From assembly GCF_021568795.1 (NCBI RefSeq), contig NZ_JAKGUE010000013.1, positions 1 to 64,000 of the forward strand: a stretch of DNA of 64,000 nt. Direction: 5' to 3'. Of this stretch, positions 1-64,000 are shown in pieces (within the stretch, counting starts at the first letter, position 1; each line of letters starts with the position of its first letter). Under the pieces are notes generated by a model, which saw only the letters and a list, made by a program, of their open reading frames with translations, was not told where the DNA came from and ran no database searches. This stretch comes from Dethiosulfovibrio faecalis. GTDB taxonomy: Bacteria > Synergistota > Synergistia > Synergistales > Dethiosulfovibrionaceae. The translations under genes were made by a program, and so were the position numbers.

Positions 1-40
1 GACACCGCAGGAGATCTACTTCGGAAAGGAAGACCTATAG
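1..40 (+). CDS. 3' end of an upstream gene
   Basis: An open frame entering from the left edge reads TPQEIYFGKEDL and stops with TAG at 38-40. Only 12 residues are visible, so no family can be named. It runs in the same direction as the SPFH pair that follows, with about 130 bases between, so it may belong to the same transcript. Confidence 0.35.
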   Translation, partial: TPQEIYFGKEDL

Positions 41-172
41 CAGTCTGACCTAAACTAATCTAGGCTAAAAAATGGTCTTGACAATGGGGTCCACCATAGG
101 TTTAGCTCCAGCTGTAGCTCTTCCGGACATGGCTCCCAATGTAGTCGAGTATATTTCGGAGGAGTGATCTCT

Positions 173-1099
173 TTGAAGATGAAGCTTTTGCGCCCCACCT
201 TGGGAGTCATTACGATCGTAGTGTTGTTGCTGTATATGTTCTCCTTTGTCGTTCCGTTTAACGAAACGGTTTTGATAACTACGTTTGGAAGGGCGGATCA
301 AGCTGGTGTTAGAAATTCCGCAGGAGACGAGTCCGGGCTTTTCTGGCGCTGGCCTTGGCCCATACAGAAGCTGTATAGATTCGACCGTCGCATTAGAGTT
401 CTCTCCGAAAGCCTAGAACAACAAGAGACCTCGGATAGACAAGTGATAGTGGTCCAGGGCTACGTCTCCTGGAAAATAATTAATTGTCTTGACTTTTTTC
501 GTAGTATGAAAACCGTAGAGGAAGCAGAGAGACTTTTAAGAGATCGGATGAGGACCGCTTGTTCCGAATTGGGTAATTTTAGGTTTGATCAGCTTATCTC
601 CATCGAAGGAGCTCACGTTGAGAAGGCTGAGAAGGCTATCTTGGAGAGGATGAGGTTGGATCTGGAGGGGCGTCGATGGGGAATAGCCTTGGAGAGAATG
701 GGGATAAGCAGGGTTCTTTTCCCCGAGAAGATAACGGAGGCGGTTTTTCAGAGGATGAGACAGACTCGACAGAGAATGGCTCAGAAGGCGAGATCGGAAG
801 GAGAGGCTATAGCTAAAGGCATAATGGCTAAAGCCGCTAGCGACAGCGATAGAATAATGGCTTTTGCTAGAAGACGTGCTCAGGAGATACGTTCCGAGGG
901 GGATGCTCTCGCTGCCGGGTATGCAGAGGCATTTGCATTGCACCAGGATTTTGCTCTATATCTTCGTCAATTGGAGACGTTGGAAAATACCTTGCAGCAT
1001 AATACAACTTTCATTCTAGATTCGGGGATGGCTCCTTATTCTTTGCTTGATGAAATGTTGTCCCATTCTTCTAGGAATAAGGAGGCGAAGCGACCTTGA
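173..1099 (+). CDS. HflC-like SPFH/band-7 membrane protein
   Basis: A 308-residue membrane-anchored SPFH (prohibitin/stomatin) protein of the HflC type. It has one N-terminal membrane segment at about residues 5-25, then the typical entry FNETVLITTFGR, a band-7 domain to about 190, and a long Ala/Arg/Glu-rich helix (about 190-270) that in the family drives oligomerisation. HflC and HflK form a cage around FtsH in known bacteria; that role here is inferred. The best start is TTG at 173, 8 bases after the ribosome site GGAGGAG (158-164); a GTG at 164 lies inside that site and an ATG at 179 is too far. It overlaps the next SPFH gene by four bases (TTGA), so the two are translationally coupled. 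No ftsH is in the window. Confidence 0.75.
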   Translation: MKMKLLRPTLGVITIVVLLLYMFSFVVPFNETVLITTFGRADQAGVRNSAGDESGLFWRWPWPIQKLYRFDRRIRVLSESLEQQETSDRQVIVVQGYVSWKIINCLDFFRSMKTVEEAERLLRDRMRTACSELGNFRFDQLISIEGAHVEKAEKAILERMRLDLEGRRWGIALERMGISRVLFPEKITEAVFQRMRQTRQRMAQKARSEGEAIAKGIMAKAASDSDRIMAFARRRAQEIRSEGDALAAGYAEAFALHQDFALYLRQLETLENTLQHNTTFILDSGMAPYSLLDEMLSHSSRNKEAKRP

Positions 1100-2235
1100 G
1101 GGAAATGTCCGAATCGGATATCTTAAAAGCGAGGGCTTTAGATAAGCTTATTCGTTCAGGAGGGCGTTTTTTCCTTGTCGTAGGAGTTCTTTTTTGTGTT
1201 TATGTCGCTTTGAGCGGGGTGTTCTGGGTCGAAGAAGGAACGGTCGTTATCCATACGAGGTTGGGAAGGATTTTAGGAACCGGATCCGAGTCGGTATATG
1301 TGCCGGGAGGCCCTTATTGGGCTTTGCCTAGCCCGATAGACGATAAGATAGTGGTAACGACAAATCTTCAAAGATTGTCGTTGGAGAACTCTTTTTGGTG
1401 CGATCGCCTGGGAGGAGACGGTTTGGTCCCAGGGAAGGACGGGTTTCTCATCACCGGAGATCACAACATCGTTCACGGTAGCTGGGAGTTGGTCTTTCAG
1501 GTGTCCGTCGAAGGAGATAACCCTATTCGTTTCTTAAAGTCTATAGGCGACATGGACAGGGCGAAACGACTACTTTCTTTTATGACGGAAGGTGCGTTGG
1601 TCTGCGGTATAGGCAGTACCTCTATAGATGATTTTACCCGTGGGAATATAGACGAAAAAGCCATCCTTTCTTTGATAAGAGGGCGTTTGAAATCGCTCGA
1701 TTGTGGCATAGAGGTAGTAGATCTGTCTAGATCATCTCAGCCGCAGGTTCCTTTTCAGGTAGTTGACGATTTTTTAGCCGTTAACGAGGCGGAAAGCGCT
1801 AAGCTGAAATCCATAGAGGATGCCAGAAGAGACAGAGAGAGCCTTTTGCAGGCTACGGCGGGAACGGTTTTTAACGAGTTGATAGAGGCTATCGATCGTT
1901 ACGAAAAAAAGGACAGTGCCGATAGTTTTCTGACGGGAGAAAAGTTGGAAACGATATATGGTCTATTGGACGGAGAGAGAATTGGAGGAAACGCCTCGAT
2001 TGTCATCAATGAAGCCAAACTTTATAAGACCGAGGTTGTGGAGGAGTTTCGGGGGCGTTCTGAGCGTTTCGAAAAGTTGATCTCGTCATGGAAAAACGAC
2101 GGAGCGGTTGTGGAAGACAGATTGCTTTGGAGAACATGGGAGAAGATTTTATCTGGAACGGTAAACTCCTACTATCTTCCTCCAGGAAAGAAGAGAATAT
2201 ATCTGCATCTCCAGGATAGTCTCAACGGTCTATAA
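1096..2235 (+). CDS. HflK-like SPFH/band-7 membrane protein
   Basis: Partner of the preceding gene, 379 residues. It has one membrane segment (about 26-45), an SPFH entry reading VEEGTVVIHTRLGR, and the sequence VPGGPYWALPSPID, comparable with the proline-rich stretch HflK proteins carry before their band-7 core. The C-terminal 150 residues are charged and helical. Start is TTG at 1096, overlapping the upstream stop; an ATG at 1105 is a weaker alternative because the GGAGG at 1081-1085 would be 19 bases away. Family knowledge says such pairs assemble into a membrane cage that modulates a protease. The pair is divergent from E. coli HflKC, so the partner could differ. Confidence 0.72.
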   Translation: MREMSESDILKARALDKLIRSGGRFFLVVGVLFCVYVALSGVFWVEEGTVVIHTRLGRILGTGSESVYVPGGPYWALPSPIDDKIVVTTNLQRLSLENSFWCDRLGGDGLVPGKDGFLITGDHNIVHGSWELVFQVSVEGDNPIRFLKSIGDMDRAKRLLSFMTEGALVCGIGSTSIDDFTRGNIDEKAILSLIRGRLKSLDCGIEVVDLSRSSQPQVPFQVVDDFLAVNEAESAKLKSIEDARRDRESLLQATAGTVFNELIEAIDRYEKKDSADSFLTGEKLETIYGLLDGERIGGNASIVINEAKLYKTEVVEEFRGRSERFEKLISSWKNDGAVVEDRLLWRTWEKILSGTVNSYYLPPGKKRIYLHLQDSLNGL

Positions 2236-2240
2236 CAGAA

Positions 2241-2280
2241 GAGAGAGAGAGAGAGGGGGGCCTCTCTCTCTCTCTCGTTT
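2241..2280 (+). terminator. (GA)n hairpin terminator after the SPFH pair
   Basis: A perfect 16-bp stem made of GA repeats (2241-2256) and TC repeats (2261-2276) around a GGGG loop, followed by GTTTT. It ends rightward transcription of the SPFH genes and touches the stop of the convergent flavodoxin gene. Confidence 0.8.
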
Positions 2281-2774
2281 TATCTCATTTCCGTTCTAAG
2301 CTGGTCTAGCCAGGAGACGATCCTTCCCTCGGTAAGCTCCGGCTGATTCGTCTCGTCTATTGCCAGTCCGAGGAACTCCCCGTCTCTTATTGCCAGTTCT
2401 CCTCCCGAGTAACCCTCGGTAGAACGCTTGCCTATGACCTGGATGCCTTTGTCCGCTACGGCATCGTGGAGAAGCCCTAGGGCATCCACGAATGTGTCGC
2501 CGAAGCCCTCCTGATCTCCCGTTCCGAAGAAAGCTACCTTTTTTCCGGACAGATCGGCCTGTTCCAGCTTGGGAAGGTAGTCGTTCCAATCGTCCTGTAG
2601 CTCTCCCATCCCCCAGGTGGAGGATCCCAGAATTAGGACGTCATATCCGGTGACGGCCTCGTCCCCGGCGGATGCGACGTCGAAAAGGTCCGCTCCCAGA
2701 TCCTTGGCTATTTTTTCCGCGACCGCTTTCGTAGCTCCGGTGGTGCTACCATACAGTACACTTATAGTGGCCAT
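2280..2774 (-). CDS. fldA: Flavodoxin
   Basis: A 164-residue long-chain flavodoxin, a soluble FMN electron carrier that replaces ferredoxin when iron is short. The phosphate-binding loop GSTTGATKAVA follows the first strand near the N terminus. The Trp-containing loop SSTWGMGELQDDW and the Tyr/Asp region FFGTGDQEGFGDTF match the two isoalloxazine-contact loops of the family, and the roughly 20-residue long-chain insertion follows. A ribosome site (AGGAGGCG on the minus strand) precedes the ATG at 2774. It is divergent from the ferrous-iron uptake operon, and a GTTAG/CTAAC-like box lies just upstream at 2798-2813, so iron-responsive control is likely. Confidence 0.93.
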   Translation of the reverse strand: MATISVLYGSTTGATKAVAEKIAKDLGADLFDVASAGDEAVTGYDVLILGSSTWGMGELQDDWNDYLPKLEQADLSGKKVAFFGTGDQEGFGDTFVDALGLLHDAVADKGIQVIGKRSTEGYSGGELAIRDGEFLGLAIDETNQPELTEGRIVSWLDQLRTEMR

Positions 2775-2797
2775 CTATAAAGCGCCTCCTTTTTGTA

Positions 2798-2813
2798 GTT
2801 TGCTTATGCTAAC
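2798..2813. promoter_or_regulatory. Putative iron-regulator box at the flavodoxin promoter
   Basis: GTTTGCTTATGCTAAC is a 5-6-5 imperfect inverted repeat whose half-sites match nine of ten positions of the perfect box at 2910-2925. It lies 24-39 bases upstream of the flavodoxin ATG. The GTTAG/CTAAC halves resemble the core of DtxR/IdeR operators. Function is inferred. Confidence 0.45.
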
Positions 2814-2877
2814 AAAGCTTATCATGTCTAAGACAACTAGGCAAGGTGTCAGTCTTTTTTTATTGGCGAAAGAGGGC

Positions 2878-2925
2878 TTGACCTTTGTAAGATAGGGTGA
2901 TAAAGTCTCGTTAGTTAAGGCTAAC
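2878..2925 (+). promoter_or_regulatory. feo promoter with DtxR/IdeR-like operator
   Basis: A -35 TTGACC (2878-2883), 17-base spacer and -10 TAAAGT (2901-2906) point toward feoA. Immediately downstream, over the expected start of transcription, is the perfect 5-6-5 inverted repeat GTTAGTTAAGGCTAAC (2910-2925). The halves match the core of iron-dependent DtxR/IdeR operators, so repression by iron is the simplest reading. Confidence 0.6.
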
Positions 2926-2954
2926 AGAGCCTTATCGCCTGAAATTCATCCTCC

Positions 2955-2993
2955 AAGGGGAGGTCTTTCGACTTCCCCTTCCCCCAATTTTTT
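2955..2993 (+). promoter_or_regulatory. Hairpin in the feo leader, possible attenuator
   Basis: An 11-bp stem (2955-2965 with 2970-2980, one G-U pair, loop TTTC) is followed by a C run and six T's (2988-2993). It has terminator form but sits between the feo promoter and the feoA ribosome site, so it may cause premature termination. Confidence 0.5.
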
Positions 2994-3017
2994 GTCGCCT
3001 TTGGGAGGTGTCGTAAG

Positions 3018-3242
3018 ATGCAGAACTCTCGATCCATGTCGATCTGCCCTTCCGGAACGAAGGGTTTGGTGTTGGTGATCGACGGTGGTAACTGCATGAG
3101 AAATCGGTTGGCCGATATGGGAGTTTTCCCAGGGGCCCTGGTGGAAGTGCTAAGAAATGAGGGTGGCCCGGTTTTGCTCAAGGTCGGTAGTGGCCGACTG
3201 GCTTTAGGGAGGCAGATGGCAGAGAGGATAATGATCGCTTAA
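3018..3242 (+). CDS. feoA: FeoA-domain protein (first copy)
   Basis: A 74-residue SH3-like FeoA protein, cytoplasmic partner of the ferrous-iron permease FeoB. It shows the family pattern: a strand reading KGLVLVIDGG, then RNRLADMGVFPGALVEVLRN, then GGPVLLKVGSGRLALGRQMAERI. The ATG at 3018 is 8 bases after GGAGGT. It is the first gene after the feo promoter and is separated from the second feoA by a hairpin followed by a T run (3253-3276), so the two FeoA copies may be made in different amounts. Confidence 0.9.
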   Translation: MQNSRSMSICPSGTKGLVLVIDGGNCMRNRLADMGVFPGALVEVLRNEGGPVLLKVGSGRLALGRQMAERIMIA

Positions 3243-3252
3243 ACCCGAAACT

Positions 3253-3276
3253 ACCGGCGGAGTCGCCGGTTTTTTC
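3253..3276 (+). terminator. Intra-operon terminator between the two feoA copies
   Basis: Stem ACCGGCG/CGCCGGT (3253-3259, 3264-3270) with loop GAGT followed by a run of T's. It has standard intrinsic terminator form inside the feo operon, so partial termination after the first feoA is likely. Confidence 0.65.
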
Positions 3277-3329
3277 GGTCGTTTTTTTGAGTTAGATTAC
3301 AGCAACTTTGTTGGAACGGAGGTAACGCT

Positions 3330-3554
3330 GTGACTTTGGACGAGGTTAAGCCAGGAAGCACCGTTCGTCTGGTCCGTAACGGGGCCAGGGGTGTGGTGGG
3401 GCAGAGGCTTATGGATATGGGTTTTTTTAAGGGCGTAACCATCAAGGTGGTCCGGAATGCACCGCTTGTAGATCCGGTGGAGTTTCTCCTGGGAAGTCAG
3501 CACGTTACCGTAAGACATGCCGAGGCCGCCACGATAGAGGTCGAGCCGATATGA
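3330..3554 (+). CDS. feoA: FeoA-domain protein (second copy)
   Basis: A 74-residue FeoA protein with the usual order: SH3-like strand GSTVRLVRN, GARGVVGQRLMDMGFFKGVTI, and a closing PVEFLLGSQHVTVRHAEA strand pair. It starts with GTG at 3330, 7 bases after the ribosome site GGAGGT. Its TGA overlaps the feoB ATG in an ATGA junction, so it is translationally coupled to feoB and is the better candidate for the direct FeoB partner. Paired feoA genes before one feoB are known in several anaerobes. Confidence 0.9.
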   Translation: MTLDEVKPGSTVRLVRNGARGVVGQRLMDMGFFKGVTIKVVRNAPLVDPVEFLLGSQHVTVRHAEAATIEVEPI

Positions 3555-6034
3555 CGATCTCAAACACGGTAGTCGCTCTGGCCGGTCAGCCCAACTGCGG
3601 TAAATCGACCATCTTCAATATGTTGACAGGGGCCCGTCAGCACGTGGCCAACTATCCCGGAGTGACCGTGGACATAAAAAGAGGGAAGTATCGATTCCAG
3701 GATCGTTTCTTCGACGTGGTGGACCTTCCAGGAACCTACAGCCTAACGTCCTATTCCTCCGAGGAAATGGTCGCCCGGGACTTCATCCTGGATGGCGAGG
3801 CCGACGTCGTGGTGGGGGTCGTTGACGGCTCCAACCTTCGCAGAGGACTTTACCTTACGTTTCAGCTTTTGGAGATGGGAGCTCCGCTGGTAGTGGCTTT
3901 GAATATGGCGGACGTCGCCAGGTCCAAGGGGACTCCCGTCGACGTAGATGTCCTATCGAGAGAACTGGGGGTTCCCGTTCTGGAGACCGTCGGCAACAGA
4001 GGAATAGGCGGCAAGGAGCTTAAGAAGCAGCTTTTCTCGTTCCTATCAGCCGAGGGTAGATCTCCCTTTGTCGTGGATTACGGGCCTTTGGAGCCTTTGA
4101 TATCGGATCTTTCCGACGAGATGAAGTCCATCCCCGAAATATCCTTCCCAGCTAGGTGGTCGATCATAAAGCTTTTAGAGGGAGATTCCTCCGTCATTGA
4201 ACGGGTGGGAGCCTCCGGAGATAGAGGAAGAATCCTTTTGGAAAGGGTCTCTCGTTTGGGCGCTTCCTTCGAGGAGGAGCATGGGGACGATCCCAGGTCC
4301 CACATCGGTCTCTGCCGTCACCTGAGAGCGGAGGAGATAGAGTCTCGGTGCGTGAACGACAGATCCGCCGGCAAGGTGTCCTGGACGGACAGAATAGACT
4401 CTGTGGTGGTTCACAGGTTCGGCGGTCCCCTGATACTTCTGGCCGTTGTCTACGGGCTTTACGAGTTGGCGATAGTTCAGGGCTATAAGGCCACCGAGTA
4501 TCTGGTCCCTTGGCTCAGCCGTTTCGAGGCTTTGGTGTCCGGGTGGCTGCCTCCCGCCGGAGTGCTGGAGGAGCCTCTGGTTCGCTCCCTGGTGTTGAGC
4601 GTGGTGGCGGCGATTAACTCGGTTCTTATATACGTGCCTATATTCCTCATCCTTTTTGCGTCGATAGCCATTCTGGAGGACGTGGGGTATATGCCGAGGA
4701 TGGCCTTCATTCTCGACCGTCTGTTCCGTAAGTTCGGGCTTCACGGTCAGTCTACCCTGCCTCTGATACTTGGAGGGGTCTTCGTCGGAGGGTGTGCCGT
4801 CCCGGGCGTCATGGCTACCAGGGTCATAGCGGACGAGAAGGCTCGATTGGCCACCATACTGGTGGTTCCTCTGATGAACTGTATGGCCAAGATACCTCTC
4901 TACACTCTCTTGATAAGCGTTTTCTTCGCCGATCGCGGGGGGGCCATGATGGCCTTCATATCCACCATAACCATAATCTTCGGCCTGGCCGTGGCGAAGG
5001 TGCTGTCTTTAACGGTCCTGAAGGGGAAAGAGAGTTCGCCCTTCGTCATGGAGCTGCCCTCCTATCACAGGCCTACCGTGAGAGGTGTGCTCACCCGATC
5101 GGTCGAGAGGACCTGGCTTTTTCTGAAAAAAGTTGGAACCGTGGTCGTGGCGGTAGCTATATTGGTCTACTTCCTGATCAACTATCCCTCTCTGTCTCAG
5201 GAGCGTTACTCAACTTTTACCGAAAGGGCAGGCGAGCTCGTGGCTGGATTCCAGTCGAAGGTGGAGGGGACGTCCTACGAAAAACTTCTCGGAAGCGAGA
5301 GTGGAGTTATACGTCTTATCGACTACATGGAAAAGTTCAAGAGCGCCAGGATGTCCGGGCAGGACATTAACAGCCTGGACGCGAAGTTCAAGGCGATGGA
5401 TCCCGAGCTTTTCCCCTTGATAGATCGTTCTAATCGCTCGGACAAGGACGCTAAGAAGGTCAACAGGGCCTATAAGCTCTTCAGGAGAGACAGGGCCTTC
5501 CTGATGAAGGAGATGTCCGACGAGAGGACCAACGGTAGTTGGCTCGGACGTGCGGGAAAGGCCCTGGAGCCCGTCACCCGTTATGCCGGTTTCGATTGGA
5601 AGGTGAACGTGGCTCTGCTGAGCTCCCTTGCCGCCAAGGAAAGCAGCGTTGCTACCTTGGGGATGATATATCGTCCAGTCGACTCGGATCAGGGCTCTTT
5701 GGAGGAAGGCATAAAGAAAGAGGGAGGCATGACGCCTCTTCACGCTTTGGCACTGATGGTCTTCATGGCCCTCTATCCCCCCTGTGTGGCGACTTTGATA
5801 ATGGTCAAGGTTGAATCGGGAAGCTGGAAATGGGCCTTCTTTTCCTTGGGGTATCCGATAGTTCTGGGGCTTTTCTGCGCGTCACTGATATTTACAGTAG
5901 GCAGTAACTTGGGCCTGTCCGGGTTTACCGCGACCTGGGTCTTCTACGGCTGTGCCCTTTTAACGACATTTGCCCTCGGCCTCATCAATCCATCGAGTCG
6001 AGAGGCATCCATAGAGAAAGGGAAGGAGGTGTAA
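3551..6034 (+). CDS. feoB: Ferrous iron permease FeoB
   Basis: An 827-residue inner-membrane Fe(II) transporter. The N-terminal G domain has the P loop GQPNCGKST (about 13-21), G3 DLPGTYSLT and G4 NMAD. The helical GDI-like region follows, then the polytopic permease with the two Gate regions (GVFVGGCAVPGVMATR and a later AAKESSVATLG). A soluble insertion of roughly 130 charged residues (about 545-680) splits the second half of the membrane domain and explains the large size, as the usual length is about 650-770. It is coupled to feoA by ATGA. A small secreted-protein gene begins four bases after its stop codon. Confidence 0.95.
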   Translation: MTISNTVVALAGQPNCGKSTIFNMLTGARQHVANYPGVTVDIKRGKYRFQDRFFDVVDLPGTYSLTSYSSEEMVARDFILDGEADVVVGVVDGSNLRRGLYLTFQLLEMGAPLVVALNMADVARSKGTPVDVDVLSRELGVPVLETVGNRGIGGKELKKQLFSFLSAEGRSPFVVDYGPLEPLISDLSDEMKSIPEISFPARWSIIKLLEGDSSVIERVGASGDRGRILLERVSRLGASFEEEHGDDPRSHIGLCRHLRAEEIESRCVNDRSAGKVSWTDRIDSVVVHRFGGPLILLAVVYGLYELAIVQGYKATEYLVPWLSRFEALVSGWLPPAGVLEEPLVRSLVLSVVAAINSVLIYVPIFLILFASIAILEDVGYMPRMAFILDRLFRKFGLHGQSTLPLILGGVFVGGCAVPGVMATRVIADEKARLATILVVPLMNCMAKIPLYTLLISVFFADRGGAMMAFISTITIIFGLAVAKVLSLTVLKGKESSPFVMELPSYHRPTVRGVLTRSVERTWLFLKKVGTVVVAVAILVYFLINYPSLSQERYSTFTERAGELVAGFQSKVEGTSYEKLLGSESGVIRLIDYMEKFKSARMSGQDINSLDAKFKAMDPELFPLIDRSNRSDKDAKKVNRAYKLFRRDRAFLMKEMSDERTNGSWLGRAGKALEPVTRYAGFDWKVNVALLSSLAAKESSVATLGMIYRPVDSDQGSLEEGIKKEGGMTPLHALALMVFMALYPPCVATLIMVKVESGSWKWAFFSLGYPIVLGLFCASLIFTVGSNLGLSGFTATWVFYGCALLTTFALGLINPSSREASIEKGKEV

Positions 6035-6037
6035 TAC

Positions 6038-6355
6038 ATGAAGAGGAGAGTTATATTCGCTCTGGGAATGGCCCTGTGTCTGGCCTGGACCGTGGTCGCT
6101 TATGCTCATACCCCCATCTGCGCCTGTTACCTCAACGGCGACGGTACCGTTACCTGCGAGGGTGGTTTCTCCGACGGATCTTCCGCCGCCGGTGTCAAGA
6201 TGACGGTACGTACTCCCGATGGCGCTGTCATCCAGGAGGGAAAGATGGACGATCTCGGCGAGTTCACCTTCGATGTCCCCGAAGGGGATTACGAGGTTGA
6301 GTTCAACGCCGGACCTGGTCACGCGGTCTTGATAAAAGGTGAGGAAATACAGTAA
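6038..6355 (+). CDS. Small secreted protein of the feo operon
   Basis: A 105-residue protein with a clear signal peptide (Lys/Arg start, hydrophobic core, cleavage near VAYA-HT). The mature part begins with a Cys-rich stretch (CACYLNGDGTVTCEGG), then reads like one small beta-sandwich of the carboxypeptidase-regulatory or CNA-B type (GVKMTVRTPDGAV, GEFTFDVPEGDYEVEF). No enzyme motif is visible. It starts four bases after feoB and precedes a DUF4198 protein, so a periplasmic accessory role in metal handling is the natural inference. The three Cys and two His (HTP, GHAV) could bind metal, but this is not shown. Confidence 0.75.
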   Translation: MKRRVIFALGMALCLAWTVVAYAHTPICACYLNGDGTVTCEGGFSDGSSAAGVKMTVRTPDGAVIQEGKMDDLGEFTFDVPEGDYEVEFNAGPGHAVLIKGEEIQ

Positions 6356-6365
6356 GCCATGGACC

Positions 6366-6391
6366 CCGGGGTGCCTCGTCAGGCGCCCCGG
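6366..6391 (+). promoter_or_regulatory. GC-rich hairpin between the two secreted-protein genes
   Basis: An 11-bp stem (CCGGGG-T-GCCT with AGGC-G-CCCCGG, one wobble pair) and a CGTC loop lies between the stop at 6355 and the next ribosome site. No T run follows, so it is more likely an mRNA-processing or stability element than a terminator. Confidence 0.4.
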
Positions 6392-6415
6392 TTATCTCGA
6401 GAGGAGTGACTTTAT

Positions 6416-7216
6416 ATGAAGCGTAGCGGTGTTTTGGGGCTAGCCTGTGCCCTTATATGTTCCCTCAGCGTTCCGGCTTTTGCCCATTTTCAGATGGTAT
6501 ATACCCCTGAGAGCGCTCTGACCAAACCGGAGACCTTGAATCTCAAGCTTGTTTTTACCCATCCCTTCGAGGCGGGACACACCATGGACATGGACGGCGT
6601 GGACAGTTTCGTGATGGTTCATAAGGGCAAGAAGACCGATCTTACCAAGTCGGTCAAGCCCATAATGTGGACCAGTCTCACCAATTCCGGAAAGGGATAC
6701 GAGGCCGAGGTTCCCCTGAGAGGCATGGGAGACTTCGTCTTCGGTCTGGTCCCCATGCCCTACTTCGAGGCATCCGAGGGGATCTGGATGCAGCAGTGCA
6801 CCAAGATGGTAGTCAACGTCGCGGGGCTTCCCACCGACTGGAACGAGGAGATCGGCCTTCCCGCCGAGATAGTCCCTCTGGACAAGCCCTACGGTCTCTG
6901 GACCGGCAACGTCTTCCGCGGTGTGGTCAAGGCCAACGGAGAGCCCGTCCCCTTCGCCGAGATCGAGGTGGAGTATCTGAACCACCTTCCTATGCTGGAG
7001 GGTAATTCCTTCGCCGCCGAAGCAGCAGTGGAGGCCCCTCAGGATTGTTTCGTCACCCAGACCATCGTCGCCGATGCGAACGGTACATTCGTCTACGCCC
7101 TTCCCAAGGCCGGATGGTGGGGATTCGCCGCTCTCGGAGTGATAACCGAGGACTACAAGGGAGCCGAGCTCGGGAAGGATGCCGTCATCTGGGTCCAGGC
7201 CCGAGATATGAATTAG
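6416..7216 (+). CDS. DUF4198 family periplasmic protein
   Basis: A 266-residue exported protein of the DUF4198 group, found beside metal uptake systems in many anaerobes. A signal peptide (about 1-23, cleavage after PAFA) is followed by HFQMVYTPESAL, the typical opening that places a His right after the cleavage site, and by a beta-rich body with THPFEAGHTMDMDGV and a second domain (VFRGVVKANGEPVPFAEIEV) that looks like a carboxypeptidase-regulatory repeat. The ribosome site GAGAGGAGTG precedes the ATG at 6416. As the last secreted gene after feoAAB it probably helps bind or hand over metal outside the membrane; the exact ligand is unknown. Confidence 0.8.
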   Translation: MKRSGVLGLACALICSLSVPAFAHFQMVYTPESALTKPETLNLKLVFTHPFEAGHTMDMDGVDSFVMVHKGKKTDLTKSVKPIMWTSLTNSGKGYEAEVPLRGMGDFVFGLVPMPYFEASEGIWMQQCTKMVVNVAGLPTDWNEEIGLPAEIVPLDKPYGLWTGNVFRGVVKANGEPVPFAEIEVEYLNHLPMLEGNSFAAEAAVEAPQDCFVTQTIVADANGTFVYALPKAGWWGFAALGVITEDYKGAELGKDAVIWVQARDMN

Positions 7217-7318
7217 GCCCTGAGATCTCTGACAAAAAAGGCCGTCCCGTTATTCCTAGGGGCGGCTTTATGTTTTTGTAGCTCTTCCTCCGCCGAGGCG
7301 ATCGATCCTCCCAGGCTT

Positions 7319-8128
7319 ATGCTTAAAGAAGGGGGCAGGACCTTTCTTGGATTGGATGGCTCTCAGATCAGGAAAGCGTCGATCTGTCTATCCCCTTTGG
7401 TTGGGGGTGTCTTTTTATGGATATTTACCTTGAGGCGGAAGGTGGCCGGTCAGACAGAGGCCCTTACGGCCCAGTTGGACCGGAGCGAAAGGGCGGAGAG
7501 GGAGGTCATACGGCTCAACTCCGAGCTCCGAAGAACCCAGAGAGAGATAGCCTTCACCCTGGGCGAGGTGATAGAAAACAGGTCTAAGGAAACGGCCAAT
7601 CACGTTCGCAGGGTGGCCGCCATGGCCGAATCCCTTGCTTTGATGAGAGGTCTTACCGTGGAAGAGTCCAGAAGGATTGCCTTGGCTTCCTCCATGCACG
7701 ATATCGGAAAGATAGGCATACCCGATAGGATTTTATCGAAACCCGGTCCTCTCTCGGAAGAGGAATTCGAGCTCATGAAGGGGCATACCGTGCTGGGATA
7801 CGAGATATTGTCTCGTACAGGAGGCCCCCTATTCGGGATAGCGGCTCGGATAGCCCACGAACATCACGAGAGGTGGGACGGTAAGGGCTATCCCAAGGGA
7901 ATATCGGGAGAGGATATTTCGATGGAGGCCAGGATCGTGGCGATAGTAGACGTTTTCGACGCTCTATCTCATAAACGGGTTTACAAGGAAGCCTGGCCGA
8001 TTCAGAGGATACTGGACCTGATATCGGAGGAGAGGGGGTCTCATTTCGACCCGTCCTTGACGGATCTCTTTCTGTCGAATTTCTCCGTGTTCTCCGAGAT
8101 ATGCGATTCCATGCCGGATAGGACATGA
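7319..8128 (+). CDS. HD-GYP domain protein with apparently deleted sensor region
   Basis: A membrane protein with a C-terminal HD-GYP phosphodiesterase, the class that hydrolyses cyclic-di-GMP. From the ATG at 7319 it has one membrane segment (about 21-36), a coiled coil (about 45-85) and the HD-GYP domain with HDIGKIGIPD and HHERWDGKGYP, so catalytic residues look intact. The reading frame stays open upstream to the DUF4198 stop and encodes a signal-peptide-like stretch (7229-7300, ending SSSSAEA), but no ATG, GTG or TTG lies there. Relatives usually have a periplasmic binding domain between the signal peptide and this membrane segment, so that domain appears to have been lost. The start is therefore uncertain: ATG 7319 has no good ribosome site, and CTG 7229 is the alternative. 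Confidence 0.75.
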   Translation: MLKEGGRTFLGLDGSQIRKASICLSPLVGGVFLWIFTLRRKVAGQTEALTAQLDRSERAEREVIRLNSELRRTQREIAFTLGEVIENRSKETANHVRRVAAMAESLALMRGLTVEESRRIALASSMHDIGKIGIPDRILSKPGPLSEEEFELMKGHTVLGYEILSRTGGPLFGIAARIAHEHHERWDGKGYPKGISGEDISMEARIVAIVDVFDALSHKRVYKEAWPIQRILDLISEERGSHFDPSLTDLFLSNFSVFSEICDSMPDRT

Positions 8129-8141
8129 ACATCACGGAATA

Positions 8142-8177
8142 AAAGGGCAGCCCGGTTATAGTGCCGAGCTGCCCTTT
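8142..8177. terminator. Bidirectional terminator between HD-GYP and DUF2023 genes
   Basis: A 10-bp perfect stem AAAGGGCAGC/GCTGCCCTTT (8142-8151, 8168-8177) between convergent genes; the flanking A and T runs allow it to work in both directions. Confidence 0.75.
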
Positions 8178-8511
8178 AGCCTATAAGTTCCTCTCTGTCA
8201 GGTCTCTTTTTAAGGTATCTGGCACATTGTTTCATCCTGTCGTATCCTAGCATTATTCCGAGGATAAAATCCTGTTCGTCCGTAAGCTTGGATAGATCGG
8301 TCGTTCCGAAACGGCTGACCACGGCGATGCAGTCGGGATGTCCGAAAAACACGTTTATCCTGCCGTTGCCTATGGGGTGTATGACGTAGGGTATCCCGTG
8401 ATGGCTCAGTTTATGTTCGATCTGTCCTTTTTCTGAGATCGGAGCGGTGTGAAGTATCAGGTTTCTGAGTCCCTTCCAGTATTCGTAAACGTGATGACAG
8501 AAGATCTCCAT
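8176..8511 (-). CDS. DUF2023 family protein
   Basis: A 111-residue cytoplasmic protein matching the DUF2023 pattern: opening MEIFCHHVYEYWKGLRNLILHT, a middle reading GIPYVIHPIGNGRINVFFG, and a short helical C terminus with MLGYDRMKQCARYLKKR. The start at 8511 is set by GGAGGCG about 8 bases upstream; the frame is open further but without a comparable site. The family has no established activity; members are often found near flavodoxin or iron genes, and this one lies just beyond the feo operon and flavodoxin. Its promoter region carries a box resembling those at feo and flavodoxin, which supports an iron-related role by inference. Confidence 0.8.
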   Translation of the reverse strand: MEIFCHHVYEYWKGLRNLILHTAPISEKGQIEHKLSHHGIPYVIHPIGNGRINVFFGHPDCIAVVSRFGTTDLSKLTDEQDFILGIMLGYDRMKQCARYLKKRPDREELIG

Positions 8512-8541
8512 ATAAAACGCCTCCATGGGATAAATAGGAGG

Positions 8542-8673
8542 AGCCCGGGGGGAACCGGGCTCCAGCATTGAGAGGGGGAATTTGACATCATGTCAGGAAA
8601 GAACGGAAGGGGAGTTCGTTCTTTCTAACTTCCTGACTGGCCATAGGATACATCCGTTTGTTCGTCTTGTCAA
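8542..8673 (-). promoter_or_regulatory. DUF2023 promoter and structured leader
   Basis: On the minus strand a -35 TTGACA (8668-8673), 17-base spacer and -10 TATCCT (8645-8650) precede a leader of about 125 bases. Within it GTTAGAAAGAACGAAC (8614-8629) has the same 5-6-5 layout as the feo operator with one half-site mismatch. The leader can form a stem of 14 pairs with a 7-base bulge (about 8592-8637) and a perfect 9-bp GGAGCCCGG/CCGGGCTCC hairpin (8542-8566) just before the ribosome site. Confidence 0.55.
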
Positions 8674-8697
8674 ACACTTTTTCTCGTTTCCGGCATT

Positions 8698-8732
8698 AAA
8701 AAAGGAACCCGTTTTTCGGGTTCCTCGTATAG
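8698..8732 (-). terminator. Terminator of the coiled-coil gene
   Basis: Stem AGGAACCCG/CGGGTTCCT (8703-8711, 8717-8725) with the A run on its left becoming a T run on the minus strand; it follows the stop of the leftward gene at 8742. Confidence 0.8.
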
Positions 8733-8741
8733 GTGTCTTCT

Positions 8742-9068
8742 CTATGGGGTGGTGGAGGTCATCCTTTTCCACTTGGACTCCCTTTCCATTCGCCTCTCCG
8801 CAAAGAACTTCTGTCTCTGCCGTTTTATCTCCAGATCCTCTTCCGCCAGTTCTTTCCTCTTCTCCCTGGCTTTGTCCGATTTCTTCTTGAGGTCTTTCAT
8901 CTCGTAGAAGGCCTTGCGCCTTTCCTGTCCCTCCTTGACCGTCTTGTGGTGTATGTCGATCATGTCGATACTGGCTTTATGGACGTTCTTTTTCGCTTTT
9001 TTCAATTCCTCGAGAAGCTCTTCATCGGTCTGTGGAACTTTTACGGGTGGATTTTGGTCTACTCGCAT
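8742..9068 (-). CDS. Small charged coiled-coil protein, unknown function
   Basis: A 108-residue protein made almost entirely of charged helix (KKAKKN, KDLKKKSDKAREKRKELAEE), with heptad-like spacing from about residue 15 to 100 and no membrane segment or Cys. The gene has a ribosome site (GGAGGG before the ATG at 9068) and its own terminator, so it is probably real. It lies about 70 bases downstream of the metal-efflux permease in the same direction and could share its transcript. I do not recognise the family. Confidence 0.6.
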   Translation of the reverse strand: MRVDQNPPVKVPQTDEELLEELKKAKKNVHKASIDMIDIHHKTVKEGQERRKAFYEMKDLKKKSDKAREKRKELAEEDLEIKRQRQKFFAERRMERESKWKRMTSTTP

Positions 9069-9137
9069 GGGCCTCCCTCCTCGAAAGGTTATCTATGCTA
9101 TCTATATATATGTTATCGGATTTTTTCCCTTTGTCCA

Positions 9138-10232
9138 TCAGCCTCTTTTCGGAAAAAAACGAAATAGCCGAGGGATCCGTCTTGATCCCTTGGATACGAT
9201 CCACAGGGTTATCAAAAGGACGGAGGATCCCCAGCTTATCCACGGAGAGAGAATCTTCTCGGTCTGACCCAGAGTGGCCTGGGCTGAGGTACCTAAAAAC
9301 CCGTACAGGCCGTCGAGAGCCAGGCCGGAGACCACGGATACCACCGCTATCGATCCCAGGTATATGAGGAGTCTTTTCGTTCCCAGGATTTTCTGCAGTA
9401 CCGGGATGGCCGATACGTTGGTGGCCGGTCCCGCCATGAGAAATACGAGAGCGGCTCCGGGAGACACGCCCTTGAGTATCAAGGCCGCCGCCAGAGGGGT
9501 GGAAGAGGTGGCGCAGATATACATCGGTATGCCCGCTATCAGCATGATCAACATGGATCCTATACCGCCTCCCAGGGCCCCCTCGAGGAAGGTCTGAGGT
9601 ACGGCGACGGCTATTATTCCCGATAGGGCTATTCCCAGGAAAAAGGCGCCGGCCAGATCTCCCCATATGTCGAAAACGGCGAACTTCAGCCCGTCTCTGA
9701 ACTTATCGCGGATCGAACGGTGCTTACTGTCTCGAATATGTCCGTGGTCGTGTCCATGGTGGTCGTGGCATGAGTTACAGGCGACGTCCAGCCTCTCTTT
9801 CGCTTTTTTATCCTCCTCTTCTCCTCCGAAAAATACGGATAGAATTCCTGCGGTAAAAGCCGATATGAACGCCACTATCGGACGGGCCACCGTCATGATG
9901 GGATCCAGAAGGGCGTAGCTCATGGCTATGGAGTCCACCCCGGATTCCGGCGTCGAGATCAGAAAGGCGGTGGTCGCACTCGCCGATGCTCCCTGTTTTC
10001 TCAGTCCCGCCGCCGCCGGGATCACCCCGCAGGAACACAGGGGCAGGGGAATTCCCGCCAAGGAGGCCCTCACCACGGGGGCTACGCCACGTCCTCCCAG
10101 AAAACGGTTGACCCAGCCGGGATCTATGAAGGCTTTCAGAAATCCGCTGAGCATGATCCCGATCAACATATAGGGGGCTGCATCGAGAAACATATGTCCC
10201 GCTTCCTTGACGATTTCCACCGCAAAATTCAT
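9138..10232 (-). CDS. SO_0444-type Cu/Zn efflux permease (DUF318/ArsP-like)
   Basis: A 364-residue polytopic permease of the SO_0444/ArsP group. Two homologous membrane blocks are visible: the first carries PLPLCSCGVIPAA, with the paired Cys typical of the family, and the second GIPMYICATSSTPLAAALI. Between them is a cytoplasmic His/Cys-rich loop (CNSCHDHHGHDHGH, about 150-165) well suited to bind Zn or Cu. The start ATG at 10232 overlaps the stop of an ArsR-type regulator, so regulator and pump form one operon. Family knowledge supports metal efflux; zinc is favoured by the regulator type. Confidence 0.85.
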   Translation of the reverse strand: MNFAVEIVKEAGHMFLDAAPYMLIGIMLSGFLKAFIDPGWVNRFLGGRGVAPVVRASLAGIPLPLCSCGVIPAAAGLRKQGASASATTAFLISTPESGVDSIAMSYALLDPIMTVARPIVAFISAFTAGILSVFFGGEEEDKKAKERLDVACNSCHDHHGHDHGHIRDSKHRSIRDKFRDGLKFAVFDIWGDLAGAFFLGIALSGIIAVAVPQTFLEGALGGGIGSMLIMLIAGIPMYICATSSTPLAAALILKGVSPGAALVFLMAGPATNVSAIPVLQKILGTKRLLIYLGSIAVVSVVSGLALDGLYGFLGTSAQATLGQTEKILSPWISWGSSVLLITLWIVSKGSRRIPRLFRFFPKRG

Positions 10233-10537
10233 CTTTCCTCTTCCTTTCCTCTATGTTCCTGGTGCTCCAGTCCTATGGTCAAGATCAGATATACGTGATG
10301 ATCGTCGAGAGAGTAGAATAGTTTCTGTCCTTCTCGTCTTCTCTTGACTAGCTTGAGCTGTCTGAGGCTTCTGAGGTGATGGGATGTCGACGAATCGCTT
10401 ATGCCCAAAGAGGAGGATATCTCGGAGACGCATTTCTCCGTCTCCATCATTTCGAGCGCTATCCCCAGTCTCGTAGGATCTCCCAGAGCCTTGAACATGG
10501 CTGATAATTCCTCCAAAAAAGGTCTGTCCTTTTCCAA
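10229..10537 (-). CDS. ArsR/SmtB-family metal-responsive repressor
   Basis: A winged-helix repressor of about 102 residues. It has MFKALGDPTRLGIALEM, the recognition region SEISSSLGISDSSTSHHLRSLRQLKLV and the wing RREGQKLFYSL. The C-terminal helix keeps the SmtB/CzrA alpha-5 pattern Asp-x-His-(x10)-His-x-x-His (DDHH...EHQEH), a Zn/Co site. The frame is open to a TTG at 10576, but that codon lies inside the operator. TTG at 10537, about 9 bases after GGGAG, is the better start. Metal binding would release the operator and turn on the efflux permease. Confidence 0.85.
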   Translation of the reverse strand: MEKDRPFLEELSAMFKALGDPTRLGIALEMMETEKCVSEISSSLGISDSSTSHHLRSLRQLKLVKRRREGQKLFYSLDDHHVYLILTIGLEHQEHRGKEEER

Positions 10538-10556
10538 GTCGAACTCACTCCCTTCG

Positions 10557-10580
10557 ATATATGAGCATATATTCAAATAT
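10557..10580. promoter_or_regulatory. ArsR/SmtB-type operator
   Basis: A 24-bp inverted repeat in which 18 of 24 positions are symmetric; the core reads TGAGCATATATTCA. It fits the SmtB/CzrA consensus of TGA and TCA half-sites in AT-rich sequence. It lies between the repressor-permease operon and the divergent YibE/F gene and could control both. Confidence 0.7.
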
Positions 10581-10662
10581 ACGTTTAGTCAAGTATCCCT
10601 TGCGGTTTCAGACGGAAACTGATATACAAACATCCGTGGTTCGAGGAAGGGAGAGGAAAAAC

Positions 10663-11802
10663 ATGTCCCGAAAAAAAGCTTTTCGGATGACCTTCGTAAC
10701 CTTTTGCATAGCCATCGTGTCCTGGTTTTTCGGCTTGGCGGCGGGGAAAGTAGTGGTGGATTCCTGGGATCTGGAGGATTGCTGGATAGTGGAGATAGAG
10801 ACGTTCCGGCAGGTTCAGGAGGATCCGTCGGAAAAAATGAGCGAGGACGACGGATGGAAAAGCCTTCGCTTCGACGTCTTGGCTACATTTCTCACAGGAG
10901 ATATGGAAGGAAGAAGCGGCAAGGTCACGGTGGAACAGCTGGAGGGTAGCTATCTGAAGATGGTTCCCGGAAGGAAGTATATCCTTATGGCAGACCGTTT
11001 TCCCGACGGAGTGGTCCAATATTCCGTCAGCGACAGGTTTAGGCTTCCCTGGGTGGTGTCCTTTATCGTCTTCTCAGTTTCATCCGTGTGTTTTTTCGCA
11101 GGATGGGCCGGGGTTAGGGCCCTGATAGGGCTGGGACTTTCTCTGGTGGTGTTGTTGAAGGGGTTCGTGCCAGCTATACTTTCCGGTTTCGATCCGGTGT
11201 TTTCCGCCATAGTCGCGGTGGCGTCAGTTTCGGTGGTCACCGTATTTCTAGTCGTTCGTAGACCGGCCTACAGGCCGATAGCCTTTTTAGGCGCCATAGG
11301 CGGAGCCTGTGCGGCCTGGGCTCTCGGGGCCTCGGCGAACTGGCTCTGGCAGATCACAGGCCTCGGAGGCGAGGGGGCGGCTCTCTTCGCCAGTTCCTTC
11401 CCCGGATACGATATGAGAGGGATCTTTCTGGCTTCGGTGATAATAGGGGCCATCGGGGCTGTCTTGGACGTAGCCATATCTGTTACATCCTCCATGGCGG
11501 AGCTCGTGGATTACGATCCGGCAATTCCGATGCCGAGACTCTGGCTTTCCGGGATAAGCGTGGGGCGAGAGATATTGGGAAGCATGATCAACACCTTGAT
11601 CCTGGCCTATTTCGGCAGTTCCCTGATAATGACCCTTTTGATGGTGACGTCCGGGATAGATCTGAACTTTCTTTTTAACGATCCTATGGTCGCCCAGGAA
11701 CTGATCCAAAGCCTTGCAGGAACCATGGGGCTTCTGTTGACCGTGCCTTTGACCGCTACAGTAGCGGTCTGGTGGATATCTCTGAGAAGAAAGACGAGGT
11801 AA
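10663..11802 (+). CDS. YibE/F-like membrane protein
   Basis: A 379-residue protein of the YibE/F family. An N-terminal membrane segment (about 8-28) is followed by an extracytoplasmic domain of about 110 residues, then about seven membrane segments from residue 125 on, with the family signature GAIGAVLDVAISVTSSM and ELVDYDPA. The ATG at 10663 follows a purine-rich ribosome site (GGAAGGGAGAGG). Function of the family is not established; a transport role is often proposed. It is transcribed away from the ArsR/efflux operon across a shared operator, which suggests but does not prove metal-linked expression. Confidence 0.8.
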   Translation: MSRKKAFRMTFVTFCIAIVSWFFGLAAGKVVVDSWDLEDCWIVEIETFRQVQEDPSEKMSEDDGWKSLRFDVLATFLTGDMEGRSGKVTVEQLEGSYLKMVPGRKYILMADRFPDGVVQYSVSDRFRLPWVVSFIVFSVSSVCFFAGWAGVRALIGLGLSLVVLLKGFVPAILSGFDPVFSAIVAVASVSVVTVFLVVRRPAYRPIAFLGAIGGACAAWALGASANWLWQITGLGGEGAALFASSFPGYDMRGIFLASVIIGAIGAVLDVAISVTSSMAELVDYDPAIPMPRLWLSGISVGREILGSMINTLILAYFGSSLIMTLLMVTSGIDLNFLFNDPMVAQELIQSLAGTMGLLLTVPLTATVAVWWISLRRKTR

Positions 11803-11808
11803 AGTCGT

Positions 11809-12840
11809 CTATCGTCCTGTTACTTCCTCTATTTCCTTTTTTATCGTCTCGTATATCCTCTGTGCCAATTGCTTGTCGTTGGAGTTCTCCAGGTAGAGCC
11901 TTGATCCGCAGTTCTCGAACGCACTGCGGAAGACGTCTCTCTGTTCTTTCGAGAGAGAGACGTAACGTTGTCCTTTTTCCATGGAGCTCACTATCTTATC
12001 CAGTTTTTTCCGGTTCTGCTCTCTCTGGATTTTCAGGGCTAGCGGTCGCAACTCCTCTATGGAGTCGGAAACGATATCCCTGACTTCCTGTGGAAGACCT
12101 TTCCACATCTTAAGGTTGACCATGGTCTGCATAACGTAGATCTTGTGCTTGGACCTTACGTAATGGCTTTGAAAGTCCATAAACCCCATCTCCTCCACGA
12201 CGTAGGGAGGGTTTTCCTGTGCCTCTACGTGGCCGAGGTGGAGAGAACTGTAGACATCCATGAACGGAACTATCCTGGGTTTAGCTCCCAATGTCTCGTA
12301 GCATTTACCTATTATGCTCGATGGCATCGTCCTTATCTTCAGCCCTCTGAAGTCTTCTGGAGAGGTCAAGTTCCTGTTGGAGGTCCAGTCCATGGCTCCC
12401 TCGTTCCAGTAGGCCAGAACCGTGATTCCCTGTCTTTCATAGGCCGACGTAAGATATTCGTTCAGAGCCACGCTTTGGGAGAGAATCCTCTCGTTTTCGT
12501 CGTCGTCGTCGCTGAAAAAAAAGGGTATGGAGAATATCTGGTTTTCAGGGACCCTCGCTCCCACCTGTCCCGCCCCGTCCAGAAGGAAGTCGACCGATCC
12601 CTGACGGCAGAGTTCGTAGATTTCCTGCGGGGTTCCAAGAGTTCCCAGCGGGAATACGGATAGCTCTATCGCTCCTTTGGATTTTTCGTTCAAAAGCCTG
12701 GCGAACTCTCTGGCGTAGAGGTCGCAGACACTGCCCTCTACCTCCTCCTCGGCGAGTCGCCAGCGGTAGATATTGCCACAGGCTTCTGTCGCTGTAAGTG
12801 CGATAAAAACTAAGAGGATGCTTAGAATTCTACTTTTCAC
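11809..12840 (-). CDS. DctP-type TRAP transporter substrate-binding protein
   Basis: A 343-residue exported protein of the TRAP DctP family, the periplasmic receptor for organic acids. A signal peptide (about 1-20) precedes the ligand domain. The conserved Arg that binds the substrate carboxylate is in LKIRTMPS, followed by the typical GHVEAQENPPY segment (family GxVxGQENP). Start is GTG at 12840 behind a GGGGTGAG ribosome site. No DctQ or DctM membrane subunit lies nearby, so it is an orphan receptor; it might serve a distant permease or act in sensing with the neighbouring chemoreceptor. It ends seven bases from the convergent YibE/F gene. Confidence 0.88.
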   Translation of the reverse strand: MKSRILSILLVFIALTATEACGNIYRWRLAEEEVEGSVCDLYAREFARLLNEKSKGAIELSVFPLGTLGTPQEIYELCRQGSVDFLLDGAGQVGARVPENQIFSIPFFFSDDDDENERILSQSVALNEYLTSAYERQGITVLAYWNEGAMDWTSNRNLTSPEDFRGLKIRTMPSSIIGKCYETLGAKPRIVPFMDVYSSLHLGHVEAQENPPYVVEEMGFMDFQSHYVRSKHKIYVMQTMVNLKMWKGLPQEVRDIVSDSIEELRPLALKIQREQNRKKLDKIVSSMEKGQRYVSLSKEQRDVFRSAFENCGSRLYLENSNDKQLAQRIYETIKKEIEEVTGR

Positions 12841-12872
12841 GTTGTCTCACCCCTTCCCCTAGCTGTATTTTC

Positions 12873-12901
12873 ACTATAGGCAAAAGAGACGGGGTTAGCA
12901 A
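12873..12901 (-). promoter_or_regulatory. Promoter of the DctP-type gene
   Basis: On the minus strand -35 TTGCTA (12896-12901), 17-base spacer and -10 TATAGT (12873-12878), about 33 bases upstream of the GTG start. Confidence 0.5.
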
Positions 12902-12910
12902 GGTTCCGCC

Positions 12911-13060
12911 TCAGACCGCAGAAGCTAAAAAATCTAGTTCTTCCCCATTATCTCCTATCTTGATGTGTTCCCTTAAACGCCTCCAAAAAATCACGTCGTA
13001 GTAGTAGTGTTTTTTAAAGATGCCCTCTTGGATTTTATCTGTCAGGTTCTTTAGGTTCAT
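12911..13060 (-). CDS. Possible 49-residue protein or gene remnant
   Basis: In the 328-base gap between the DctP gene and the chemoreceptor an ATG-initiated frame on the minus strand encodes 49 residues, with a protein-like segment (GIFKKHYYYDVIFWRRLREH). No ribosome site precedes it and an in-frame stop lies two codons upstream. The stretch is more AT-rich than its neighbours. It may be the tail of a decayed gene. I do not recognise it. Confidence 0.25.
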   Translation of the reverse strand: MNLKNLTDKIQEGIFKKHYYYDVIFWRRLREHIKIGDNGEELDFLASAV

Positions 13061-13089
13061 GTTTTATTATGGAATAGCCATAAGACGTG

Positions 13090-13118
13090 TTGATTCATAG
13101 ATCCAAAGAATGTATTCT
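13090..13118 (+). promoter_or_regulatory. Promoter of the chemoreceptor gene
   Basis: -35 TTGATT (13090-13095), 17-base spacer, -10 TATTCT (13113-13118), about 50 bases before the ATG at 13169. Confidence 0.5.
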
Positions 13119-13168
13119 GTAGTTGAATGTTCAGGATATCATCGATCTTTTCAAAGGAGGCGGGGTTT

Positions 13169-15241
13169 ATGACTATTCGAGCTAGACTTTGGCTTATGGC
13201 TTTTGCTATAGCTGTCTTGATCGTCGCCATCAGTGTCGTCGGTTTTGTGAGGAGTTCCAACGTTATGGAGAGACAACTCAACGAAGTTGGGACCGAAACT
13301 GCCCAGACGGTGGCCCACGGAAGTGCTCTCTATTTCGAGAGGTTAGAGATGGTCCTCGAGAACATCAAAGAGGCGGTGGACCATCTTAGGGAGGCTGGCC
13401 TGGGGGATACTACAGAGAAGCTCATACCTTACATGGAACACTACACCGAGATAAACAAACAAAGGGGCATACAGGACGTGTACATGGCCTTCGAGGATCG
13501 GTCCTTTGCCGACGGGACCGGGTGGGTCCCACCAGCCGACTACGACCCTAAGGTGAGGGCTTGGTATAGAAGTGCCGCCGACAATCCAGATGGAGCCGTG
13601 GTCGTCACAGATCCATATCTTGACGGCATAACGGGCAAGATGATCATAAGCTTGGCTGTGGCCTATAAGGAGAAGGGCAAGTTGCTTGGAGTAGTCGGTC
13701 TTGACGTGGAAACATCTTCTCTTATGAAGTTTGTGGTTAGCCAAAAGATCCTTGGGAAGGGTTTTGGGATGTTGTTGGACCGTTCCGGCAACGTAATAGC
13801 GGCTCCCTACGAAGACTGGGTTATGAAGGAGAACATGCTTACAAAATCCTCTATCGTCACCGATGACATGGTGGCTATAGGAAAGGATATAGTCGAGGGA
13901 AAGACCGGCATGGCCGATTACGTCTCACCTGTTGACGGAGCCATGAAGAGGCTTTTCTTCGCTCCCACTGGAAAAGGGCTGTATCTTGTTCTGGAATATC
14001 CCGTGTCTGAAATCCGAGCTGCTGTGGCGTCCCTAACCTCCTGGCAGGTTGGCATAGGGGCTATGGGGCTGATAATCTCTCTGTTTATCGTCTTCTCCAT
14101 TTCAAGAGGTATTCAAAAATCCCTCGTAAAACTTTTGGATACTACATCCAGGGCTGGGGGCGGCGATCTGCTTGCTAGGTATGACGGCAAGGGTAGAGAT
14201 GAGCTGGATCAGATAGGTTCGTCCATAAACGACATGATCCAAGGGTTGCTTTCCCTGGTCAAGTCCGCCGATGGGGTTGCCAAGAGCTCCATGGCCAGAG
14301 CAGAGGCTCTTGCCGCGCTGTCGGAGGAAACAGTTGCCTCCATGGAGGAGATCAGAAGCTCTATGGACGAGATGCTGACCCAGTTTGAGAGCAACGCATC
14401 AGCCCTTCAGCAGGCCAATGCAGGCATAGAGGAGATTTCGGGAGCCTCTAACTCCGCTGCTACCGCGGCCTCCGGCGGAGCGGAAGGAGCCTTTAAGACC
14501 AAAGAGATGACCGACACCGTGTCCAAGGAGATGGAGTCAGTCCTTAGAGAGATCCTCCACGTGGAGGATATAGCCAGCGAGAATGTCGATAAGGCGGCAC
14601 AACTAGAGGAGACGGTAAAACAAATAACCGGTTTTGTGTCCTCCATCACCACCATCGCCGACCAGACCAACCTGCTGGCTCTGAACGCCGCCATAGAGGC
14701 TGCCAGGGCAGGAGAGCACGGCAGGGGATTTGCCGTGGTTGCCGAAGAGGTTAGGAAGCTGGCGGAGGAGTCCGCCAAAGCCGCTTCCCGTATAGAGAAT
14801 CTTATTGCCAACTTGAGGGATCACTCGGCAAAGTCTGTGGGATCATCTAAAAACGCCGTCGATACCCTGAAGGGGACTGGTGCGAGGACGGAAAGCGTAC
14901 AGGAGAGACTGAAACAGAGCGTCATGGAGATAGCTAAAGTCAGCGACGCAATGCAGAGTTTGGCTGCGGTGGCTCAGGAACAGGCTGCCTCCAGTGGTGA
15001 AATGTCCTCTGCCGTCGGATCGGTGGCCAAGGGAACCACAGCCCTGGCGGCAATGGTGGACAGGGTGAGACAGGCCACCGACGAGACTGCCGGTGCCTCC
15101 GAATCCATAGCGACCCAGGCCCAGGAGTTGTCGGAGATGGCTAGATCCCTCCAGGATCAGATGGAGAAGTTCTCGACAGAGGAAAGGGGCCCTTATGAGA
15201 TAGAGGGGCCAAGAGCTAAAAGCCTTCCTCCCAAATCGTAG
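13169..15241 (+). CDS. Methyl-accepting chemotaxis protein with dCache domain
   Basis: A 690-residue chemoreceptor. It has a first membrane segment (about 7-28), a periplasmic double-Cache domain (about 35-275), a second membrane segment (about 285-305), a HAMP region, and a cytoplasmic signalling coiled coil with the hairpin tip core [20 protein letters not shown]. In the distal Cache module VRAWYRSA and VTDPYLDG place Arg, Trp, Tyr and Asp as in the amino-acid-binding dCache motif, so the ligand is probably an amino acid. The ATG at 13169 is chosen because AAAGGAGG lies 8 bases upstream. No CheR-binding pentapeptide is seen at the C terminus. It fits an amino-acid-fermenting lifestyle. Confidence 0.93.
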
Positions 15242-15301
15242 CGGTAGCAGGTCGTAAAGGTGTCGCTAGGCGGCCTTTGCGAGATGATAGCCAATAACAA
15301 G

Positions 15302-15336
15302 AAGGGCTATTGGAGACTCTCCAATAGCCCTTTTCT
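15302..15336. terminator. Bidirectional terminator between chemoreceptor and fhs
   Basis: A perfect 14-bp stem (15302-15315 with 15319-15332) and 3-base loop flanked by A and T runs, between convergent genes. Confidence 0.85.
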
Positions 15337-15358
15337 TAAATGCGGTTTTCTGCCTAAT

Positions 15359-17032
15359 TTAGAACAATCCGGAGATTCTTCCGTTTTCGTCCACGTCTAT
15401 CGCCAGAGCGGCCGGTTTCTTGGGCAGACCCGGCATGGTCATTATGGAACCGGTTATGGCCACTATGAATCCGGCTCCGGCGGAGGCCCTTACCTCTCTG
15501 ACCGTTACGGTGAAGCCGGTAGGGCGGCCCTTCTTCGCCGGGTCGTCGGATATGGAGGCCTGGGTCTTGGCCATGCAGATCAGGAGGTCGTCCAGACCGA
15601 GATCGTGGATAGCCTTTAGGTCCTTCTCCGCTTTGTCGGTGAAACTGACTCCGTCGGCTCCGTAGATCTCAGTGGCTATCTTGGTGATCTTCTCCTTGGG
15701 GCTCAGCTTCTCGTCGTAGAGGAAGCGGAAATCGTTCTTCTCGTCGCAGGCGGCTATGACCTTCTCCGCCAGGTCGATTCCTCCCTCGCCTCCCTTGGCC
15801 CATATCTCAGACAGGGCCACCGGGGCGCCCAGGGCGGCGCATTTCTCCTCGACCAGCTTGAGCTCCTCTGGCGTGTCGGTGGGGAAGGCGTTGATAGCCA
15901 CCACCACGGGAAGCCCGAAGCTCTTCATGTTCTCTATATGTTTCTCCAGGTTGGGGATACCGGCGGCGAGGGCGTCCATGTTAACCTCGCCCAGCTTCTC
16001 CTTGGAAACTCCCCCGTGCATCTTGAGGGCCCTTACCGTGGCCACTATCACCACCGCGTTCGGCTTCAGACCGGCCAGACGACACTTGATGTCCAGAAAC
16101 TTCTCCGCGCCCAGGTCGGCGGCGAAGCCCGCCTCGGTCACGAAGTAATCCGCCAGCTTCAGGCCGTACTTGGTGGCCATGACGCTGTTGCAGCCGTGGG
16201 CTATGTTGGCGAAGGGGCCGCCGTGTATGAAGGCCGGAACGTGCTCCAAGGTCTGCACCAGGTTGGGCTTGAGGGCGTCCTTCAGCAGCATCGCCATGGC
16301 TCCCTGGGCTCCCAGGTCTCCCGCCGTCACAGCCTTGCCATCGTAGTCGTAGGCCACGATGATCTTGGCGAGCCTCTCCTTGAGGTCCGAGATCCCCGAG
16401 GCGAGACAGAGAATGGCCATTACCTCCGAAGCCACCGTTATGTCGAAGCCGTCCTCTCTGGGCATGCCGTGGGGTTTGCCCCCGAGGCCTATGACTGTAT
16501 GTCTCAGGGCCCTGTCGTTCATGTCCAGAACCCTCTTCAAGACGACCCTGCGGGGATCGATGTTCAGCTCGTTGCCCTGCTGTATCGAGTTGTCCAGCAT
16601 CGCGGCGAGGAGATTGTGGGCCGAGGTTATGGCGTGGAGGTCTCCGGTGAAGTGGATGTTGATGTCCTCCATAGGCACGACCTGGCTGTAACCGCCTCCG
16701 GCGGCTCCGCCCTTGACTCCGAAAACCGGGCCAAGAGATGGCTCTCTGAGGGCCAGGGTGGTCTTCTTTCCCAGCTTGGCCAGGGCCTGGGCTAGGCCTA
16801 CCGACGTGGTGGTCTTTCCCTCTCCAGCCGGGGTGGGGGTGATGGCCGTCACCAGGATGAGCTTGCCGTCCTCCTCGTCCTTGATACGGTTCCACAGATC
16901 GTAGGACACCTTGGCCTTGTACTTGCCGTAGTGCTCCAGGTCGTCCTCCTCTATGCCGAGTTGGGCGGCCACCTCCGTTATGGGTTTCATCTTAGCCTGC
17001 TGGGCTATCTCGATGTCCGAGAGAAATGCCAT
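15359..17032 (-). CDS. fhs: Formate-tetrahydrofolate ligase
   Basis: A 557-residue cytoplasmic enzyme joining formate to tetrahydrofolate with ATP, or running in reverse to make ATP during amino-acid catabolism. The P loop [13 protein letters not shown] (about 64-76), the region [20 protein letters not shown] and the conserved NxFxTDT-like [12 protein letters not shown] are all present, and the length is the family norm. The ATG at 17032 follows GGAGGAG by 9 bases; six further residues upstream would use a worse site. It is the last of three leftward genes glyA-like, dsdA, fhs, which suggests C1 units from serine or glycine are drained to formate. Confidence 0.96.
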
Positions 17033-17122
17033 GTAAGAACTCCTCCTCACTCTTTTGTCTCGTTTTTGGGACGCTCTGTCCCTTTTTTGCTCTTCAAAGA
17101 TCTTACCTCACATTTCGATCGA

Positions 17123-18415
17123 TCACAAGTCCGTTTGATCGGGTAAAACGGGGTCCTTCAACAGGTTCCGTCCTTTTTTCAACATATCTTCGTATAATTC
17201 GTCCGGCAGAAAGCTTCCTCCTGTAAGCCAGGATATCGCCGTCTCGCCGGGAAGCGGAGAGAGCAGCAACGGGCCCTGCAATCCTGCCGTCGCCGAGGGT
17301 TCTGTCTTGACCGACTCGGAACGGTCCATCAGATATTGAAGCTCGTAAAGGCGGTCGTCCTCCACGGTCATAACCCCGTCTATAAGATTGCGGCAGATGG
17401 ACCATACCAGTTTCGAAGGGGCTCCGACGGCAAGGCCGTCCGCCTCGGTGATCCCGTCTATGCCGTAATCCGAGACGGTGATATCCGGGGTGTCCTGTAC
17501 CATGGCCAGGGCCATACAGGGAGCGTGGGTCGGCTCTACGAACCAACATTTGACCGAGTCTCCGTAAAGCTGTTTGAGTCCGAAGGCTATTCCTCCGGGA
17601 GCTCCTCCGACTCCACACGGTAGATACACCCTGAGCGGGTGTTTGTCGTCGACGACGATCTTCATCTCCTTGAGTTGATTTCTAAGCCTGAGAGCTGCCA
17701 CGGCGTATCCCACAAACAGGAGTCGGGAGTTCTCGTCGTCGACGAAGTGACAGGTTTTGTCCTCACGGCAAATCCTCCGGCCTTCCGATACGGCGGTACT
17801 GTAATCGTCGTCGTGCTCTACCACCTTTACGCCCTTGGATCTCAAAAGTTCCTTTTTCCAGTTTTTTGCGTCTCTGGACATATGTACCGTCACGTTAAAG
17901 CCCAGCTCGGCGGACATCACCCCTATGCTGATCCCCAGGTTTCCAGTGGATCCTACCGCTACAGAGTGATGGGAGAACAGTTCCTTGAACTCCGGTTCTT
18001 CCAGAACCCGATAGTCTCGGTCTATCTCGAGTTTCCCCGATCTCAGAGCTATAGCCTCCGCGAGGGCGAGTATCTCGTGGATTCCCCCTCTGGCCTTTAT
18101 GGAGCCCGCCACAGGCAGGTCGTTGTCTTTCTTTAACAGCAGCCTCGGGAGGGTGGTTCCGTAGGATTTTTCCAATGCTTTTTTCAGTTTTCCCGCCTCG
18201 GATAGAGGTGATTCTATGATCCCGTCCGCCGTCTTCGGAAAACGGGAGGCCAGATAGGGTGCGAAGCGATGGAGCCTTCCGTCGGCATCGGCTACGTCCG
18301 ACATGGTCAAAGGGAGCTTTCTCAAGATTTCCGCAGCGGGAGATCTTCTGTCGTTTTCCCAGAACATGGGCTTTTTTCCCCTCAAAGATCTCAGTGTATC
18401 GTCTTTTTTGTCCAT
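17123..18415 (-). CDS. dsdA: D-serine ammonia-lyase
   Basis: A 430-residue PLP enzyme that turns D-serine into pyruvate and ammonia. The Schiff-base lysine lies in DLPVAGSIKARGGIHE, matching the DsdA consensus, and the glycine loop SVAVGSTGNLG that holds the PLP phosphate follows. Another family block is LPCGVGGAPGGIAFGLKQ. Length agrees with E. coli DsdA (442). It lies 28 bases downstream of a divergent glyA-like gene and 90 bases upstream of fhs, with no terminator of the right polarity between, so the three are probably co-transcribed. No DsdC regulator is present. Confidence 0.93.
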   Translation of the reverse strand: MDKKDDTLRSLRGKKPMFWENDRRSPAAEILRKLPLTMSDVADADGRLHRFAPYLASRFPKTADGIIESPLSEAGKLKKALEKSYGTTLPRLLLKKDNDLPVAGSIKARGGIHEILALAEAIALRSGKLEIDRDYRVLEEPEFKELFSHHSVAVGSTGNLGISIGVMSAELGFNVTVHMSRDAKNWKKELLRSKGVKVVEHDDDYSTAVSEGRRICREDKTCHFVDDENSRLLFVGYAVAALRLRNQLKEMKIVVDDKHPLRVYLPCGVGGAPGGIAFGLKQLYGDSVKCWFVEPTHAPCMALAMVQDTPDITVSDYGIDGITEADGLAVGAPSKLVWSICRNLIDGVMTVEDDRLYELQYLMDRSESVKTEPSATAGLQGPLLLSPLPGETAISWLTGGSFLPDELYEDMLKKGRNLLKDPVLPDQTDL

Positions 18416-18443
18416 AGGTTCAACCTCCCTGAAGTTGATAGTT

Positions 18444-19661
18444 TCACAGAATGGAGGAGGGGAATCGGCGACATAATTCGGCAGTTTCCTCCAATACGTT
18501 CTTTCCCGAAAGGGCCCTGGAGATGAGGGCTGCGACGGTCTCCATCTCCGATGGGCCCATTCCCCTCATGGCCGCCACCGTGGTGCCTATCCTTATGCCG
18601 CTGGCTATCCAGGGCTGTAGGGGGTCGAAAGGGATCCCGTTTCTGTTGACCGTGATTCCCGAGCTCTCCAGAAGCCCTTCGCCCTCCTTGCCGGTGATAT
18701 TAAGGTTCCTCAGGTCCAACAAGACTATGTGACTGTCGGTTCCTCCTGTCACTGTTCGGAGCCCTCGTCTCGTCAGCCCCGAGGCCAGGGCCCTCGCGTC
18801 GTCCACGATGCGTCCGGCCAATACCTTGAATTCCTTGGTCGCAGCTATGGCGAAGCAGGCCGCCTTTGCCGCTACCAGAGAGGTTATCATCGATCCCTGA
18901 TGGCCCGGGAATATGGCCAGGTCGATCTCCTTGGCGTATTTTTCACGGCAGAGGATACAGCCACCTCTGGGACCCGGCAGGGTTTTGTAAAGGGAGAAGG
19001 TCACGAAGTCGCAAAAAGGAACGGGGTTTACGTGAATTCCGGCGGCTATCAGTCCTGCCGTATGGGCAACGTCGGCCAGTAGCATCGCCCCCGATTCGTC
19101 CGCTATTTCCCTGAAGGTTTTCCAGTCGATCTCTCTGGGATAGCTGCTGCCTCCCCCCACTATCAGTTTGGGCCTGTATCTCATAGCCATATCTCGGAGT
19201 TGGTCCAGGTCTATGAGCTCGTCGTCTTTTCTCACCCCGTAATGTACGAATCGGTAAATTCTGCTGGCTATGTTTTTTTTGTGCCCGTGAGATAGATGTC
19301 CTCCCGACGACATATCCATGGATAGCACCGTGTCTCCCGGTTCCAGCACCGCCTGATACACAGCCAGGTTGGTGTTTGTACCGCAATGGGGCTGGACGTT
19401 TACGTGTTCCGCTCCGAACAGGGCTTTCGCCCTCTCTATAGCCAAGGTCTCTATCTCGTCCAGATATATCCCTCCGGCGTAGTATCTCTTGCCGGGATAT
19501 CCCTCTATGGTTCGGTTGGATAGACAGCTGCCGGAGATCTCCAGAATGGCTCGAGGGGCTATACTCTGAGATGCGACCATGTCGAGATGGTTTCTCTGTC
19601 TGTTCCTCTCAGCCTCTATGAGCTCTGCCAGCCGTACGTCGTCTTTCAAGTTGAATGCCAT
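18444..19661 (-). CDS. Divergent serine hydroxymethyltransferase-like PLP enzyme
   Basis: A 405-residue fold-type I PLP enzyme clearly related to GlyA. Retained by E. coli numbering: the PLP lysine (K229, YKTLPGPRGG), Glu57 and Tyr65 (IEGYPGKRYY) and the carboxylate Arg363 (SGIRIGT). Altered: the PLP-stacking His126 is Ser (DMSSGGHLSHG instead of LAHGGHLTHG), Tyr55 is Thr, His228 before the lysine is Tyr, and the ASEN motif is ASQS. The start at 19661 follows GGGAGGG by 9 bases. These changes argue against ordinary SHMT activity and for a related aldolase or another hydroxymethyl-type reaction. Its place before dsdA and fhs points to serine-type substrates. Confidence 0.85.
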   Translation of the reverse strand: MAFNLKDDVRLAELIEAERNRQRNHLDMVASQSIAPRAILEISGSCLSNRTIEGYPGKRYYAGGIYLDEIETLAIERAKALFGAEHVNVQPHCGTNTNLAVYQAVLEPGDTVLSMDMSSGGHLSHGHKKNIASRIYRFVHYGVRKDDELIDLDQLRDMAMRYRPKLIVGGGSSYPREIDWKTFREIADESGAMLLADVAHTAGLIAAGIHVNPVPFCDFVTFSLYKTLPGPRGGCILCREKYAKEIDLAIFPGHQGSMITSLVAAKAACFAIAATKEFKVLAGRIVDDARALASGLTRRGLRTVTGGTDSHIVLLDLRNLNITGKEGEGLLESSGITVNRNGIPFDPLQPWIASGIRIGTTVAAMRGMGPSEMETVAALISRALSGKNVLEETAELCRRFPSSIL

Positions 19662-19712
19662 CGTGAGTATCCCTCCCGAAGTCGTTTTGTTTAGACTAGA
19701 GGGAAAAACGCA

Positions 19713-19766
19713 AAAAGGCAATCGGTATTTTCCCGATTTTTCTACGGAAAATCCCGATCGCCTTTT
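19713..19766 (-). terminator. Terminator after the FmdE gene
   Basis: Outer stem AAAAGGC/GCCTTTT plus ATCGG/CCGAT with one mismatch, and an inner ATTTTCC/GGAAAAT stem. It separates the FmdE gene from the glyA-like operon on the minus strand. Confidence 0.65.
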
Positions 19767-19778
19767 CTGACTCCTACT

Positions 19779-20315
19779 TCATCTTTCTCCGTGTCTCTCC
19801 CTGTAGCAGGGAAGGCAATAGACCTCTCCATCCATGTTTCTGGTCATGGATTCCATGGTTCCCTCGCCGCATCCGGCACAGATAAGGGTGTTCTCCCTGA
19901 ACGCCTTCGGGGGAAGTTCCTCCCTCGGCGCCCCTAATTTAAAGAGCTCTTCCAAAGGGGCCTCCAGCAGATAGAGCCTGTATTCCTCCCTGTCCATCTC
20001 CCTGTTTAGGTTCGGTCTCAGGACCATCCTGATTCCCTTGCCGTCTCTACGTCGGTAGAAGGTGAAGGCCACCTTCCCGTAGTGATGGAGTACGAGGTTT
20101 CCTTTTCCCAGGGTGCAGTTAGTCATGTGCTGGATGGCGTCGATTCCGCACATATCGGTCTCGGATATGCATACCAGTTCCTCGTCTCCGTCGCCTTCTC
20201 CCAACTCCTTCAAAGCCAGTTCAGAAGCCCTTATCCCTATGGCCAGTCCAGGACACCGATGGCCGTGAAACCTCTCTACCTCGTCGTATTTGTTCGCTTT
20301 TTTGTCCTTATTCAA
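19779..20315 (-). CDS. FmdE family protein with C-terminal zinc ribbon
   Basis: A 178-residue protein of the FmdE family (formylmethanofuran dehydrogenase subunit E-like). The N-terminal domain has FHGHRCPGLAIGIRA, then CISETDMCGIDAIQHMTNCT and GKGNLVLHHYGKVAFTFYRR, a nearly perfect match to the family. The C terminus has a four-Cys zinc ribbon (CAGCG and CLPCY). TTG at 20315 lies 8 bases after GGGGAGGGG and is the preferred start; the open frame reaches 20384 without a ribosome site. No methanofuran pathway is present, so a metal-binding or molybdenum/tungsten-enzyme accessory role is inferred. It is divergent from a secreted tandem FmdE-like protein. Confidence 0.85.
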   Translation of the reverse strand: MNKDKKANKYDEVERFHGHRCPGLAIGIRASELALKELGEGDGDEELVCISETDMCGIDAIQHMTNCTLGKGNLVLHHYGKVAFTFYRRRDGKGIRMVLRPNLNREMDREEYRLYLLEAPLEELFKLGAPREELPPKAFRENTLICAGCGEGTMESMTRNMDGEVYCLPCYRERHGER

Positions 20316-20404
20316 AGCTATTTCCCCTCCCCGATTAGTCCAAAACATTTCCCGTATTTTGTTCCATAGTCGCTGAAAGGGCAAGGCTTTTTGTATACCT
20401 GTGC

Positions 20405-20434
20405 TTGACCGTAGCGATGGAACAGGTGTATCCT
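20405..20434 (+). promoter_or_regulatory. Promoter of the secreted FmdE-like gene
   Basis: -35 TTGACC (20405-20410), 18-base spacer, -10 TATCCT (20429-20434). Flanking ACCTGT and ACAGGT form a spaced inverted repeat around the -35, which could be an operator. Confidence 0.5.
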
Positions 20435-20491
20435 GCCGGTGGAGTTAGCATCACAAAACTAAGTTTTATAAAACGAGAGGAGCAGTGTGTG

Positions 20492-21805
20492 ATGAAGCGA
20501 GTTTTGCGTTTTTCCCTTTTTGCCTTGGTCGTCGCTTTAGTGGCGACCTCGGTCTTTTCTCTGGAGGTGTCTACTGCCTTCGCCTGGTCCGCCGAAAGTG
20601 ACGATAAAGAATTCTCTTATCTCCTAAGGGATGGTTCTCTTTCCTGTATAGCCGAGAAAGGCACGGTAAAGACTTTTTCCATGGCCGAGTCCTGCATGGA
20701 AGGAGAGGGCGATTCCCGCCACGCTTGTCTGTGCATGGCCATGGCCTATAGGGTGGCTCAGATAGTTTCGGGGGCCTGGAGCGACGGATTTTTCCATCCC
20801 GAGGACGTCATGGTTGCTACGGGATGGAACTCCGATGGAGCGGAGGAGCTTTTCTGCGATCTCCTTGGTGTGGATTCCGTGACCTACGGTGTGGACGGTT
20901 CTGTCACGAAACCCGGTGATATGACCCTTTTGGACTGTTGGTATAGAATCTCAATAAAATCGCTGGGTAAAACCTTTACCTTTAGGGGGACAGAGAAGAT
21001 TTTGACGGAGGATTTCCTGACCCTCAGACGTAAGGTAAAAGGAGGCGGAGGAACCGATGAGGAGAAAAAAGTCCTTGCCGCCAAGAAGATGGTGCTCTGG
21101 AACTCCATTCAGGAGAATCCTTTCGACGGGGGGTTTGAGGTGCGAGAATCAGAAACTGCAAGATGTCTCTGCGATGTCGTTCCTACCTCTACCCTTTACT
21201 ACGTTCTCTCCGACGATGTGGTGAGGAGCATGGATCTTCCCGATGCGGCTAAAGAGGATAACGGTTCAGGAGGAACCAAGATCTGCCTATGTCAGACAGT
21301 GGCCTTCAGGGTATCCCAAATGGTGTCCTCCAGTTGGTCCGACGGGATATTCCATCCCGAGGACATCTCCGTGGAGACCGGCTGGAATACCGATGGTCCC
21401 TTAGAGTTCTGGGTAGGCCAGATGGGCATGAGCTCCGAGGACGTAGTCATATCCAGTTCCGCCACCTCTGGAGACAGGCTCTCTCTGGCGGACTGCTGGT
21501 ACAAGGTGACGATAAAGTCTACCGGAGAGACCTACGTCGTCCGAGGGACCTCGGACCTTTACGTCTCGGACTTTCTAGCTCTTCGTGCTCTCTTCAAACA
21601 AGGGAAAGCTACGGATGAACAGACGAAGAGGATGAAAGAGCTAAGGGCGAAGACGGTGAATAATATCTGTTGTTCTCCCTTTGTCGCTAAGTTTTCGTCG
21701 GAAAGGCAAGAATCTAAAAAGGTAGGCTCCAGTGGCTGTTCCGTTTCTCCTTTCTCAGTCGTCTCCTTGGTTCTGTTGGCTCCTCTGGTTGCCCTCCGTA
21801 GGTAA
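20492..21805 (+). CDS. Secreted tandem FmdE-like protein with Synerg-CTERM-type tail
   Basis: A 437-residue exported protein. A signal peptide (about 1-30, ending STAFA) is followed by two copies of a domain of about 180 residues. The copies align at CLCMAMAYRVAQ/CLCQTVAFRVSQ, WSDGFFHPED/WSDGIFHPED, TGWNSDG/TGWNTDG and LLDCWYRISIKS/LADCWYKVTIKS. The opening resembles the HGHxCPG region of FmdE but the first His and the Pro are not kept in the second copy. The C terminus has Gly/Ser, one Cys, a hydrophobic stretch and a final Arg pair, the form of the Synerg-CTERM surface-sorting signal. The ATG at 20492 follows AGGAG by 9 bases. Ligand unknown; it is head-to-head with a cytoplasmic FmdE gene. 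Confidence 0.75.
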   Translation: MKRVLRFSLFALVVALVATSVFSLEVSTAFAWSAESDDKEFSYLLRDGSLSCIAEKGTVKTFSMAESCMEGEGDSRHACLCMAMAYRVAQIVSGAWSDGFFHPEDVMVATGWNSDGAEELFCDLLGVDSVTYGVDGSVTKPGDMTLLDCWYRISIKSLGKTFTFRGTEKILTEDFLTLRRKVKGGGGTDEEKKVLAAKKMVLWNSIQENPFDGGFEVRESETARCLCDVVPTSTLYYVLSDDVVRSMDLPDAAKEDNGSGGTKICLCQTVAFRVSQMVSSSWSDGIFHPEDISVETGWNTDGPLEFWVGQMGMSSEDVVISSSATSGDRLSLADCWYKVTIKSTGETYVVRGTSDLYVSDFLALRALFKQGKATDEQTKRMKELRAKTVNNICCSPFVAKFSSERQESKKVGSSGCSVSPFSVVSLVLLAPLVALRR

Positions 21806-21827
21806 AATACACGAATAGAGGAGATCT

Positions 21828-21858
21828 AAAGGCCGCCCTGTCAGAGGCGGCCTTTTTC
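21828..21858. terminator. Terminator after the secreted FmdE-like gene
   Basis: A 10-bp stem AAAGGCCGCC/GGCGGCCTTT followed by T's, between convergent genes; usable in both directions. Confidence 0.8.
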
Positions 21859-21862
21859 GTGA

Positions 21863-22792
21863 TTATATCGTAGCTATCATTTTCTCTATATCTACCTTAT
21901 GAGGCAACATTCCGTTGTCGAACAGAAAATCCTGGGTTCTCTTCAGTTCCTCCACATCGGAAGGGCGAATCGTGGAGTCGAAGTCGTAGAGGGGGAGCAT
22001 TGTCTTTACGTCGTCGACGGAGAGTCCCGTCTCTTCCGCCGTTATCTCTATGGCTCTCGTCCTGTCGCTATCCAGGAGATTGACGCTCTCCTCGTCCACC
22101 TTCATAAAACGTCGAACCAGATCGGGGGCGTCCCTGAGAAGCTCTCCTCTGACAGCGATAACGGTGGTGGCGTCCACCAGGCCTTCCCCCGTCGTTATTA
22201 TCCTAGCCCCCCGTTCGGTTGATCTCAGTACAGCGGGTCCGGCGGCCAGACAGGCGTCTACGCTCCCGTTCATCATCGCCGTAACCCCGTCGGCCAGCCC
22301 CATTCCGAGGAACTGAACGTCGTTTACCGACAACCCCTCTCTTTTCAGAGCCGCTACCAGCAGCTGATGGAGTATGGTCCCTTTAGGACCTGCGATTTTC
22401 TTCCCCTTGAGATCGGCGATTGACGCGATGTCTTTGTCCTTTGCCAGTACTGTAAAGGCCTTAGGTGAACGGGCGAATATGCCTATCACCTTCAGGTCGA
22501 CCCCGTTGGCGTAGGCCAGAATAGCCGATGTTCCACCGAGACAGTTTGCTACGTCCACCGACCCGGAGGCAAGACCGGCGGTCTGCTTGGGCCCGGCGGT
22601 CAATTCGGGGTGAGACACGGTGAAATCGGGAAAGGCTTTTTCTATGAGTTTCAGTTCCTTCTGTAGGATAGACGGCACGTTGAGTGGGGCCTTTACGTAC
22701 GTCACGCTGAGTTCCTTTTCCTTCGCCGTCGTCTGTACGACAGTGGATGCCAGGATGACTGCGGCTACTACGGTTATGGCCATTCTCTTCAA
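21863..22792 (-). CDS. NitT/TauT-type ABC transporter substrate-binding protein
   Basis: A roughly 309-residue exported binding protein of the SsuA/TauA/ThiY fold. It has a signal peptide (about 1-25), then LSVTYVKAPLNVPSILQKEL, SGSVDVANCLGGTSAILAYANGVDLKVIGI and IADLKGKKIAGPKGTILHQLL, the usual landmarks. The start is either TTG 22792 (12 bases after AAAGGAG) or ATG 22783; both keep the signal peptide. It is the last gene of a permease-ATPase-receptor operon. The family takes up alkanesulfonates, taurine, nitrate or pyrimidines, and nothing in the sequence decides which. Confidence 0.85.
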   Translation of the reverse strand: MKRMAITVVAAVILASTVVQTTAKEKELSVTYVKAPLNVPSILQKELKLIEKAFPDFTVSHPELTAGPKQTAGLASGSVDVANCLGGTSAILAYANGVDLKVIGIFARSPKAFTVLAKDKDIASIADLKGKKIAGPKGTILHQLLVAALKREGLSVNDVQFLGMGLADGVTAMMNGSVDACLAAGPAVLRSTERGARIITTGEGLVDATTVIAVRGELLRDAPDLVRRFMKVDEESVNLLDSDRTRAIEITAEETGLSVDDVKTMLPLYDFDSTIRPSDVEELKRTQDFLFDNGMLPHKVDIEKMIATI

Positions 22793-22799
22793 TCCAGAG

Positions 22800-23540
22800 T
22801 CAAGCTCCTTTCGACAGGGTCGATCGCGACGATCCCCCGTCATCGTCGAGGGATGCGAGGATCCCTGCTTTTAGTGTCTCCCTTTCCTGTAGGTTCATGG
22901 AGCTTGAGTTAACGTCCTCCATTACCGACAGGATCCTGCCTTTTCCCATTACGACTATTCTGGAAGCCAGAAAAATGGCCTCCTCGACGTCGTGTGTAAC
23001 CAGAACGACGGTCAATCCCCTTTTTTCTACCAAGAGAGCTAGATCCTGTTGTAGCTTTCTTCTGGTGAAATAATCCAGTGCTCCGAAAGGCTCGTCCATC
23101 AACAATATTTCCGGCTCGTAAGCCAATGCTCTTGCTAGGGCGACTCTTTGTGACATACCGCCGGAAAGTTGACTCGGCATGGCATTCTCGAAATATGACA
23201 ACCCGACCTGTTTCAATATCTCTTCGATTCGATCGGTATTCTCTGAGGTTTTGTCGAGCACGAGTTCGACGTTTTTTCTTACCGATAGCCAGGGCATAAG
23301 TCTCGGCTCTTGGAAGACGACCCCTACGGAATGCCCTCCTTTCATCACGATTTCTCCGGACGATGGAGGAGCGAGTCCGGCCATTAACCTCAGCATGGTC
23401 GTCTTTCCGCATCCGCTTTTGCCGAGGACTACCGTGAAGGATCCTATGGGGAACTCGATGGAGACGTTTTTCAGCGCTGTTATGTCGGATCGACCAGGCA
23501 CCGAAAATCTCTTATATATGGATTTAAGCTCACATTTCAT
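22800..23540 (-). CDS. NitT/TauT-type ABC transporter ATP-binding protein
   Basis: A 246-residue ABC ATPase of the SsuB/TauB group. Walker A is GKSGCGKTT (about 39-47), the Q loop VVFQEPRLMPWL is typical of this subfamily, the signature is LSGGMSQR, Walker B ILLMDEPFGALD, and the switch His lies in VLVTHDVEEA. It overlaps the permease gene by 11 bases and powers the importer with the permease and binding protein on either side. Confidence 0.92.
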   Translation of the reverse strand: MKCELKSIYKRFSVPGRSDITALKNVSIEFPIGSFTVVLGKSGCGKTTMLRLMAGLAPPSSGEIVMKGGHSVGVVFQEPRLMPWLSVRKNVELVLDKTSENTDRIEEILKQVGLSYFENAMPSQLSGGMSQRVALARALAYEPEILLMDEPFGALDYFTRRKLQQDLALLVEKRGLTVVLVTHDVEEAIFLASRIVVMGKGRILSVMEDVNSSSMNLQERETLKAGILASLDDDGGSSRSTLSKGA

Positions 23541-24303
23541 CGGAGGCGTTCCCCTTCCATGGGACCAATTTGCTGGATAGCTTTAGAAAGCCCCAGTCGG
23601 ATAGGCAGCCTATCACTCCCATGAGGATAACTCCCGCTACGATCACATCCGATCGCGAAAGTTGTTCCGCGTCGTGTATCACGTAGCCTATTCCGGACGA
23701 TGCTGCTATCAGTTCCGCTCCTATCAGCGAGCGCCAGCTGTACCCAAGCCCAAGCCTCATCCCCACCAGAATCGATGGAAGAGCGGACGGAACCAGGATC
23801 TCCCTGAAACGCCGTCTCCGGGACATCCGGAAGACTCGTCCCACCTCCAGGAGGCTTTCGTCGCATGAGACGACCCCTTCCTGGGTATTTAGGAGAATAG
23901 GGAAAAAGGTTGCCATGACTACGACGACTATCTTGGATATCTCCCCTATGCCGAACCATAATATCAACATGGGCATCACAGCGAGGGGAGGAACGTGTCG
24001 CAGAAAGTCCAGCGTGGGGTCGAACCACCTTCGAGAGCTCGATGAAAGTCCCAGCAAAAATCCCATTGGAACGGCTGTGATCACCGAAATGACGAATCCC
24101 GTAAAGACCCTGAAAAAGCTGGCCCCCATGTGGCGGACAAGGCTCCCGTCCATAGCCATTTCTTTGAGGGGTTTTATAACCTTGCAAGGAGCCGGAATAA
24201 CGTAATCGTTCCAGGCGTTCTGGTTCGAGCCGAGCCACCAAAGTAAAAGTATTGCCGCGGGGAAAACCGCTCCTCCGGCGAGGCGTTTAACGTCTCTTCT
24301 CAC
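23530..24303 (-). CDS. NitT/TauT-type ABC transporter permease
   Basis: A 257-residue inner-membrane permease with about six membrane segments. The EAA-type loop that contacts the ATPase is seen as the block from FRMSRRRRFREILVPSALPSI onward, followed by GMRLGLGYSWRSLIGAELIA, close to SsuC/TauC. The GTG start at 24303 is preceded by GGAGGAGG. First gene of the leftward importer operon, behind a good promoter. Confidence 0.92.
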   Translation of the reverse strand: MRRDVKRLAGGAVFPAAILLLWWLGSNQNAWNDYVIPAPCKVIKPLKEMAMDGSLVRHMGASFFRVFTGFVISVITAVPMGFLLGLSSSSRRWFDPTLDFLRHVPPLAVMPMLILWFGIGEISKIVVVVMATFFPILLNTQEGVVSCDESLLEVGRVFRMSRRRRFREILVPSALPSILVGMRLGLGYSWRSLIGAELIAASSGIGYVIHDAEQLSRSDVIVAGVILMGVIGCLSDWGFLKLSSKLVPWKGNASDEM

Positions 24304-24342
24304 CTTGCCTCCTCCTTGTTGTTGGTGTTACAACTTCAAAAT

Positions 24343-24371
24343 ATTGTACTACGGAATGTTAGAATGAGCAA
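24343..24371 (-). promoter_or_regulatory. Promoter of the NitT/TauT-type importer
   Basis: On the minus strand -35 TTGCTC (24366-24371), 17-base spacer, -10 TACAAT (24343-24348), followed by a leader of about 30 bases to the GTG at 24303. The -35 touches the preceding terminator palindrome. Confidence 0.6.
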
Positions 24372-24411
24372 ACGTAAGGCTCCGTCGATATATCGACGGA
24401 GCCTTACGTTT
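24370..24411 (-). terminator. Perfect 21-bp palindromic terminator after the FKBP gene
   Basis: A loopless 42-base perfect palindrome beginning AAACGTAAGGCTCCG. It lies just after the FKBP stop codon (minus strand). Confidence 0.8.
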
Positions 24412-24422
24412 GATGGTATTTG

Positions 24423-24857
24423 TCAGGCCGGAGTAACCTCGACCATGGTTATCTTAAAGGTCAGCTCCTCTCCTGCCAGACGATGGTTGCCGTCCAGCGT
24501 TACGACGTCCTCGTCCAGTCCCGCTATGGTGACGGGGAAGACTCCTCCCTCTGCGGAGGTAACAGAAAGCTGATCCCCTATCGAGGGCTCGTATCCCTCT
24601 GGAAGCTGCTCTCGTCCTACGGCGAAGAGGAGCTGTTCGTTTCTCGGGCCATAGGCCTTCTCGGGAGGAAGCACTATCGTCTTTTCCTCGCCCTCGGACA
24701 TTCCCAGGACTCCCTCGTCGAAGCCTGCTATCATCTGTCCGGCTCCCACCGTGAAGGCCAAGGGATCCCTCTCTAGAGAGGAATCGAAAACGGTTCCATC
24801 CTTCAACGTTCCGGTGTAGTGGACCTTGACGTGGCATCCTGCGGTTGTCTTTGTCAT
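24423..24857 (-). CDS. FKBP-type peptidyl-prolyl isomerase (SlyD-like)
   Basis: A 144-residue cytoplasmic prolyl isomerase and chaperone of the SlyD/FKBP type. The split FKBP halves (VKVHYTGTLKDGTVFDSS and the closing EELTFKITMVEV) enclose an insert-in-flap domain (AYGPRNEQLLFAVGREQLPEGYEP...NHRLAGE). The His-rich tail of E. coli SlyD is missing, so no nickel-storage role is indicated. The ATG at 24857 is preceded by AAAGGA. It lies directly downstream of an ABC-F gene in the same direction. Confidence 0.92.
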   Translation of the reverse strand: MTKTTAGCHVKVHYTGTLKDGTVFDSSLERDPLAFTVGAGQMIAGFDEGVLGMSEGEEKTIVLPPEKAYGPRNEQLLFAVGREQLPEGYEPSIGDQLSVTSAEGGVFPVTIAGLDEDVVTLDGNHRLAGEELTFKITMVEVTPA

Positions 24858-24884
24858 TGGCAAAAATCCTTTCCTATCCTTTCG

Positions 24885-26822
24885 TCAGGCCTGAGCCTCG
24901 ACGCTCTCTATTGCCTCCATGAGCTCTTCCCACCGGGCCATAGCCCGGTGGAGCTCGTCCTCGACGTTCTTGAGGTCCACCATGAGGTTCCGTACCTTGG
25001 AGGAGTCTTCGAGGGTCTTGGGGTCGCATAGGTCCTCGTGTATGGTCTCTTTTTTCATCTCCAGGTCGGATATGGTCTTTTCCAGAGGAGCAAGTTCCTC
25101 CACGAATCTTCTCTTCTCGCGGTAGATCCTGTTGCGCAGCTCCGCCTCCGCCCGTTTTCTGTCCTTCAGCGAAGGGGGGGCGTCGTTCTTTCCGGAGGTC
25201 GCCTCCGCCTGTTCCTGCATAGCCTGATCTCTTTTTTCGATAAAATAACTATAATTTCCGGGGTAATCGTACAGTTTACCGTCCCGAATTTCAAGTACCC
25301 TCTCGACCAGATTGTCCAGAAAATAGCGATCGTGGGATACGATTATCATCGTTCCGTCGTATTCCAGCAAGGCCCTCTGAAACAGGTCCTTGGTGGACAT
25401 GTCCAGATGGTTGGTCGGCTCGTCCAGCACCAGAAAGTTCGTCTCCTGGAGCAGGAGCTTAACCAGGGCAACCCTGGACTTTTCACCGCCGGATAGCACC
25501 GATATCCTCTTGTGTATGTCCTCTCCGGAAAAGAGGAACGCTCCCAGCAGGGTCCTCTTCCCCTCTGGGGAAAGCCTGTCGGATGCTCGGTCGATCTCCT
25601 CCCATATGGTGTTGTCGTAGTCCAGGTTCTGGCTGCTCTCCTGGGAGAAGAACCCCATGGACACGTTGTGTCCCAGCTCGACGACCCCCTCGTCGGGCAG
25701 CTCTCTTCCTGCGATCAGCCTCGAGAGGGTCGATTTGCCGGCACCGTTGACGCCCACCAGGGCGACCTTTTCGCCTCTGGTGATCTGGAACTCCAGATCG
25801 TCGAACACGGAGAGATCTCCGTAGGATTTTGAAAGTTCCGCTGCCTCCAGCACCGAGTGGCCGCTTCTTGGACATTTGGGGAAACGGATGGACACGGTCT
25901 TGCCCGGTCCGTCTATCCTCACCTCTTCCATTCGCTCCAGTTTCCTTATCCTGCTTTGAACCTGGGCGGCTTTCGTTGCCTTGTATCGGAAGCGGTCTAT
26001 GAATTGACGGGTTTTCTCGATCTCCTCCTGCTGTTTGAGCCGTTCCTTCTCCAGCTGCTCCAGTCTTCTGGCGCTTTCCTCCAGATACTGGGAGAAGTTG
26101 CCTTTGTATTCGCATATCCTGCGGTTGGACAACTCCGCTATGGACCCCATGATCCTGTCCATGAAGCGCCTGTCGTGGGATATGGCCACCACCGTTCCGG
26201 GATAGCTCATCAGCCATCCCTCCAGCCACTCCATGCTCTCGGTGTCCAGGTGGTTCGTCGGCTCGTCCAGTAAAAGCACGTCCGGTCTGGACATAAGGGC
26301 CGCCGCCAAGGAGATCCTCATCTTCCAGCCTCCGGAGAACTCGGACGTAGGTCTGTCTCCGTCGGCCGGTGAGAAGCCCAATCCCTTTATGGCTTTCTTC
26401 GCCATGGCGTCGAAAGAGTATCCGCCAGCTCTCTCGAAGGCCTCCATGGCCCTCTCGTATCTCTCCAGGGCTTTTTTTTGTTCCGGGCTGTCCGGAACGG
26501 TCCTTCCGAGCTCGTCCTCTGCCTTCCTGAGAGAGCTTTCCAGCTCGTCTATGCCGGCGCTTTCCTTTATGTAGGACATCACGGATATATTCGGTAGTTC
26601 GTGCAGGTCCTGAGGGAGGTAGCCCACCTTGGCCTTAGAGGGCATGGTCACTGTACCGCCGTCGGGTTCTATGAGCCCCATCAGAACCTTGAGCAGGGTC
26701 GTCTTGCCCGATCCGTTTGCTCCCACCAGGCCGATCTTGCTCCCGTCCAGTATCCGCCAGGAGAGGTCGTCGTATAGAAGTTTCCCCCCAAGGGTGAGCC
26801 TGAGATTACCTATGTCGATCAT
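24885..26822 (-). CDS. ABC-F family ATPase
   Basis: A 645-residue soluble protein with two ABC ATPase domains and no membrane segments, the layout of ABC-F factors that act on the ribosome. Domain 1 has Walker A GANGSGKTT (about 34-42) and signature FSGGWKMR; domain 2 has GVNGAGKSTLS and LSGGEKSR, with Walker B VLDEPTNHLD in each. The interdomain linker (about 230-310) is the helical P-site-tRNA-interaction motif region. A C-terminal coiled coil (about 560-640) resembles Uup or YfmR. Its ATG overlaps the stop of the upstream coiled-coil gene, giving translational coupling. Confidence 0.93.
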   Translation of the reverse strand: MIDIGNLRLTLGGKLLYDDLSWRILDGSKIGLVGANGSGKTTLLKVLMGLIEPDGGTVTMPSKAKVGYLPQDLHELPNISVMSYIKESAGIDELESSLRKAEDELGRTVPDSPEQKKALERYERAMEAFERAGGYSFDAMAKKAIKGLGFSPADGDRPTSEFSGGWKMRISLAAALMSRPDVLLLDEPTNHLDTESMEWLEGWLMSYPGTVVAISHDRRFMDRIMGSIAELSNRRICEYKGNFSQYLEESARRLEQLEKERLKQQEEIEKTRQFIDRFRYKATKAAQVQSRIRKLERMEEVRIDGPGKTVSIRFPKCPRSGHSVLEAAELSKSYGDLSVFDDLEFQITRGEKVALVGVNGAGKSTLSRLIAGRELPDEGVVELGHNVSMGFFSQESSQNLDYDNTIWEEIDRASDRLSPEGKRTLLGAFLFSGEDIHKRISVLSGGEKSRVALVKLLLQETNFLVLDEPTNHLDMSTKDLFQRALLEYDGTMIIVSHDRYFLDNLVERVLEIRDGKLYDYPGNYSYFIEKRDQAMQEQAEATSGKNDAPPSLKDRKRAEAELRNRIYREKRRFVEELAPLEKTISDLEMKKETIHEDLCDPKTLEDSSKVRNLMVDLKNVEDELHRAMARWEELMEAIESVEAQA

Positions 26823-27838
26823 GGGGCCTTTTCTTCTCCGCCGCTCCAGCGTCCGCCGCTTCTAGCCTTCTCCAGCTCGAGATAGTACTTTCGTTTCATC
26901 TCGTCCAGCTCCAGTGCCATGCGGCTCTCGGATTCTTTCTTGGCGAGCTCCAGCTTCCTGGCGTGTTCAGATTCCAGTTGGGCCAGTCTGTGGTCCTTCA
27001 AGGAGATCTCTCTCTGCTTCTGTCCCAACTCCTTCTCGAGAGCGGTGATGCGGGAGCTTTTCTCTCTCTCCAGGTCCATCAGTTCTTTGCGGGCTCTCTG
27101 CTCCAGATCTCTAAGGTCGTCCTGGGCCCTTCTCTCCATGATCTTCAACTGGTCCTTCAAGGAGGCTATCTGCCTGGCAAACTGCTCCCGGATCTCTTTT
27201 TTCTCGGAATTGACTCGGTCCATTTCCTCGACAATGGCCTTTTTCTCTCTATTCAGTCGTTCCCTCGCCACCGATTCCTCCGAGTTAAGGTCGGTCAGGT
27301 TACGAATTCTATCCTCCAGGGAGCATTGGATATCCTGTAGTTTGTTCTTCTCCTGTTGGAACTGGTTGTTCATATCCTCGATCTTGCCGGCGTGGAGTCC
27401 TTCGATCTTCTTTCTCTCGCTTCGAAGCGATTCTATCTCCTGGAGCAGCATGTATTTCTCGTCCTTGAGCGACTCGTTCTCCTTTCTCTGCAACTCCATG
27501 GCCCTCAGGGAGTTCTTGGTGCGGTCCAGCTCTTCCCGGAGGTCTCTGCACTCCTGTTCGGATCGCTGAAGCTTTTTATCGCAGTTATCCTTGCCAGTTT
27601 CGAGGGAGTCTTTATCCTGTTGAATCATCTCGAGCCTATGGGTTGTGTCCCGAAACTCTCTCTCCATGGATATGAAGTCATCCTTGAGGGTCTCTATAGT
27701 CTTGTCCCTTGTTTCCAGTTCGTCGTGTATCCTCTGCCGAAAAAGATGGAGCGAACTATAAAGAGCCTCCATCGTCTCGCAGACCTTTTTCTCCTCCTCG
27801 TTTTCCGTGAAGGAGACTATTCTATCTCTATCGTCCAT
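26819..27838 (-). CDS. Long coiled-coil protein, unknown function
   Basis: A 339-residue protein that is nearly all coiled coil from about residue 25 to 325 (runs of Glu, Lys, Arg, Leu in heptads, for example KELGQKQREISLKDHRLAQLE), with no membrane segment or known catalytic motif. The ATG at 27838 follows GAGGTGA. It overlaps the ABC-F gene by four bases, so the two are made together. Such proteins often scaffold or tether; no specific role can be read from sequence. Confidence 0.75.
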   Translation of the reverse strand: MDDRDRIVSFTENEEEKKVCETMEALYSSLHLFRQRIHDELETRDKTIETLKDDFISMEREFRDTTHRLEMIQQDKDSLETGKDNCDKKLQRSEQECRDLREELDRTKNSLRAMELQRKENESLKDEKYMLLQEIESLRSERKKIEGLHAGKIEDMNNQFQQEKNKLQDIQCSLEDRIRNLTDLNSEESVARERLNREKKAIVEEMDRVNSEKKEIREQFARQIASLKDQLKIMERRAQDDLRDLEQRARKELMDLEREKSSRITALEKELGQKQREISLKDHRLAQLESEHARKLELAKKESESRMALELDEMKRKYYLELEKARSGGRWSGGEEKAP

Positions 27839-27960
27839 TTCATATCACCTCGTTCGATGCGACCTTCAGGGACCCATTATAACAACGGCCCTCTCTTTTG
27901 TAAGATGTCGGGTATAATTCCTGGAGAGAATCTTCTTAAAAAACCGGAGGTGAGTCGATT

Positions 27961-29865
27961 TTGGATTCCTCTAAAAACTCGGTGGAAGAGGCGGTATACC
28001 GTTTTTTCCACCGATACAGCGCCCGGGACTTGAAAGGTGTTTTGGAATGCTTTATTCCCGATGAAGGGCGTTATGTCGGAACGGGAGTCGACGAAGGTGG
28101 AGCGGGTATAGAGGGAATTCGGGCCATGATGGAACGTGATTTTAACAGTACGTCTTCCATGAAAATAGTCATAGAGGACCTTTGGAGCAGGGTATCCGAA
28201 GACGGAAAGAGCGCCTGTGCTTTCGTTCGAGGCAGAATGCACGCCAGCCTTGTGGACGGACATCTACTGGTCCCTCGTTTTAGAAAAACGATGTTTCTTG
28301 AACTTCATGACGGTAGATGGCTTCAGTCTCATTCGCACATGTCTTTTCCCTGCATGGAGCAGGACGAAAAGAGCTCCTTTCCCGCGGTTAATCTCAAGGG
28401 GCGATACGATCTTCTTTTCAGTAGAACCATAGACTCCATACTCTTTCTGTCGCCGCATACGTTGGATGTAATAGAGGCGAATCATGCGGCCCGTTCTCTG
28501 TGGGGCTTTTCCAAGGAAGAGTTGGAGGATCTTTCTCTGAAAGATCTAACGGATGAAGAGACTTTCTTGAGGGTGACTCAATTGCTTTTCGAAGAGGGCA
28601 GCCCGATGTTTTCTCTCGAAGGATTTGCGCTGAGAGGCGATGGAAGAGAGTTGGAGGTGGAGATCTCCTTAGAGAGGGTCTCAGTCGCCGGGTTGAGCTC
28701 CTGTCTTTGTATTGTAAGGGATATCTCCGATAGAAAAAAACAGGAGCGGGCTTTGCTTCGTCGTCTGGAATTCGAGAAATTGATCTCCAGTCTGTCGTCC
28801 AGGGTGCTGTTGAAGGAAGATCTTGACGAAGCTATCGAATTTGCCTTGGCCGGTTTGGGGAATTTTTCCGGTGCGCGATCATGCTATATATTCCAGTTTT
28901 TCGACCGAGGAGCCAGACGTTGTATGACTCACTGTTGGGAAAAAGTGAAGGGAACTGTGGAGCGATCCCATTTTCAGGATTTTCCGAGTCATGATTTTGA
29001 ATATTTCGTGGGTCGTCTCAAGGCCGGTGATTCTATCGTCATAGACGACGTCCCGGCGATGGGAGACGAATGGGGTCTTCAGAGGGAGCTTCTACAGAGA
29101 CAGGGGCTGAAGTCCTTCGTGGTGGTCCCCTTCTTCGTCTCCGGTAAATTGAAGGGCTATCTGGGGTTCGACGACGTCTGGGACTCCCGAGACTGGACTC
29201 CGGAGGATCTTGTGTTGCTGCAGGCCTTCTGCGATGTCTTGAGCCAGGCCATGGTCAAGAGAGAAGGGGAGGCCCGGCTCAGAAAGACCATGAACAGCAG
29301 TATAGAGGTGCTCTCCCGGGCGGTGGAGCAGAGGGACCTGTTTACCTCGGGACATCAGAAAAGGGTGTCCTCTCTGGCGGAGGCCATAGGGGTTAAACTG
29401 GGCTTCGATCCCTATCGGGCCGAGGGGATCAGAATCGCCGGGTTGCTCCACGATATAGGCAAGATAAACGTGCCTGCCGAGATACTGAACAAGCCCGGTC
29501 CCCTCTCGGCTTTGGAGTATCAGCTGGTCCAAAGGCACCCGGAGATAGGCAGGGACATCCTTGGCGACGTCCATTTCCCGTGGCCCATAGCAGAGGCGGT
29601 GCTTCAGCATCACGAAAGGCTGGACGGGTCCGGCTATCCTCAGGGACTCGCCGGCGACGCCATATCCCTGGATGCCAGGATACTGGGCGTCGCCGACGTG
29701 GTGGAGGCTATGTGCTCTCATCGTCCCTACAGGCCCAGCCTAGGGCTGGACATCGCCTTAGACGAGTTGAGGAAAAACAGAGGGGGTCTCTACGATCCGC
29801 ACGTCGTGGACGCCTGTTTTCAGCTGGCAGAGGAGGGGTTCTTCTCCGAGCCGCCCTTCGCGTAG
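27961..29865 (+). CDS. SnoaL-PAS-GAF-HD-GYP cyclic-di-GMP phosphodiesterase
   Basis: A 634-residue soluble signalling protein. The first 120 residues form a SnoaL/NTF2-like domain (VEEAVYRFFHRYSARDLKGVL...GRMHASL), followed by a PAS domain (about 145-255), a GAF domain (about 270-425) and a C-terminal HD-GYP domain with HDIGKINVP and HHERLDGSGYP, all key residues present. The start is TTG at 27961, 9 bases after GGAGGTG. There is no membrane segment, so the input is cytoplasmic. Its 3' end overlaps the convergent flavoprotein gene by 46 bases. Confidence 0.9.
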   Translation: MDSSKNSVEEAVYRFFHRYSARDLKGVLECFIPDEGRYVGTGVDEGGAGIEGIRAMMERDFNSTSSMKIVIEDLWSRVSEDGKSACAFVRGRMHASLVDGHLLVPRFRKTMFLELHDGRWLQSHSHMSFPCMEQDEKSSFPAVNLKGRYDLLFSRTIDSILFLSPHTLDVIEANHAARSLWGFSKEELEDLSLKDLTDEETFLRVTQLLFEEGSPMFSLEGFALRGDGRELEVEISLERVSVAGLSSCLCIVRDISDRKKQERALLRRLEFEKLISSLSSRVLLKEDLDEAIEFALAGLGNFSGARSCYIFQFFDRGARRCMTHCWEKVKGTVERSHFQDFPSHDFEYFVGRLKAGDSIVIDDVPAMGDEWGLQRELLQRQGLKSFVVVPFFVSGKLKGYLGFDDVWDSRDWTPEDLVLLQAFCDVLSQAMVKREGEARLRKTMNSSIEVLSRAVEQRDLFTSGHQKRVSSLAEAIGVKLGFDPYRAEGIRIAGLLHDIGKINVPAEILNKPGPLSALEYQLVQRHPEIGRDILGDVHFPWPIAEAVLQHHERLDGSGYPQGLAGDAISLDARILGVADVVEAMCSHRPYRPSLGLDIALDELRKNRGGLYDPHVVDACFQLAEEGFFSEPPFA

Positions 29866-31109
29866 AGGGCCGCCTCGTTTCCTGCCACGTAGCCGGTGGA
29901 CCAGCATACCTGTAGATTGTAGCCCCCGGTGGGACCGTCCAGATCCAAAATCTCTCCGGCGAAGAACAGCCCGGCTGTCTTTTTCGATGCCATAGTCTTG
30001 GGGTCCACGTCCTTCAACGAGATCCCTCCGGACGTTATGACGGACCACCGATATCCCAAGAGGCCAATAGGGGTTATGGGAAGGGATTTTACCGCCTCGA
30101 TGAGATCCTTCCTTTGTTCCTTGGTGACCTCGTCCACCCTGGTCTCCGCCGGGATCCCTGCGGCCTCCATTATCACCGGGATTATGGCCCGGGGCAGCAG
30201 ATCCTTCAGACCGTTCTTCAGCAGTTCTCTCCTGTGGGCCTCCAGGTCCCTAAGGATCCTGGCGTCCAGCTTACCCTTGTCCAATGCGGGCTTTAGGTCC
30301 AAAAACAAGGTGGAAGGTCCCTTGGTCAAGGACGCCCCTATCTCCTTGGCCATGTCCATAACGATAGGTCCGCTTATGCCGAAATGGGTGAACAGCATCT
30401 CTCCGAAACGGTCGGAGACCTTCTTTCCTCCCCTCCACAGGGAGATAGACACGTTTCTCAATGTGAGCCCCTGTAGCTCGGAGCACCACGTCTCCTCGGT
30501 CTTCACCGGGCATATGGCCGGTTCTGGCCCCACTATACGGTGTCCCGTCTCCTTTGCCCAGCGATAGCCGTCGCCGGTGGATCCGGTGCCGGGATAGGAC
30601 ATCCCCCCGGTGGTCACTATCACCGAGGAAGCCGACATGGTTCCCCTGTCGGTGACTATCCCGGTGACTTTGCCGCCGGAAACGGTCAAGCCTCGGGCGG
30701 TGGTCACGGTGAAGATCTTGACCTTCCCCTCGAACATGAAGTCGCTCAGAGCGTTTATGACGTCCTCGCTGTTCAGTCCGGTCTCGGGAAAGACCCTGGA
30801 TCCTCTCTCGACCTTGGTTGCCACCCCTCTGGACCGGAAGAACTCCAGGGTCTCCTCCACTCCGAAACGACTGAGAGATGAAAGCAGAAACCGGCCGTTT
30901 CTGCCGAATGGCTCAACCAGCTTCAGAGGATCTTTTTCCATGTGGGTCAGGTTGCATCGTCCCTTGCCGGTTATGGCAAGCTTGACTCCGAGCCTGTCGT
31001 TCTTCTCTACCAACGCCACCGAGGCGCCGGTCTCGGCGGCCTTCCCGGCTGCCATCATCCCTGCCGGTCCGCCTCCTACGACTATGACGTCGAATTTCTC
31101 TAATTGCAC
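29820..31109 (-). CDS. HI0933/BaiN-family FAD-dependent oxidoreductase
   Basis: A 429-residue flavoprotein. The dinucleotide fold IVVGGGPAGMMAA is at the N terminus, followed by VEKNDRLGVKLAITGKGRCNLTH, the hallmark of the HI0933/BaiN family, and a C-terminal FAD-closing motif reading FFAGEILDLDGPTGGYNLQVCWSTG. Cytosolic. The reaction is unknown for most members; some reduce double bonds of steroids or other ring substrates. Its stop codon lies inside the convergent HD-GYP gene. Confidence 0.9.
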   Translation of the reverse strand: MQLEKFDVIVVGGGPAGMMAAGKAAETGASVALVEKNDRLGVKLAITGKGRCNLTHMEKDPLKLVEPFGRNGRFLLSSLSRFGVEETLEFFRSRGVATKVERGSRVFPETGLNSEDVINALSDFMFEGKVKIFTVTTARGLTVSGGKVTGIVTDRGTMSASSVIVTTGGMSYPGTGSTGDGYRWAKETGHRIVGPEPAICPVKTEETWCSELQGLTLRNVSISLWRGGKKVSDRFGEMLFTHFGISGPIVMDMAKEIGASLTKGPSTLFLDLKPALDKGKLDARILRDLEAHRRELLKNGLKDLLPRAIIPVIMEAAGIPAETRVDEVTKEQRKDLIEAVKSLPITPIGLLGYRWSVITSGGISLKDVDPKTMASKKTAGLFFAGEILDLDGPTGGYNLQVCWSTGYVAGNEAALYAKGGSEKNPSSAS

Positions 31110-31212
31110 TTTAAAAACCCCTCCCGATAACTTCGTGAGGTTATCATACCATCACCCCGAGGAAATCCAGTGGTTAAACAATATGTTCTTTTTTTTCTTC
31201 TCACTCGACCCC

Positions 31213-31241
31213 TTGACCTGTATAATGTATATTGCTAATCT
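31213..31241 (+). promoter_or_regulatory. Promoter of the iron alcohol dehydrogenase
   Basis: -35 TTGACC (31213-31218), 17-base spacer, -10 TAATCT (31236-31241). A second TATAAT (31221-31226) lies in the spacer but has no good -35. Confidence 0.5.
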
Positions 31242-31298
31242 TGTCACAAAGTTGAACCGAGGCCGAATTCGGTCTATAGAGAAGAGGAGGAATGACCT

Positions 31299-32519
31299 AT
31301 GTGGGATGCCAAGATGCCTATTCACGAGATACGAGAGATAAGGGCCAAGACCACAGTCTACCTTGGGGTGGGAGCCATCGCCAAGATAGACGACATCGTG
31401 GGGGAGCTCAAGGGAAAGGGAATCGGAAAGGTGCTCTGCGTTACCGGGAGAGGGTCCTATAAGAAGACCGGTGCCTGGGATCACGTCACCGCCGCCTTCC
31501 AGAAGCACGGAGTCGAGCACGTTCTGTTCGACAAGATTCGTCCCAATCCCGAGGCCGACGACGTCGACGCAGCCGCGAAGATGGGCCGCGACTTCGGCGC
31601 ACAGGCTGTGGTCGCCATAGGCGGAGGAAGCCCCATAGATGCGGGAAAGAGTGCCGCCATCCTCATGGAGTATAAGGACCAGGATGCCAGGAGCCTCTAC
31701 GAGTTCAAGTTCACCCCGGAGAAGGCCGCTCCCATCGTGGCCATAAACCTGACCCACGGAACCGGAACAGAGGCGGACCGTTTCGCCGTCGTGACCATAC
31801 CGGAGAAGGAATACAAGCCGGCTATCGCCTACGACTGCATCTATCCCGCCTACGCGATAGACGACCCCGCCCTCATGACCGGTCTGTCCGCCGCTCAGAC
31901 CCGCTTCACCGCCATAGACGCGGTCAACCACGTCACGGAGGCGGCCACGACCAAGGTCGCCACTCCCTACACCGTCCTTTTGGCCAAGGAGGTGGTCCGC
32001 CTGGTGGCCAAGTACCTGCCTCAGGCTCTCCAGAATCCCGACGACCTCACCGCCCGCTACTATCTTCTTTACTCCTCTCTCATAGCGGGTATATGCTTCG
32101 ACAACGGCCTTCTTCACTTCACCCACGCCCTGGAGCATCCCCTGAGCGGAGTGAAGCCCGATCTGGCCCACGGTCTGGGTCTCGCCATGATCCTCCCCGC
32201 CGTGCTGCGCCAGATATACGTGGCTCAGCCCGAGGTCCTGGCAGAGCTCTACGCCCCCATAGTATCGGACCTCAAGGGAATTCCCGCCGAGGCCGACATG
32301 GTAGCTCGCAAGGTCGAACGCTGGCTCTACGACATGGGAGTAACCTCCAAGCTTTCCGACGAGGGCTACACCGATGCGGACGTCCCCAAGTTGGTCAAAC
32401 TGGCTCAGACCACCCCGTCGCTGGACGGACTGCTCTCCATGGCTCCTATCCCTGCCGGAGCGGACGTCATCGAGAGAATCTACAGGGACTCTATGACCCC
32501 CTACGGGTGCTGCTGCTGA
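31299..32519 (+). CDS. Iron-containing alcohol dehydrogenase
   Basis: A 406-residue group III alcohol dehydrogenase, soluble, NAD(P)-dependent. The nucleotide-binding loop GGGSPIDAGKSAA and the metal ligands are visible: Asp and His in IDAVNHVTEA, His in FTHALEHP and His in LAHGLG, matching the FucO D-H-H-H set. Start ATG at 31299 follows AGGAGG. It ends with three consecutive Cys (GCCC), which is unusual. Such enzymes interconvert aldehydes and alcohols as an electron sink in fermenters. It has its own promoter and terminator, so it is a single-gene unit. Confidence 0.93.
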   Translation: MWDAKMPIHEIREIRAKTTVYLGVGAIAKIDDIVGELKGKGIGKVLCVTGRGSYKKTGAWDHVTAAFQKHGVEHVLFDKIRPNPEADDVDAAAKMGRDFGAQAVVAIGGGSPIDAGKSAAILMEYKDQDARSLYEFKFTPEKAAPIVAINLTHGTGTEADRFAVVTIPEKEYKPAIAYDCIYPAYAIDDPALMTGLSAAQTRFTAIDAVNHVTEAATTKVATPYTVLLAKEVVRLVAKYLPQALQNPDDLTARYYLLYSSLIAGICFDNGLLHFTHALEHPLSGVKPDLAHGLGLAMILPAVLRQIYVAQPEVLAELYAPIVSDLKGIPAEADMVARKVERWLYDMGVTSKLSDEGYTDADVPKLVKLAQTTPSLDGLLSMAPIPAGADVIERIYRDSMTPYGCCC

Positions 32520-32536
32520 TATTTAATATTTAAATC

Positions 32537-32578
32537 AAAATAGGGGATGCGATCCCGCGGGATCGCATCCCCTATTTT
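32537..32578. terminator. Perfect 21-bp palindromic terminator
   Basis: A loopless 42-base palindrome (AAAATAGGGG... / ...CCCCTATTTT) between the alcohol dehydrogenase and the convergent tex gene, serving both. Confidence 0.85.
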
Positions 32579-34732
32579 TCAGTTTTCGTCCGTCTTGGGA
32601 AAATCCTTTTTTTTCATCGAGAGGGATAGCCTCTTTCTCTTCAGATCTACGTCCAATACCGCTACCTCCACCGTCTGTCCCGGCTTGGCCGCCTGATGGG
32701 GGTCCTTTACGAAACGATCGGACAGGCGACTGACGTGGACAAGGCCGTCCTGGTGAACTCCGACGTCCACGAAGGCCCCGAAGTCCGTGACGTTGGTCAC
32801 TATTCCCGGCAGAACCATGCCGGCCCTAAGGTCCGACAGCTCGGACACGGAGGGGTCGAAGGAGAAGGGCTGAAGCCTTTCCCTAGGGTCTCTGCCGGGC
32901 TTAGCCAGCTCGGACAATATGTCGTTCACCGTAGGCAGTCCCACGTCTCCTCCGACGTAGCGACCGGGATCTATGGATTTTCGTAGTTCCTCGTCTTTCA
33001 AAAGGTCCGGGATGGACCTTCCCAGATTTTCGGCCATGGAGTTGACCAGGTCGTATCTCTCGGGATGGACGGCGCTGTCGTCAAGAGGATGGGATCCTCC
33101 CCTGATCCTGAGGAATCCCGCCGCCTGCTGGTAGGTCTTTGGCCCCAGGCCGGATACCTTCAGCAGATCCTTTCTGGTCTTGAAGGGACCTTCCTTTCGT
33201 CTTCTCTCGACCACCGACTTGGCCAGCTTGAGACTCAGTCCGGAGACGAAGGAAAGAAGCTGAGGGCTGGCGGTGTTGACCTCCACACCTACGGAGTTGA
33301 CGCAGGACGCCACGACGTCGTCCAGGGCCTTCTTCAGTTCCTTCTGGTCCACATCGTGCTGATACTGGCCCACCCCGATGGATTTCGGGTCCACCTTCAC
33401 CAGCTCCGCCAGGGGATCCATCAGCCGCCTGCCGATGGAGACCGCCCCCCGGTAGGACACGTCGAGGTCGGGAAACTCCTCTCTAGCCAGTGCGGAAGCC
33501 GAATATATGGAGGCTCCGCTCTCGTTGACCGAGTATATCTCGGCTCCCTCGGGCAGACAGTCCTTCAGGAACGCCTCCGTCTCCCTTCCGGCCGTTCCGT
33601 TGCCCACCGCGACCGCCTCTATGCCGTATTGGCCGAACAGCCTGGCCACGCTTTCCATAGCCTGCTCTCGTCTCGCCTGAGAAGTGTGGGGGAAGACCGT
33701 CTCGTGATGGACCATCTCTCCCGTCTCGTCCAGACAGACCAGCTTGCATCCCGTCCTGAAACCCGGATCCAGTGCCATTACCCTCTTCTGCCCCAGAGGA
33801 GGGGCCATCAGGACCTCCCTGACGTTCTTGACGAAAACGGAGATAGCCTCCCTGTCGGCCTTGCTCTTCAGGGCCTTTCTTGCCTCTGTCTCCATAGAGG
33901 ATTCCAGCAGTCTCTTGTAGCCGTCCTCCACCGCCTCTTTCACCTGATTGGAGTCGGCCTTCTCACCCTTGACGAATCGGGTCTCCAGCCTGCGGATGGC
34001 CGCCTCCTGAGGAGGGCGGACCGACACGGAGAGAGCTCCCTCGGACTCGCCTCTGAACATCGCCAGTATCCGGTGGGACGGGGCCTTGGCCATGGGCTCC
34101 TCCCAGTCGCTCCAATCGGCGAAACGAGCCCCTTCCTCCTCCTTGCCGGGCTTCATCTTGGCCTTCAGGGTTCCTCGGCGGACGAAAAGGGCCCTCATCT
34201 CCATCCTGGCCTCTCCGTTCTCGCTTATCTCCTCGGCGATGATGTTTCTCGCTCCCTCAAGAGCCTCCTGGATCGAGTTCACTCCCTTTTCCTCGTCCAG
34301 GAAGCGGGACGCCTCCGCCTCGAGGTCGATACCCTCCTGAGACATTATGATCCGAGCCAGAGGCTCCAGCCCTTTCTCCCTGGCTACAGTCGCCTTCGTT
34401 CGTCTCTTGGGTCGGAAGGGCAGGTATATGTCCTCCAGGGCGGTCATGGTACCGGCCTTGTCCAGTTTTGCCTTAAGCTCCTCCGTCAGAAGGCCTCTCT
34501 CCTCCAGAGAGCTCACCATGGACGCCCGACGTTTGTCCGTCTCGACAAGCCTCTCCAGGCCGTCCCTTATTCCCGCTATGGCGACCTCGTCCAGGCTTCC
34601 CGTCGCCTCCTTGCGGTAACGGGCTATGAAGGGAACGGTGCATCCTTCCTCCAACAAGGCCGCCGTGGCCTCGACGTTCTCTCGGGGTATGCGGAGCTCC
34701 TTGGCCAGGATCTTCTGGTGAGATAGTTCCAT
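32579..34732 (-). CDS. tex: Tex family S1 RNA-binding protein
   Basis: A 717-residue nucleic-acid-binding protein. In order: the helical N-terminal region (VPFIARYRKEATGSLDE), the YqgF/RNase H-like domain (VMALDPGFRTGCKLV), helix-hairpin-helix repeats (LLKVSGLGPKTYQQAAGFLRI) and a C-terminal S1 domain (VTDFGAFVDVGVHQDGLVHVSRLSD). Order and length match Tex of other bacteria. It is a general transcription-linked factor; no pathway link to its neighbours is seen. Confidence 0.95.
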   Translation of the reverse strand: MELSHQKILAKELRIPRENVEATAALLEEGCTVPFIARYRKEATGSLDEVAIAGIRDGLERLVETDKRRASMVSSLEERGLLTEELKAKLDKAGTMTALEDIYLPFRPKRRTKATVAREKGLEPLARIIMSQEGIDLEAEASRFLDEEKGVNSIQEALEGARNIIAEEISENGEARMEMRALFVRRGTLKAKMKPGKEEEGARFADWSDWEEPMAKAPSHRILAMFRGESEGALSVSVRPPQEAAIRRLETRFVKGEKADSNQVKEAVEDGYKRLLESSMETEARKALKSKADREAISVFVKNVREVLMAPPLGQKRVMALDPGFRTGCKLVCLDETGEMVHHETVFPHTSQARREQAMESVARLFGQYGIEAVAVGNGTAGRETEAFLKDCLPEGAEIYSVNESGASIYSASALAREEFPDLDVSYRGAVSIGRRLMDPLAELVKVDPKSIGVGQYQHDVDQKELKKALDDVVASCVNSVGVEVNTASPQLLSFVSGLSLKLAKSVVERRRKEGPFKTRKDLLKVSGLGPKTYQQAAGFLRIRGGSHPLDDSAVHPERYDLVNSMAENLGRSIPDLLKDEELRKSIDPGRYVGGDVGLPTVNDILSELAKPGRDPRERLQPFSFDPSVSELSDLRAGMVLPGIVTNVTDFGAFVDVGVHQDGLVHVSRLSDRFVKDPHQAAKPGQTVEVAVLDVDLKRKRLSLSMKKKDFPKTDEN

Positions 34733-34856
34733 ATCTTAAAATCGCCTCCGTATTCGTCGAACCGTATCGATCTTACATAATACAGCAAAGGTCTGGAAAA
34801 ATGGGGTAGAAAGGGTTATCTTGTCTATGGTAGCGATACTTCAGGAGGTGTATTTA

Positions 34857-35672
34857 TTGTCCATTTACAGAGGGCTCGCCATGACCGTGGCGGGCAGCGA
34901 TTCGGGCGGTGGAGCGGGGATCCAGGCGGACCTGAAGACCTTTGCGGCCCTGAGGGTCTTCGGAACCTCCGCCTTGACAGCCGTGACGGCTCAAAACAGC
35001 CTGGGAGTTCAGGCCATACACGATATACCGCCTGAGATTATATACGAGCAGATGAAATCGGTACTGTCAGACTTCTCCATAGGAGCGGTCAAGACCGGCA
35101 TGTTGGGAAAGACGGACGCCATAGGAGCGGTCTGTCGGGCCGTAAGGGATTTTTCCGTACATAAGCTGGTGGTGGACCCGGTGATGATAGCCCAGAGCGG
35201 CGACTCTCTCATCCAGGACGACGCGGTATCGGCCATAAAGGAGGAACTGCTGCCTCTGGCCACCCTGGTGACCCCCAACGTCCCGGAGGCGGAGAGACTA
35301 AGCGGGCTGGAGGTCCCCGACGTGGAGGGCATGATCGCAGCGGCCTCAGCCATAGCAGGAATGGGACCTCAGGCCGTGTTGGTAAAGGGAGGGCATCTGG
35401 AGGGCGATAAGGTGATAGACGTACTGTGGACCTCGGGTAAACCGATCAAGTTCGAGTCTCCCAGGATAGACACGGAAAACAACCATGGCACCGGCTGCAC
35501 CCTAAGCGCCGCCATAGCCGCCGAACTTGCCGCCGGATGCGAGCTGGACCTGGCGGTGGAAAGAGGTCGGGCCTATCTCATGATGGCCCTGGAGAGGGGC
35601 TTCAAGCCCGGCAAGGGATACGGCCCCACAGGTCACGCCGTGACCCCCGATTGGGTTGAGAAAGGAGAGTAG
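34857..35672 (+). CDS. thiD: Hydroxymethylpyrimidine/phosphomethylpyrimidine kinase
   Basis: A 271-residue ribokinase-fold enzyme phosphorylating HMP and HMP-P for thiamine synthesis. It shows [19 protein letters not shown] at the N terminus, PNVPEAE mid-protein and the catalytic [17 protein letters not shown] near the end. TTG at 34857 is 7 bases after AGGAGGT; a more upstream frame has no ribosome site. First of three salvage genes thiD-thiM-thiE. No TPP riboswitch is seen upstream, unlike the transporter operon at 49169. Confidence 0.95.
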
Positions 35673-35675
35673 AGT

Positions 35676-36488
35676 ATGAACGTACCGGAAAGACTAAATC
35701 AGTGTTGGAGCAAGGTAGCTCAGAAAAAGCCTCTGGTCTATCACGTTACGAACTTCGTAGCCGCTCCCTACCAGGCCGATCTGTGTCTGGCCATAGGGGC
35801 GTCTCCCATAATGGCCCCCTCCGAGGAGGAGGCCAGCGAGATGGTACAGGCCGCCGACGTGGTCTTGGTGAACATAGGAACCCCCACTGCCCAGTCGATG
35901 GAGACGATCCGAACAGCCATGAAAACCGCCGCCGACACAGGAACTCCGGTCGTCCTCGATCCGGTGGGGTACGGAGCCACCGCCAGAAGGATCGCTCTGG
36001 TGGACGAGATCCTTCAGCGTTACCCGGTGGCCATAGTCAAGGGGAACTCGGCGGAGATAGCTCTTATGGCCGGATGCCACGGCGGACTAAGAGGAGTTGA
36101 CTCCACCGGAATGTGCCGTTCCGACAACGCCGTGTTCCGGCTGGCCAGAAAATACGGCACGGTCGTGGCAGCCACGGGAAAGGTGGACTACGTCAGCGAC
36201 GGGAACAAGGTCCTGGAGGTTCACGGAGGCAGCGACATGATGCAAAGTATCACCGCGGGAGGCTGTGCGGTCGGTTCCCTTCTGGCGGCAATACTAGGAG
36301 CCAGCGGAGACGCCTTGGCTGCCGCCATAGCCGGACTGATCGCCATGGGGATCGCGTCCGAGAGGGCCATTGAGTCCGGTCCGGGAAGCTTCAAAACCTC
36401 CATAATAGATCAGCTATACGGAATGTCCAAGACCGGCCTCGGCGAGATAGAGGGACGGCTCAGGCTTCAGGACAGGATTGCCGGTTAG
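35676..36488 (+). CDS. thiM: Hydroxyethylthiazole kinase
   Basis: A 270-residue kinase that phosphorylates the thiazole moiety for thiamine salvage. It has the family blocks LVYHVTNFVAAPYQADLCLAIGASPIMA, VLDPVGYGAT, VKGNSAEIA and the phosphate/catalytic region SITAGGCAVGSLLAA, where the general base Asp of most kinases is replaced by Cys, as is usual in ThiM. It follows thiD by three bases. Confidence 0.95.
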   Translation: MNVPERLNQCWSKVAQKKPLVYHVTNFVAAPYQADLCLAIGASPIMAPSEEEASEMVQAADVVLVNIGTPTAQSMETIRTAMKTAADTGTPVVLDPVGYGATARRIALVDEILQRYPVAIVKGNSAEIALMAGCHGGLRGVDSTGMCRSDNAVFRLARKYGTVVAATGKVDYVSDGNKVLEVHGGSDMMQSITAGGCAVGSLLAAILGASGDALAAAIAGLIAMGIASERAIESGPGSFKTSIIDQLYGMSKTGLGEIEGRLRLQDRIAG

Positions 36489-36490
36489 CG

Positions 36491-37117
36491 ATGGATCCTA
36501 AAATCCTCACCCTTTACGTGATCCCCGACAGACGGCTGGGAGCCCCTCGTTCCATATTGGAACAGACCTCCGCCGCTCTCGAAGGGGGAGCCACAGCCAT
36601 ACAGCTCAGGGACAAGGAGCTGACCGCTCGTGAACTGACCGATCTGGCCTCCCGGATGACCGAGATGTGCCGAAAAAAAGGGGCCAAGCTCTTCGTGAAC
36701 GACCGCCTGGACGTGGCCCTGGCGGCCGGGGCGGACGGATGCCACCTAGGTCAGTCCGATCTGCCTTTGGCCGCCGCCAGAAAGCTGGCCCCGAGGCCCT
36801 TCCTGCTAGGCCGATCCACCAGGACCGTCGAACAGGCCCGCATAGCCCTGGAGGAAGGGGCGGACTATCTGGGGGTCGGGGCGGTCTATCCGACGGGGAC
36901 CAAGGACGACGCCTCTGTCATAGGGATAGAGGGACTGAGAGCCGTGGTGGAGTTTACCTCTTTGCCGGTGGTGGCAATAGGCGGCATAGGGCTATCTTCG
37001 GTGCGGGAGGTCATGGCTACCGGGGCCTCTGGAGTGGCGGTGGTCTCCGCCGTCGTGGAAACCCCCGACCCCACGGTATCGGCGGTGGAGTTTCTGAAAC
37101 TGACGAAGAAGCCGTGA
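36491..37117 (+). CDS. thiE: Thiamine-phosphate synthase
   Basis: A 208-residue TIM-barrel enzyme that joins HMP-PP and thiazole phosphate. Motifs include AIQLRDKELTARE, KLFVNDRLDVALAAGADGCHLGQSDLP, YLGVGAVYPTGTKDD and VVAIGGIG. It begins two bases after thiM and completes a salvage route in which the pyrimidine (ThiD) and thiazole (ThiM) products are condensed. Confidence 0.95.
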   Translation: MDPKILTLYVIPDRRLGAPRSILEQTSAALEGGATAIQLRDKELTARELTDLASRMTEMCRKKGAKLFVNDRLDVALAAGADGCHLGQSDLPLAAARKLAPRPFLLGRSTRTVEQARIALEEGADYLGVGAVYPTGTKDDASVIGIEGLRAVVEFTSLPVVAIGGIGLSSVREVMATGASGVAVVSAVVETPDPTVSAVEFLKLTKKP

Positions 37118-37161
37118 CAGGATTGTTGCCTGGATGGGTTGCACGGAGGGGGTGAGTCGCG

Positions 37162-38748
37162 ATGAACCTCGATTTCAGGACCGTCGTCTTAGGCGGGGTG
37201 ATACTGTTTTGCGTCTGTACCCTACTGGTGGGCTCTCTATGGCGACAGACCAGAAGTAGATTCGACGGACTGGGGCATTCTTTTGTAGGATTCATGCTGA
37301 TATCGACCGGACTGGGCCTTATGTTTCTAAGGGGCAGTATCTGTCCTTTTATATCGGTCGTGGTGGTCAACGGGCTCCTTGTATTGGGGATCATCGCCGG
37401 TCTGGTCGGGCTGGAAAGGTTCCTGGAAATCCGCCGCTCCCATCGGAGCGACCTAGTTATCTGGGCCCTGTTCGTGTCTCTCATAGCCTACTTTGCCTAC
37501 GTCGATCCCAGTACCCCCAAGAGGATTATCTGCTTTTCCGTAGCCTTGGTCTATTTTTCCTGGCGGTACATAAAAACGTCCATCATAGAGGTCGACAGTT
37601 CCACGAGAAGAACGACCTTAGGGGTCGGAGTGGCCTTCACGGGGTTCCTGATACTGGGGCTTTTGAGGATAGGAGCTGCATTCTTTCTATATCGCGATCT
37701 CCATTCTCTGGAGCTCCCTTCGGGGACACTGGAGGTGTTCCTGGGCTACTCCCAGCATGCCCTGGTAGTGCTCTGGGCCTATGGACTCACACTCATGGTG
37801 AACAGCAGGCTGATGGCGGAGCTCGACAGGGAGAGGGTCAAGTTCTCGTCCATATTCAACGGGGCTCCTCACGCGATAGCCCTTACCAGACAGTCCGACG
37901 GCATGGTTATCGATTCCAACTGGGAGTTTTCCAGGCTTCTTGAACTGGAGGACCGGCAGATAGTTGGAAGAAGCACCGTGGATCTTGGTTTTTGGGGATC
38001 CTCCGAGGAAAGGTCTCGCATAATCGACGGCATAAAATCTAATGGATCGATCAAGGCCGTGGACGTCAGGCTGAAACGTTCCAACGGGGACGACATGATA
38101 GGATCTCTTTTCGTCGACCTGGTGCCGGTAAACGGAGAGGGAGTGCTGCTCTCCACGATAATGGACGTCACGGAGCAGAGAAAGATGGAGCTTCAGATAG
38201 CGAAAATGGCCAGAACCGACCCTTTGACGGGGCTGTTGAACCGAGCGGCTTTCTCCGACGAGGTCGACCGAGCCATGGAAGAGGCCTCGTCTAAGGGAGA
38301 AAAGCTGTCCCTCATGTTTTTGGACCTCGACGGTTTCAAACCGGTGAACGATGACTTCGGCCACGCCGTAGGCGACGTCGTGCTCCGCCAGGTGACGGAG
38401 CGAATGGCAGAAACCGTGGGGAGCGAAGGAACCTTAGGCAGGATCGGCGGCGACGAGTTCGTGGTACTCCTTCCCTTCGGAGAAAAACGAGCCGAGTCCG
38501 TGGGAGAGGAGATCAGACTCGCCCTGGAAAGGCCTTTCGATGTGGGCGGACGATCTATCGGAATATCCTGTAGCGTCGGCATAGCGGTCTATCCGGATCA
38601 CGGAAAAGACGAAATAGAGCTGGCAAAAAACGCAGATCATGCCATGTACATGGTGAAAAAGGCGGGAGGCAACGGAGTCGAGGTGTTCGGACAGACGGCT
38701 TTTGACGGCGATTGGAGACGGAAGGGAGAGCGAGGTAGATGGTTTTAG
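37162..38748 (+). CDS. Membrane PAS-GGDEF diguanylate cyclase
   Basis: A 528-residue protein with about seven membrane segments (residues 5-220), a PAS domain (about 230-345) and a C-terminal GGDEF domain (about 350-520). The active site reads [12 protein letters not shown], so cyclic-di-GMP synthesis is likely. The residues five before it do not give an RxxD, so product inhibition at an I-site is not expected. The ATG at 37162 follows GGAGGGGGTGA. It overlaps the macrodomain gene by ten bases. Confidence 0.92.
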
Positions 38749-39248
38749 ATCGCATCGCTCTGGTGAGGGGCGACATAACCGAGATGGACGTTGATGCCGT
38801 CGTGAACGCCGCCAACACGTCGCTCCTGGGCGGAGGCGGAGTGGACGGGGCCATTCACAGGGCGGCCGGACCGGAGTTGCTAGAGGCCTGTCGACCTCTG
38901 AGAGGCTGCGCCACCGGAGACGCCAAGATAACCATGGGTTACGGACTCCCTGCCAGATATGTCATACACACCCCCGGCCCGGTGTGGCACGGAGGACAAC
39001 AAGGCGAGGCCAAGCTTCTGGCCTCCTGCTACAGAAGGAGCCTGGAGCTTGCCAGAGACCACGACTGCAAGACCGTGGCCTTTCCCGCCATAAGCTGCGG
39101 CGTCTACGGCTACCCGGTGGAACAGGCCTGTGCTGTCGCATTGAAGGCCATAACCGACTTCCTTAAAGACGACGACAGCCTGGAGAAGGTGTATCTGGTG
39201 GCCTTCGGTGACGAGGTGGCGGAGGAATATCGGAGGCTGTTGGGGTAA
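38739..39248 (+). CDS. Macrodomain protein (ADP-ribose binding/deacylase)
   Basis: A 169-residue single macrodomain of the YmdB/TTHA0132 type. It has [26 protein letters not shown], the ADP-ribose pocket with the catalytic Asp and Asn, and [11 protein letters not shown], the phosphate loop. Known relatives remove O-acetyl-ADP-ribose acetyl groups or ADP-ribose from proteins. Its start lies inside the end of the GGDEF gene in another frame, so expression is coupled. Confidence 0.92.
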
Positions 39249-39284
39249 CGGGGCCTAGGTTTTTGATTCGAAGGGGGCGAGAAG

Positions 39285-40058
39285 ATGAGACAGTACGTAG
39301 TAGGTGCCTTTACGGACAGGGTTTTCGGAGGAAACCCCGCCGCCGTGTGCGTTATGGAGCGGTGGTTGTCGGAGGAGCTCATGATGAACATCACCCGGGA
39401 AAACAACCTCTCCGAGACGGCCTTCGCCGTGCCGGAGGGGGATGGTTTTCGACTTCGTTGGTTCACTCCGGGAGGGGAGATAGACCTTTGTGGACACGCT
39501 ACCCTGGCAACCGCCTACGTCGTATCCCGCTACGTCCGACCGGAATCTTCAACCATCGACTTCGAGACTTTAAGCGGCACCCTGACCGTTGAGAGAAAGG
39601 GCGACCTTTTCGAGATGGATTTTCCCGCCTACGATCTTAAACCCGTGGCTGTCACGGACCGGATGGCCGACGCCATAGGAGTTATGCCTAAAGAGGCCTA
39701 TATGGGAAGAGACCTGCTATGCGTTTTGGACTCCGAAGCTGCGGTCAGGAACCTCGTTCCGGACATGACTAAGCTTCTGAACCTGGAGGGCCTGCTTCTG
39801 CACGTAACGGCCGTGGGATCGGATTACGACTGCGTGTCCCGTTCCTTCGCCCCGAAGCTGAACGTGCCGGAAGATCCTGTCTGCGGTTCGGGACACTGTC
39901 ACATACTGCCCTATTGGGCGAAGGTAACCGGCAAGCCGGAGCTGGTGGCCTACCAGGCGTCCAGACGGGGCGGCGTCCTGTACGGAAGGATTTCAGGTTT
40001 TCGGGTAAAACTGGCTGGCAAAGCCGTCCTATACTCCGAGGCGGTTATACAGGTGTAG
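39285..40058 (+). CDS. PhzF-family isomerase
   Basis: A 257-residue enzyme of the PhzF/diaminopimelate-epimerase fold. The catalytic Glu is in NNLSETAFAV, and the glycine loops GGEIDLCGHATLA and EDPVCGSGHCHI are in the right places of the two lobes. Substrates of most PhzF homologues outside phenazine pathways are unknown, and no phenazine genes are present. The ATG at 39285 follows AAGGGGGCGAG. Confidence 0.92.
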   Translation: MRQYVVGAFTDRVFGGNPAAVCVMERWLSEELMMNITRENNLSETAFAVPEGDGFRLRWFTPGGEIDLCGHATLATAYVVSRYVRPESSTIDFETLSGTLTVERKGDLFEMDFPAYDLKPVAVTDRMADAIGVMPKEAYMGRDLLCVLDSEAAVRNLVPDMTKLLNLEGLLLHVTAVGSDYDCVSRSFAPKLNVPEDPVCGSGHCHILPYWAKVTGKPELVAYQASRRGGVLYGRISGFRVKLAGKAVLYSEAVIQV

Positions 40059-40059
40059 G

Positions 40060-40098
40060 AAAAGGAGGCTCCTCGTTTGTCTTGAGGGGCCTCCTTTT
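40060..40098. terminator. Terminator after the PhzF gene
   Basis: A stem with AAAAGGAGGC at 40060-40069 pairing with GCCTCCTTTT at 40089-40098 and an extension CTCC/GAGG; T's on both sides. Confidence 0.8.
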
Positions 40099-40115
40099 AT
40101 GGGGGGAAGGTGGTC

Positions 40116-40415
40116 TCAGGGTTTCAGCAGGTGTGGCACGGATAACAGGATAAACTCGTTGTCGTCTGCGATGTTTGGCTCTCGACTCGAGGAAAAGGGG
40201 TAGTTGTTGTCGTTTCCCACTATGATGTGCTCTTTATCGACTATCCAAAGATAGCCTCCGTTGCTTTCAGGGCCAATATAGCTTTTTCGTGTTTCACCGA
40301 GATAACGGAGGGGTTGCGGATAGGTCAAGGTTTCGTTGCCGTTATTCGAGGTCCCGTCGCGATACATATCCCTTACCTTTTCGAAACGGTTCCGTTGCGA
40401 AACGGTGGTAGCCTT
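40116..40415 (-). pseudogene. 3' remnant of a phytase-like esterase gene
   Basis: On the minus strand a frame open from 40415 to a TGA at 40116 encodes about 99 residues ending GYLWIVDKEHIIVGNDNNYPF...ADDNEFILLSV. This is very like the extreme C terminus of the 'esterase-like activity of phytase' family, whose members close with an NDNNYPF and DDNEF block. No ribosome site precedes the only ATG (40367) and the rest of the domain is absent, so this looks like a 5'-deleted scrap. It lies next to a full-length relative on the plus strand, consistent with loss of one copy or a rearrangement. Confidence 0.55.
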
Positions 40416-40451
40416 TCAACTACCATATTCGCATACAGGAAGGTGAGTGTC

Positions 40452-42650
40452 GTGCAGATGAAGCTTAAATCCTTGGGGATCGCCGCGTCCCTGTCGGTCT
40501 TTACCCTTTTGAGCCCTCCGTCGTCGGAGGCTGAGGTAAGATCCTTTGCGCTTGAGAATCATTATGCCGTGCCGGGAGGACAGGTCGCGGAGATAGTGAC
40601 AGCCACCCCGGACGGGATGAGCCTCTTCTACACCAACGCATCCGGCGAGAAGGTGGGCATACTGGATATATCCGACCCCGCCAGCCCGAGGGGTGCGGGG
40701 TCTATAGAGGTTTCGGGAGAGCCGACCTCGGCAGCTGTCAGCGTCGACGGGCGTTACCTGGCCGTGGCGGTTCGAAACGGCGATAACCTGAATACAGCGG
40801 CGCCGGGCACTCTGGGTATATACGATATATCCCTTCCCGATAAGCCCCGCCATTTGGGCGATGTAACAATTGGTGTCGGCCCGGATTCGGTGGCCTGTTC
40901 CGAGATAGAGGGAAAGATGGTCGTGGTCGTTGCCATAGAGGACGAGGAGAGCGACGAGGAGGGAGAGGCCACCCTCGGAGGGAAGCGTCCCGGAAGGGTC
41001 GACGTGGTGATCGTGAACCCCTCCGACGTTCCATCCTCCAATATTGCCTCGGTGGAGCTTGGGCGGGAACTGCTCGGATCGGTGGAGGGGATTAACTACC
41101 CGGCGGATCCTCAGCCGGAGTTCGTGGCGATCTCGTCGTCGGGCACTGAGGCTGCCGTGTCGATCCAGGAAAGCAACGGTGTCGCCGTGATAGATATATC
41201 CGATCCGGCGAAGCCATCGGTAAAAAAGGTGTTCTGTTCCGGAACGGTGGAGAGAAAGGCGGACCTGAAGAAGGACGGTCGGATAAGCTTTTCCGATAAC
41301 TTCAAGGGACGCAGGGAGCCGGATGGCTTGACCTATTTATCCATAGGGGGAAAGAGCTACATAGCCTTGGCCAACGAGGGAGATACCGGCCTTGAGACCT
41401 TCGGCGACGGGGTCTACCCCGGCGGTCGGGGAATAAGCCTCCACGACACGGACGGCAAGGTTCTGTGGGATTCTGGCGTTGAGCTCGACATAGCCGCATC
41501 GCTGGTCGGTCACTATCCCGATGGACGTTCAAGCAAGAAGGGAGCGGAGATCGAGGGGATCGCTTCGACGAGGATGTTCGGCGACGATCTGTTGATAGTG
41601 GCGTCGGAAAGGGGATCCTTTTTGGCCGTCTACAGGGTCAGGGATGTCTTTGCCCCGGAGCTGATAAAGATACTTCCTACAGGAAGCAGCCCCGAAGGGG
41701 TTATAGCTATCACGGGAAGACAGGACGGAAAACAGCTGATAGTCAGTGCCAACGAGGGCGATGGGACAGTCAACCTGTATTCGGTCAGCGATAAGGACGT
41801 CCCAGGCGATCCCTCCGACCTGACTCTGTCTTCCAGATCCGAGCCTTGGAGCGCCCTTTCCGGTTTCTCTTCCGACGGGAAACATATATATGCGGTTCCA
41901 GACAACGCCTGGAGTTCCTCTAGGATATGGAGGATAAGTATGTCGAGGACGATGGACGGCGTGGCAGATATAGACGGGATGATCCCCATAACCAAAGACG
42001 GGACCCCCGCTGCCTACGATCTGGAGGGCATCTGCTGGACGAAGGACGGTTTTTGGCTTGTCGGCGAGGGGAAGAATGCCTCGGAGAACCTGTTGATCTT
42101 CGTCGATCACGACGGGAAGGTCAGAGAGGAGCATCCCCTTCCTCAGGAGCTGATAGACGAATACGGAGATCCCGGCAAGTTCGGCTTCGAGGGAGTGGCT
42201 GCGTCCTCCGACGGATCTTTCCTGTACGTGGCGATGCAAAGAGGGTTCGACAGCGACGATAAACGGGCAGCGATACTCCGTTTTTCCCCATCCGATGGGA
42301 AATGGGAGGTCTCCTGGTATCCTCTGGACGATAACCCGGTGGACTCGAAGAAATACTGGATGGGGTTGTCCGATCAGTGTCTCGTAAAGAATGATAAACT
42401 GCTTGTCCTGGAGAGGGACAAGGGTAAGGGAGACAGCGCCAGGGTCAAACGGGTGTACTCCGTGGATCTGAAGGGCTTTTCCAACGGATCGGTTTTGGAT
42501 AAAAAACTGGTAAAGGATATCGTGGAATCTCACGGGTTGTTGTTGGAAAAGGCCGAAAGCCTCTGTCTGTTCGATGGCGATATCTGGATGGCGATCGACA
42601 ACGACGGAGCCGGATGGACCAGGATGTTGAATCTCGGTAGTGTAGACTAG
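40452..42650 (+). CDS. Secreted beta-propeller/phytase-like esterase family protein
   Basis: A 732-residue exported protein. A signal peptide (about 1-28) precedes an N-terminal beta-propeller-like half of the choice-of-anchor-I kind (GILDISDPASPRG, GIYDISLPDKPRHLGD, VAVIDISDPAKP repeats; NEGDTGLETFGDGVYPGGRG; SPEGVIAI) and a C-terminal half like the phytase-esterase family (AYDLEGICW, FWLVGEGKN, GFEGVAASSDGSFLYVAMQRG). GTG at 40452 is 8 bases after AGGAAGG; ATG 40458 is the alternative. Probably periplasmic or surface; substrate unknown, with a phosphoester or esterase activity suggested by the family name only. Confidence 0.75.
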   Translation: MQMKLKSLGIAASLSVFTLLSPPSSEAEVRSFALENHYAVPGGQVAEIVTATPDGMSLFYTNASGEKVGILDISDPASPRGAGSIEVSGEPTSAAVSVDGRYLAVAVRNGDNLNTAAPGTLGIYDISLPDKPRHLGDVTIGVGPDSVACSEIEGKMVVVVAIEDEESDEEGEATLGGKRPGRVDVVIVNPSDVPSSNIASVELGRELLGSVEGINYPADPQPEFVAISSSGTEAAVSIQESNGVAVIDISDPAKPSVKKVFCSGTVERKADLKKDGRISFSDNFKGRREPDGLTYLSIGGKSYIALANEGDTGLETFGDGVYPGGRGISLHDTDGKVLWDSGVELDIAASLVGHYPDGRSSKKGAEIEGIASTRMFGDDLLIVASERGSFLAVYRVRDVFAPELIKILPTGSSPEGVIAITGRQDGKQLIVSANEGDGTVNLYSVSDKDVPGDPSDLTLSSRSEPWSALSGFSSDGKHIYAVPDNAWSSSRIWRISMSRTMDGVADIDGMIPITKDGTPAAYDLEGICWTKDGFWLVGEGKNASENLLIFVDHDGKVREEHPLPQELIDEYGDPGKFGFEGVAASSDGSFLYVAMQRGFDSDDKRAAILRFSPSDGKWEVSWYPLDDNPVDSKKYWMGLSDQCLVKNDKLLVLERDKGKGDSARVKRVYSVDLKGFSNGSVLDKKLVKDIVESHGLLLEKAESLCLFDGDIWMAIDNDGAGWTRMLNLGSVD

Positions 42651-42661
42651 ATTCTACCGTT

Positions 42662-42706
42662 AAAAACGAGGTCTCTTCGATAAAAGTCGGAGAGACCTCG
42701 TTTTTT
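42662..42706. terminator. Terminator after the esterase-like gene
   Basis: A 15-bp stem AAAAACGAGGTCTCT/AGAGACCTCGTTTTT with a 14-base loop and a T run; also usable for the convergent dehydrogenase gene. Confidence 0.85.
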
Positions 42707-42722
42707 GTGTCTCGGTAGGCGG

Positions 42723-43697
42723 TTATGGACGTGGAGTGACCTTGTTGACCACGTTCAGTATCTCTCTGCCGTCCCTCTGTCGAGAGAGGTTTCCCTTTAT
42801 TCCCGCAATAGCCCCTTTGTAGAATTCGTCGGTGACCCCTCCTGTGTGTGGGGAGAGGGACAGCCTGGGGTCCTCGAACAGCGGGTCGTTCGGGTCGGCC
42901 GGTTCTCCCCATATGACGTCCAGACCTGCCCCGGCTAGTTGGTTGTCGTCCAGCGCCTTGAGGAATGCCTCTCGATCCACCAGGTTGGGCCGGGCCACGT
43001 TTATCAGCCAGCTGTCGGGGTCCATCGCCTGAAGGATCTTTCCGTCTATTATGCCGTCGGTTTCGGGTTTGCTCGGCAGGGCCAGCACGACGAATCGACA
43101 TCCTCTGACCGCTTCGTCCAGCCGGGAGAGGGGGAATACCTCCTTCAATCCCCACTGAGAGAATTGAGGACGTATGGTCCTGTTGGCTCCTACGACCTCC
43201 ATTCCCAGGCCTGTCAGTCTTTCGACGATGGCGTGTCCTACGCCGCCCAGTCCCACGACGAGGACTCTCTTTTTCCAGAGGGCGGTGCTGAAGGGGGCGA
43301 AAATCCTTCTGGCCCTGAATGTCTCCTCGAATAGATGGGTCCTCTTCGCCAGTATCAGCATATGCATTATGGCCGTCTCCGCCACGCTTTCGGCGTTTCC
43401 CGACCTCCAGGACGGAACGTTGGCCACCTTTACGTCAAATTCGGAGCAGGCCTCCAGGTCCGCGCTGTCGTATCCCGCCCCTACGAACTGGACGAGCCTC
43501 AACTTGCCGGCTATTTCCAGATCTTCTCTTGATATACCCCTGCTGGAGGTCAAAAGGACCTCAGCATCCGGCAGGTTTTTCCTTATTTCCTCCTCGGACC
43601 GACAGAAAACGAAGTCGCATCCTTCCAGTTCGGGCTTTATCTCTTCGTCGATGAGCTCCTGTAGTTTTCCGTTGTTTTCGGTGAGAACTATCTTCAT
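42723..43697 (-). CDS. D-2-hydroxyacid dehydrogenase
   Basis: A 324-residue NAD-dependent dehydrogenase. The catalytic and binding blocks are present: VVGLGGVGHAIVERL (nucleotide fold), the Arg in NVARPNLVDREA, the Glu in DVIWGEPAD, and the acid/base His in LSPHTGG. Substrate specificity within the family cannot be told. Start ATG at 43697 overlaps the end of the upstream threonine-synthase-like gene, so it is the last gene of the lspA-ridA-PLP enzyme operon. Confidence 0.92.
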   Translation of the reverse strand: MKIVLTENNGKLQELIDEEIKPELEGCDFVFCRSEEEIRKNLPDAEVLLTSSRGISREDLEIAGKLRLVQFVGAGYDSADLEACSEFDVKVANVPSWRSGNAESVAETAIMHMLILAKRTHLFEETFRARRIFAPFSTALWKKRVLVVGLGGVGHAIVERLTGLGMEVVGANRTIRPQFSQWGLKEVFPLSRLDEAVRGCRFVVLALPSKPETDGIIDGKILQAMDPDSWLINVARPNLVDREAFLKALDDNQLAGAGLDVIWGEPADPNDPLFEDPRLSLSPHTGGVTDEFYKGAIAGIKGNLSRQRDGREILNVVNKVTPRP

Positions 43698-44827
43698 GGC
43701 TGCTCCTTGAGATGCAATATTTTATCGGTGGCCTTGAGTCCCGATCCGGACAGAAAGGCTACGGTAACGTCCTGGTCCGATAATGTCCCCTCGATGCGGA
43801 GTTTCTTCAGTGCCGGAACCACCACCGCACTGGTGGGTTCCACGTAGATTCCTCTTGAGGCCAGGGCGAAGATTCCATCAACTATGGGTTTCTCGTCCAC
43901 AGCCACTATGGATCCCCCCGACCGTTTCACCGCCTCCAGGACCTCGGCGCCTCTGAGAGGGGTGGCCGAGCTGATGCCCTCCGCCACGGTCTCCGTCTTG
44001 GTTATGTTTTCCGGCACGTCCAGCCCAGATTCGTAGGCCTTCGCCAGAGGGGCGCAGTTGGCCGATTGAACGCCGTGAATTTTAGGAATGTTATTTATTA
44101 GACCCATCTCACGGAGTTCAGAGAATGCCCTGTAGGCTCCGAGAACGAGGCTTCCCTGGCCCAGGGGCAGGACCAGGTGGTCCGGGACGGTCCAGCCCAG
44201 CTGTTCCCATATCTCGTAGGCGAAGGTCTTGACGCCCTCTACGAACCATGGGCTCCAGTTGTGGCTGCCGTAGTAGGTTTCTCGTGCCGCCGCCATAGCG
44301 GCATCGGTGGTGTCCTCTCTGGTTCCGGGAACCCTGATCAGCTCGGCGCCGTAGGCCTCTATCTGAACGCATTTTCCCGCCGAGGTGTAGTCCGGTACGT
44401 AGACCGAGCAGTTCAGTCCCCCTGCGGCGCAGTATGCGGCCATGGCCGCTCCTGCGTTTCCCGACGAGTCCTCTATGAGGGAGGTTATTCCCAGCTCCCT
44501 GAGTCGGCTGACCAACACCGATATTCCCCTGTCCTTGTAGGAACCTGTGGGGCAGAGGAAGTCCATCTTGACCAGATGCTTCATCCCGTCCAGTTTCACC
44601 GGGATCAAGGGGGTGAGTCCCTCTCCCATAGTCACGGCCTTTTCTGGCGATCTCACCGGTATGGTTCTGCCGTATCTCCACATGGAGAGGGGGCCTCTCT
44701 TTATCTCCTCCGGCGATATGGATAAAAGTTTTTCCGTTATGTGGTCAAGATGGCCTCCGCAGCCGGGGCATCTCCAGATCGATTCGTCGTCTCCGTAAGA
44801 GGCCCCGCACTTTAGGCATTTGAGCAT
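43694..44827 (-). CDS. Threonine-synthase-like PLP enzyme with zinc ribbon
   Basis: A 377-residue fold-type II PLP enzyme. It opens with a four-Cys ribbon (CLKCGASYGDDESIWRCPGCG), then the PLP lysine in GSYKDRGISV and the phosphate loop EDSSGNAGAAMAAY. This is the layout of threonine synthase and its relatives. The ATG at 44827 overlaps the ridA stop in a TGATG junction. RidA removes the reactive enamine made by PLP dehydratases, so a dehydratase or lyase role is as likely as threonine synthesis; no thrA or thrB is near. Confidence 0.88.
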   Translation of the reverse strand: MLKCLKCGASYGDDESIWRCPGCGGHLDHITEKLLSISPEEIKRGPLSMWRYGRTIPVRSPEKAVTMGEGLTPLIPVKLDGMKHLVKMDFLCPTGSYKDRGISVLVSRLRELGITSLIEDSSGNAGAAMAAYCAAGGLNCSVYVPDYTSAGKCVQIEAYGAELIRVPGTREDTTDAAMAAARETYYGSHNWSPWFVEGVKTFAYEIWEQLGWTVPDHLVLPLGQGSLVLGAYRAFSELREMGLINNIPKIHGVQSANCAPLAKAYESGLDVPENITKTETVAEGISSATPLRGAEVLEAVKRSGGSIVAVDEKPIVDGIFALASRGIYVEPTSAVVVPALKKLRIEGTLSDQDVTVAFLSGSGLKATDKILHLKEQP

Positions 44828-45219
44828 CAGCTGTCTCCGACCTCGGCTATCACGTCTATCTCCACGTCCAGACCGTTGTGGATGTCTATTCCGCTTGCTA
44901 CGGTTCTGGCCGGAGGAACCGGACTGGTGAAGAACTCGGAGTATGCCTTGTTCACCTCGTCCCACAGTGTGACGTCCCTGATGAGGACCGTGGCTTTGGC
45001 GACCTTTTCCAGCGAGGATCCGTTTTCCTCCAGCAACGCCGCTATGTTTTTCAGTATCCTCCTGGTCTGTTCCGCAGGAGATGCCCCCTTGAGGGCTTTT
45101 CCCGTCGTAGGGTCCACCGGTAGCTGCCCCGCCGTGAAGATGAGATTTCCCACCCTCGTTGCCTGGGAGTAGCATCCCGCCGGTTTCGGTGCTTTTTCGC
45201 TTTCTATGCGACGGATCAT
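44827..45219 (-). CDS. ridA: RidA family reactive-intermediate deaminase
   Basis: A 130-residue RidA (YjgF) protein that hydrolyses enamine/imine products of PLP enzymes. The active-site Arg lies in VPPARTVASGI, and the N-terminal PAGCYSQATRVGNLIFTAGQLPVDP matches the family. The ATG at 45219 has GGAGGG six bases upstream and overlaps the lspA stop. Direct coupling to the downstream PLP enzyme supports a housekeeping link between them. Confidence 0.93.
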   Translation of the reverse strand: MIRRIESEKAPKPAGCYSQATRVGNLIFTAGQLPVDPTTGKALKGASPAEQTRRILKNIAALLEENGSSLEKVAKATVLIRDVTLWDEVNKAYSEFFTSPVPPARTVASGIDIHNGLDVEIDVIAEVGDS

Positions 45220-45638
45220 GGTTTTCCCTCCTTCTGTGTTTCTTCCTGGGTCTTTGCTTTAAACGTTCCCCATAATATCGACAGAGCGCCTCCGATCAGG
45301 GCCAGGTCGGCGATGTTAAGGTAGAGCCCTCCGGGCCAGAACGGCACCGGTATGTAGTCCATGACCGCTCCGTAGAGCAAGCGGTCTATCATGTTGCCCA
45401 TGGCCCCTCCCCACATAAGAATCAGTCCGTTTTTCGTGGGGGCCGGTTTTTTGTCCGCCATAGCCGTTACCGCCAGAAGAACGGCGAAGCCGACTGCGGA
45501 GCCCCACGTTGATCCGTTCTCCAGCGACGAGAAAGCGACCCCCTTGTTCCAGATGGCCGGAAGACCCATTCGGCGTACTGCGACGGAGCAGCCATAGGTC
45601 CCTATCGCAACGAAAGAAGCTAAAGATGCCGGTTTCAA
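45216..45638 (-). CDS. lspA: Lipoprotein signal peptidase
   Basis: A 140-residue inner-membrane aspartyl protease with four membrane segments that cleaves lipoprotein signal peptides. The family boxes are present: NKGVAFS, GGAMGNMIDRLLYGAVMDYI with one catalytic Asp, and NIADLALIGGA with the second. TTG at 45638, 7 bases after AGGAGGG, gives the right N-terminal membrane segment. The open frame continues far upstream but overlaps the thiW gene antisense-style in another frame and is not coding. It starts an operon with ridA, the PLP enzyme and the hydroxyacid dehydrogenase. Confidence 0.9.
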   Translation of the reverse strand: MKPASLASFVAIGTYGCSVAVRRMGLPAIWNKGVAFSSLENGSTWGSAVGFAVLLAVTAMADKKPAPTKNGLILMWGGAMGNMIDRLLYGAVMDYIPVPFWPGGLYLNIADLALIGGALSILWGTFKAKTQEETQKEGKP

Positions 45639-45665
45639 GGAAGCCCTCCTGTCTTGTGGTTCCCG

Positions 45666-45697
45666 ATATAAAAGAGGCGGCCTTTTGGCCGCCTCTC
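45666..45697 (-). terminator. Terminator of the thi transport operon
   Basis: Stem GAGGCGGCC/GGCCGCCTC (45674-45682, 45687-45695) with an AAAA loop on the minus strand, followed by TTTTATA. It separates thiW from lspA. Confidence 0.75.
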
Positions 45698-45700
45698 TTG

Positions 45701-46207
45701 CTATTCCACCTTTATGCCCGATTTTCTCAGGCCCAATATGACGGCATATCCTATGATACACCCCGGGATGGCGCTTGTCAGGAACGCTCCTTGTAGAGCC
45801 CACAGTCCGACCGATTTCCCCATGGCGGGAGCTATCAGCAGTGCCGATAGGGTCGCTCCTATCGGGCCGGTACCGAGGGGTTCGGCCAGTGCGCACCAGT
45901 CTTTGCGGATGAACCGGTAGGCCAGTCCCACCGCCAGAGCTCCGGGTATGCTGCCAGGGAAGGCGAAGAGGGTTCCCGTTCCCATGGCAACTCTCAGTAT
46001 GCTGGTCACCAGGGCCGCCCCCGCAGCCCACCAGGGTCCCAGCAGAACTCCGGCTATGGCGTTTACCGCGTGCTGAAAGGGAAAACATTTGGTCGGGCCG
46101 AAGGGGACCGAGACTCCCGACAGCAGCAGGGCCGTTGCCGTGAGCAATCCCGCGACGGTTAGCCGTCGGAGGGCGATTGAACTGGTCGAGGCGTTTTCGT
46201 GGGTCAT
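45701..46207 (-). CDS. thiW: ThiW, thiazole-related ECF-type S component
   Basis: A 168-residue membrane protein with about five membrane segments. The signature VPFGPTKCFPFQHAVNAIAGVLLGPWWA and SILRVAMGTGTLFAFPGSIPGALAVG is characteristic of ThiW, thought to import hydroxyethylthiazole in concert with an energy-coupling factor. The ATG at 46207 is preceded by AGGAGAA. It is the last gene after the TPP riboswitch. Its product feeds ThiM, encoded at 35676. The EcfAA'T module is not in the window. Confidence 0.92.
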   Translation of the reverse strand: MTHENASTSSIALRRLTVAGLLTATALLLSGVSVPFGPTKCFPFQHAVNAIAGVLLGPWWAAGAALVTSILRVAMGTGTLFAFPGSIPGALAVGLAYRFIRKDWCALAEPLGTGPIGATLSALLIAPAMGKSVGLWALQGAFLTSAIPGCIIGYAVILGLRKSGIKVE

Positions 46208-46226
46208 TTTTAGGTTCTCCTCTTCT

Positions 46227-47162
46227 TTATCTGACCAACAGCGGCGAAATGTCTACCGCTTTTTCTATGAGCCCCGCCTCCAAAGCGAAATCGGCGAAGG
46301 CTTTCCACCGTGACCGGTCGTTTTCCTGGTTTTTAGCGAAGTAGGGCAGGGTCGCCTCGAAAGCGTCGGTCTCCATCCCTCTGTCGGCGTCGGGCAGGGC
46401 CTTGAAGTAGAGATTCAGCGCCTCTTTCGGGTTTGCCCTGGCGAAGTCTATGCCTTTTTGAACTGCGTCGGAGAAAGCAGTGATCGCTCCTTCGCGTTTT
46501 TCAACGGTCTCTGGGGATGCCAGGAAGATCAGTTCGTCGTAGTCCGGTATTCCGTGTCTTTCCAGCTCGAAGTACTCGGCCTCGATTCCCTGGTGTTTCA
46601 TCTCCACCACCTCGTAGGTCTTGAAGGGGCCCATGACGGCGTTGACCTTTCCGGATACCAGTGCCGGTATTATGGTGAAGCCGATGTTGATCGCCTCGTA
46701 GCTTTCTATGCCGTTTTTCTCCGCAAAGGCGGCCATGAGGAGGTCCATCATTCCCGGGACGGTGTAGCCAACCTTCTTGCCCTCTAGGTCTTCCGGAGAT
46801 GATATACCCTTGTCCTTCATGTAGAGCAGGGTAGTGAGAGGGTGTCCTACCAGTCTTCCTACCACCCTGGGATTCAGACCTTCCGCTGCTGCCATGACGG
46901 TCTGAGGCTGGTATCCCACAGCCAGGTCGACCGTCTGGGCCATCGCCAGCTTCAGGGAGTCGGAGGTGTCGGAGGGGCTCATTATCTTCACGTCCAACCC
47001 GGCTTCTTCGAAGTATCCCTTCTCCTGCGCCACGTATATAGGCAGGTGGTCCACGTTGGGGAACCAGTCGAGCATCAAAGTCAGTTTCTCCGCCGCATCG
47101 GCATGAAGCACCGCCACCATGACAGTTAAACAGGCGATCGTACATATCAGGGTCTTTTTCAT
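46227..47162 (-). CDS. thiY: ThiY-type pyrimidine-precursor binding protein
   Basis: A 311-residue exported receptor of the NMT1/THI5-like fold. A signal peptide (about 1-23) is followed by LTLMLDWFPNVDHLPIYVAQEKGYFEEAGLDVKIMSP, the ThiY hallmark, and GKKVGYTVPGMMDLLM. It binds HMP or formylaminopyrimidine for uptake. It follows thiX and is in the TPP-riboswitch operon, which fixes the role better than sequence alone. Confidence 0.92.
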   Translation of the reverse strand: MKKTLICTIACLTVMVAVLHADAAEKLTLMLDWFPNVDHLPIYVAQEKGYFEEAGLDVKIMSPSDTSDSLKLAMAQTVDLAVGYQPQTVMAAAEGLNPRVVGRLVGHPLTTLLYMKDKGISSPEDLEGKKVGYTVPGMMDLLMAAFAEKNGIESYEAINIGFTIIPALVSGKVNAVMGPFKTYEVVEMKHQGIEAEYFELERHGIPDYDELIFLASPETVEKREGAITAFSDAVQKGIDFARANPKEALNLYFKALPDADRGMETDAFEATLPYFAKNQENDRSRWKAFADFALEAGLIEKAVDISPLLVR

Positions 47163-47188
47163 GTCTCATTTCTCCTTTTTATTTAAGT

Positions 47189-47938
47189 TCAGATTTTTTC
47201 GTCTCCGTCGCTCCACGGAGCGTATCTATCGGCCAGTTTCCCCACTAGCCACCAGAGAGCCAGTCCCATCGCCGAGAGCCAGAGTATCGCCGCGAATACC
47301 ACGTCGGTCTTGAGCCTGGCGTTGGACTGTATCATCAGATAGCCCAGACCGCTCTGGGCTCCCACCCATTCGCCTATTACGGCTCCTATCGTGGCGACCG
47401 ATACGGCTACCTTGAGGCCTGCGAAGAAGTAGGGCAGAGCCCAGGGCCAGTAGAGCTTTACCATGGTATCCCGGAAGGGGTATCCCATGAGTCTGAACAT
47501 CTGACGATATCTTCTGTCGCAGCTCTTGAATCCCTCCAATAGGTTCACCGTGACGGGAAAGAATATTATTACCGTGGCCATAACCACCTTGCTGGTTATG
47601 CCGTAGCCGAACCAGACCACCAGTACCGGGGCCAGAGCGAAGACAGGTATGGCTTGAGAGGCGACCAGAAAAGGGGAAAGGGCCCTCTCAAGGTAGGGCT
47701 TGGCGAACATTGCGGTGGAGAGAGGCACCGCCAATGCCAGTGCCAGAGCCAGCCCCAGGAAGATCTCCAGTGCCGTGACCGCTCCGTGTCGGGCCAATAT
47801 CGGTGCCTGGATTAGCGCCGTCATCACGACCGAGCTGGGGCGGGGGAGTATGTAGCTAGGTACTTTGGAGATCACGCAGCCTATCTCCCACAGTAGGACC
47901 AGGATCGCCCCGGCCAGGAGGGAGCTCCATCGGTTCAT
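47189..47938 (-). CDS. thiX: ThiX, pyrimidine-precursor ABC permease
   Basis: A 249-residue inner-membrane permease of the SsuC/ThiX type with about six membrane segments. The coupling block is MFRLMGYPFRDTMVKLYWPWALPYFFAGLKVAVSV in outline, followed by GEWVGAQSGLGYLM. Its start overlaps the thiZ stop by four bases. With ThiY and ThiZ it forms the pyrimidine importer. Confidence 0.92.
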   Translation of the reverse strand: MNRWSSLLAGAILVLLWEIGCVISKVPSYILPRPSSVVMTALIQAPILARHGAVTALEIFLGLALALALAVPLSTAMFAKPYLERALSPFLVASQAIPVFALAPVLVVWFGYGITSKVVMATVIIFFPVTVNLLEGFKSCDRRYRQMFRLMGYPFRDTMVKLYWPWALPYFFAGLKVAVSVATIGAVIGEWVGAQSGLGYLMIQSNARLKTDVVFAAILWLSAMGLALWWLVGKLADRYAPWSDGDEKI

Positions 47939-48666
47939 GACGCCCCCCCCTGTAGAACGTCCATGATGGTCCCTCGAAGCTCCACAAGGTAGGGATCGTC
48001 TCTGTGTCTGGGCTTATCCCCTTGGAGGCGATAGTTGCCGGTGATCTTCATCGGCGTTTGAGACAGTGTGACCAGCCTGTCCGAGGTGACCAAAGCCTCC
48101 TCTACGTCGTGGGTTATCATGACAATTGTTTTCCCGAACTCTTTCTGCAGGGTTACCAGCATTCCCTGAAGTCCCTGTCTGGTAAGGGCGTCCAGTGCGG
48201 ATAAAGGTTCGTCTAAAAGTATCAGCTCTCTGTCGAAGAGTATGGTCCTGGCCAAGGCGCATCTTTGTCTCATCCCCCCCGAGACTTTCCCCGGAAGGTA
48301 GTTTTCGAAACCTCGAAGTCCGAGCCTTACCAACAGAGAGTCTCCTCTTTTTTCGTCTTTTTTCGTGGGATGCCGGATCGGGAGCATGGCGTTTTCCCTC
48401 AGGGTCAACCAGGGGAGCAGGAGGTCCGATTGGGACATCCAGGCCGTCAGAGAAGACAGGTCTTCGACCGGAGCTCCCTTCCACGAAATTACTCCTTCGT
48501 CGGGTGACACCGATCCGGTCAGTAGGTCGAAAAGGGTGCTTTTGCCGCAGCCGGATGGTCCTATCATGGAAACGAACTCTCCAGGCTCTACCTCGAGGTC
48601 CAGTTCGGAAAGCACCAACAGGCCTTCGAAGCTTTTTCTCAGTTTCGAGACGGAGAGCAGAGTCAT
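47935..48666 (-). CDS. thiZ: ThiZ, pyrimidine-precursor ABC ATPase
   Basis: A 243-residue ABC ATPase. Walker A GPSGCGKST, Q loop WMSQSDLLLPWLT, signature VSGGMRQR, Walker B LILLDEPLSALD and switch region MITHDVEEAL are all intact. Four-base overlaps on both sides tie it to thiT and thiX. Confidence 0.93.
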   Translation of the reverse strand: MTLLSVSKLRKSFEGLLVLSELDLEVEPGEFVSMIGPSGCGKSTLFDLLTGSVSPDEGVISWKGAPVEDLSSLTAWMSQSDLLLPWLTLRENAMLPIRHPTKKDEKRGDSLLVRLGLRGFENYLPGKVSGGMRQRCALARTILFDRELILLDEPLSALDALTRQGLQGMLVTLQKEFGKTIVMITHDVEEALVTSDRLVTLSQTPMKITGNYRLQGDKPRHRDDPYLVELRGTIMDVLQGGAS

Positions 48667-49169
48667 CGTCCGGCGGGAGATGGGAGCCTCTTCCAGAGGA
48701 TCTCTATGAGCAGTATGGATATCAGGAGGTTAGGAACCATGTAGCTGCCGTTGTAGACCAGTGAATATAGGAGAGGGTTCTGTCCTTCCGGCGCGTAGCT
48801 GGCGAAGAAGACCACCCCGGAGGCCACGTGGCAGGACAGTCTGGCCAAGGTTCCGGCGGTTATGCCGATCCAGTGTCGTCTGGGAGTCGCTCCGGCCAGA
48901 GCCAGGGCACCGAAGGCTATCGGGTAGTCCAGCAGAGCCTGTATTGGGTGGGCTACGTAGCCTCCCAGTATGAGCTGGAGAAGTCCGGCCACAGCTCCGG
49001 CTCCGAAACCGGCCTTGAGGCCGTATCGTAGGGCGAAGATCAGCAGCGGGACGTTCTCGAGGGTTATGGAGCCTCCTTGAGGCATTCGGAAGAGCTTCAC
49101 GTAGGATAAAGCCAGGGCTAAAGATGCCGCTAGGGCTCCTTCTACGAGTATTCGGGTGTTGCCTTTCAT
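48663..49169 (-). CDS. thiT: ThiT-like thiamine transporter S component
   Basis: A 168-residue membrane protein with about six membrane segments, of the ThiT/YuaJ type that binds thiamine and works with an energy-coupling factor. Landmarks are FRMPQGGSITLENVPLLIFALRYG and GGYVAHPIQALLDYPIAFGALA, close to the YuaJ signature. ATG at 49169 is about 9 bases after GAGGAGG. It is the first gene after the TPP riboswitch, and its ribosome site can pair with an upstream CTCCTC. Confidence 0.92.
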   Translation of the reverse strand: MKGNTRILVEGALAASLALALSYVKLFRMPQGGSITLENVPLLIFALRYGLKAGFGAGAVAGLLQLILGGYVAHPIQALLDYPIAFGALALAGATPRRHWIGITAGTLARLSCHVASGVVFFASYAPEGQNPLLYSLVYNGSYMVPNLLISILLIEILWKRLPSPAGR

Positions 49170-49243
49170 GGGTGAGTCCTCCTCTATATGATGTTGCCGG
49201 AGGAGGGAAGATCCGCCTTTTGAGAGGGGGTGTGATAGAAAGG

Positions 49244-49337
49244 AGCAACTTCCCTGCGCCGGCATGATCCGGATCAGGTTCCAGGGGTCGAGGCTTAACG
49301 CCTCCTCTCAGCCGGGACACCGACTCCCCCAGTTCCA
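49244..49337 (-). ncRNA. TPP riboswitch (THI element)
   Basis: On the minus strand the conserved pieces appear in order: GGCTGAGA, a variable P3 arm, ACCTGATCCGGATCATGCC and CGCAGGGAAG. These are the pyrimidine- and pyrophosphate-sensing parts of the TPP aptamer. It is followed by a CTCCTC that could pair with the thiT ribosome site GAGGAG, which suggests translational control; no terminator is seen between. Confidence 0.95.
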
Positions 49338-49343
49338 ACACAA

Positions 49344-49372
49344 CTTGTACACCAGTAAGGTCCGTATGTCAA
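49344..49372 (-). promoter_or_regulatory. Promoter of the thi transport operon
   Basis: On the minus strand -35 TTGACA (49367-49372), 17-base spacer, -10 TACAAG (49344-49349), placing the start of transcription at the 5' edge of the riboswitch. Confidence 0.65.
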
Positions 49373-49402
49373 CTCGATATCGTTGTCGGTAGGTTTTTGT
49401 GC

Positions 49403-49431
49403 TTGCAGGTTCATGCAACCGGTTGTATAAT
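49403..49431 (+). promoter_or_regulatory. Consensus-like promoter of a small orphan gene
   Basis: -35 TTGCAG (49403-49408), 17-base spacer, -10 TATAAT (49426-49431). It points rightward to the 50-residue gene at 49468. Confidence 0.65.
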
Positions 49432-49467
49432 GTACTTGAGTCCAAAAGATTACTGGAGGTGCCCTCT

Positions 49468-49620
49468 ATGTGGGAAAAAGACAGCTGCGGAAATTGGTAT
49501 ATGGACGGTTCAAAGGTCTTTTCGGCTTATCGGTCCGAAGTTTCTTTTGTGTGGGATAAGGACGAGTCGGGACGGTGGGTCAGAGTGTGCCCGTCCCAGG
49601 AGGTCCCGGTCACGTTGTAG
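49468..49620 (+). CDS. Small orphan protein of 50 residues
   Basis: A short gene with all parts in place: strong promoter, ribosome site GGAGGT 8 bases before the ATG at 49468, and a TAG at 49618. The protein is rich in Trp, Asp and Ser (MWEKDSCGNWYMDGSK, WDKDESGRWVRVC), has two Cys and no membrane segment or signal peptide. The two WxxDxSGxW-like stretches may be an internal repeat. I do not recognise it. The distance to the HDOD gene (85 bases) allows co-transcription. Confidence 0.6.
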   Translation: MWEKDSCGNWYMDGSKVFSAYRSEVSFVWDKDESGRWVRVCPSQEVPVTL

Positions 49621-49704
49621 CTAGGGCTCGTAGCGCTAGAGAAGATAACGTCTATGTGGTAAACTTTTCCATGGGGATTAGGATTCTCACATGGAGGGGT
49701 GTCA

Positions 49705-50892
49705 ATGGCGATTATCGGTATAGATGCCCTTGAAGGGCGTGTCCTTAGAAGAGATCTCTTTGCCCCTAACGGTCGTTTTATCCTCGCCGAGGGGACGACG
49801 GTGAGCGATAGATGTCTGGATATACTCCGATCCTGGGGTGTCGTAGAGGCAGATGTTCGCGACGACCATATCCTTCCGGGGGAGATCCTCTCCGTTAGAG
49901 CGGTGGAGTCCGACGGTATTGAGAGCCCCTTTCGTTATCTGTCCCCCGGGGTTTTGAGAGACTGGTTCATCGACTTGGCCGGTGAGCGAAATGTAATGCT
50001 CAGTCTGAACGCCTCTCTTCCTATCGACCTGGAAGGAGAGTCGGATGTTTTATCCCTGGAGTCCCTTGTATCTCAGGAGCCCGGTCTGGTCTCCTATTCT
50101 CCTGTCCTGGGACAGATAATAGACGTCATAGAATCTCCCCGGAGTTCCGCTTCTCACGTGGCCTACGTGGTGGAGCAGGATTCCGCCCTTTCCGCAAAGT
50201 TGCTTCGTCTCGTAAACAGCCCTCTCTACGGATTTCCGAGAACCATAAATTCAATAGAACAGGCGGTCGCCATAGTCGGCAGCGGAGATCTCATGTCTTT
50301 GGCCATACAGGTGGCATCCATCACCCATTTCAGAAGTATAGACGATCCTATCTTGGACATGGCGCATTTTTGGGAACACTCGATCTGCTGTGCCATCTTC
50401 GCCAGGTTGTTCGCCGGTCGCCGCTTCAGAGGAGACGATTCCCGCTATTTCATCGGGGGTATGTTGATGAACCTGGGGCGAATGGTGATGATGGAACGGA
50501 TGCCCAGGGAGTTTTGCAGGGTCCTGTCCTCCGCTTATGGTGGCAAGACGACCATAGAGGCAGAGAGGGATATTTTCGGTTACAGCTCCCCTCACGTGAC
50601 CTCCGTTCTCCTGTCCAGGTGGTGCCTGCCTCCTGAGCTGGCATGGTCCGTGACAGAGTCGAGGCTTTTCCCCGACTGCAGGGAGTTGGAAAGTTCGGTC
50701 TTTCGTCTTGCCGAGGCCATGGCCTGTGCTTTCGGTTCCGGTTTCGCCGGTGATTACTTCGTGCCCGTCCTCGACGACGGAGTGGTGGACTCTCTTGGTC
50801 TGTCCTACAACGAGCTTGTCTTTGTACTGAAGCAGTTCGACAGGCAGAGGTCCGAGATAGTGGACGTTTTTCTAGGGGGAATCGGAGGATGA
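49705..50892 (+). CDS. HDOD domain protein
   Basis: A 395-residue soluble protein with an HDOD domain (about 125-330), a degenerate relative of HD phosphohydrolases used in signalling rather than catalysis. It contains VVEQDSALSAKLLRLVNSPLYGFPRTINSIEQAVAIVG, the family core. The N-terminal 110 residues are separate and start MAIIGIDALEGRVLRRDLF, with no clear family. The ATG at 49705 follows GGAGGGG. It overlaps the HD-GYP gene by four bases, so both are made together. Confidence 0.9.
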   Translation: MAIIGIDALEGRVLRRDLFAPNGRFILAEGTTVSDRCLDILRSWGVVEADVRDDHILPGEILSVRAVESDGIESPFRYLSPGVLRDWFIDLAGERNVMLSLNASLPIDLEGESDVLSLESLVSQEPGLVSYSPVLGQIIDVIESPRSSASHVAYVVEQDSALSAKLLRLVNSPLYGFPRTINSIEQAVAIVGSGDLMSLAIQVASITHFRSIDDPILDMAHFWEHSICCAIFARLFAGRRFRGDDSRYFIGGMLMNLGRMVMMERMPREFCRVLSSAYGGKTTIEAERDIFGYSSPHVTSVLLSRWCLPPELAWSVTESRLFPDCRELESSVFRLAEAMACAFGSGFAGDYFVPVLDDGVVDSLGLSYNELVFVLKQFDRQRSEIVDVFLGGIGG

Positions 50893-52145
50893 GGTACAGA
50901 GGCGTTTCCGACGATCTTGAGTATCAGCTGGCCTCGTTGAAGGAACGTCATCGTTTTGTCGATAAGGTGTTGGATATAGTCTTGAGGCTCAACGATTTTT
51001 CGTTCCTGTCGGGTTCTACCGTTTCCAGAGAGGTCGTGCTGGGAGAGACCCTGCGGAGGTTGAAGCGACTTTTCGAGTGTTCCTCCGCCGGGTTTTATCT
51101 GGTGGACGACGAGGCCGCCTTTTCCCTGGCTCGGTTTGAGGGGGACGGAGAAAGACTGGAGGCGGAGAGGAAAATACTGTTAAAAGACGGCAGTTTCGCC
51201 TGGGCCCTTAACCGCAACAAGCCGGTTTTGCTGAAAGCCTCCGACGGAGAAAACACCGTTTTGCTTCACGCGATGTCGACTTCCACCAGGACCATGGGCA
51301 TGTTTTTGGGAATTATGAATTCCGATAGAGGAACCCTTCTGGATTCCCATCTTTATTTCGTGACGGTCGTTCTGAATTCCGCCGCCAGTGTCCTACAGTA
51401 TCTGGAGCTTTTTTCCATGGTCAGAGGCCTCAACGAAGATCTTGAATTAAAGGTCGACGAGCTGACCAGGTCGGAGAGAGAGCTTACCCTCTACAAGGAA
51501 GATCTGGAACGTCTGGTTCAGCTTCGAACCTCCGAACTGGCGGACGCCAACGCCAGACTGGGGGATACGGTTATCGGTGTCGTCGACGCCATGGGAAAGA
51601 TAGTGGAATCCAGAGATCCCTACACGGCGGGACATCAGAGACGGGTTGCCTCCATTGCCGCCACTTTGGCCGAGATGGTAGGAATGTCGGAGGACGAGGT
51701 CGAGGGTGTCCGGATAGCCGGGCTGGTTCACGATATCGGTAAGATCGCCATTCCTGCGGAGATCCTTACTAAACCGGCCAAGTTGAACAAACTGGAGTTC
51801 AAGATGGTTCAGACCCATCCCGAGGCTGGGTTCGATATGCTTCGGTCCATAGTGTTTCCCTGGCCCGTGGCAGACATGGTGAGGCAGCATCACGAGAGGT
51901 TGGACGGGTCTGGGTATCCCAAGGGGTTGTCCGGAGACGAGATACTCATGGGGGCCCGGTGCCTTGCCGTCGCAGACGTCGTGGAGGCGATATCCTCCCA
52001 TCGTCCTTACAGGCCCGGCCTAGGTATAGAGGAGGCCGTTCAGGAACTTAAGCTCAACAGAGGGTCCGGCTACGATCCGAAGGTCGTGGATGCCTGTCTG
52101 CAGCTTATGGAGGATTCCTCTTTTGTGGAGCGGTATCTTTCTTAG
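50889..52145 (+). CDS. GAF-HD-GYP cyclic-di-GMP phosphodiesterase
   Basis: A 418-residue soluble protein. A GAF-like domain (about 15-175) is joined by a coiled coil (about 178-220) to an HD-GYP domain with HDIGKIAIPAEIL and HHERLDGSGYPKG, so all active-site residues are present. No membrane segment. It is translationally coupled to the HDOD gene (ATGA), a pairing that suggests one signalling unit. Its HD-GYP part resembles that of the protein at 27961. Confidence 0.92.
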   Translation: MRYRGVSDDLEYQLASLKERHRFVDKVLDIVLRLNDFSFLSGSTVSREVVLGETLRRLKRLFECSSAGFYLVDDEAAFSLARFEGDGERLEAERKILLKDGSFAWALNRNKPVLLKASDGENTVLLHAMSTSTRTMGMFLGIMNSDRGTLLDSHLYFVTVVLNSAASVLQYLELFSMVRGLNEDLELKVDELTRSERELTLYKEDLERLVQLRTSELADANARLGDTVIGVVDAMGKIVESRDPYTAGHQRRVASIAATLAEMVGMSEDEVEGVRIAGLVHDIGKIAIPAEILTKPAKLNKLEFKMVQTHPEAGFDMLRSIVFPWPVADMVRQHHERLDGSGYPKGLSGDEILMGARCLAVADVVEAISSHRPYRPGLGIEEAVQELKLNRGSGYDPKVVDACLQLMEDSSFVERYLS

Positions 52146-52158
52146 CGAATTTTTATGT

Positions 52159-52206
52159 CAATAAACGCCGGGGCGTCCCATTAATGGGACGCCCCGGCGT
52201 TTATTG
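52159..52206 (+). terminator. Perfect 24-bp palindromic terminator
   Basis: A 48-base loopless palindrome centred at 52182/52183 (TTAA centre, GCCGGGGCG arms) after the HD-GYP gene. Its right end includes the start of the liv -35. Confidence 0.8.
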
Positions 52207-52232
52207 AAGAAGAGTGGCTATGTCTCTATAAT
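52204..52232 (+). promoter_or_regulatory. liv operon promoter
   Basis: -35 TTGAAG (52204-52209), 17-base spacer, consensus -10 TATAAT (52227-52232), with a leader of about 58 bases to livH. Confidence 0.65.
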
Positions 52233-52296
52233 ATGTTTTATTGGGGTTTTGCGGCTTGTCGAAATATTGGGGTTTGCGAGGTTGAGGAGGGGGATA

Positions 52297-53163
52297 ATGT
52301 ATCTTTTCGCGGAACAGTTCTTGAACGGCCTGGCTACGGGGGCGACCTACGCCCTGATTTCACTGGGCCTGGCTTTAGTCTACGGCGTTTTGGGGGTCCT
52401 TCACGTGGCTCACGCCGGGGTCTATATGGCCGGAGCCTACATCGGAATAGGGGTCTATTCCGTCACGGGCAACATATGGTTCGCTATGGTCGTCAGCATG
52501 ATAGCATGCGGTTTCATAGGGGTCGCTATAGAGCGGCTGGTTTATTTTCCTCTTTTGAAATACCCGCCTTACGTTCCTCTCATCAGCAGTATCGCCATAT
52601 TTACCGGTATGGAGGAACTCGTCCGTCTGGTAGCCGGTCCATCGGTGCAGACTTTCTCTTTGGAGCTTCCCTTCCCGAGTTTCGATCTGGGAGGTATTCA
52701 CGTTTCGTCCAACCTTATGGGGATATACGTCATAACCGCGGTAGTATTCTTCCTTCTGTGGTTCATCACCACCAAGACCGAGACCGGTCTTGCCATGAGG
52801 GCCGCCTCTCAGGATATGCCTATAGCCGGTGCGATGGGCATAGACAGTCGTTTCATGGTCGATTTCAGTTTCTTCGTCAGTTCGGCCGTGGCCGCCCTGG
52901 CGGGGATCTTGGTGGGGATATTCTACAATACAGTCTCTCCCGGCATGGGAGCCATACCGGCATACAAGGCTTTGGCCCTCATAGTGGTGGGCGGCCTGGG
53001 GTCCGTCCCGGGAGCGGTGGTGGGCTCCCTCTCCCTTGGAGTGGCGGAGACCCTTCTCATAGGCTACGCCGGTATCCCCCTTCCAAGAGACGCCCTTGCC
53101 TTCATAGCCATGATAGTCGTTCTTATGTGGCGTCCTCAGGGCCTGTTGGGAAAACGGAGTTAG
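52297..53163 (+). CDS. livH: Branched-chain amino-acid ABC permease LivH
   Basis: A 288-residue inner-membrane permease with about eight membrane segments. It opens with QFLNGLATGATYALISLGLALVYGV, the LivH signature, and contains GLAMRAASQDMPIAGAMGID and ALIVVGGLGSVPGAVVGS. ATG at 52297 follows AGGAGGGGG; longer in-frame starts lack a ribosome site. First gene of livHMGFK. Confidence 0.93.
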   Translation: MYLFAEQFLNGLATGATYALISLGLALVYGVLGVLHVAHAGVYMAGAYIGIGVYSVTGNIWFAMVVSMIACGFIGVAIERLVYFPLLKYPPYVPLISSIAIFTGMEELVRLVAGPSVQTFSLELPFPSFDLGGIHVSSNLMGIYVITAVVFFLLWFITTKTETGLAMRAASQDMPIAGAMGIDSRFMVDFSFFVSSAVAALAGILVGIFYNTVSPGMGAIPAYKALALIVVGGLGSVPGAVVGSLSLGVAETLLIGYAGIPLPRDALAFIAMIVVLMWRPQGLLGKRS

Positions 53164-53176
53164 GGGAGGTGTCGTC

Positions 53177-54058
53177 ATGAGCTATATAATTACCGTCGCC
53201 ACTTTCATCTCCATTCAGGCCATAGTGGCCTACGGACTGAACATAATAGTAGGATACGCCGGACAGATATCTCTGGGACACGCCGCTTTTTTCGGAATAG
53301 GAGCCTACAGTGCCGGATTGCTGGCCACCAAGGCCGGTCTGTCTTTTTGGGCCGCTTTGCCTCTGGTGATAGCTATATGTGCTGTTATAGGTATAATCTG
53401 CGGTCTTCCCAGTCTTCGTCTAAAGGCGGACTTTTTGGCCATAACCACCATAGGCATAAACTTTATCGTCGAGTCACTGTTTCTCTACGTGCCCTTTTTC
53501 GGAGGAGCTCTCGGTCTGGGCGGCATTCCCAGAGTGGTCTTTCTGGGGAATAAACTCAAGGGAGGCGAGTTCCTGGCCCTTTGCCTGGTTTTCCTGGCTT
53601 TGGTTATGTTCCTGTCCTGGTGGTTTTCCAGAAGCTGGATGGGATTGGCCTGTATATCCCTGAGGGAGGAGGAGACCGCCGCATCCAGCATGGGAGTCTC
53701 TCCCGTTAAGTTCAAACTGGTGGCCTTCGTCTTGGGGTCGGTTATAGCCGGCATAGGAGGGGCTCTCTACGCCCATCAGATGAGGTTTATCGCTCCCTCC
53801 GATTTTGGGTTTCCCGTTTCCGTCATGCTTCTGTCTCTCATCGTCTTAGGAGGCATGGGGACTTTCTGGGGACCTCTGGTAGGGGCTATCATACTGGGAT
53901 CCCTGCCTGAACTGGCCCGTCCTCTGATGGAGTACAGGATGTTGATTTACAGTCTTTTGCTTTTGGGGATGATCCGCTTTCAGCCCCAGGGATTGCTCGG
54001 TGAGGAGAGCGTGGTCTCCAGGATAATCGGCAGACATGTCGGAGGTGACAGATCATGA
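53177..54058 (+). CDS. livM: Branched-chain amino-acid ABC permease LivM
   Basis: A 293-residue permease with about nine membrane segments. The signature LNIIVGYAGQISLGHAAFFGIGAYSAG is near the N terminus, and VLGGMGTFWGPLVGAIIL near the C terminus. Its stop overlaps the livG start. Confidence 0.93.
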   Translation: MSYIITVATFISIQAIVAYGLNIIVGYAGQISLGHAAFFGIGAYSAGLLATKAGLSFWAALPLVIAICAVIGIICGLPSLRLKADFLAITTIGINFIVESLFLYVPFFGGALGLGGIPRVVFLGNKLKGGEFLALCLVFLALVMFLSWWFSRSWMGLACISLREEETAASSMGVSPVKFKLVAFVLGSVIAGIGGALYAHQMRFIAPSDFGFPVSVMLLSLIVLGGMGTFWGPLVGAIILGSLPELARPLMEYRMLIYSLLLLGMIRFQPQGLLGEESVVSRIIGRHVGGDRS

Positions 54059-54828
54059 GCGATGTCCTTCTATCCGTATCCGATCTTTCCAAGCATTTCG
54101 GAGGTTTGAAGGCGGTGGATCGGGTCTCCTTCGAGCTTGAAAAAGGGGAGATCCTAGGACTTCTGGGGCCCAACGGAGCGGGAAAGACCACCTGTTTCAA
54201 TATGATTTCCGGGGTGTACACTCCCACCGGAGGAAGTATCACCTTCGACGGAAAGCGTACCGACGGAAAAGCCCCCCACGATATGGCAGGTCTGGGAATA
54301 GGACGGACCTTTCAGATAGTGAAGCCCTTTTCCGGCCTTACCGTGTTGGAAAACGTCGTAGTGGCATTGGGTATTAGACGTTATCGCAGCCTATCCAAGA
54401 CCTTGGGTTTCTGGGGTAGCAGGTCGGTGAGGAACAGGGCGATGGGGATCCTGGATAGGGTCAACCTGAGAGGTCATGCCGATAGAAAGGCCTCCGTTTT
54501 GCCTCTCGGAGACCATCGTAGACTGGAGATAGCCAGAGCTCTGGCCCTGGAGCCCCGATTGCTCCTCCTGGACGAGTCCTTTTCCGGACTTCGACACGAA
54601 CAGATAGGGCGGATGGAGGATCTGGTTATGGATCTCGCCTCCGACGGCATCTCTATACTCTTGATAGAGCACAACATGAAGGTGGCCATGAAGCTGAGCC
54701 GACGGATCGTCATCCTCGATCATGGCAGAAAGCTGGCCGAGGGAGAGCCTCAGGAAGTGGTCAAAGATCCCAAGGTCATAGAGGCCTATCTGGGAAAGGG
54801 GGGATCCGGCGATGTTGCTTCGAATTGA
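54055..54828 (+). CDS. livG: Branched-chain amino-acid ABC ATPase LivG, altered C-loop
   Basis: A 257-residue ABC ATPase. Walker A GPNGAGKTT is intact, the LivG insertion with FQIVKPFSGLTVLENV is present, and Walker B reads LLLLDESFSGL. The signature that normally reads LSYGEQRR is PLGDHRR here, losing the Ser and the Gln, and the Pro after the Walker B Glu is Ser. The gene overlaps livM by four bases and livF by 17. It is in frame and full length, so it may rely on LivF for hydrolysis or have a tuned rate. Confidence 0.9.
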   Translation: MSDVLLSVSDLSKHFGGLKAVDRVSFELEKGEILGLLGPNGAGKTTCFNMISGVYTPTGGSITFDGKRTDGKAPHDMAGLGIGRTFQIVKPFSGLTVLENVVVALGIRRYRSLSKTLGFWGSRSVRNRAMGILDRVNLRGHADRKASVLPLGDHRRLEIARALALEPRLLLLDESFSGLRHEQIGRMEDLVMDLASDGISILLIEHNMKVAMKLSRRIVILDHGRKLAEGEPQEVVKDPKVIEAYLGKGGSGDVASN

Positions 54829-55522
54829 GGATCTTCACATATCCTACGGTCAGGTCCGGGCGGTTCACGGAGTATCCTTCCACGTGGAGGAGGGGGAGCT
54901 GGTCTCCATAATAGGGGCCAACGGTGCCGGCAAGACGTCCATCCTGAACGCGGTGATGGGTATTGTGCCTAGTTCGTCCGGTGCGGTGTTCCTGGAGGAT
55001 CGGGATCTTTCGTCCATGCCCTCCCACATGAGGGCCAGAGAGGGCATAAGGATCGTTCCTGAGAGGGCGAGGGTTTTCCCTTGGCTTTCGGTCTACGAAA
55101 ATCTTCAGACCGGCATATACGGCATGAGGGATAAGATAGACCTAGAGGAAAAACTGAGTTGGATATACAGCTTTTTCCCCGTACTGGAGGAACGGAGGGA
55201 TCAGGCCGCAGTAACCCTGTCCGGAGGGGAGCAGCAGCAGCTTTCTATCGCCAGGGCGTTGGTCTCGGAGCCTCGCATATTGCTCGTAGACGAGGTGTCC
55301 ATGGGGTTGATGCCTATATTGGTGGACAAGGTTTTCGAGATTTTACAACATCTCAACCACGAATACGGCCTCACCATCCTGATAGTTGAACAGAACGCCC
55401 TGGCCTCTTTGGAGATATCCCACAGAGGCTACGTGCTGGAGGCGGGGAACCTGGTTATGGAGGGATCCGCCGGGGATCTGATGGAGGATCCCGGGGTTCG
55501 AGAGGCCTATCTGGGCCTCTGA
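54812..55522 (+). CDS. livF: Branched-chain amino-acid ABC ATPase LivF
   Basis: A 236-residue ABC ATPase. Walker A GANGAGKTS, signature LSGGEQQQ, Walker B ILLVDEVSMGL and the switch region ILIVEQNA are intact, matching LivF. It overlaps livG by 17 bases. With a normal signature motif it should supply at least one complete ATP site of the LivGF pair. Confidence 0.93.
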   Translation: MLLRIEDLHISYGQVRAVHGVSFHVEEGELVSIIGANGAGKTSILNAVMGIVPSSSGAVFLEDRDLSSMPSHMRAREGIRIVPERARVFPWLSVYENLQTGIYGMRDKIDLEEKLSWIYSFFPVLEERRDQAAVTLSGGEQQQLSIARALVSEPRILLVDEVSMGLMPILVDKVFEILQHLNHEYGLTILIVEQNALASLEISHRGYVLEAGNLVMEGSAGDLMEDPGVREAYLGL

Positions 55523-55585
55523 TACCTATAAAGCGTCAGGCTGCTCCTGGGAGCGGTCATACCTACCTTGGAGGTGGTGCGTACC

Positions 55586-56734
55586 ATGAATAAGCTGTTG
55601 AAATTGGGGTTGTCGATCGTCTTCGTCCTTTCTCTGTTAGTGGGATCCGTCTTTGCGGAGGACACCATAAAGATCGGTCTTCTCGCTCCTCTGACCGGAA
55701 ACGGTGCCGATGACGGGATAAACGTCAAGAACTCCGTCGTCATGGCTGTGGAGGAACTGAACGCCTCCGGTGGACTTCTCGGCAAGAAGGTCGAGCTGGT
55801 CTACTACGACGATCGCAACGAACCCAAAGAAGCTGTGGGATTGGCCTACAAACTGCTCGAGAGAGACGAGGTCGTCGGAGTTGTCGGAGGTTCCTATAGT
55901 TTTCCGACCAGAGCGGTGGCTCCCATTTTTCAGGAGGAGGAGATCCCCTTCGTCGCCGCCTATGCCCTTCATCCCGACGTTACCGCCGCCGGCGACTACT
56001 GTTTCCGGATCGGTTTCCTAGGAGAGCTCGAGGGTCGTGGATGCGCCTATCTGGCGGTAGAGAAGCTGGGGGCCAAGACGGTTTCTTTGATCCATGCCGA
56101 CAACGATTTCGGCAGGACCCTTTCCACCGGCACCATGGAGTATCTCGAGAAATACGCTCCTGACGTGAAGGTGCTCTCCGACCAAGCATATCCTTTCGGT
56201 GAGAAGGACTACAAGGCCTATCTCTCCAAGATCAAGGAGGAGAACCCCGACGTAGTCATAGCCAGCGGATACTTCTTTCAGGCCGGCCCCATGCTCAAAC
56301 AGGCCAGGGAGATGGGCATCACCGCCCAGTTCGTTGGAGAGGAGGGCGCAGATTCGCCGGAGACTCCCAAGATCGCCGGAGACGCCTCCGAGGGCTTCAT
56401 AATAGCTACCAATCTGAACAGAGACGATCCTCGTCCCTTCGTTCAGAAGTACCTCAAGGAGTACAAGGAGCGTTTCGAGGTGGATACCTGCATGGTCGGG
56501 GCCTCTGCCTACGATGCCTTCATGGTCCTGGTCGACGGTATAAAGACCGCCGGGACCACCGATGGAGACAAGGTCAAGGACGCCATAGCCAAGTCCGAGG
56601 TCGAGGGGCTTACGGGAAAGGTCAAGTTCACCGAGACCGGCGAGGTCATCAAGGCGCCTGTCGCCCAGATAATCAAGGACGGTCAGTTCCGTTTCTACTG
56701 CGAGATGGACGACCCCAGGGTGATCGGCCAGTAA
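55586..56734 (+). CDS. livK: Branched-chain amino-acid binding protein LivK-like
   Basis: A 382-residue exported receptor of the Leu/Ile/Val-binding type. A signal peptide (about 1-23, VFA-ED) precedes IKIGLLAPLTGNGADDGINVKNSVVMAVEELNASGG, the usual opening. Later blocks are VGVVGGSYSFPTRAVAP, VSLIHADNDFGRTLS and ADSPETPKIAGDASEGFI. ATG at 55586 follows GGAGGTGG. It sits last in the operon, after livHMGF. The ligand may be any branched-chain or other amino acid. Confidence 0.92.
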   Translation: MNKLLKLGLSIVFVLSLLVGSVFAEDTIKIGLLAPLTGNGADDGINVKNSVVMAVEELNASGGLLGKKVELVYYDDRNEPKEAVGLAYKLLERDEVVGVVGGSYSFPTRAVAPIFQEEEIPFVAAYALHPDVTAAGDYCFRIGFLGELEGRGCAYLAVEKLGAKTVSLIHADNDFGRTLSTGTMEYLEKYAPDVKVLSDQAYPFGEKDYKAYLSKIKEENPDVVIASGYFFQAGPMLKQAREMGITAQFVGEEGADSPETPKIAGDASEGFIIATNLNRDDPRPFVQKYLKEYKERFEVDTCMVGASAYDAFMVLVDGIKTAGTTDGDKVKDAIAKSEVEGLTGKVKFTETGEVIKAPVAQIIKDGQFRFYCEMDDPRVIGQ

Positions 56735-56751
56735 CTAGAAAATAGCTTTGT

Positions 56752-56804
56752 AAGAAAGGAGAAGGCCCCGTCTATTTTCGACGGGGCCTTCTCCTTTCTT
56801 GTGT
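56752..56804 (+). terminator. liv operon terminator
   Basis: A 21-bp perfect stem beginning AAGAAAGGAGAAGGCCCCGT with a 7-base loop, downstream of livK. Confidence 0.9.
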
Positions 56805-56851
56805 CTTAAGTTAATTCTGTTTTTCAAATGAGACGTGCTAAATGTTTTTCT

Positions 56852-56880
56852 TGATATGTTAATGGCTTAGGTGTAGTATC
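56852..56880 (+). promoter_or_regulatory. Promoter of the cyclase/ADC/SDR operon
   Basis: -35 TTGATA (56852-56857), 17-base spacer, -10 TAGTAT (56875-56880), about 70 bases before the start at 56958. Confidence 0.55.
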
Positions 56881-56957
56881 GGAAAGAACATGAGAATTTT
56901 GAGAGAAAAGATGGATTACGACTTTTTATAATAAGAGATGTTATTGGAGTGATCGTT

Positions 56958-57593
56958 TTGAATGTCGTGGATCTTACTCAGGTCATAAGGGAAGGTATGC
57001 CGGTCTATCCCGGCACCGAGCCGCCAAAGATAGTTCAGGCTACAACCGTGAAAAAGGAGGGTTTCGCTGAGAAGCTCATAACCATGTTCAGCCATACTGG
57101 AACCCATATGGATGCTCCCGCCCATATACTAAAGGAGGGGGCTACCCTGGATCAGATCTCGGCGGATCGCTTCGTCGGAAGGGCCGTGGTGGCGGATTTT
57201 TCAGGACTGTCTGGGACCATAGGGCTTTCCGAACTGGAGCGTTATGGCGACGATCTGGAGGGGTGCGATTTTTTCCTCTACCGTACCGGATGGTCCGACA
57301 TGTGGGGAAAGGCGGAGTACTTCGAGGGATTTCCCGTTTTGTCCATTGAGGCCTGTGAATGGATTGTGGATAAAGGGATAAAGGGTATAGGCGTAGACGC
57401 CATATCGGTCGACCCGGTGGATTCGCTCGATCTTCCGAACCACAGGGTCTTTCTAGGGGCCGGTATGGTCATAGTGGAGAATCTCACGGGGTTGGAGGAT
57501 CTTCCATCTTCGGTGACCCTGTGCTGTCTTCCTCTGAAAATAGCCGATTCCGACGGGGCACCCGTTCGGGCGGTAGCTCTGTTGGACTCTTAA
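56958..57593 (+). CDS. Cyclase/kynurenine-formamidase-like metal hydrolase
   Basis: A 211-residue enzyme of the KynB/isatin-hydrolase (cyclase) family. The metal and catalytic motif HTGTHMDAPAHIL is intact, and the C-terminal DAISVDPVDSLDLPNHRVFLGAG matches the family. TTG at 56958 lies 8 bases after GGAG; a GTG at 56949 overlaps that site. Members hydrolyse amides, lactones or ring carbonyls such as isatin. First gene of a four-gene operon with decarboxylase- and reductase-like partners, so a ring-opening or lactone step is plausible but unproven. Confidence 0.88.
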   Translation: MNVVDLTQVIREGMPVYPGTEPPKIVQATTVKKEGFAEKLITMFSHTGTHMDAPAHILKEGATLDQISADRFVGRAVVADFSGLSGTIGLSELERYGDDLEGCDFFLYRTGWSDMWGKAEYFEGFPVLSIEACEWIVDKGIKGIGVDAISVDPVDSLDLPNHRVFLGAGMVIVENLTGLEDLPSSVTLCCLPLKIADSDGAPVRAVALLDS

Positions 57594-57627
57594 AGTCGGT
57601 CTATTTTTTGCCGCATGGAGGTGAGTC

Positions 57628-58425
57628 ATGAGAGGTCGGTTTCGTTTCAAGGATGACTTTGTGTATAAGATGCCGGTTCATTTCTCCGGCCATCCGTTCT
57701 ATCCAGTGAGGGTGGTCTATGGGGATATGACCTGTATCTCCGTGCCCTTCGAGATAGATCCGGAAAGCATCGCCCGGTTTGTTCCGGAGGATTTCGAGAT
57801 CTTGAAACCCAGGGTCGACGTCCAGTACTCCAATTGCCGCGACGTGGACTGGATGGCCGGAGGGGAGTACCGTTTGATCCAGGCCTCCGTTCCCGTGAGA
57901 TATATGGGAAACGGAGAGGGGCTCGTGGGCGACTACGTTCTTGTCATATGGGAGAACAAGGCCTGTCCCATCATAGGAGGCAGGGAGGAGGACGGTATGC
58001 CCAAGCTTTACGCCGATATCCCGTCGGAGCGGCACAAGGAGGAGCATTGGTACACGGGAGCTTCCTACGAGGGCTCTACCTTTCTCTCCATGGACTTCCA
58101 CAGGCAAGAAGAGGTGGAGTTGAAGTCCGGTGCTCTCGAGAATCACCGGGAGGTCAACTTCTTCGGCTGGAGATATATTCCCGATCTGGGAAAGGGAGGG
58201 GCCGCCCTCAGCCAGGCGACTCTCTATCCTCAGGAGATGGATGTGGTGCGTATGTGGACCGGAGAGGGAAGCCTTAACTGGACCGACTTAGGAGAAGAAC
58301 GGCATCCGGGGCAGTTTTCCATAATTCGCGAACTTGCCCGATTGCCGGTGGTCCGATGGATGGAAGCCTCTATGTTTCAGGGATCCGCCAGATTAAACGT
58401 GGCCGATTCGAGGGTGTTGTCATGA
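57628..58425 (+). CDS. Acetoacetate-decarboxylase-like protein
   Basis: A 265-residue protein of the ADC family. The fold markers CISVPFEIDPESIARFVPEDFEIL and VWENKACPIIGGREEDGMPKLYADI are present; the latter has the Lys of the active-site region (PKLY), where true ADC has the pair PKK. Only one of the two lysines is visible, so decarboxylase activity is uncertain; other members are hydratases or aldolases. The ATG at 57628 follows GGAGGTGAG, and its stop overlaps the SDR start (ATGA), so the two are coupled. Confidence 0.85.
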   Translation: MRGRFRFKDDFVYKMPVHFSGHPFYPVRVVYGDMTCISVPFEIDPESIARFVPEDFEILKPRVDVQYSNCRDVDWMAGGEYRLIQASVPVRYMGNGEGLVGDYVLVIWENKACPIIGGREEDGMPKLYADIPSERHKEEHWYTGASYEGSTFLSMDFHRQEEVELKSGALENHREVNFFGWRYIPDLGKGGAALSQATLYPQEMDVVRMWTGEGSLNWTDLGEERHPGQFSIIRELARLPVVRWMEASMFQGSARLNVADSRVLS

Positions 58426-59228
58426 ACGGATATTACGAGGACAAGGTAGCGGTAGTAACGGGAGCGGCTTCCGGCATAGGACTCGGCCTGACGGAGGAGC
58501 TTCTTGCCAGAGGGTCGAGGGCGGTCTTCATGGCCGATTTCAACGAGGAGAACCTCACCAGGGAGTCGGGTAAACTGGACGACAGGTATCCGGGGCGGGT
58601 CTTCTCCGCCCTTACGGACGTCACGTCTCTAGATCAGGTGAGGCTCGTTCTGGAAAGGGCCAGGGATCTGGACGGACATCTGGACTTTCTGTTCAACAAC
58701 GCCGGTGTCGGCCTGACCTTGCCGGTGGAGAAGGTTACCTTCGAGATGTGGCGGTCCGTCGTGGACCTGAACCTCATGGGGGTGGTGCACGGAACCTACA
58801 CGGCTATCCCTATCATGAGGTCCCAGGGCTTCGGACATATAGTCAACACGGGCTCCGTGGCCGGGAAGGTTCCGATACCGTATCAGGCAGTGTACGCCGC
58901 TACCAAGAGTGCGGTCATATCGATGACCGAGTGTCTACAGTACGAGCTGGAGTGCGAGGGGTTGAACTTCAGCGTGTTCTGTCCCGGGAACGTCCGTACC
59001 GCTATTTTCGACGGTCTCGAGCCGCCGCCGGATTCCATCTCGGTGGACGAGGCGGTGGACTACGTCCTTCAGGAGGTGGAAGATAAAATGTTGTTGATAG
59101 TTTTCCCCCAGTCGATAAGGGAAGTGGATCGTCTTTATCGGGAGGACCGTGATCAGTTTGATAAACTGGCCAGGGATCTGGCCTCGGTTCGTAGGGAGAA
59201 CTACAGGACGAAGGGGACCTATTTTTAG
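58422..59228 (+). CDS. Short-chain dehydrogenase/reductase
   Basis: A 268-residue NAD(P)-dependent SDR. The glycine motif TGAASGIGLG, FNNAGVG, the catalytic Ser in NTGSVAG and YAATK (Tyr-x-x-x-Lys) are all present. An Asp after the second strand (MADFNEEN) favours NAD(H). The ATG at 58422 overlaps the upstream gene by four bases. As partner of the cyclase and ADC-like protein it probably handles a keto or hydroxy intermediate. Confidence 0.92.
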   Translation: MNGYYEDKVAVVTGAASGIGLGLTEELLARGSRAVFMADFNEENLTRESGKLDDRYPGRVFSALTDVTSLDQVRLVLERARDLDGHLDFLFNNAGVGLTLPVEKVTFEMWRSVVDLNLMGVVHGTYTAIPIMRSQGFGHIVNTGSVAGKVPIPYQAVYAATKSAVISMTECLQYELECEGLNFSVFCPGNVRTAIFDGLEPPPDSISVDEAVDYVLQEVEDKMLLIVFPQSIREVDRLYREDRDQFDKLARDLASVRRENYRTKGTYF

Positions 59229-59246
59229 CATGGGTGGATTTTCCCG

Positions 59247-60416
59247 ATGGATATGAGAGATTTTTTACGGGCTGAGATGGCAGTCTCCACCGAGTCCGCG
59301 GTACTCCTGACGGCCGGGGTCATTTCCCTGACCGCGTCGGCCCTGCTGTTTCCTATATCGAGAGGGATTTTGCCCTACTACGAGAACGGTCTTCTGGGGT
59401 TGCTCATGTTCGTCATGGCGGTGCAGATCATCACTTTGGGGAAGGCTCCTTTCGGAGACGTGGGGCGCGGACCTCTATGGACCGTTCTGGGGGTAGTCCT
59501 GGCCGGGATAGGTGTTGTGACCTGCTTTATCCCCGGTCTGTTTCGCGTCGTGCCCAGGTTGGTGCTTCTGGGCTCGATGGGTGTGGGCGGAGCGGCCATG
59601 TTCGTCCGTCTGTGTCTGGACGGTAGGAGGTTGGCGACTTGGTTGAGGCTAGGGGGAGTGTTCCTCCATCTGGCGGCGGCCTGCGGGGCCGCCTATTTGC
59701 TCTCCATGTCGATAGGCCTGTCCCTGTGGTCTCGAGAGATCCTCTCCGCTCGGCAGTATTCGGTACTTCTGATGGCCTATGGAGCTTCTCTGGTGTATCT
59801 GGCATTCGTTCTGGTGCCGGTCTATCGGGATCATCCTCCCGCTCGTACCGGAAATCTGTCACCGGATAAATCCATGATCCTCTTGGTGGGGGTCTTCATG
59901 GTTTTGCTCGGGGTGCTGCTGATTCCGGTGAGCTTGGGCTTACTGCCCTTTTCCGCAGGAGCTCAGCTAGGTCTGCTGATGGTTATATTCGCCGTACAGA
60001 TGCTGGCTTTCGGCAACACTCCGGTGGGCTCTTTTTCCAGAACTCCGGCGGTTCTCCTCGTTGGGTTGCTCTTCACCGTGTTGGGAACGGCTTCCTGCAT
60101 GGTTCCCGAGCTTCTGGTGCCCTTCTTGACCGTGGCTGTGGGGATCCTGAACGTGTTTGGCGGGGCGATAGGCATGTTCAAGCTGTGGTCGAGAAGGGGA
60201 AGGGGCCCCGATTTCGCCATCTTGAAGAGGTTGGGTAGAGTCCAGGTGGCGGTGAACATGTTCTCGATACTCTTCGGAGCCTCTATGCTGATATCCCGGC
60301 TTCTGCCCGGAACGGTTATCGGGATTATCTTGAGCCTTAACGGAGCTACCTTGCTCTATCTTCTACATCTGCTGGTGGAGATAGAAAAGATGAGCGGAGA
60401 CCGTCGATCTTCATAG
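59247..60416 (+). CDS. Multi-spanning membrane protein with internal duplication
   Basis: A 389-residue protein with about ten hydrophobic segments. Two halves repeat the same pattern: ITLGKAPFGDVGRGPLWTV with TCFIPGLFRVVPRLV in the first, and LAFGNTPVGSFSRTPAVLL with SCMVPELLVPFLTV in the second. That suggests tandem duplication of a unit of about five helices. No transporter family is recognised. It is the last gene of the cyclase/ADC/SDR operon and could carry the substrate or product of that pathway. The ATG at 59247 has only a weak ribosome site. Confidence 0.75.
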   Translation: MDMRDFLRAEMAVSTESAVLLTAGVISLTASALLFPISRGILPYYENGLLGLLMFVMAVQIITLGKAPFGDVGRGPLWTVLGVVLAGIGVVTCFIPGLFRVVPRLVLLGSMGVGGAAMFVRLCLDGRRLATWLRLGGVFLHLAAACGAAYLLSMSIGLSLWSREILSARQYSVLLMAYGASLVYLAFVLVPVYRDHPPARTGNLSPDKSMILLVGVFMVLLGVLLIPVSLGLLPFSAGAQLGLLMVIFAVQMLAFGNTPVGSFSRTPAVLLVGLLFTVLGTASCMVPELLVPFLTVAVGILNVFGGAIGMFKLWSRRGRGPDFAILKRLGRVQVAVNMFSILFGASMLISRLLPGTVIGIILSLNGATLLYLLHLLVEIEKMSGDRRSS

Positions 60417-60431
60417 CGGCCTCCGCTTTTT
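60413..60431 (+). terminator. Short terminator after the membrane protein
   Basis: A 5-bp stem AGCGG/CCGCT with CCT loop and six T's after the operon. Confidence 0.6.
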
Positions 60432-60438
60432 TATAGGA

Positions 60439-61707
60439 TCATTTGTTTTTGAGCCTTATCGATGCGGCTTTCCCATGGGCCTCAAGCCCTTCGGCCTTGG
60501 CCATGGCTTCGGCGACTGGGGCGAGCCGCGCTACTCCCTCCGGGGTCATCCTCTGAGATGTGCAGATCTTAGTGAATGTCCCGACCCAGACCCCGCCTGT
60601 GTAGCGAGACGCCCTAAGGGTGGGCAGGGTGTGGTTGCTGCCGGATACGTAGTCTCCGAACACCTCGGCGGACATCTCCCCGATGAACAGGGCTCCGTAG
60701 TTCGTCAGTGCCGGTATGAGGGTTTCCGGGTCTCGGACGGCCAGCTCCAGATGTTCCGGGGCGTAGCGGTTCGATATCTCGCAGGCCTGTTTCAGCGAGT
60801 CTACTATGACGATCTCGCCGTTTTCCCGCCAGGCTCTTCCGGCCATCTCGGCGGTGGCGAGGTCCTTCAGCTGTCTCTCCACCGCCGAGGCTGTGGCATT
60901 GGCGATGTCCTTGTCTGTACACAGAAGGATTCCTCTGGCGTTGAGGTCGTGCTCCGACTGGGCCAGTATGTCCGCCGCCAGTATCTCCGGATCGGCGCTT
61001 TCGTCGGCTATTATGAGCACCTCGCTGGGGCCCGCCACGAAGTCTATACCCACCTGGCCGTAGCACTGTCTTTTCGCTTCCGTGACGTAGCGGTTTCCGG
61101 GGCCGGCTATGACGTCCACCGGGGCTATCTGCTCGGTGCCGAACGCCATGGCGGCTATGGCCTGAGCTCCGCCTACCGCGTATATTTCGTCCACTCCCGC
61201 TATGGAAAGGGCAGACAGGGTCGCTGGGTGGATTTTATCGGTGCCCTTCATGACAGGAGAGCAGGCCACGATTCTCTTAACCCCTGCTACCGAGGCCGGT
61301 ATGGCCAGCATGAGGGCGGTGGAGAAGAGGGGATAACCCCCTCCCGGGACGTAGCAGCCGCAGGATTCAACCGGGATGGCCCTGTGTCCCAGAAAGACGC
61401 CGGGCGATAGTTCCTGCTCCGGTAGGTCCGCCAAGGTCTCCTTCTGTCTTTCGGCGAAAGCCCTTATGTTGTGTGCGGCGGTCTTTATATAGTTCAGGAG
61501 CTCTGGATCGGTGGATGCTAGAGCTGCATCCGTTTCTTCTTGAGATATCCGAAGAGTTTCCCTCGTGGACAGGTCAAAGCGACGACAGTAGTCCAATAGG
61601 GCCTCGTCTCCTGAATCCTGCACGGATAGAACTATTCTCGATACCGTTGTTCTAAGCGATTCGTTCTCTTCTTGTCCCTTTTTCGTTGGCCTTTTAAGTA
61701 TCTTCAC
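60439..61707 (-). CDS. hisD: Histidinol dehydrogenase family enzyme, orphan
   Basis: A 422-residue zinc-dependent NAD enzyme of the HisD family. The motif YAPEHLELAVRD holds the catalytic Glu-His, Zn ligands are suggested by AQSEHD, FGDYVSGSNH and the C-terminal LEAHG, and ELSPGVFLGHRAIPVESCGCYVPGG is the usual N-terminal block. GTG at 61707 is behind GGGGG. No other his gene is in the window, so it may be an authentic lone hisD or a relative acting on another diol, as with HpsN on sulfonated propanediol. Confidence 0.88.
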   Translation of the reverse strand: MKILKRPTKKGQEENESLRTTVSRIVLSVQDSGDEALLDYCRRFDLSTRETLRISQEETDAALASTDPELLNYIKTAAHNIRAFAERQKETLADLPEQELSPGVFLGHRAIPVESCGCYVPGGGYPLFSTALMLAIPASVAGVKRIVACSPVMKGTDKIHPATLSALSIAGVDEIYAVGGAQAIAAMAFGTEQIAPVDVIAGPGNRYVTEAKRQCYGQVGIDFVAGPSEVLIIADESADPEILAADILAQSEHDLNARGILLCTDKDIANATASAVERQLKDLATAEMAGRAWRENGEIVIVDSLKQACEISNRYAPEHLELAVRDPETLIPALTNYGALFIGEMSAEVFGDYVSGSNHTLPTLRASRYTGGVWVGTFTKICTSQRMTPEGVARLAPVAEAMAKAEGLEAHGKAASIRLKNK

Positions 61708-61755
61708 CTCGAAGCCCCCTTTGGTGTTGCTGTGATCACGTTAGTTTGTCAAAGT

Positions 61756-61784
61756 AGTATAGGGCAGATGACCCGGTCTCTCAA
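61756..61784 (-). promoter_or_regulatory. Promoter of the hisD-like gene
   Basis: On the minus strand -35 TTGAGA (61779-61784), 17-base spacer, -10 TATACT (61756-61761), about 48 bases before the GTG. Confidence 0.6.
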
Positions 61785-61870
61785 GTGTGTACTCCATACC
61801 TATATGTAAGACTCGTGTCGAAAGGTTCCGATCTATCAGTTTTAGCTATTGGCTATGATCGATGATGTTA

Positions 61871-61920
61871 TAAAAAAGGGTAAGAGAGCGAAGCTCTAGA
61901 GAGCCGCTCTCTTACCCTTT
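61871..61920 (-). terminator. Terminator after the flagellin-like gene
   Basis: A 16-bp stem AAAGGGTAAGAGAGCG/CGCTCTCTTACCCTTT with T's downstream on the minus strand. Confidence 0.85.
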
Positions 61921-61925
61921 GGGCA

Positions 61926-63083
61926 TTATACGAACGTATGAACGGTTCTGTATAGCTCGGGACTATAGCCGTCTGGTGCCACTATTCCCAACCGTCTGGC
62001 GATCTGATTTTTTAAGGTCGAGTCCAAGTGAGCAAACATGTTTCCTGCTGCTCCGATGGGTTCGGTAAGTCTGAAATCGCCGGGCTTATCCTGAGTTGCC
62101 ACCATGATACCTAAAGAGGTTGAAACCCGGAATCGGGATTCGGACTGGTTGGCGTTCCCTTCGGTCTCTCCCCCTATCGTTGAACCATGGGCTATGACCG
62201 ACGACAGATCCTTCCTCAACTCTTTAAGGGTCTCTATCTCCCGGTCGATTCGTTCCGTGGCCTTTACAGCTGACTTTGGATCCATTATCAGGATGACCCT
62301 TGGGTCTGCCTCAAGACGTTGTCGGACCGTGAGTTCCTCTGGGTCGTCTACCACCTTGTAACGGGTCTTCCACGCCTTTGCTACGTACATCCTAGGGGCA
62401 TCTGGATCGACTTCATCCGGCAGCTTAGAGTCGTCCCAGGATCCTTCCACCGATATGGACGGGCCCTGTATGACCTTGACCTCCGATAGTTGGTCCACCG
62501 ACTCCATCACCTCGGCAACGTCCCACTCCTGCCCATTCTCGGCTCTTGTCAGGGCCCTTTGGAGCATGTCGGGGTTTTCCTGTCCCTCCATGGTGGTAGG
62601 CATCCCGTAATAGCCGCCGCCTTGTTCGAACACCAGGTTAGAGGCGCACGCCGCCAAGGCCTCCGCTTCTGAGCCACTTTTTCCCGCCATCTTCAGTCCC
62701 ATGGACCATATATCCTTTTTGGCGTTTTCCTGAAGCCCCCTCATCCTCATCTGCAATCGAATCCTGTCGGAGTCGGATAGATCTGTATCCTCGGCCAGGA
62801 CGGAGATTTTTCTCATCTCTTCCAGGGTCTCTCCCAGCTTGGAGATGGTCTCGTCCATGAGCTTGAGAGCCGGGTCGGCGTTGTTTGAGGATGTTTTATC
62901 GTTCCATAGAGTGGTTTCCTCACTTCTTATCTGAAGTCTTTTCCCTAGGTCGGAGATCTTCAGTGAGTCGCCAAAGGTTCCTAATGGGATGGATCCTGCA
63001 ATTCGCTGAGTTGGGCTGATCATCCCTGGATTTTTCCAGTTGGCGAAGACCCCTAATTCCAGCTTAGTTCCATCTATATGCAT
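61926..63083 (-). CDS. Flagellin-like protein of unknown function
   Basis: A 385-residue protein whose N-terminal region (about 70-120) reads TISKLGETLEEMRKISVLAE then TDLSDSDRIRLQMRMRGLQE, close to the second flagellin D1 helix (ELAVQA-xxG-T-SDxDRxxLQxE). No flagellin C terminus is found; instead there is a region with MYVAKAWKTRYKVVDDPEEL and a helical part (about 285-315). It has no signal peptide. It could be a flagellum- or phage-tail-like structural or chaperone protein. No flagellar gene is in the window. Confidence 0.55.
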   Translation of the reverse strand: MHIDGTKLELGVFANWKNPGMISPTQRIAGSIPLGTFGDSLKISDLGKRLQIRSEETTLWNDKTSSNNADPALKLMDETISKLGETLEEMRKISVLAEDTDLSDSDRIRLQMRMRGLQENAKKDIWSMGLKMAGKSGSEAEALAACASNLVFEQGGGYYGMPTTMEGQENPDMLQRALTRAENGQEWDVAEVMESVDQLSEVKVIQGPSISVEGSWDDSKLPDEVDPDAPRMYVAKAWKTRYKVVDDPEELTVRQRLEADPRVILIMDPKSAVKATERIDREIETLKELRKDLSSVIAHGSTIGGETEGNANQSESRFRVSTSLGIMVATQDKPGDFRLTEPIGAAGNMFAHLDSTLKNQIARRLGIVAPDGYSPELYRTVHTFV

Positions 63084-63123
63084 TAACTCCCCACCTTTCT
63101 ATAAGGTTGTTTTTGAATTGTTT

Positions 63124-63858
63124 TTATGGATAGTATTTTAGCTCTCTTGCAAAAATTGTGTTTCCAAACTTTATTTTTTGAGACATTGTTACACCTGAGA
63201 TATCTTTTGCTGTAAAGGTTCCCTCTGGGAGCTTATTAGGATTTAAAGCACTGACTTGCCAAAGAGGGAAAAAATGGATATATCCCACATGGGGAGAACC
63301 TGAGTTACCCATATACCCATATATTGTTTTTGCGTTAGCCCCTTCTCCTATGATAAGAATAGGCCAACATGTTCCGTTGTTAACTTTTTTCATGCTTAAA
63401 AAAGCGCTATGACGAAATTGTTCCGCTACGTTTATTGGAGAGAGATTATACTCTCCCCTTATCCCATAATGATAAGGAATATCATTGGGGTCTAGTTCTG
63501 ATGGTGGTAGCTTTTTTATGGCCATGCTAGCTACAGCGATATATAACATATCTGTTGGTCTATGGTACCAATATACTTGTTCTTCAATATTTTTCATTGA
63601 GGGCCAAGTGGTGAAATAGTTAGGTTTTGGGTATTGAGATTTAATATTTGAGGCTGATTTATCCCATGCTGGGCGGTGTTCTCCTAGAGGAATTTCCTTG
63701 TATTGGCTCCCATTGAATTTAAATTGAATTACATTGTCTGTTTCCGTTAGATCCCATGTTGTCACGTTTACATTTGGATCAGCTTCGGCTCTTGATAAAA
63801 AGATCAGAGCCAATAAAAAGAATGCGCATGTTATTTTTGAACTGATTGTATGTTTCAT
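63124..63858 (-). CDS. AT-rich secreted orphan protein
   Basis: A 244-residue protein with a signal peptide (about 1-26, ending SRAEA). The mature part is beta-rich, with IQFKFNGSQYKEIPLGEHRPAWDKSAS, a Trp-rich stretch ending VYWYHRPTDML and GYMGNSGSPHVGYIHFFPLWQVSA. No family is recognised. GGAGGAG lies 5 bases before the ATG at 63858. Base composition is visibly more AT-rich than the rest of the window, which suggests recent acquisition, and repeats resembling an IS21-type end lie just to its right. Confidence 0.65.
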   Translation of the reverse strand: MKHTISSKITCAFFLLALIFLSRAEADPNVNVTTWDLTETDNVIQFKFNGSQYKEIPLGEHRPAWDKSASNIKSQYPKPNYFTTWPSMKNIEEQVYWYHRPTDMLYIAVASMAIKKLPPSELDPNDIPYHYGIRGEYNLSPINVAEQFRHSAFLSMKKVNNGTCWPILIIGEGANAKTIYGYMGNSGSPHVGYIHFFPLWQVSALNPNKLPEGTFTAKDISGVTMSQKIKFGNTIFARELKYYP

Positions 63859-63929
63859 GTCACACTCCTCCTTAGAGATATGGTGCAAGATTGTTTTTAC
63901 TGTTGTTCCTGCTGCTGAAAAAGGTTGTG

Positions 63930-63987
63930 TTTGATACTCTAAAAGGGGCCCACTTTAGGGCTCTTTGATAGCCGAAAAAGGGACCAC
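63930..63987. repeat. Degenerate direct repeats, possible IS21-type terminus
   Basis: Two 24-base copies at 63930-63953 and 63964-63987 share 19 positions: both start TTTGATA, run through AAAA and GGG, and end CCAC. They are 34 bases apart. Repeated motifs of this kind are typical of IS21-family ends, but no transposase gene is visible and the element, if real, would continue past the right edge. Confidence 0.4.
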
Positions 63988-64000
63988 CCCGACAAGTCCA

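Follow-up and report, generated by a model that had tools for sequence, protein, structure and literature searches.

A putative DtxR-type iron box at the feo, flavodoxin and DUF2023 promoters of Dethiosulfovibrio faecalis and a conserved leader RNA of the DUF2023 gene

The stretch of Dethiosulfovibrio faecalis DNA analysed here (64,000 nt, hereafter the window) carries similar inverted repeats at three promoters, those of a flavodoxin gene, the feo genes and a gene of the DUF2023 family, which raises the question of whether one iron regulator controls all three. The initial annotation described the three boxes as sharing a 5-6-5 spacing, with a perfect one right after the feo -10 and the other two having one mismatch each, and a pattern search of the window located them at the same coordinates and with the same spacing (Table 1).

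Table 1 Coordinates of the boxes, promoters, leaders and genes in the window
Feature	Position	Strand	Details
Flavodoxin gene (PF00258)	2280-2774	-	
Flavodoxin-promoter box, operator-like	2798-2813	-	GTTTGCTTATGCTAAC; GTTAGCATAAGCAAAC on the - strand; 1 mismatch
feo promoter	2878-2906	+	TTGACC (2878-2883), 17-nt spacer, TAAAGT (2901-2906); read from the sequence
feo box	2910-2925	+	GTTAGTTAAGGCTAAC; perfect
feoA leader	2926-3017	+	conserved GCCTGAAATTCATCCTCC (about 2937-2954), then stem-loop 2955-2980, T-run
feo genes	3018-6034	+	feoA 3018-3242, feoA 3330-3554, feoB 3551-6034
DUF2023 gene (PF09633)	8176-8511	-	ATG at 8511; homologue of PDB 2GUK (PG1857)
DUF2023 leader RNA (model R1)	8528-8638	-	hairpin 1 (8637-8592), C-rich loop (8616-8606), C-rich linker AATTCCCCCTCTC (8582-8570), GC-rich hairpin 2 (8563-8540)
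DUF2023-leader box	8614-8629	-	GTTCGTTCTTTCTAAC; GTTAGAAAGAACGAAC on the - strand; 1 mismatch
DUF2023 promoter	8645-8673	-	TTGACA (8673-8668), 17-nt spacer, TATCCT (8650-8645); read from the sequence
Degenerate box past the promoter of a gene for a 466-aa protein, which diverges from an FmdE-like gene	20444-20459	+	GTTAGCATCACAAAAC
Further box overlapping the -35 and spacer of a NitT/TauT-type ABC operon (24303 to 21863)	24358-24373	-	GTTTGCTCATTCTAAC; 1 mismatch

With the hexamers read from the sequence, the flavodoxin promoter is TTGCCT-N17-TAAGCT, and its box starts 2 nt past the -10 (2821-2816); the feo box lies 3 nt past its -10, whereas the DUF2023 box starts 15 nt past it, within the predicted transcribed leader. 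The published DtxR consensus TTAGGTTAGCCTAACCTAA (PMC7762939) contains TTAG-N6-CTAA twice, this being the half-unit of the DtxR/IdeR consensus, and the initial annotation's match of the box halves to the DtxR/IdeR core is borne out by it.

The comparison of these promoters across relatives, which had been proposed in the initial annotation, finds the boxes kept in diverged relatives and in several genera. The feo box is perfect in 6/6 genomes of the genus, with FeoB identity down to 65% and shuffle P values of 0.003 or lower, and the one in genome G006 is closest to the full 19-mer DtxR consensus. All six of the genus genomes compared retain the flavodoxin box as RTTWG-N6-CWAAY, and it is found in four genera (g1, g2 with genome G007, g3 and, in the form GTTTG-N6-CAAAC, g7). 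The DUF2023 box has one mismatch in 7/7 genus genomes, and in sister genera the same promoter carries a perfect box (G007) or ATTAG-N6-CTAAT (all six g3 genomes). Orthologous promoters in several genera keep the box just past the -10. In g3 the flavodoxin and DUF2023 genes are divergent, each having a box of its own, and a short DtxR-family gene lies directly behind flavodoxin; at the feo promoters the box is missing in g3 (4 mismatches) and only weak in G007. A perfect box is located directly upstream of the DtxR gene of G018, a member of another family of the same order, and GTTTG-N6-CTAAC occurs twice near its feo genes. In our view, the boxes are likely (with a probability of roughly 80%) to be operators of a metal-responsive repressor, most probably the genome's single DtxR-family protein in the role of an Fe(II) sensor. 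In iron-replete cells, the repressor dimer would sit on TTAG-N6-CTAA beside the -10 and the start site and block transcription; when iron falls, it would leave, allowing the Feo importer, flavodoxin as a replacement for ferredoxin, DUF2023 and further metal-uptake genes to be made. That DtxR rather than Fur is the binder, that Fe(II) acts as co-repressor and that regulation runs in this direction are all inferred.

Boxes are also present at other promoters. They were found upstream of genes for a FecB-like binding protein and a ZinT-like protein (both in G006), of an operon coding for NifH-like, NifDK-like and FecBCD proteins (G000), of a DUF4198 gene (G004, with one mismatch in G000) and of ABC operons (G000 and G004, with GTTTGACGGAGCTAAT in a related G004 operon). 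The FmdE promoter has a box in G004, where the counterpart of the site at 20444-20459 is perfect (GTTAGTATAAACTAAC). The site at 24358-24373, with one mismatch, is a fourth one in the window, absent from the initial annotation.

At DUF2023 the box is the 5' part of a strong predicted stem-loop, with GTTAG situated in the bulge of hairpin 1, so an operator by itself does not suffice to account for its conservation within the genus. The leader RNA of about 100 nt shows 87-95% identity within the genus, compared with 71-74% for the DUF2023 gene, and according to a model search it is restricted to the genus with one copy per genome, no second copies being found in the genomes searched. The DUF2023 site might thus not be an operator in this genus and be kept solely as a part of the leader stem-loop, with control exerted via RNA (attenuation or a derived sRNA); the excess of leader over gene identity, the place of GTTAG in the bulge and the larger distance of this box from the -10 all speak for that explanation. 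Against it, the box has two invariant parts with variable bases between them, an arrangement tolerable for an operator, and the sister genera, which have no leader RNA, carry clean boxes at the same promoter, so that we consider it rather unlikely. It is more reasonable to suggest that, in the genus, an operator site has also been incorporated into a conserved leader RNA, the role of which is unproven.

No Rfam family matched the feo or the DUF2023 leader at gathering score, nor the feoA leader at E values up to 5; a known riboswitch is therefore rejected for both leaders and only one of a new type would remain. A small leader peptide was likewise rejected for DUF2023: an 18-codon frame begins just past the -10 in G000, but a TAG interrupts it in G002-G004 and it has no ATG in G006. 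Only one covarying pair was detected in the RNA, from 4 distinct sequences, a number too small to carry much weight. Its organization resembles that of the iron-sparing sRNAs IsrR from Staphylococcus (PMC9410917) and FsrA from Bacillus (PMC12871923) in the iron-linked promoter and the stem-loop with a C-rich loop, as well as in a second single-stranded C-rich stretch, a terminal hairpin and sequence-conserved stems with little covariation, all of them features of IsrR. The likeness is one of features, without demonstrated sequence homology, and there are differences: the RNA here forms the leader of a protein-coding gene, its regulator would be DtxR and not Fur, its candidate targets are unproven and its final hairpin has no strong U-run. 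It is tentatively suggested, as a possibility that we hold to be doubtful, that the DUF2023 leader serves as an iron-sparing regulatory RNA under DtxR control, which would have arisen in Synergistota independently of its counterparts RyhB, FsrA and IsrR. Under iron shortage, both of its C-rich stretches would then pair with the Shine-Dalgarno sequences of mRNAs for iron-sulfur enzymes. Pairing of the C-rich linker was predicted at 8 sites in ribosome-binding positions in G004, five of them Fe-S or ferredoxin-linked, and at 0-1 in G000; the leader-target pairing was kept in one of two orthologue tests, and among 50 genes of the window 2 reach its energy of -20.3 kcal/mol, any C-rich RNA pairing fairly well with the G-rich ribosome-binding sites of this genome. 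For these reasons trans targets are not claimed, the predictions for the linker being only suggestive. If the suggestion is true, the leader RNA would link iron sparing in trans with the expression of DUF2023 in cis, and it could represent an iron-sparing regulator that is new and falls outside the groups in which such RNAs are known.

As for the regulator, G000 has one PF02742 match, a protein with Fe_dep_repress (PF01325), Fe_dep_repr_C (PF02742) and FeoA domains that aligns with DtxR/IdeR structures. Of the metal-site residues of an Fe(II) sensor (Met10, Cys102, Glu105 and His106), the alignment shows the Cys-x-x-Glu-His metal motif, and the Met10 position reads as Asp. MntR also has Asp at this position of DtxR, so the G000 protein may sense either Fe or Mn. 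Its gene does not adjoin the boxes and no box was found in the stretch searched there. The genome also contains three Fur-family genes; they, the MntR-like Asp and the boxes preceding ZinT-like, FmdE and NitT/TauT-type genes, for which the metal is uncertain, speak for the boxes being operators of another metal regulator, either a Fur-family protein or a Mn-sensing member of the DtxR family. We regard this as improbable given that TTAG-N6-CTAA fits the DtxR/IdeR consensus and is not a match to the Fur box, which is AT-rich, that the linked feo, flavodoxin and FecBCD genes are all iron genes, and that DtxR genes occur in DUF2023, flavodoxin and feo neighbourhoods in a survey whose queries did not include Fur. 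One DtxR/IdeR-like iron regulator for feo, flavodoxin and DUF2023, as put forward in the initial annotation, is supported by conservation, gene linkage, the other iron genes, the consensus match and the iron-starvation response of the flavodoxin-DUF2023 genes in Bacteroidetes. The proposed regulon is similar to the DtxR, IdeR and DmdR1 regulons of Actinobacteria (PMC7762939; DmdR1 sites, PMC7174319) in the TTAG-N6-CTAA half-unit, the promoter-proximal placement, the iron-uptake targets and a DtxR-family protein whose C-terminal domain is of the FeoA type. It differs in that most boxes consist of one unit instead of two overlapping ones and that the targets include flavodoxin, DUF2023 and the nif-like/FecBCD operon. 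A literature search found no DtxR regulon for the phylum Synergistota, for which a testable iron regulon is proposed here.

Genome-wide motif counts, based on pattern searches and chosen stretches, gave no raw excess: there are 19 sites with at most one mismatch in 2.67 Mb versus 21 for the reversed-pattern control, 9 versus 8 in the raw count for G000, and 14 window sites with at most two mismatches versus 15.7 expected. Clustering of the sites is unlikely by chance, with 3 of the 19 within 5.9 kb (Poisson about 1e-5, or about 2e-4 once any choice of interval is taken into account) and 4 of the 19 within the window (about 1e-3), and the conservation in orthologous promoters is the stronger evidence. 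An origin of the boxes as AT-rich palindromes that lie near promoters by chance agrees with raw counts matching those of the shuffled and reversed controls but is highly improbable, since it is contradicted by the promoter conservation seen in several genera (shuffle P mostly ≤0.003), as well as disfavoured by the clustering and the constant position past the -10 at feo and flavodoxin. Several box matches fall in coding sequence or at non-iron genes; those in coding sequence (e.g. L312, L331, L336, L119 and L120) were set aside as chance.

The DUF2023 protein matches PF09633 with 131 bits against a cut-off of 27. In a neighbourhood survey across many phyla, DUF2023 was located near flavodoxin in 46/80 cases and near feoB in 16/80. 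The link of the family with flavodoxin, feoB or DtxR genes recurs in many phyla, and L150, L166 and L190, which are other Synergistota, have long DtxR genes upstream of feoA-feoB-DUF2023. Due to its proximity to flavodoxin and feoB across phyla, DUF2023 is probably an iron-limitation gene, and a family with a structure (2GUK) and no function would thereby be tied, across many lineages of bacteria and archaea, to flavodoxin and iron limitation. In Bacteroidetes, the available part of one report (PMC10434189), which names no box or regulator for the operon, describes the same pairing of flavodoxin and DUF2023 in a single operon (PG1857-1858 and BT0516-0517) that is strongly induced without iron, by 48- to 598-fold under iron starvation, whereas here the two genes are separate units with a common box.

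The three GTTAG-N6-CTAAC boxes with 5-6-5 spacing proposed in the initial annotation were all found at the positions given there (see the table). By raw count there is no genome-wide excess of the box (allowing up to one mismatch, 19 sites vs. 21 for the reversed pattern); the unusual feature is its clustering, with 3 of the 19 genome sites lying inside 5.9 kb and 4 inside the window.

Boxes and related features in the window
Feature	Position	Strand	Remarks
feo box	2910-2925		3 nt past TTGACC-N17-TAAAGT promoter, read from sequence
Flavodoxin box	2798-2813	opposite to feo	2 nt past TTGCCT-N17-TAAGCT
DUF2023 box	8614-8629		15 nt past TTGACA-N17-TATCCT
Fourth box, one mismatch	24358-24373	-	over -35/spacer of the NitT/TauT-type operon
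NitT/TauT-type ABC transporter operon	24303-21863		
Degenerate box	20444-20459		after promoter of the 466-aa protein gene; decayed vs. perfect G004 counterpart
466-aa protein	20405-21805	+	divergent from FmdE-like gene
FmdE-like gene	19779-20315	-	divergent from 466-aa protein gene
feo leader	2937-2980	+	
DUF2023 leader RNA	8638-8528	-	this genus
TPP riboswitch	49234-49340	-	RF00059, 75.8 bits

Orthologous promoters were extracted from relatives and scored against shuffles, and the box proved to be kept at feo, flavodoxin and DUF2023 across the genus and its sister genera, with exceptions at feo. The feo box is perfect in all six genus genomes compared, including G006, whose FeoB is only 65% identical and whose box (GTTAGGTGGAGCTAACCTAA) is near the full DtxR 19-mer; it is absent from the feo promoters of sister genus g3 and only weak in G007, a genome of another sister genus. 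The flavodoxin box reads RTTWG-N6-CWAAY in the same six genomes, GTTAG-N6-CTAAC in g3, GTTAGTGCATGGTAAC in G007 and GTTTG-N6-CAAAC in a further genus (g7). At DUF2023 the box has one mismatch in 7/7 genus genomes, is perfect in G007 and reads ATTAG-N6-CTAAT in 6/6 g3 genomes.

Searched with the degenerate pattern RTTWG-N6-CWAAY, three genomes of the genus contained 9, 13 and 13 sites vs. 8, 11 and 6 for controls, the promoter-located ones including, besides feo and flavodoxin, those of a FecB-like binding protein and a ZinT-like gene (both G006), a DUF4198 gene (G004; one mismatch in this genome, G000), an FmdE-linked pair (G004) and the NitT/TauT-type operon, a relative of which in G004 carries its own box at the equivalent place. 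Two of these sites, the fourth box and the decayed one, lie inside the window; the 466-aa protein has no Pfam match. In G000 a box promoter (GTTTGATATGCCAAAC) also precedes an operon (L358, G000:C5:84500-94300) coding for NifH-like and nitrogenase-component-1-like (NifDK-like) proteins, a FecB-like binding protein, FecCD permease and an ATPase, which links a nif-like system with the uptake of metal. Common putative operators join feo, flavodoxin, DUF2023 and more metal genes.

Their regulator is most likely a DtxR-type iron repressor. In the published DtxR consensus TTAGGTTAGCCTAACCTAA (PMC7762939) two TTAG-N6-CTAA units overlap, so one unit would presumably be the target of a single dimer. 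G000 encodes three Fur-family genes and one DtxR-family protein (PF01325, PF02742 and FeoA domains) with sequence kinship to DtxR/IdeR structures; since Asp occupies the position of DtxR Met10 beside a retained Cys-x-x-Glu-His, the sequence leaves Fe vs. Mn undecided. Flavodoxin and DUF2023 are divergent in g3, with one box apiece, and in its genome G008 a short DtxR-family gene lies behind flavodoxin, an order repeated in Pyramidobacter (L134, L136, L171). In the relatives G017 and G026, DUF2023 directly follows feoB; G017 also carries a long DtxR gene upstream. The proposal of one shared iron regulator holds at the comparative level, in conserved operators and gene linkage. In G018, from another family of the order, locus L084 has three boxes (positions 656, 765 and 1877), a perfect one directly upstream of a DtxR gene and two GTTTG-N6-CTAAC boxes near feo, which suggests DtxR autoregulation there.

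DUF2023 was surveyed at 80 loci (6 kb each) from Bacteroidota, Spirochaetes, Gastranaerophilales, Thermodesulfobacteriota, ANME and Methanosarcinales archaea and others; flavodoxin, mostly adjacent, was nearby in 46, feoB in 16 and a DtxR-like gene in 16. Given this linkage and the 48- to 598-fold induction without iron of the Bacteroidetes flavodoxin-DUF2023 operon (PMC10434189), DUF2023 is very likely an iron-limitation gene, and a role as flavodoxin partner is a natural guess.

While the regulon is of a known kind, the DUF2023 leader RNA could prove new. Pairwise identity among G000, G004 and G006 is 87-95% for the leader, 71-74% for the gene and 41-45% for its third positions. RNAalifold and hand drawing gave the same structure: a hairpin whose 11-nt loop is C-rich and whose 7-nt bulge contains GTTAG, single-stranded AATTCCCCCTCTCAATGC, and a GC-rich hairpin in which one pair shows a compensatory change. 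Folding of the G000 leader beats 199/200 shuffles. A covariance model detected one copy per genome, in this genus only, always at DUF2023. The layout resembles that of IsrR, an iron-sparing sRNA whose C-rich loops block ribosome-binding sites (PMC9410917). A complement search found 8 sites at ribosome-binding positions in G004, five at Fe-S or ferredoxin-linked genes, and pairing is kept in orthologues of a POR-type gene. Because G000 has only 0-1 such sites, pairing is lost for HGD-D, and equally good pairing is reached by 2 of 50 window genes, a trans-acting sRNA is offered as a hypothesis. The alternative is cis control of DUF2023 by its leader.

The G000 feo leader has no Rfam match. Its C-rich motif of the TCATCCTCC type, with a hairpin behind it, recurs in other feo leaders (L035, L036, L037, L038); the hairpin has a U-tail in G000, G017 and G026. 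The G007 DUF2023 leader (L020), unrelated to that of the genus, has a perfect box, a C-rich stretch (CACCCCTCC motif) and, before the start codon, a U6-tailed terminator-like hairpin. Together with the feo leaders, it suggests that leader control may be general across the regulon.

Follow-up and report, generated by a model that had tools for sequence, protein, structure and literature searches.

FmdE structures were released between 2006 and 2008, and the FmdE proteins are without an agreed function. In Dethiosulfovibrio faecalis a gene for such a protein lies head to head with a gene for an exported protein, within the 64,000-nucleotide stretch analysed here (the window), which raises the question of what the exported protein is and whether the two genes belong together in any functional sense. 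The two divergent genes proposed in the first-pass annotation are real, one at 19779-20384 on the minus strand and the other at 20492-21805 on the plus strand. Comparisons were made across a sample of 185 Synergistota genomes, seven of them from the genus (G000, which is the window genome, G106, G107, G108, G109, G110 and G111).

The cytoplasmic FmdE and the exported protein

In a Pfam scan, the minus-strand ORF at 19779-20384 scores 128.1 bits against PF02663 (cut-off 22.9) and 30.8 bits against PF01258, a C4 zinc finger (cut-off 24.9), bearing out its first identification as an FmdE with a zinc ribbon, and its phmmer matches include 2gvi, 3d00 and 2glz. The start of the gene is probably the TTG at 20315 and not 20384, because a purine-rich ribosome-binding stretch precedes it; judging from the sequence and its congeners, the likely coding part is 19779..20315. 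Four metal ligands of FmdE have been defined from the structures 2glz and 2gvi (PMC2954224, accessible portions), and all four (His-x-His-x-Cys and a distant Cys) are present in the cytoplasmic protein. Three lie in the FHGHRC motif at 20253..20270, and the fourth is a Cys, with MCGID present, whose codon begins at 20150. The C4 zinc finger, with its two Cys pairs, is encoded at 19806..19880, all on the minus strand. This is the architecture of the FmdE proteins with a C-terminal zinc finger (2gvi and 3d00), with every core ligand kept, although the linker is short and only positions 1-91 of the 133 in the PF02663 profile are matched. The cytoplasmic FmdE is an ordinary FmdE; according to the accessible text of PMC5039349, FmdE in bacteria without fwdABCD was already known.

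The plus-strand gene begins at the ATG at 20492, not at 20405, and encodes a protein of 437 amino acids (20492..21805) in which a hydrophobic N-terminal signal is followed by two repeats and, at the end, by a Synerg-CTERM tail. The repeats, numbered 2 and 3 after longer homologues, span 20603..21148, with an HxCxC motif at 20720-20734, and 21173..21703, with a CxC motif at 21278-21292. The tail, which contains a Gly-Cys motif (21725..21802), was correctly recognised in the first-pass annotation, scoring 25.3 bits in the genome search against the TIGR04564 cut-off of 22.5, and falling slightly short of it when the whole protein was scanned (21.1 bits). Eleven such tails are found in the window genome, eight of them over the cut-off. 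A sigma-70-like promoter for the exported gene lies at 20405..20434 on the plus strand (9/12 matches; 1 found versus 0.3 expected), and the congeners G111 and G109 have an 11/12 promoter in the same intergenic region (TTGACA-16-TATACT).

With its signal peptide, Gly-Cys motif, hydrophobic stretch and basic end, the exported protein resembles the sorted surface proteins that carry Synerg-CTERM or MYXO-CTERM tails. A cognate processing enzyme for Synerg-CTERM tails exists. By the myxosortase model, the tail would sort the exported protein and anchor it at the cell surface; MYXO-CTERM is itself a different tag family from Synerg-CTERM (PMC11980579, accessible portions).

Relationship of the exported repeats to FmdE

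Sequence searches alone do not place the exported protein among the FmdE proteins. It has no Pfam match at E<=1, fails the PF02663 gathering cut-off of 22.9 bits, and gave nothing useful in a sequence search of the PDB. Six homologues were scanned as well, and the best of them, from G022, reaches 20.1 bits with PF02663, under the cut-off, with no PF02663 match in the other five. Single-sequence HMM scores of the repeats against two FmdE subtypes are similarly weak, at most 9.9 and 3.0 bits, compared to 4.4 and 8.8 bits for the best shuffled controls.

Profile comparisons are more informative. With a first FmdE alignment, FmdE matches a profile of 13 repeats with an E value of 4e-6, the best of 20 column shuffles reaching 0.14. 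With a cleaner alignment, the repeats match a long-linker FmdE subtype (E 2.1e-5) but fail to match short-linker FmdE, the subtype of the neighbouring protein (E 0.24), so that they appear to resemble an FmdE subtype other than that of their neighbour. Because the repeats match this other subtype, an origin of the exported protein as a duplicate of the neighbouring FmdE was rejected. Repeat 1, which is absent from the window copy, does not match FmdE significantly when taken alone (E 0.01) and is clearly related to repeats 2 and 3 (E 1e-15).

AlphaFold models were built for the whole exported protein (pLDDT 74.3, pTM 0.66), from an alignment of eight family members, and for repeat 2 alone (pLDDT 91.3, pTM 0.88); no cytoplasmic FmdE was present in either alignment. 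In VIA comparisons, the whole model finds 3d00 (Z 9.1, over 134 residues, falling on repeat 3 with a model range of 232-411), 2glz (8.9) and 2gvi (7.5), followed by a next score of 5.2. Repeat 2 alone gives Z values of 9.4 (2glz_A, over 133 residues), 8.7 and 7.8 for the three FmdE structures, and 5.3 for the next. The four best chains in a Foldseek search with the whole model are all FmdE (2glz twice, 2gvi and 3d00; E 0.007 to 0.24), and FmdE structures are absent within E 10 when repeat 2 is searched alone. A possible bridge at the sequence level between PF02663 FmdE and the exported repeats is found in G038, in which an exported single-domain FmdE protein (L076:1081-1794) matches PF02663 with 26.2 bits versus 22.9 and also matches the repeat profile. 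The FmdE core fold of the exported repeats is established by prediction, and common descent with FmdE is likely. The initial description of the repeats as FmdE-like finds no Pfam match in the HMM check, and is favoured by the predicted structures and the near-threshold homologue.

The closest comparison is with 2glz, a core-only PF02663 protein from Desulfitobacterium (PMC2954224, accessible portions), with which the exported repeats have the core fold in common, including a protruding helix pair. The exported protein differs in being exported, tandem and anchored by a C-terminal tail, and its two repeats plausibly pack as an internal pseudo-dimer. It also differs in its metal ligands. In repeat 2, His-Ala-Cys aligns on the His-x-Cys of FHGHxC and a second Cys follows two residues further, while repeat 3 has only the Cys pair at this position. 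The distant Cys ligand is lost in both. The FHGHxC Cys is thus kept in both repeats, counterparts of His15 and Cys55 of 2glz are absent, and a counterpart of His17 occurs only in repeat 2; measured against the four FmdE ligands, the exported gene retains only one or two (His and Cys in repeat 2, Cys in repeat 3). The CxC is invariant in 9/9 repeats of alignment A1, and the divergent homologues in G034 and G043 are without the Cys in repeats 2 and 3. In each of the five full-length forms in the alignment, repeat 1 has a conserved Cys at or near both of these positions (by eye), and it is this pair, the best conserved in the family, that the window copy has lost.

Distribution and history of the exported family

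A protein search detected the exported family in 9 of the 185 genomes, and a search with the repeat profile detected 12 at E 0.01. The profile adds G109, where a genuine but incomplete copy lies beside FmdE at the end of a contig, as well as two matches not counted in the family, namely the single-domain protein of G038 and a match in G028 that looks unrelated. The total is 10/185, comprising G000, G106, G108, G109 and G111 in the genus and G021, G022, G034, G043 and G119 outside it. Viral contigs gave no match to the repeats, and among named bacterial genomes only two loci were found, in Synergistota bacterium L-13 and Acetomicrobium hydrogeniformans. FmdE itself is found in 67/185 genomes.

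The pairing of the two genes, on which the first-pass annotation relied, extends to relatives only within the genus. All five genus genomes with the exported gene carry it head to head with FmdE, and the two are adjacent in none of the five carriers outside the genus. The genes also occur separately: G043 has the exported gene and no FmdE match, and FmdE is present in G107, where the exported gene finds no match. In G110, the contig ends beside FmdE. Head-to-head placement is a local feature of one genus.

In its complete forms the exported protein is 784-880 amino acids long and contains a C-terminal domain as well as three repeats. Compared to the gene of G108, that of the window has two in-frame deletions, one of 621 nt at 20599..20600 (repeat 1) and one of 417 nt at 21730..21731 (C-terminal domain), and it would represent a two-repeat form cut down from an ancestor with three. 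In G106 only a remnant is left (L048 8900-10900), with the start, the signal, repeats 1 and 2 and part of repeat 3 lost and the frame broken, beside intact FmdE and flanking genes. Repeats 2 and 3 of the window copy nonetheless look constrained. Compared to G108, their dN/dS is 0.12 and 0.07, against 0.05-0.17 for flanking genes, values that span the time before the deletions too, and residue changes are even between the window and G108 branches (7 to 6 and 10 to 7), with no window-branch excess. Synonymous divergence between the same two genomes is 0.74 and 1.33 in the repeats versus 0.23-0.46 in flanking genes, as if the allele had been exchanged, to judge from the sequences. The exported protein represents a new and narrowly distributed family, with an FmdE fold on the evidence of the models and a probable location at the cell surface.

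Metal context and possible roles

The intergenic region of the exported gene provides one indication of its role. In G111 and G109, the -10 hexamer of this gene is followed, 5-9 nt further on, by a perfect inverted repeat, GTTAG-N6-CTAAC. Exact copies occur 14 times in the seven genus genomes: six between feo and flavodoxin genes, two before ZIP transporter genes, two at the exported-gene promoter (G109 and G111), three between dnaJ and prmA, and one inside a permease ORF (FeoA, DnaJ and the permease were named by eye). A reversed control pattern occurs seven times in the same genomes, and the repeat is therefore not strongly enriched overall; it is its placement that counts, the chance of finding it in 200 nt being about 8e-5. 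The repeat resembles what we take to be DtxR-type iron boxes, and a DtxR-family protein with an FeoA domain is encoded in the window genome. A candidate DtxR-type Fe/Mn regulon with feoAB and a ZIP transporter would fit the inverted repeat on the exported-gene promoter in two congeners, although the assignment to DtxR is our presumption and the window copy of the putative site is degenerate. That copy, at 20444..20459 on the plus strand, has two mismatches, a level at which there is no excess over chance in the window.

Other copies of the repeat are found elsewhere in the window. Two sites, one exact and one with one mismatch, lie at 2798-2925 between a flavodoxin gene and feoA-feoA-feoB, a place at which an exact site is found in six genus genomes. 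A one-mismatch repeat at 24358-24373, just upstream of sulfonate-type ABC transporter genes (21863-24303), may be due to chance. A DUF4198 protein (PF10670, 185.7 bits) is encoded at 6416-7216, with FeoB on one side and a Cu/Zn efflux transporter gene on the other, and its relative in L062 adjoins a CbiM-like gene (by eye).

Outside the genus, the neighbours point to nickel. In G022, a genome near-identical to that of strain L-13, the complete exported gene follows nickel-importer-like genes on the same strand, for NikA (615 bits, cut-off 393), a permease-like protein (by eye) and ATPases; the ATPase scanned falls below the NikD cut-off (269.6 vs 318.7). The exported gene there has its own strong promoter (11/12), so co-transcription with nik is not required. 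A long inverted repeat lies right behind this promoter, at L045 11990-12060. NikA is found at the same distance from the exported gene in G021. NikA over its cut-off is found in 14/185 genomes, six of the ten with the exported family and eight of the 175 without it (p 1e-5, uncorrected for phylogeny), or, counted by genus, in 3/5 with the family vs 7/57 (p 0.026, likewise uncorrected). A search of 12 further stretches around NikA, from 11 genomes, revealed no FmdE-like protein. Nickel is rejected as the only metal, since four of the ten family genomes have no NikA over the cut-off (the G106 remnant, G111, G034 and G119).

The first-pass annotation had suggested that the pair could handle, on both sides of the cell envelope, a metal such as Mo or W for a formate-type enzyme, and the phylum offers some grounds for this. 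FmdE and PF04879 co-occur (54 genomes with both, 13 with FmdE only, 57 with PF04879 only and 61 with neither; Fisher p 2e-5, uncorrected for phylogeny), and in seven genomes (G023, G024, G025, G026, G039, G040 and G121) the distance between an FmdE and a Molybdop_Fe4S4 domain on its strand is 2-2.4 kb. In G024 and G025, FmdE comes immediately after a formate-dehydrogenase-like gene that a stop codon divides, as we infer a selenocysteine codon would do. These FmdEs (L089:4696-5280 and L090:6249-6878) are 3d00-like paralogues just downstream of the split gene and near a molybdopterin-binding-domain gene, and the same arrangement was judged by position in G023, G026, G039, G040 and G121. The formate link does hold for this FmdE paralogue elsewhere in the phylum, but the sequences mark it as different from the FmdE of the window. 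In the window genome, rated 99.7% complete, there is no Molydop_binding (PF01568) match over the cut-off and, by that measure, no formate dehydrogenase. Its two PF04879 matches include one in an ORF beside hydrogenase-like genes (by eye), and its ModA is encoded on another contig with Moco-synthesis-like and xanthine-dehydrogenase-like genes (the latter names by eye). G107 has FmdE and zero PF04879 matches, and no Mo/W gene was recognised by eye near the exported gene at five loci outside the genus. The expected co-occurrence with formate dehydrogenase thus appears across the phylum, through PF04879 and the paralogues, and fails in the window genome. A Mo/W role for the pair is highly improbable, the cues at the exported gene being those of feo/ZIP-type control and nickel transport; what survives of the earlier proposal is an FmdE fold in both proteins, with a gene context that points to metal for the outer one.

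The neighbourhood of the cytoplasmic FmdE might suggest a joint role of the two proteins in folate one-carbon and serine metabolism, for example as sensor and effector. A one-carbon/serine block (15359..19721, minus strand) encodes SHMT (18444-19721), D-serine ammonia-lyase (17123-18415) and formate-THF ligase (fhs, 15359-17050); fhs lies within about 5 kb of FmdE in 7/7 genus genomes, fwdE without fwdABCD is a core gene of 14 acetogens (PMC5039349, accessible text), and the divergent intergenic region is common to both genes. Among the matches listed outside the genus, FmdE and fhs are less than 8 kb apart only in G179 and G121 (by eye). A terminator-like hairpin with a T run just 3' of FmdE (19705..19780, minus strand; -29 kcal/mol, z -4.9) parts it from SHMT, and because this hairpin is conserved in three species (G000, G108 and G106), an FmdE-SHMT-DsdA-Fhs operon headed by FmdE is unlikely in them. 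FmdE lies 10-12 nt upstream of DsdA in G109, G110 and G111, so joint transcription is possible there. The hairpin, the separation of the exported gene from FmdE outside the genus and its occurrence in G043 without any FmdE match speak against such a partnership, which we consider improbable. It is also possible, if doubtful, that the FmdE fold has been reused for a surface domain with a structural or binding role (contact with proteins, peptides or cells) and without its capacity for metal; several alleles would then be decaying, the window copy among them. Of the four ligands, two or three are lost, the solved FmdE protein 3d00 is also without metal in its core (PMC2954224, accessible portions), the G106 remnant, the absence from G107 and the shortened window copy look like decay, and the raised synonymous divergence of the repeats fits an exchanged surface gene. 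Such a domain is harder to reconcile with the invariant CxC, the conserved Cys pair of repeat 1, the operator common to feo, ZIP and exported genes in two congeners, and the nik neighbourhood.

The best explanation, to which we assign a probability of roughly 0.4, is that the exported protein consists of divergent FmdE-fold repeats of a different FmdE subtype, anchored by a Synerg-CTERM tail and serving metal uptake at the surface, with the cytoplasmic FmdE separate. The paired thiols of the exported protein, the operator sites found in congeners and the nik neighbourhood point to a protein that would bind, at the surface and for uptake, a metal complex or a divalent transition metal, and that would be made when metal is scarce. 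The cytoplasmic FmdE would be a separate zinc-finger metalloprotein near folate one-carbon genes. A broader reading, in which exported tandem FmdE proteins, two repeats standing for the dimer, form a surface metal-capture class that is induced by metal limitation and feeds Feo, ZIP or Nik importers from a site on the outer surface of a diderm anaerobe, is rather unlikely on the present evidence.

No description of an exported FmdE was found in the open-access literature, covered largely at the level of titles and abstracts. The protein described here suggests that the FmdE fold occurs outside the cytoplasm. The putative operator that the exported gene has in common, in two species, with importer genes for iron and zinc, together with nickel-importer-like neighbours in another lineage, makes a metal function of FmdE open to direct test.
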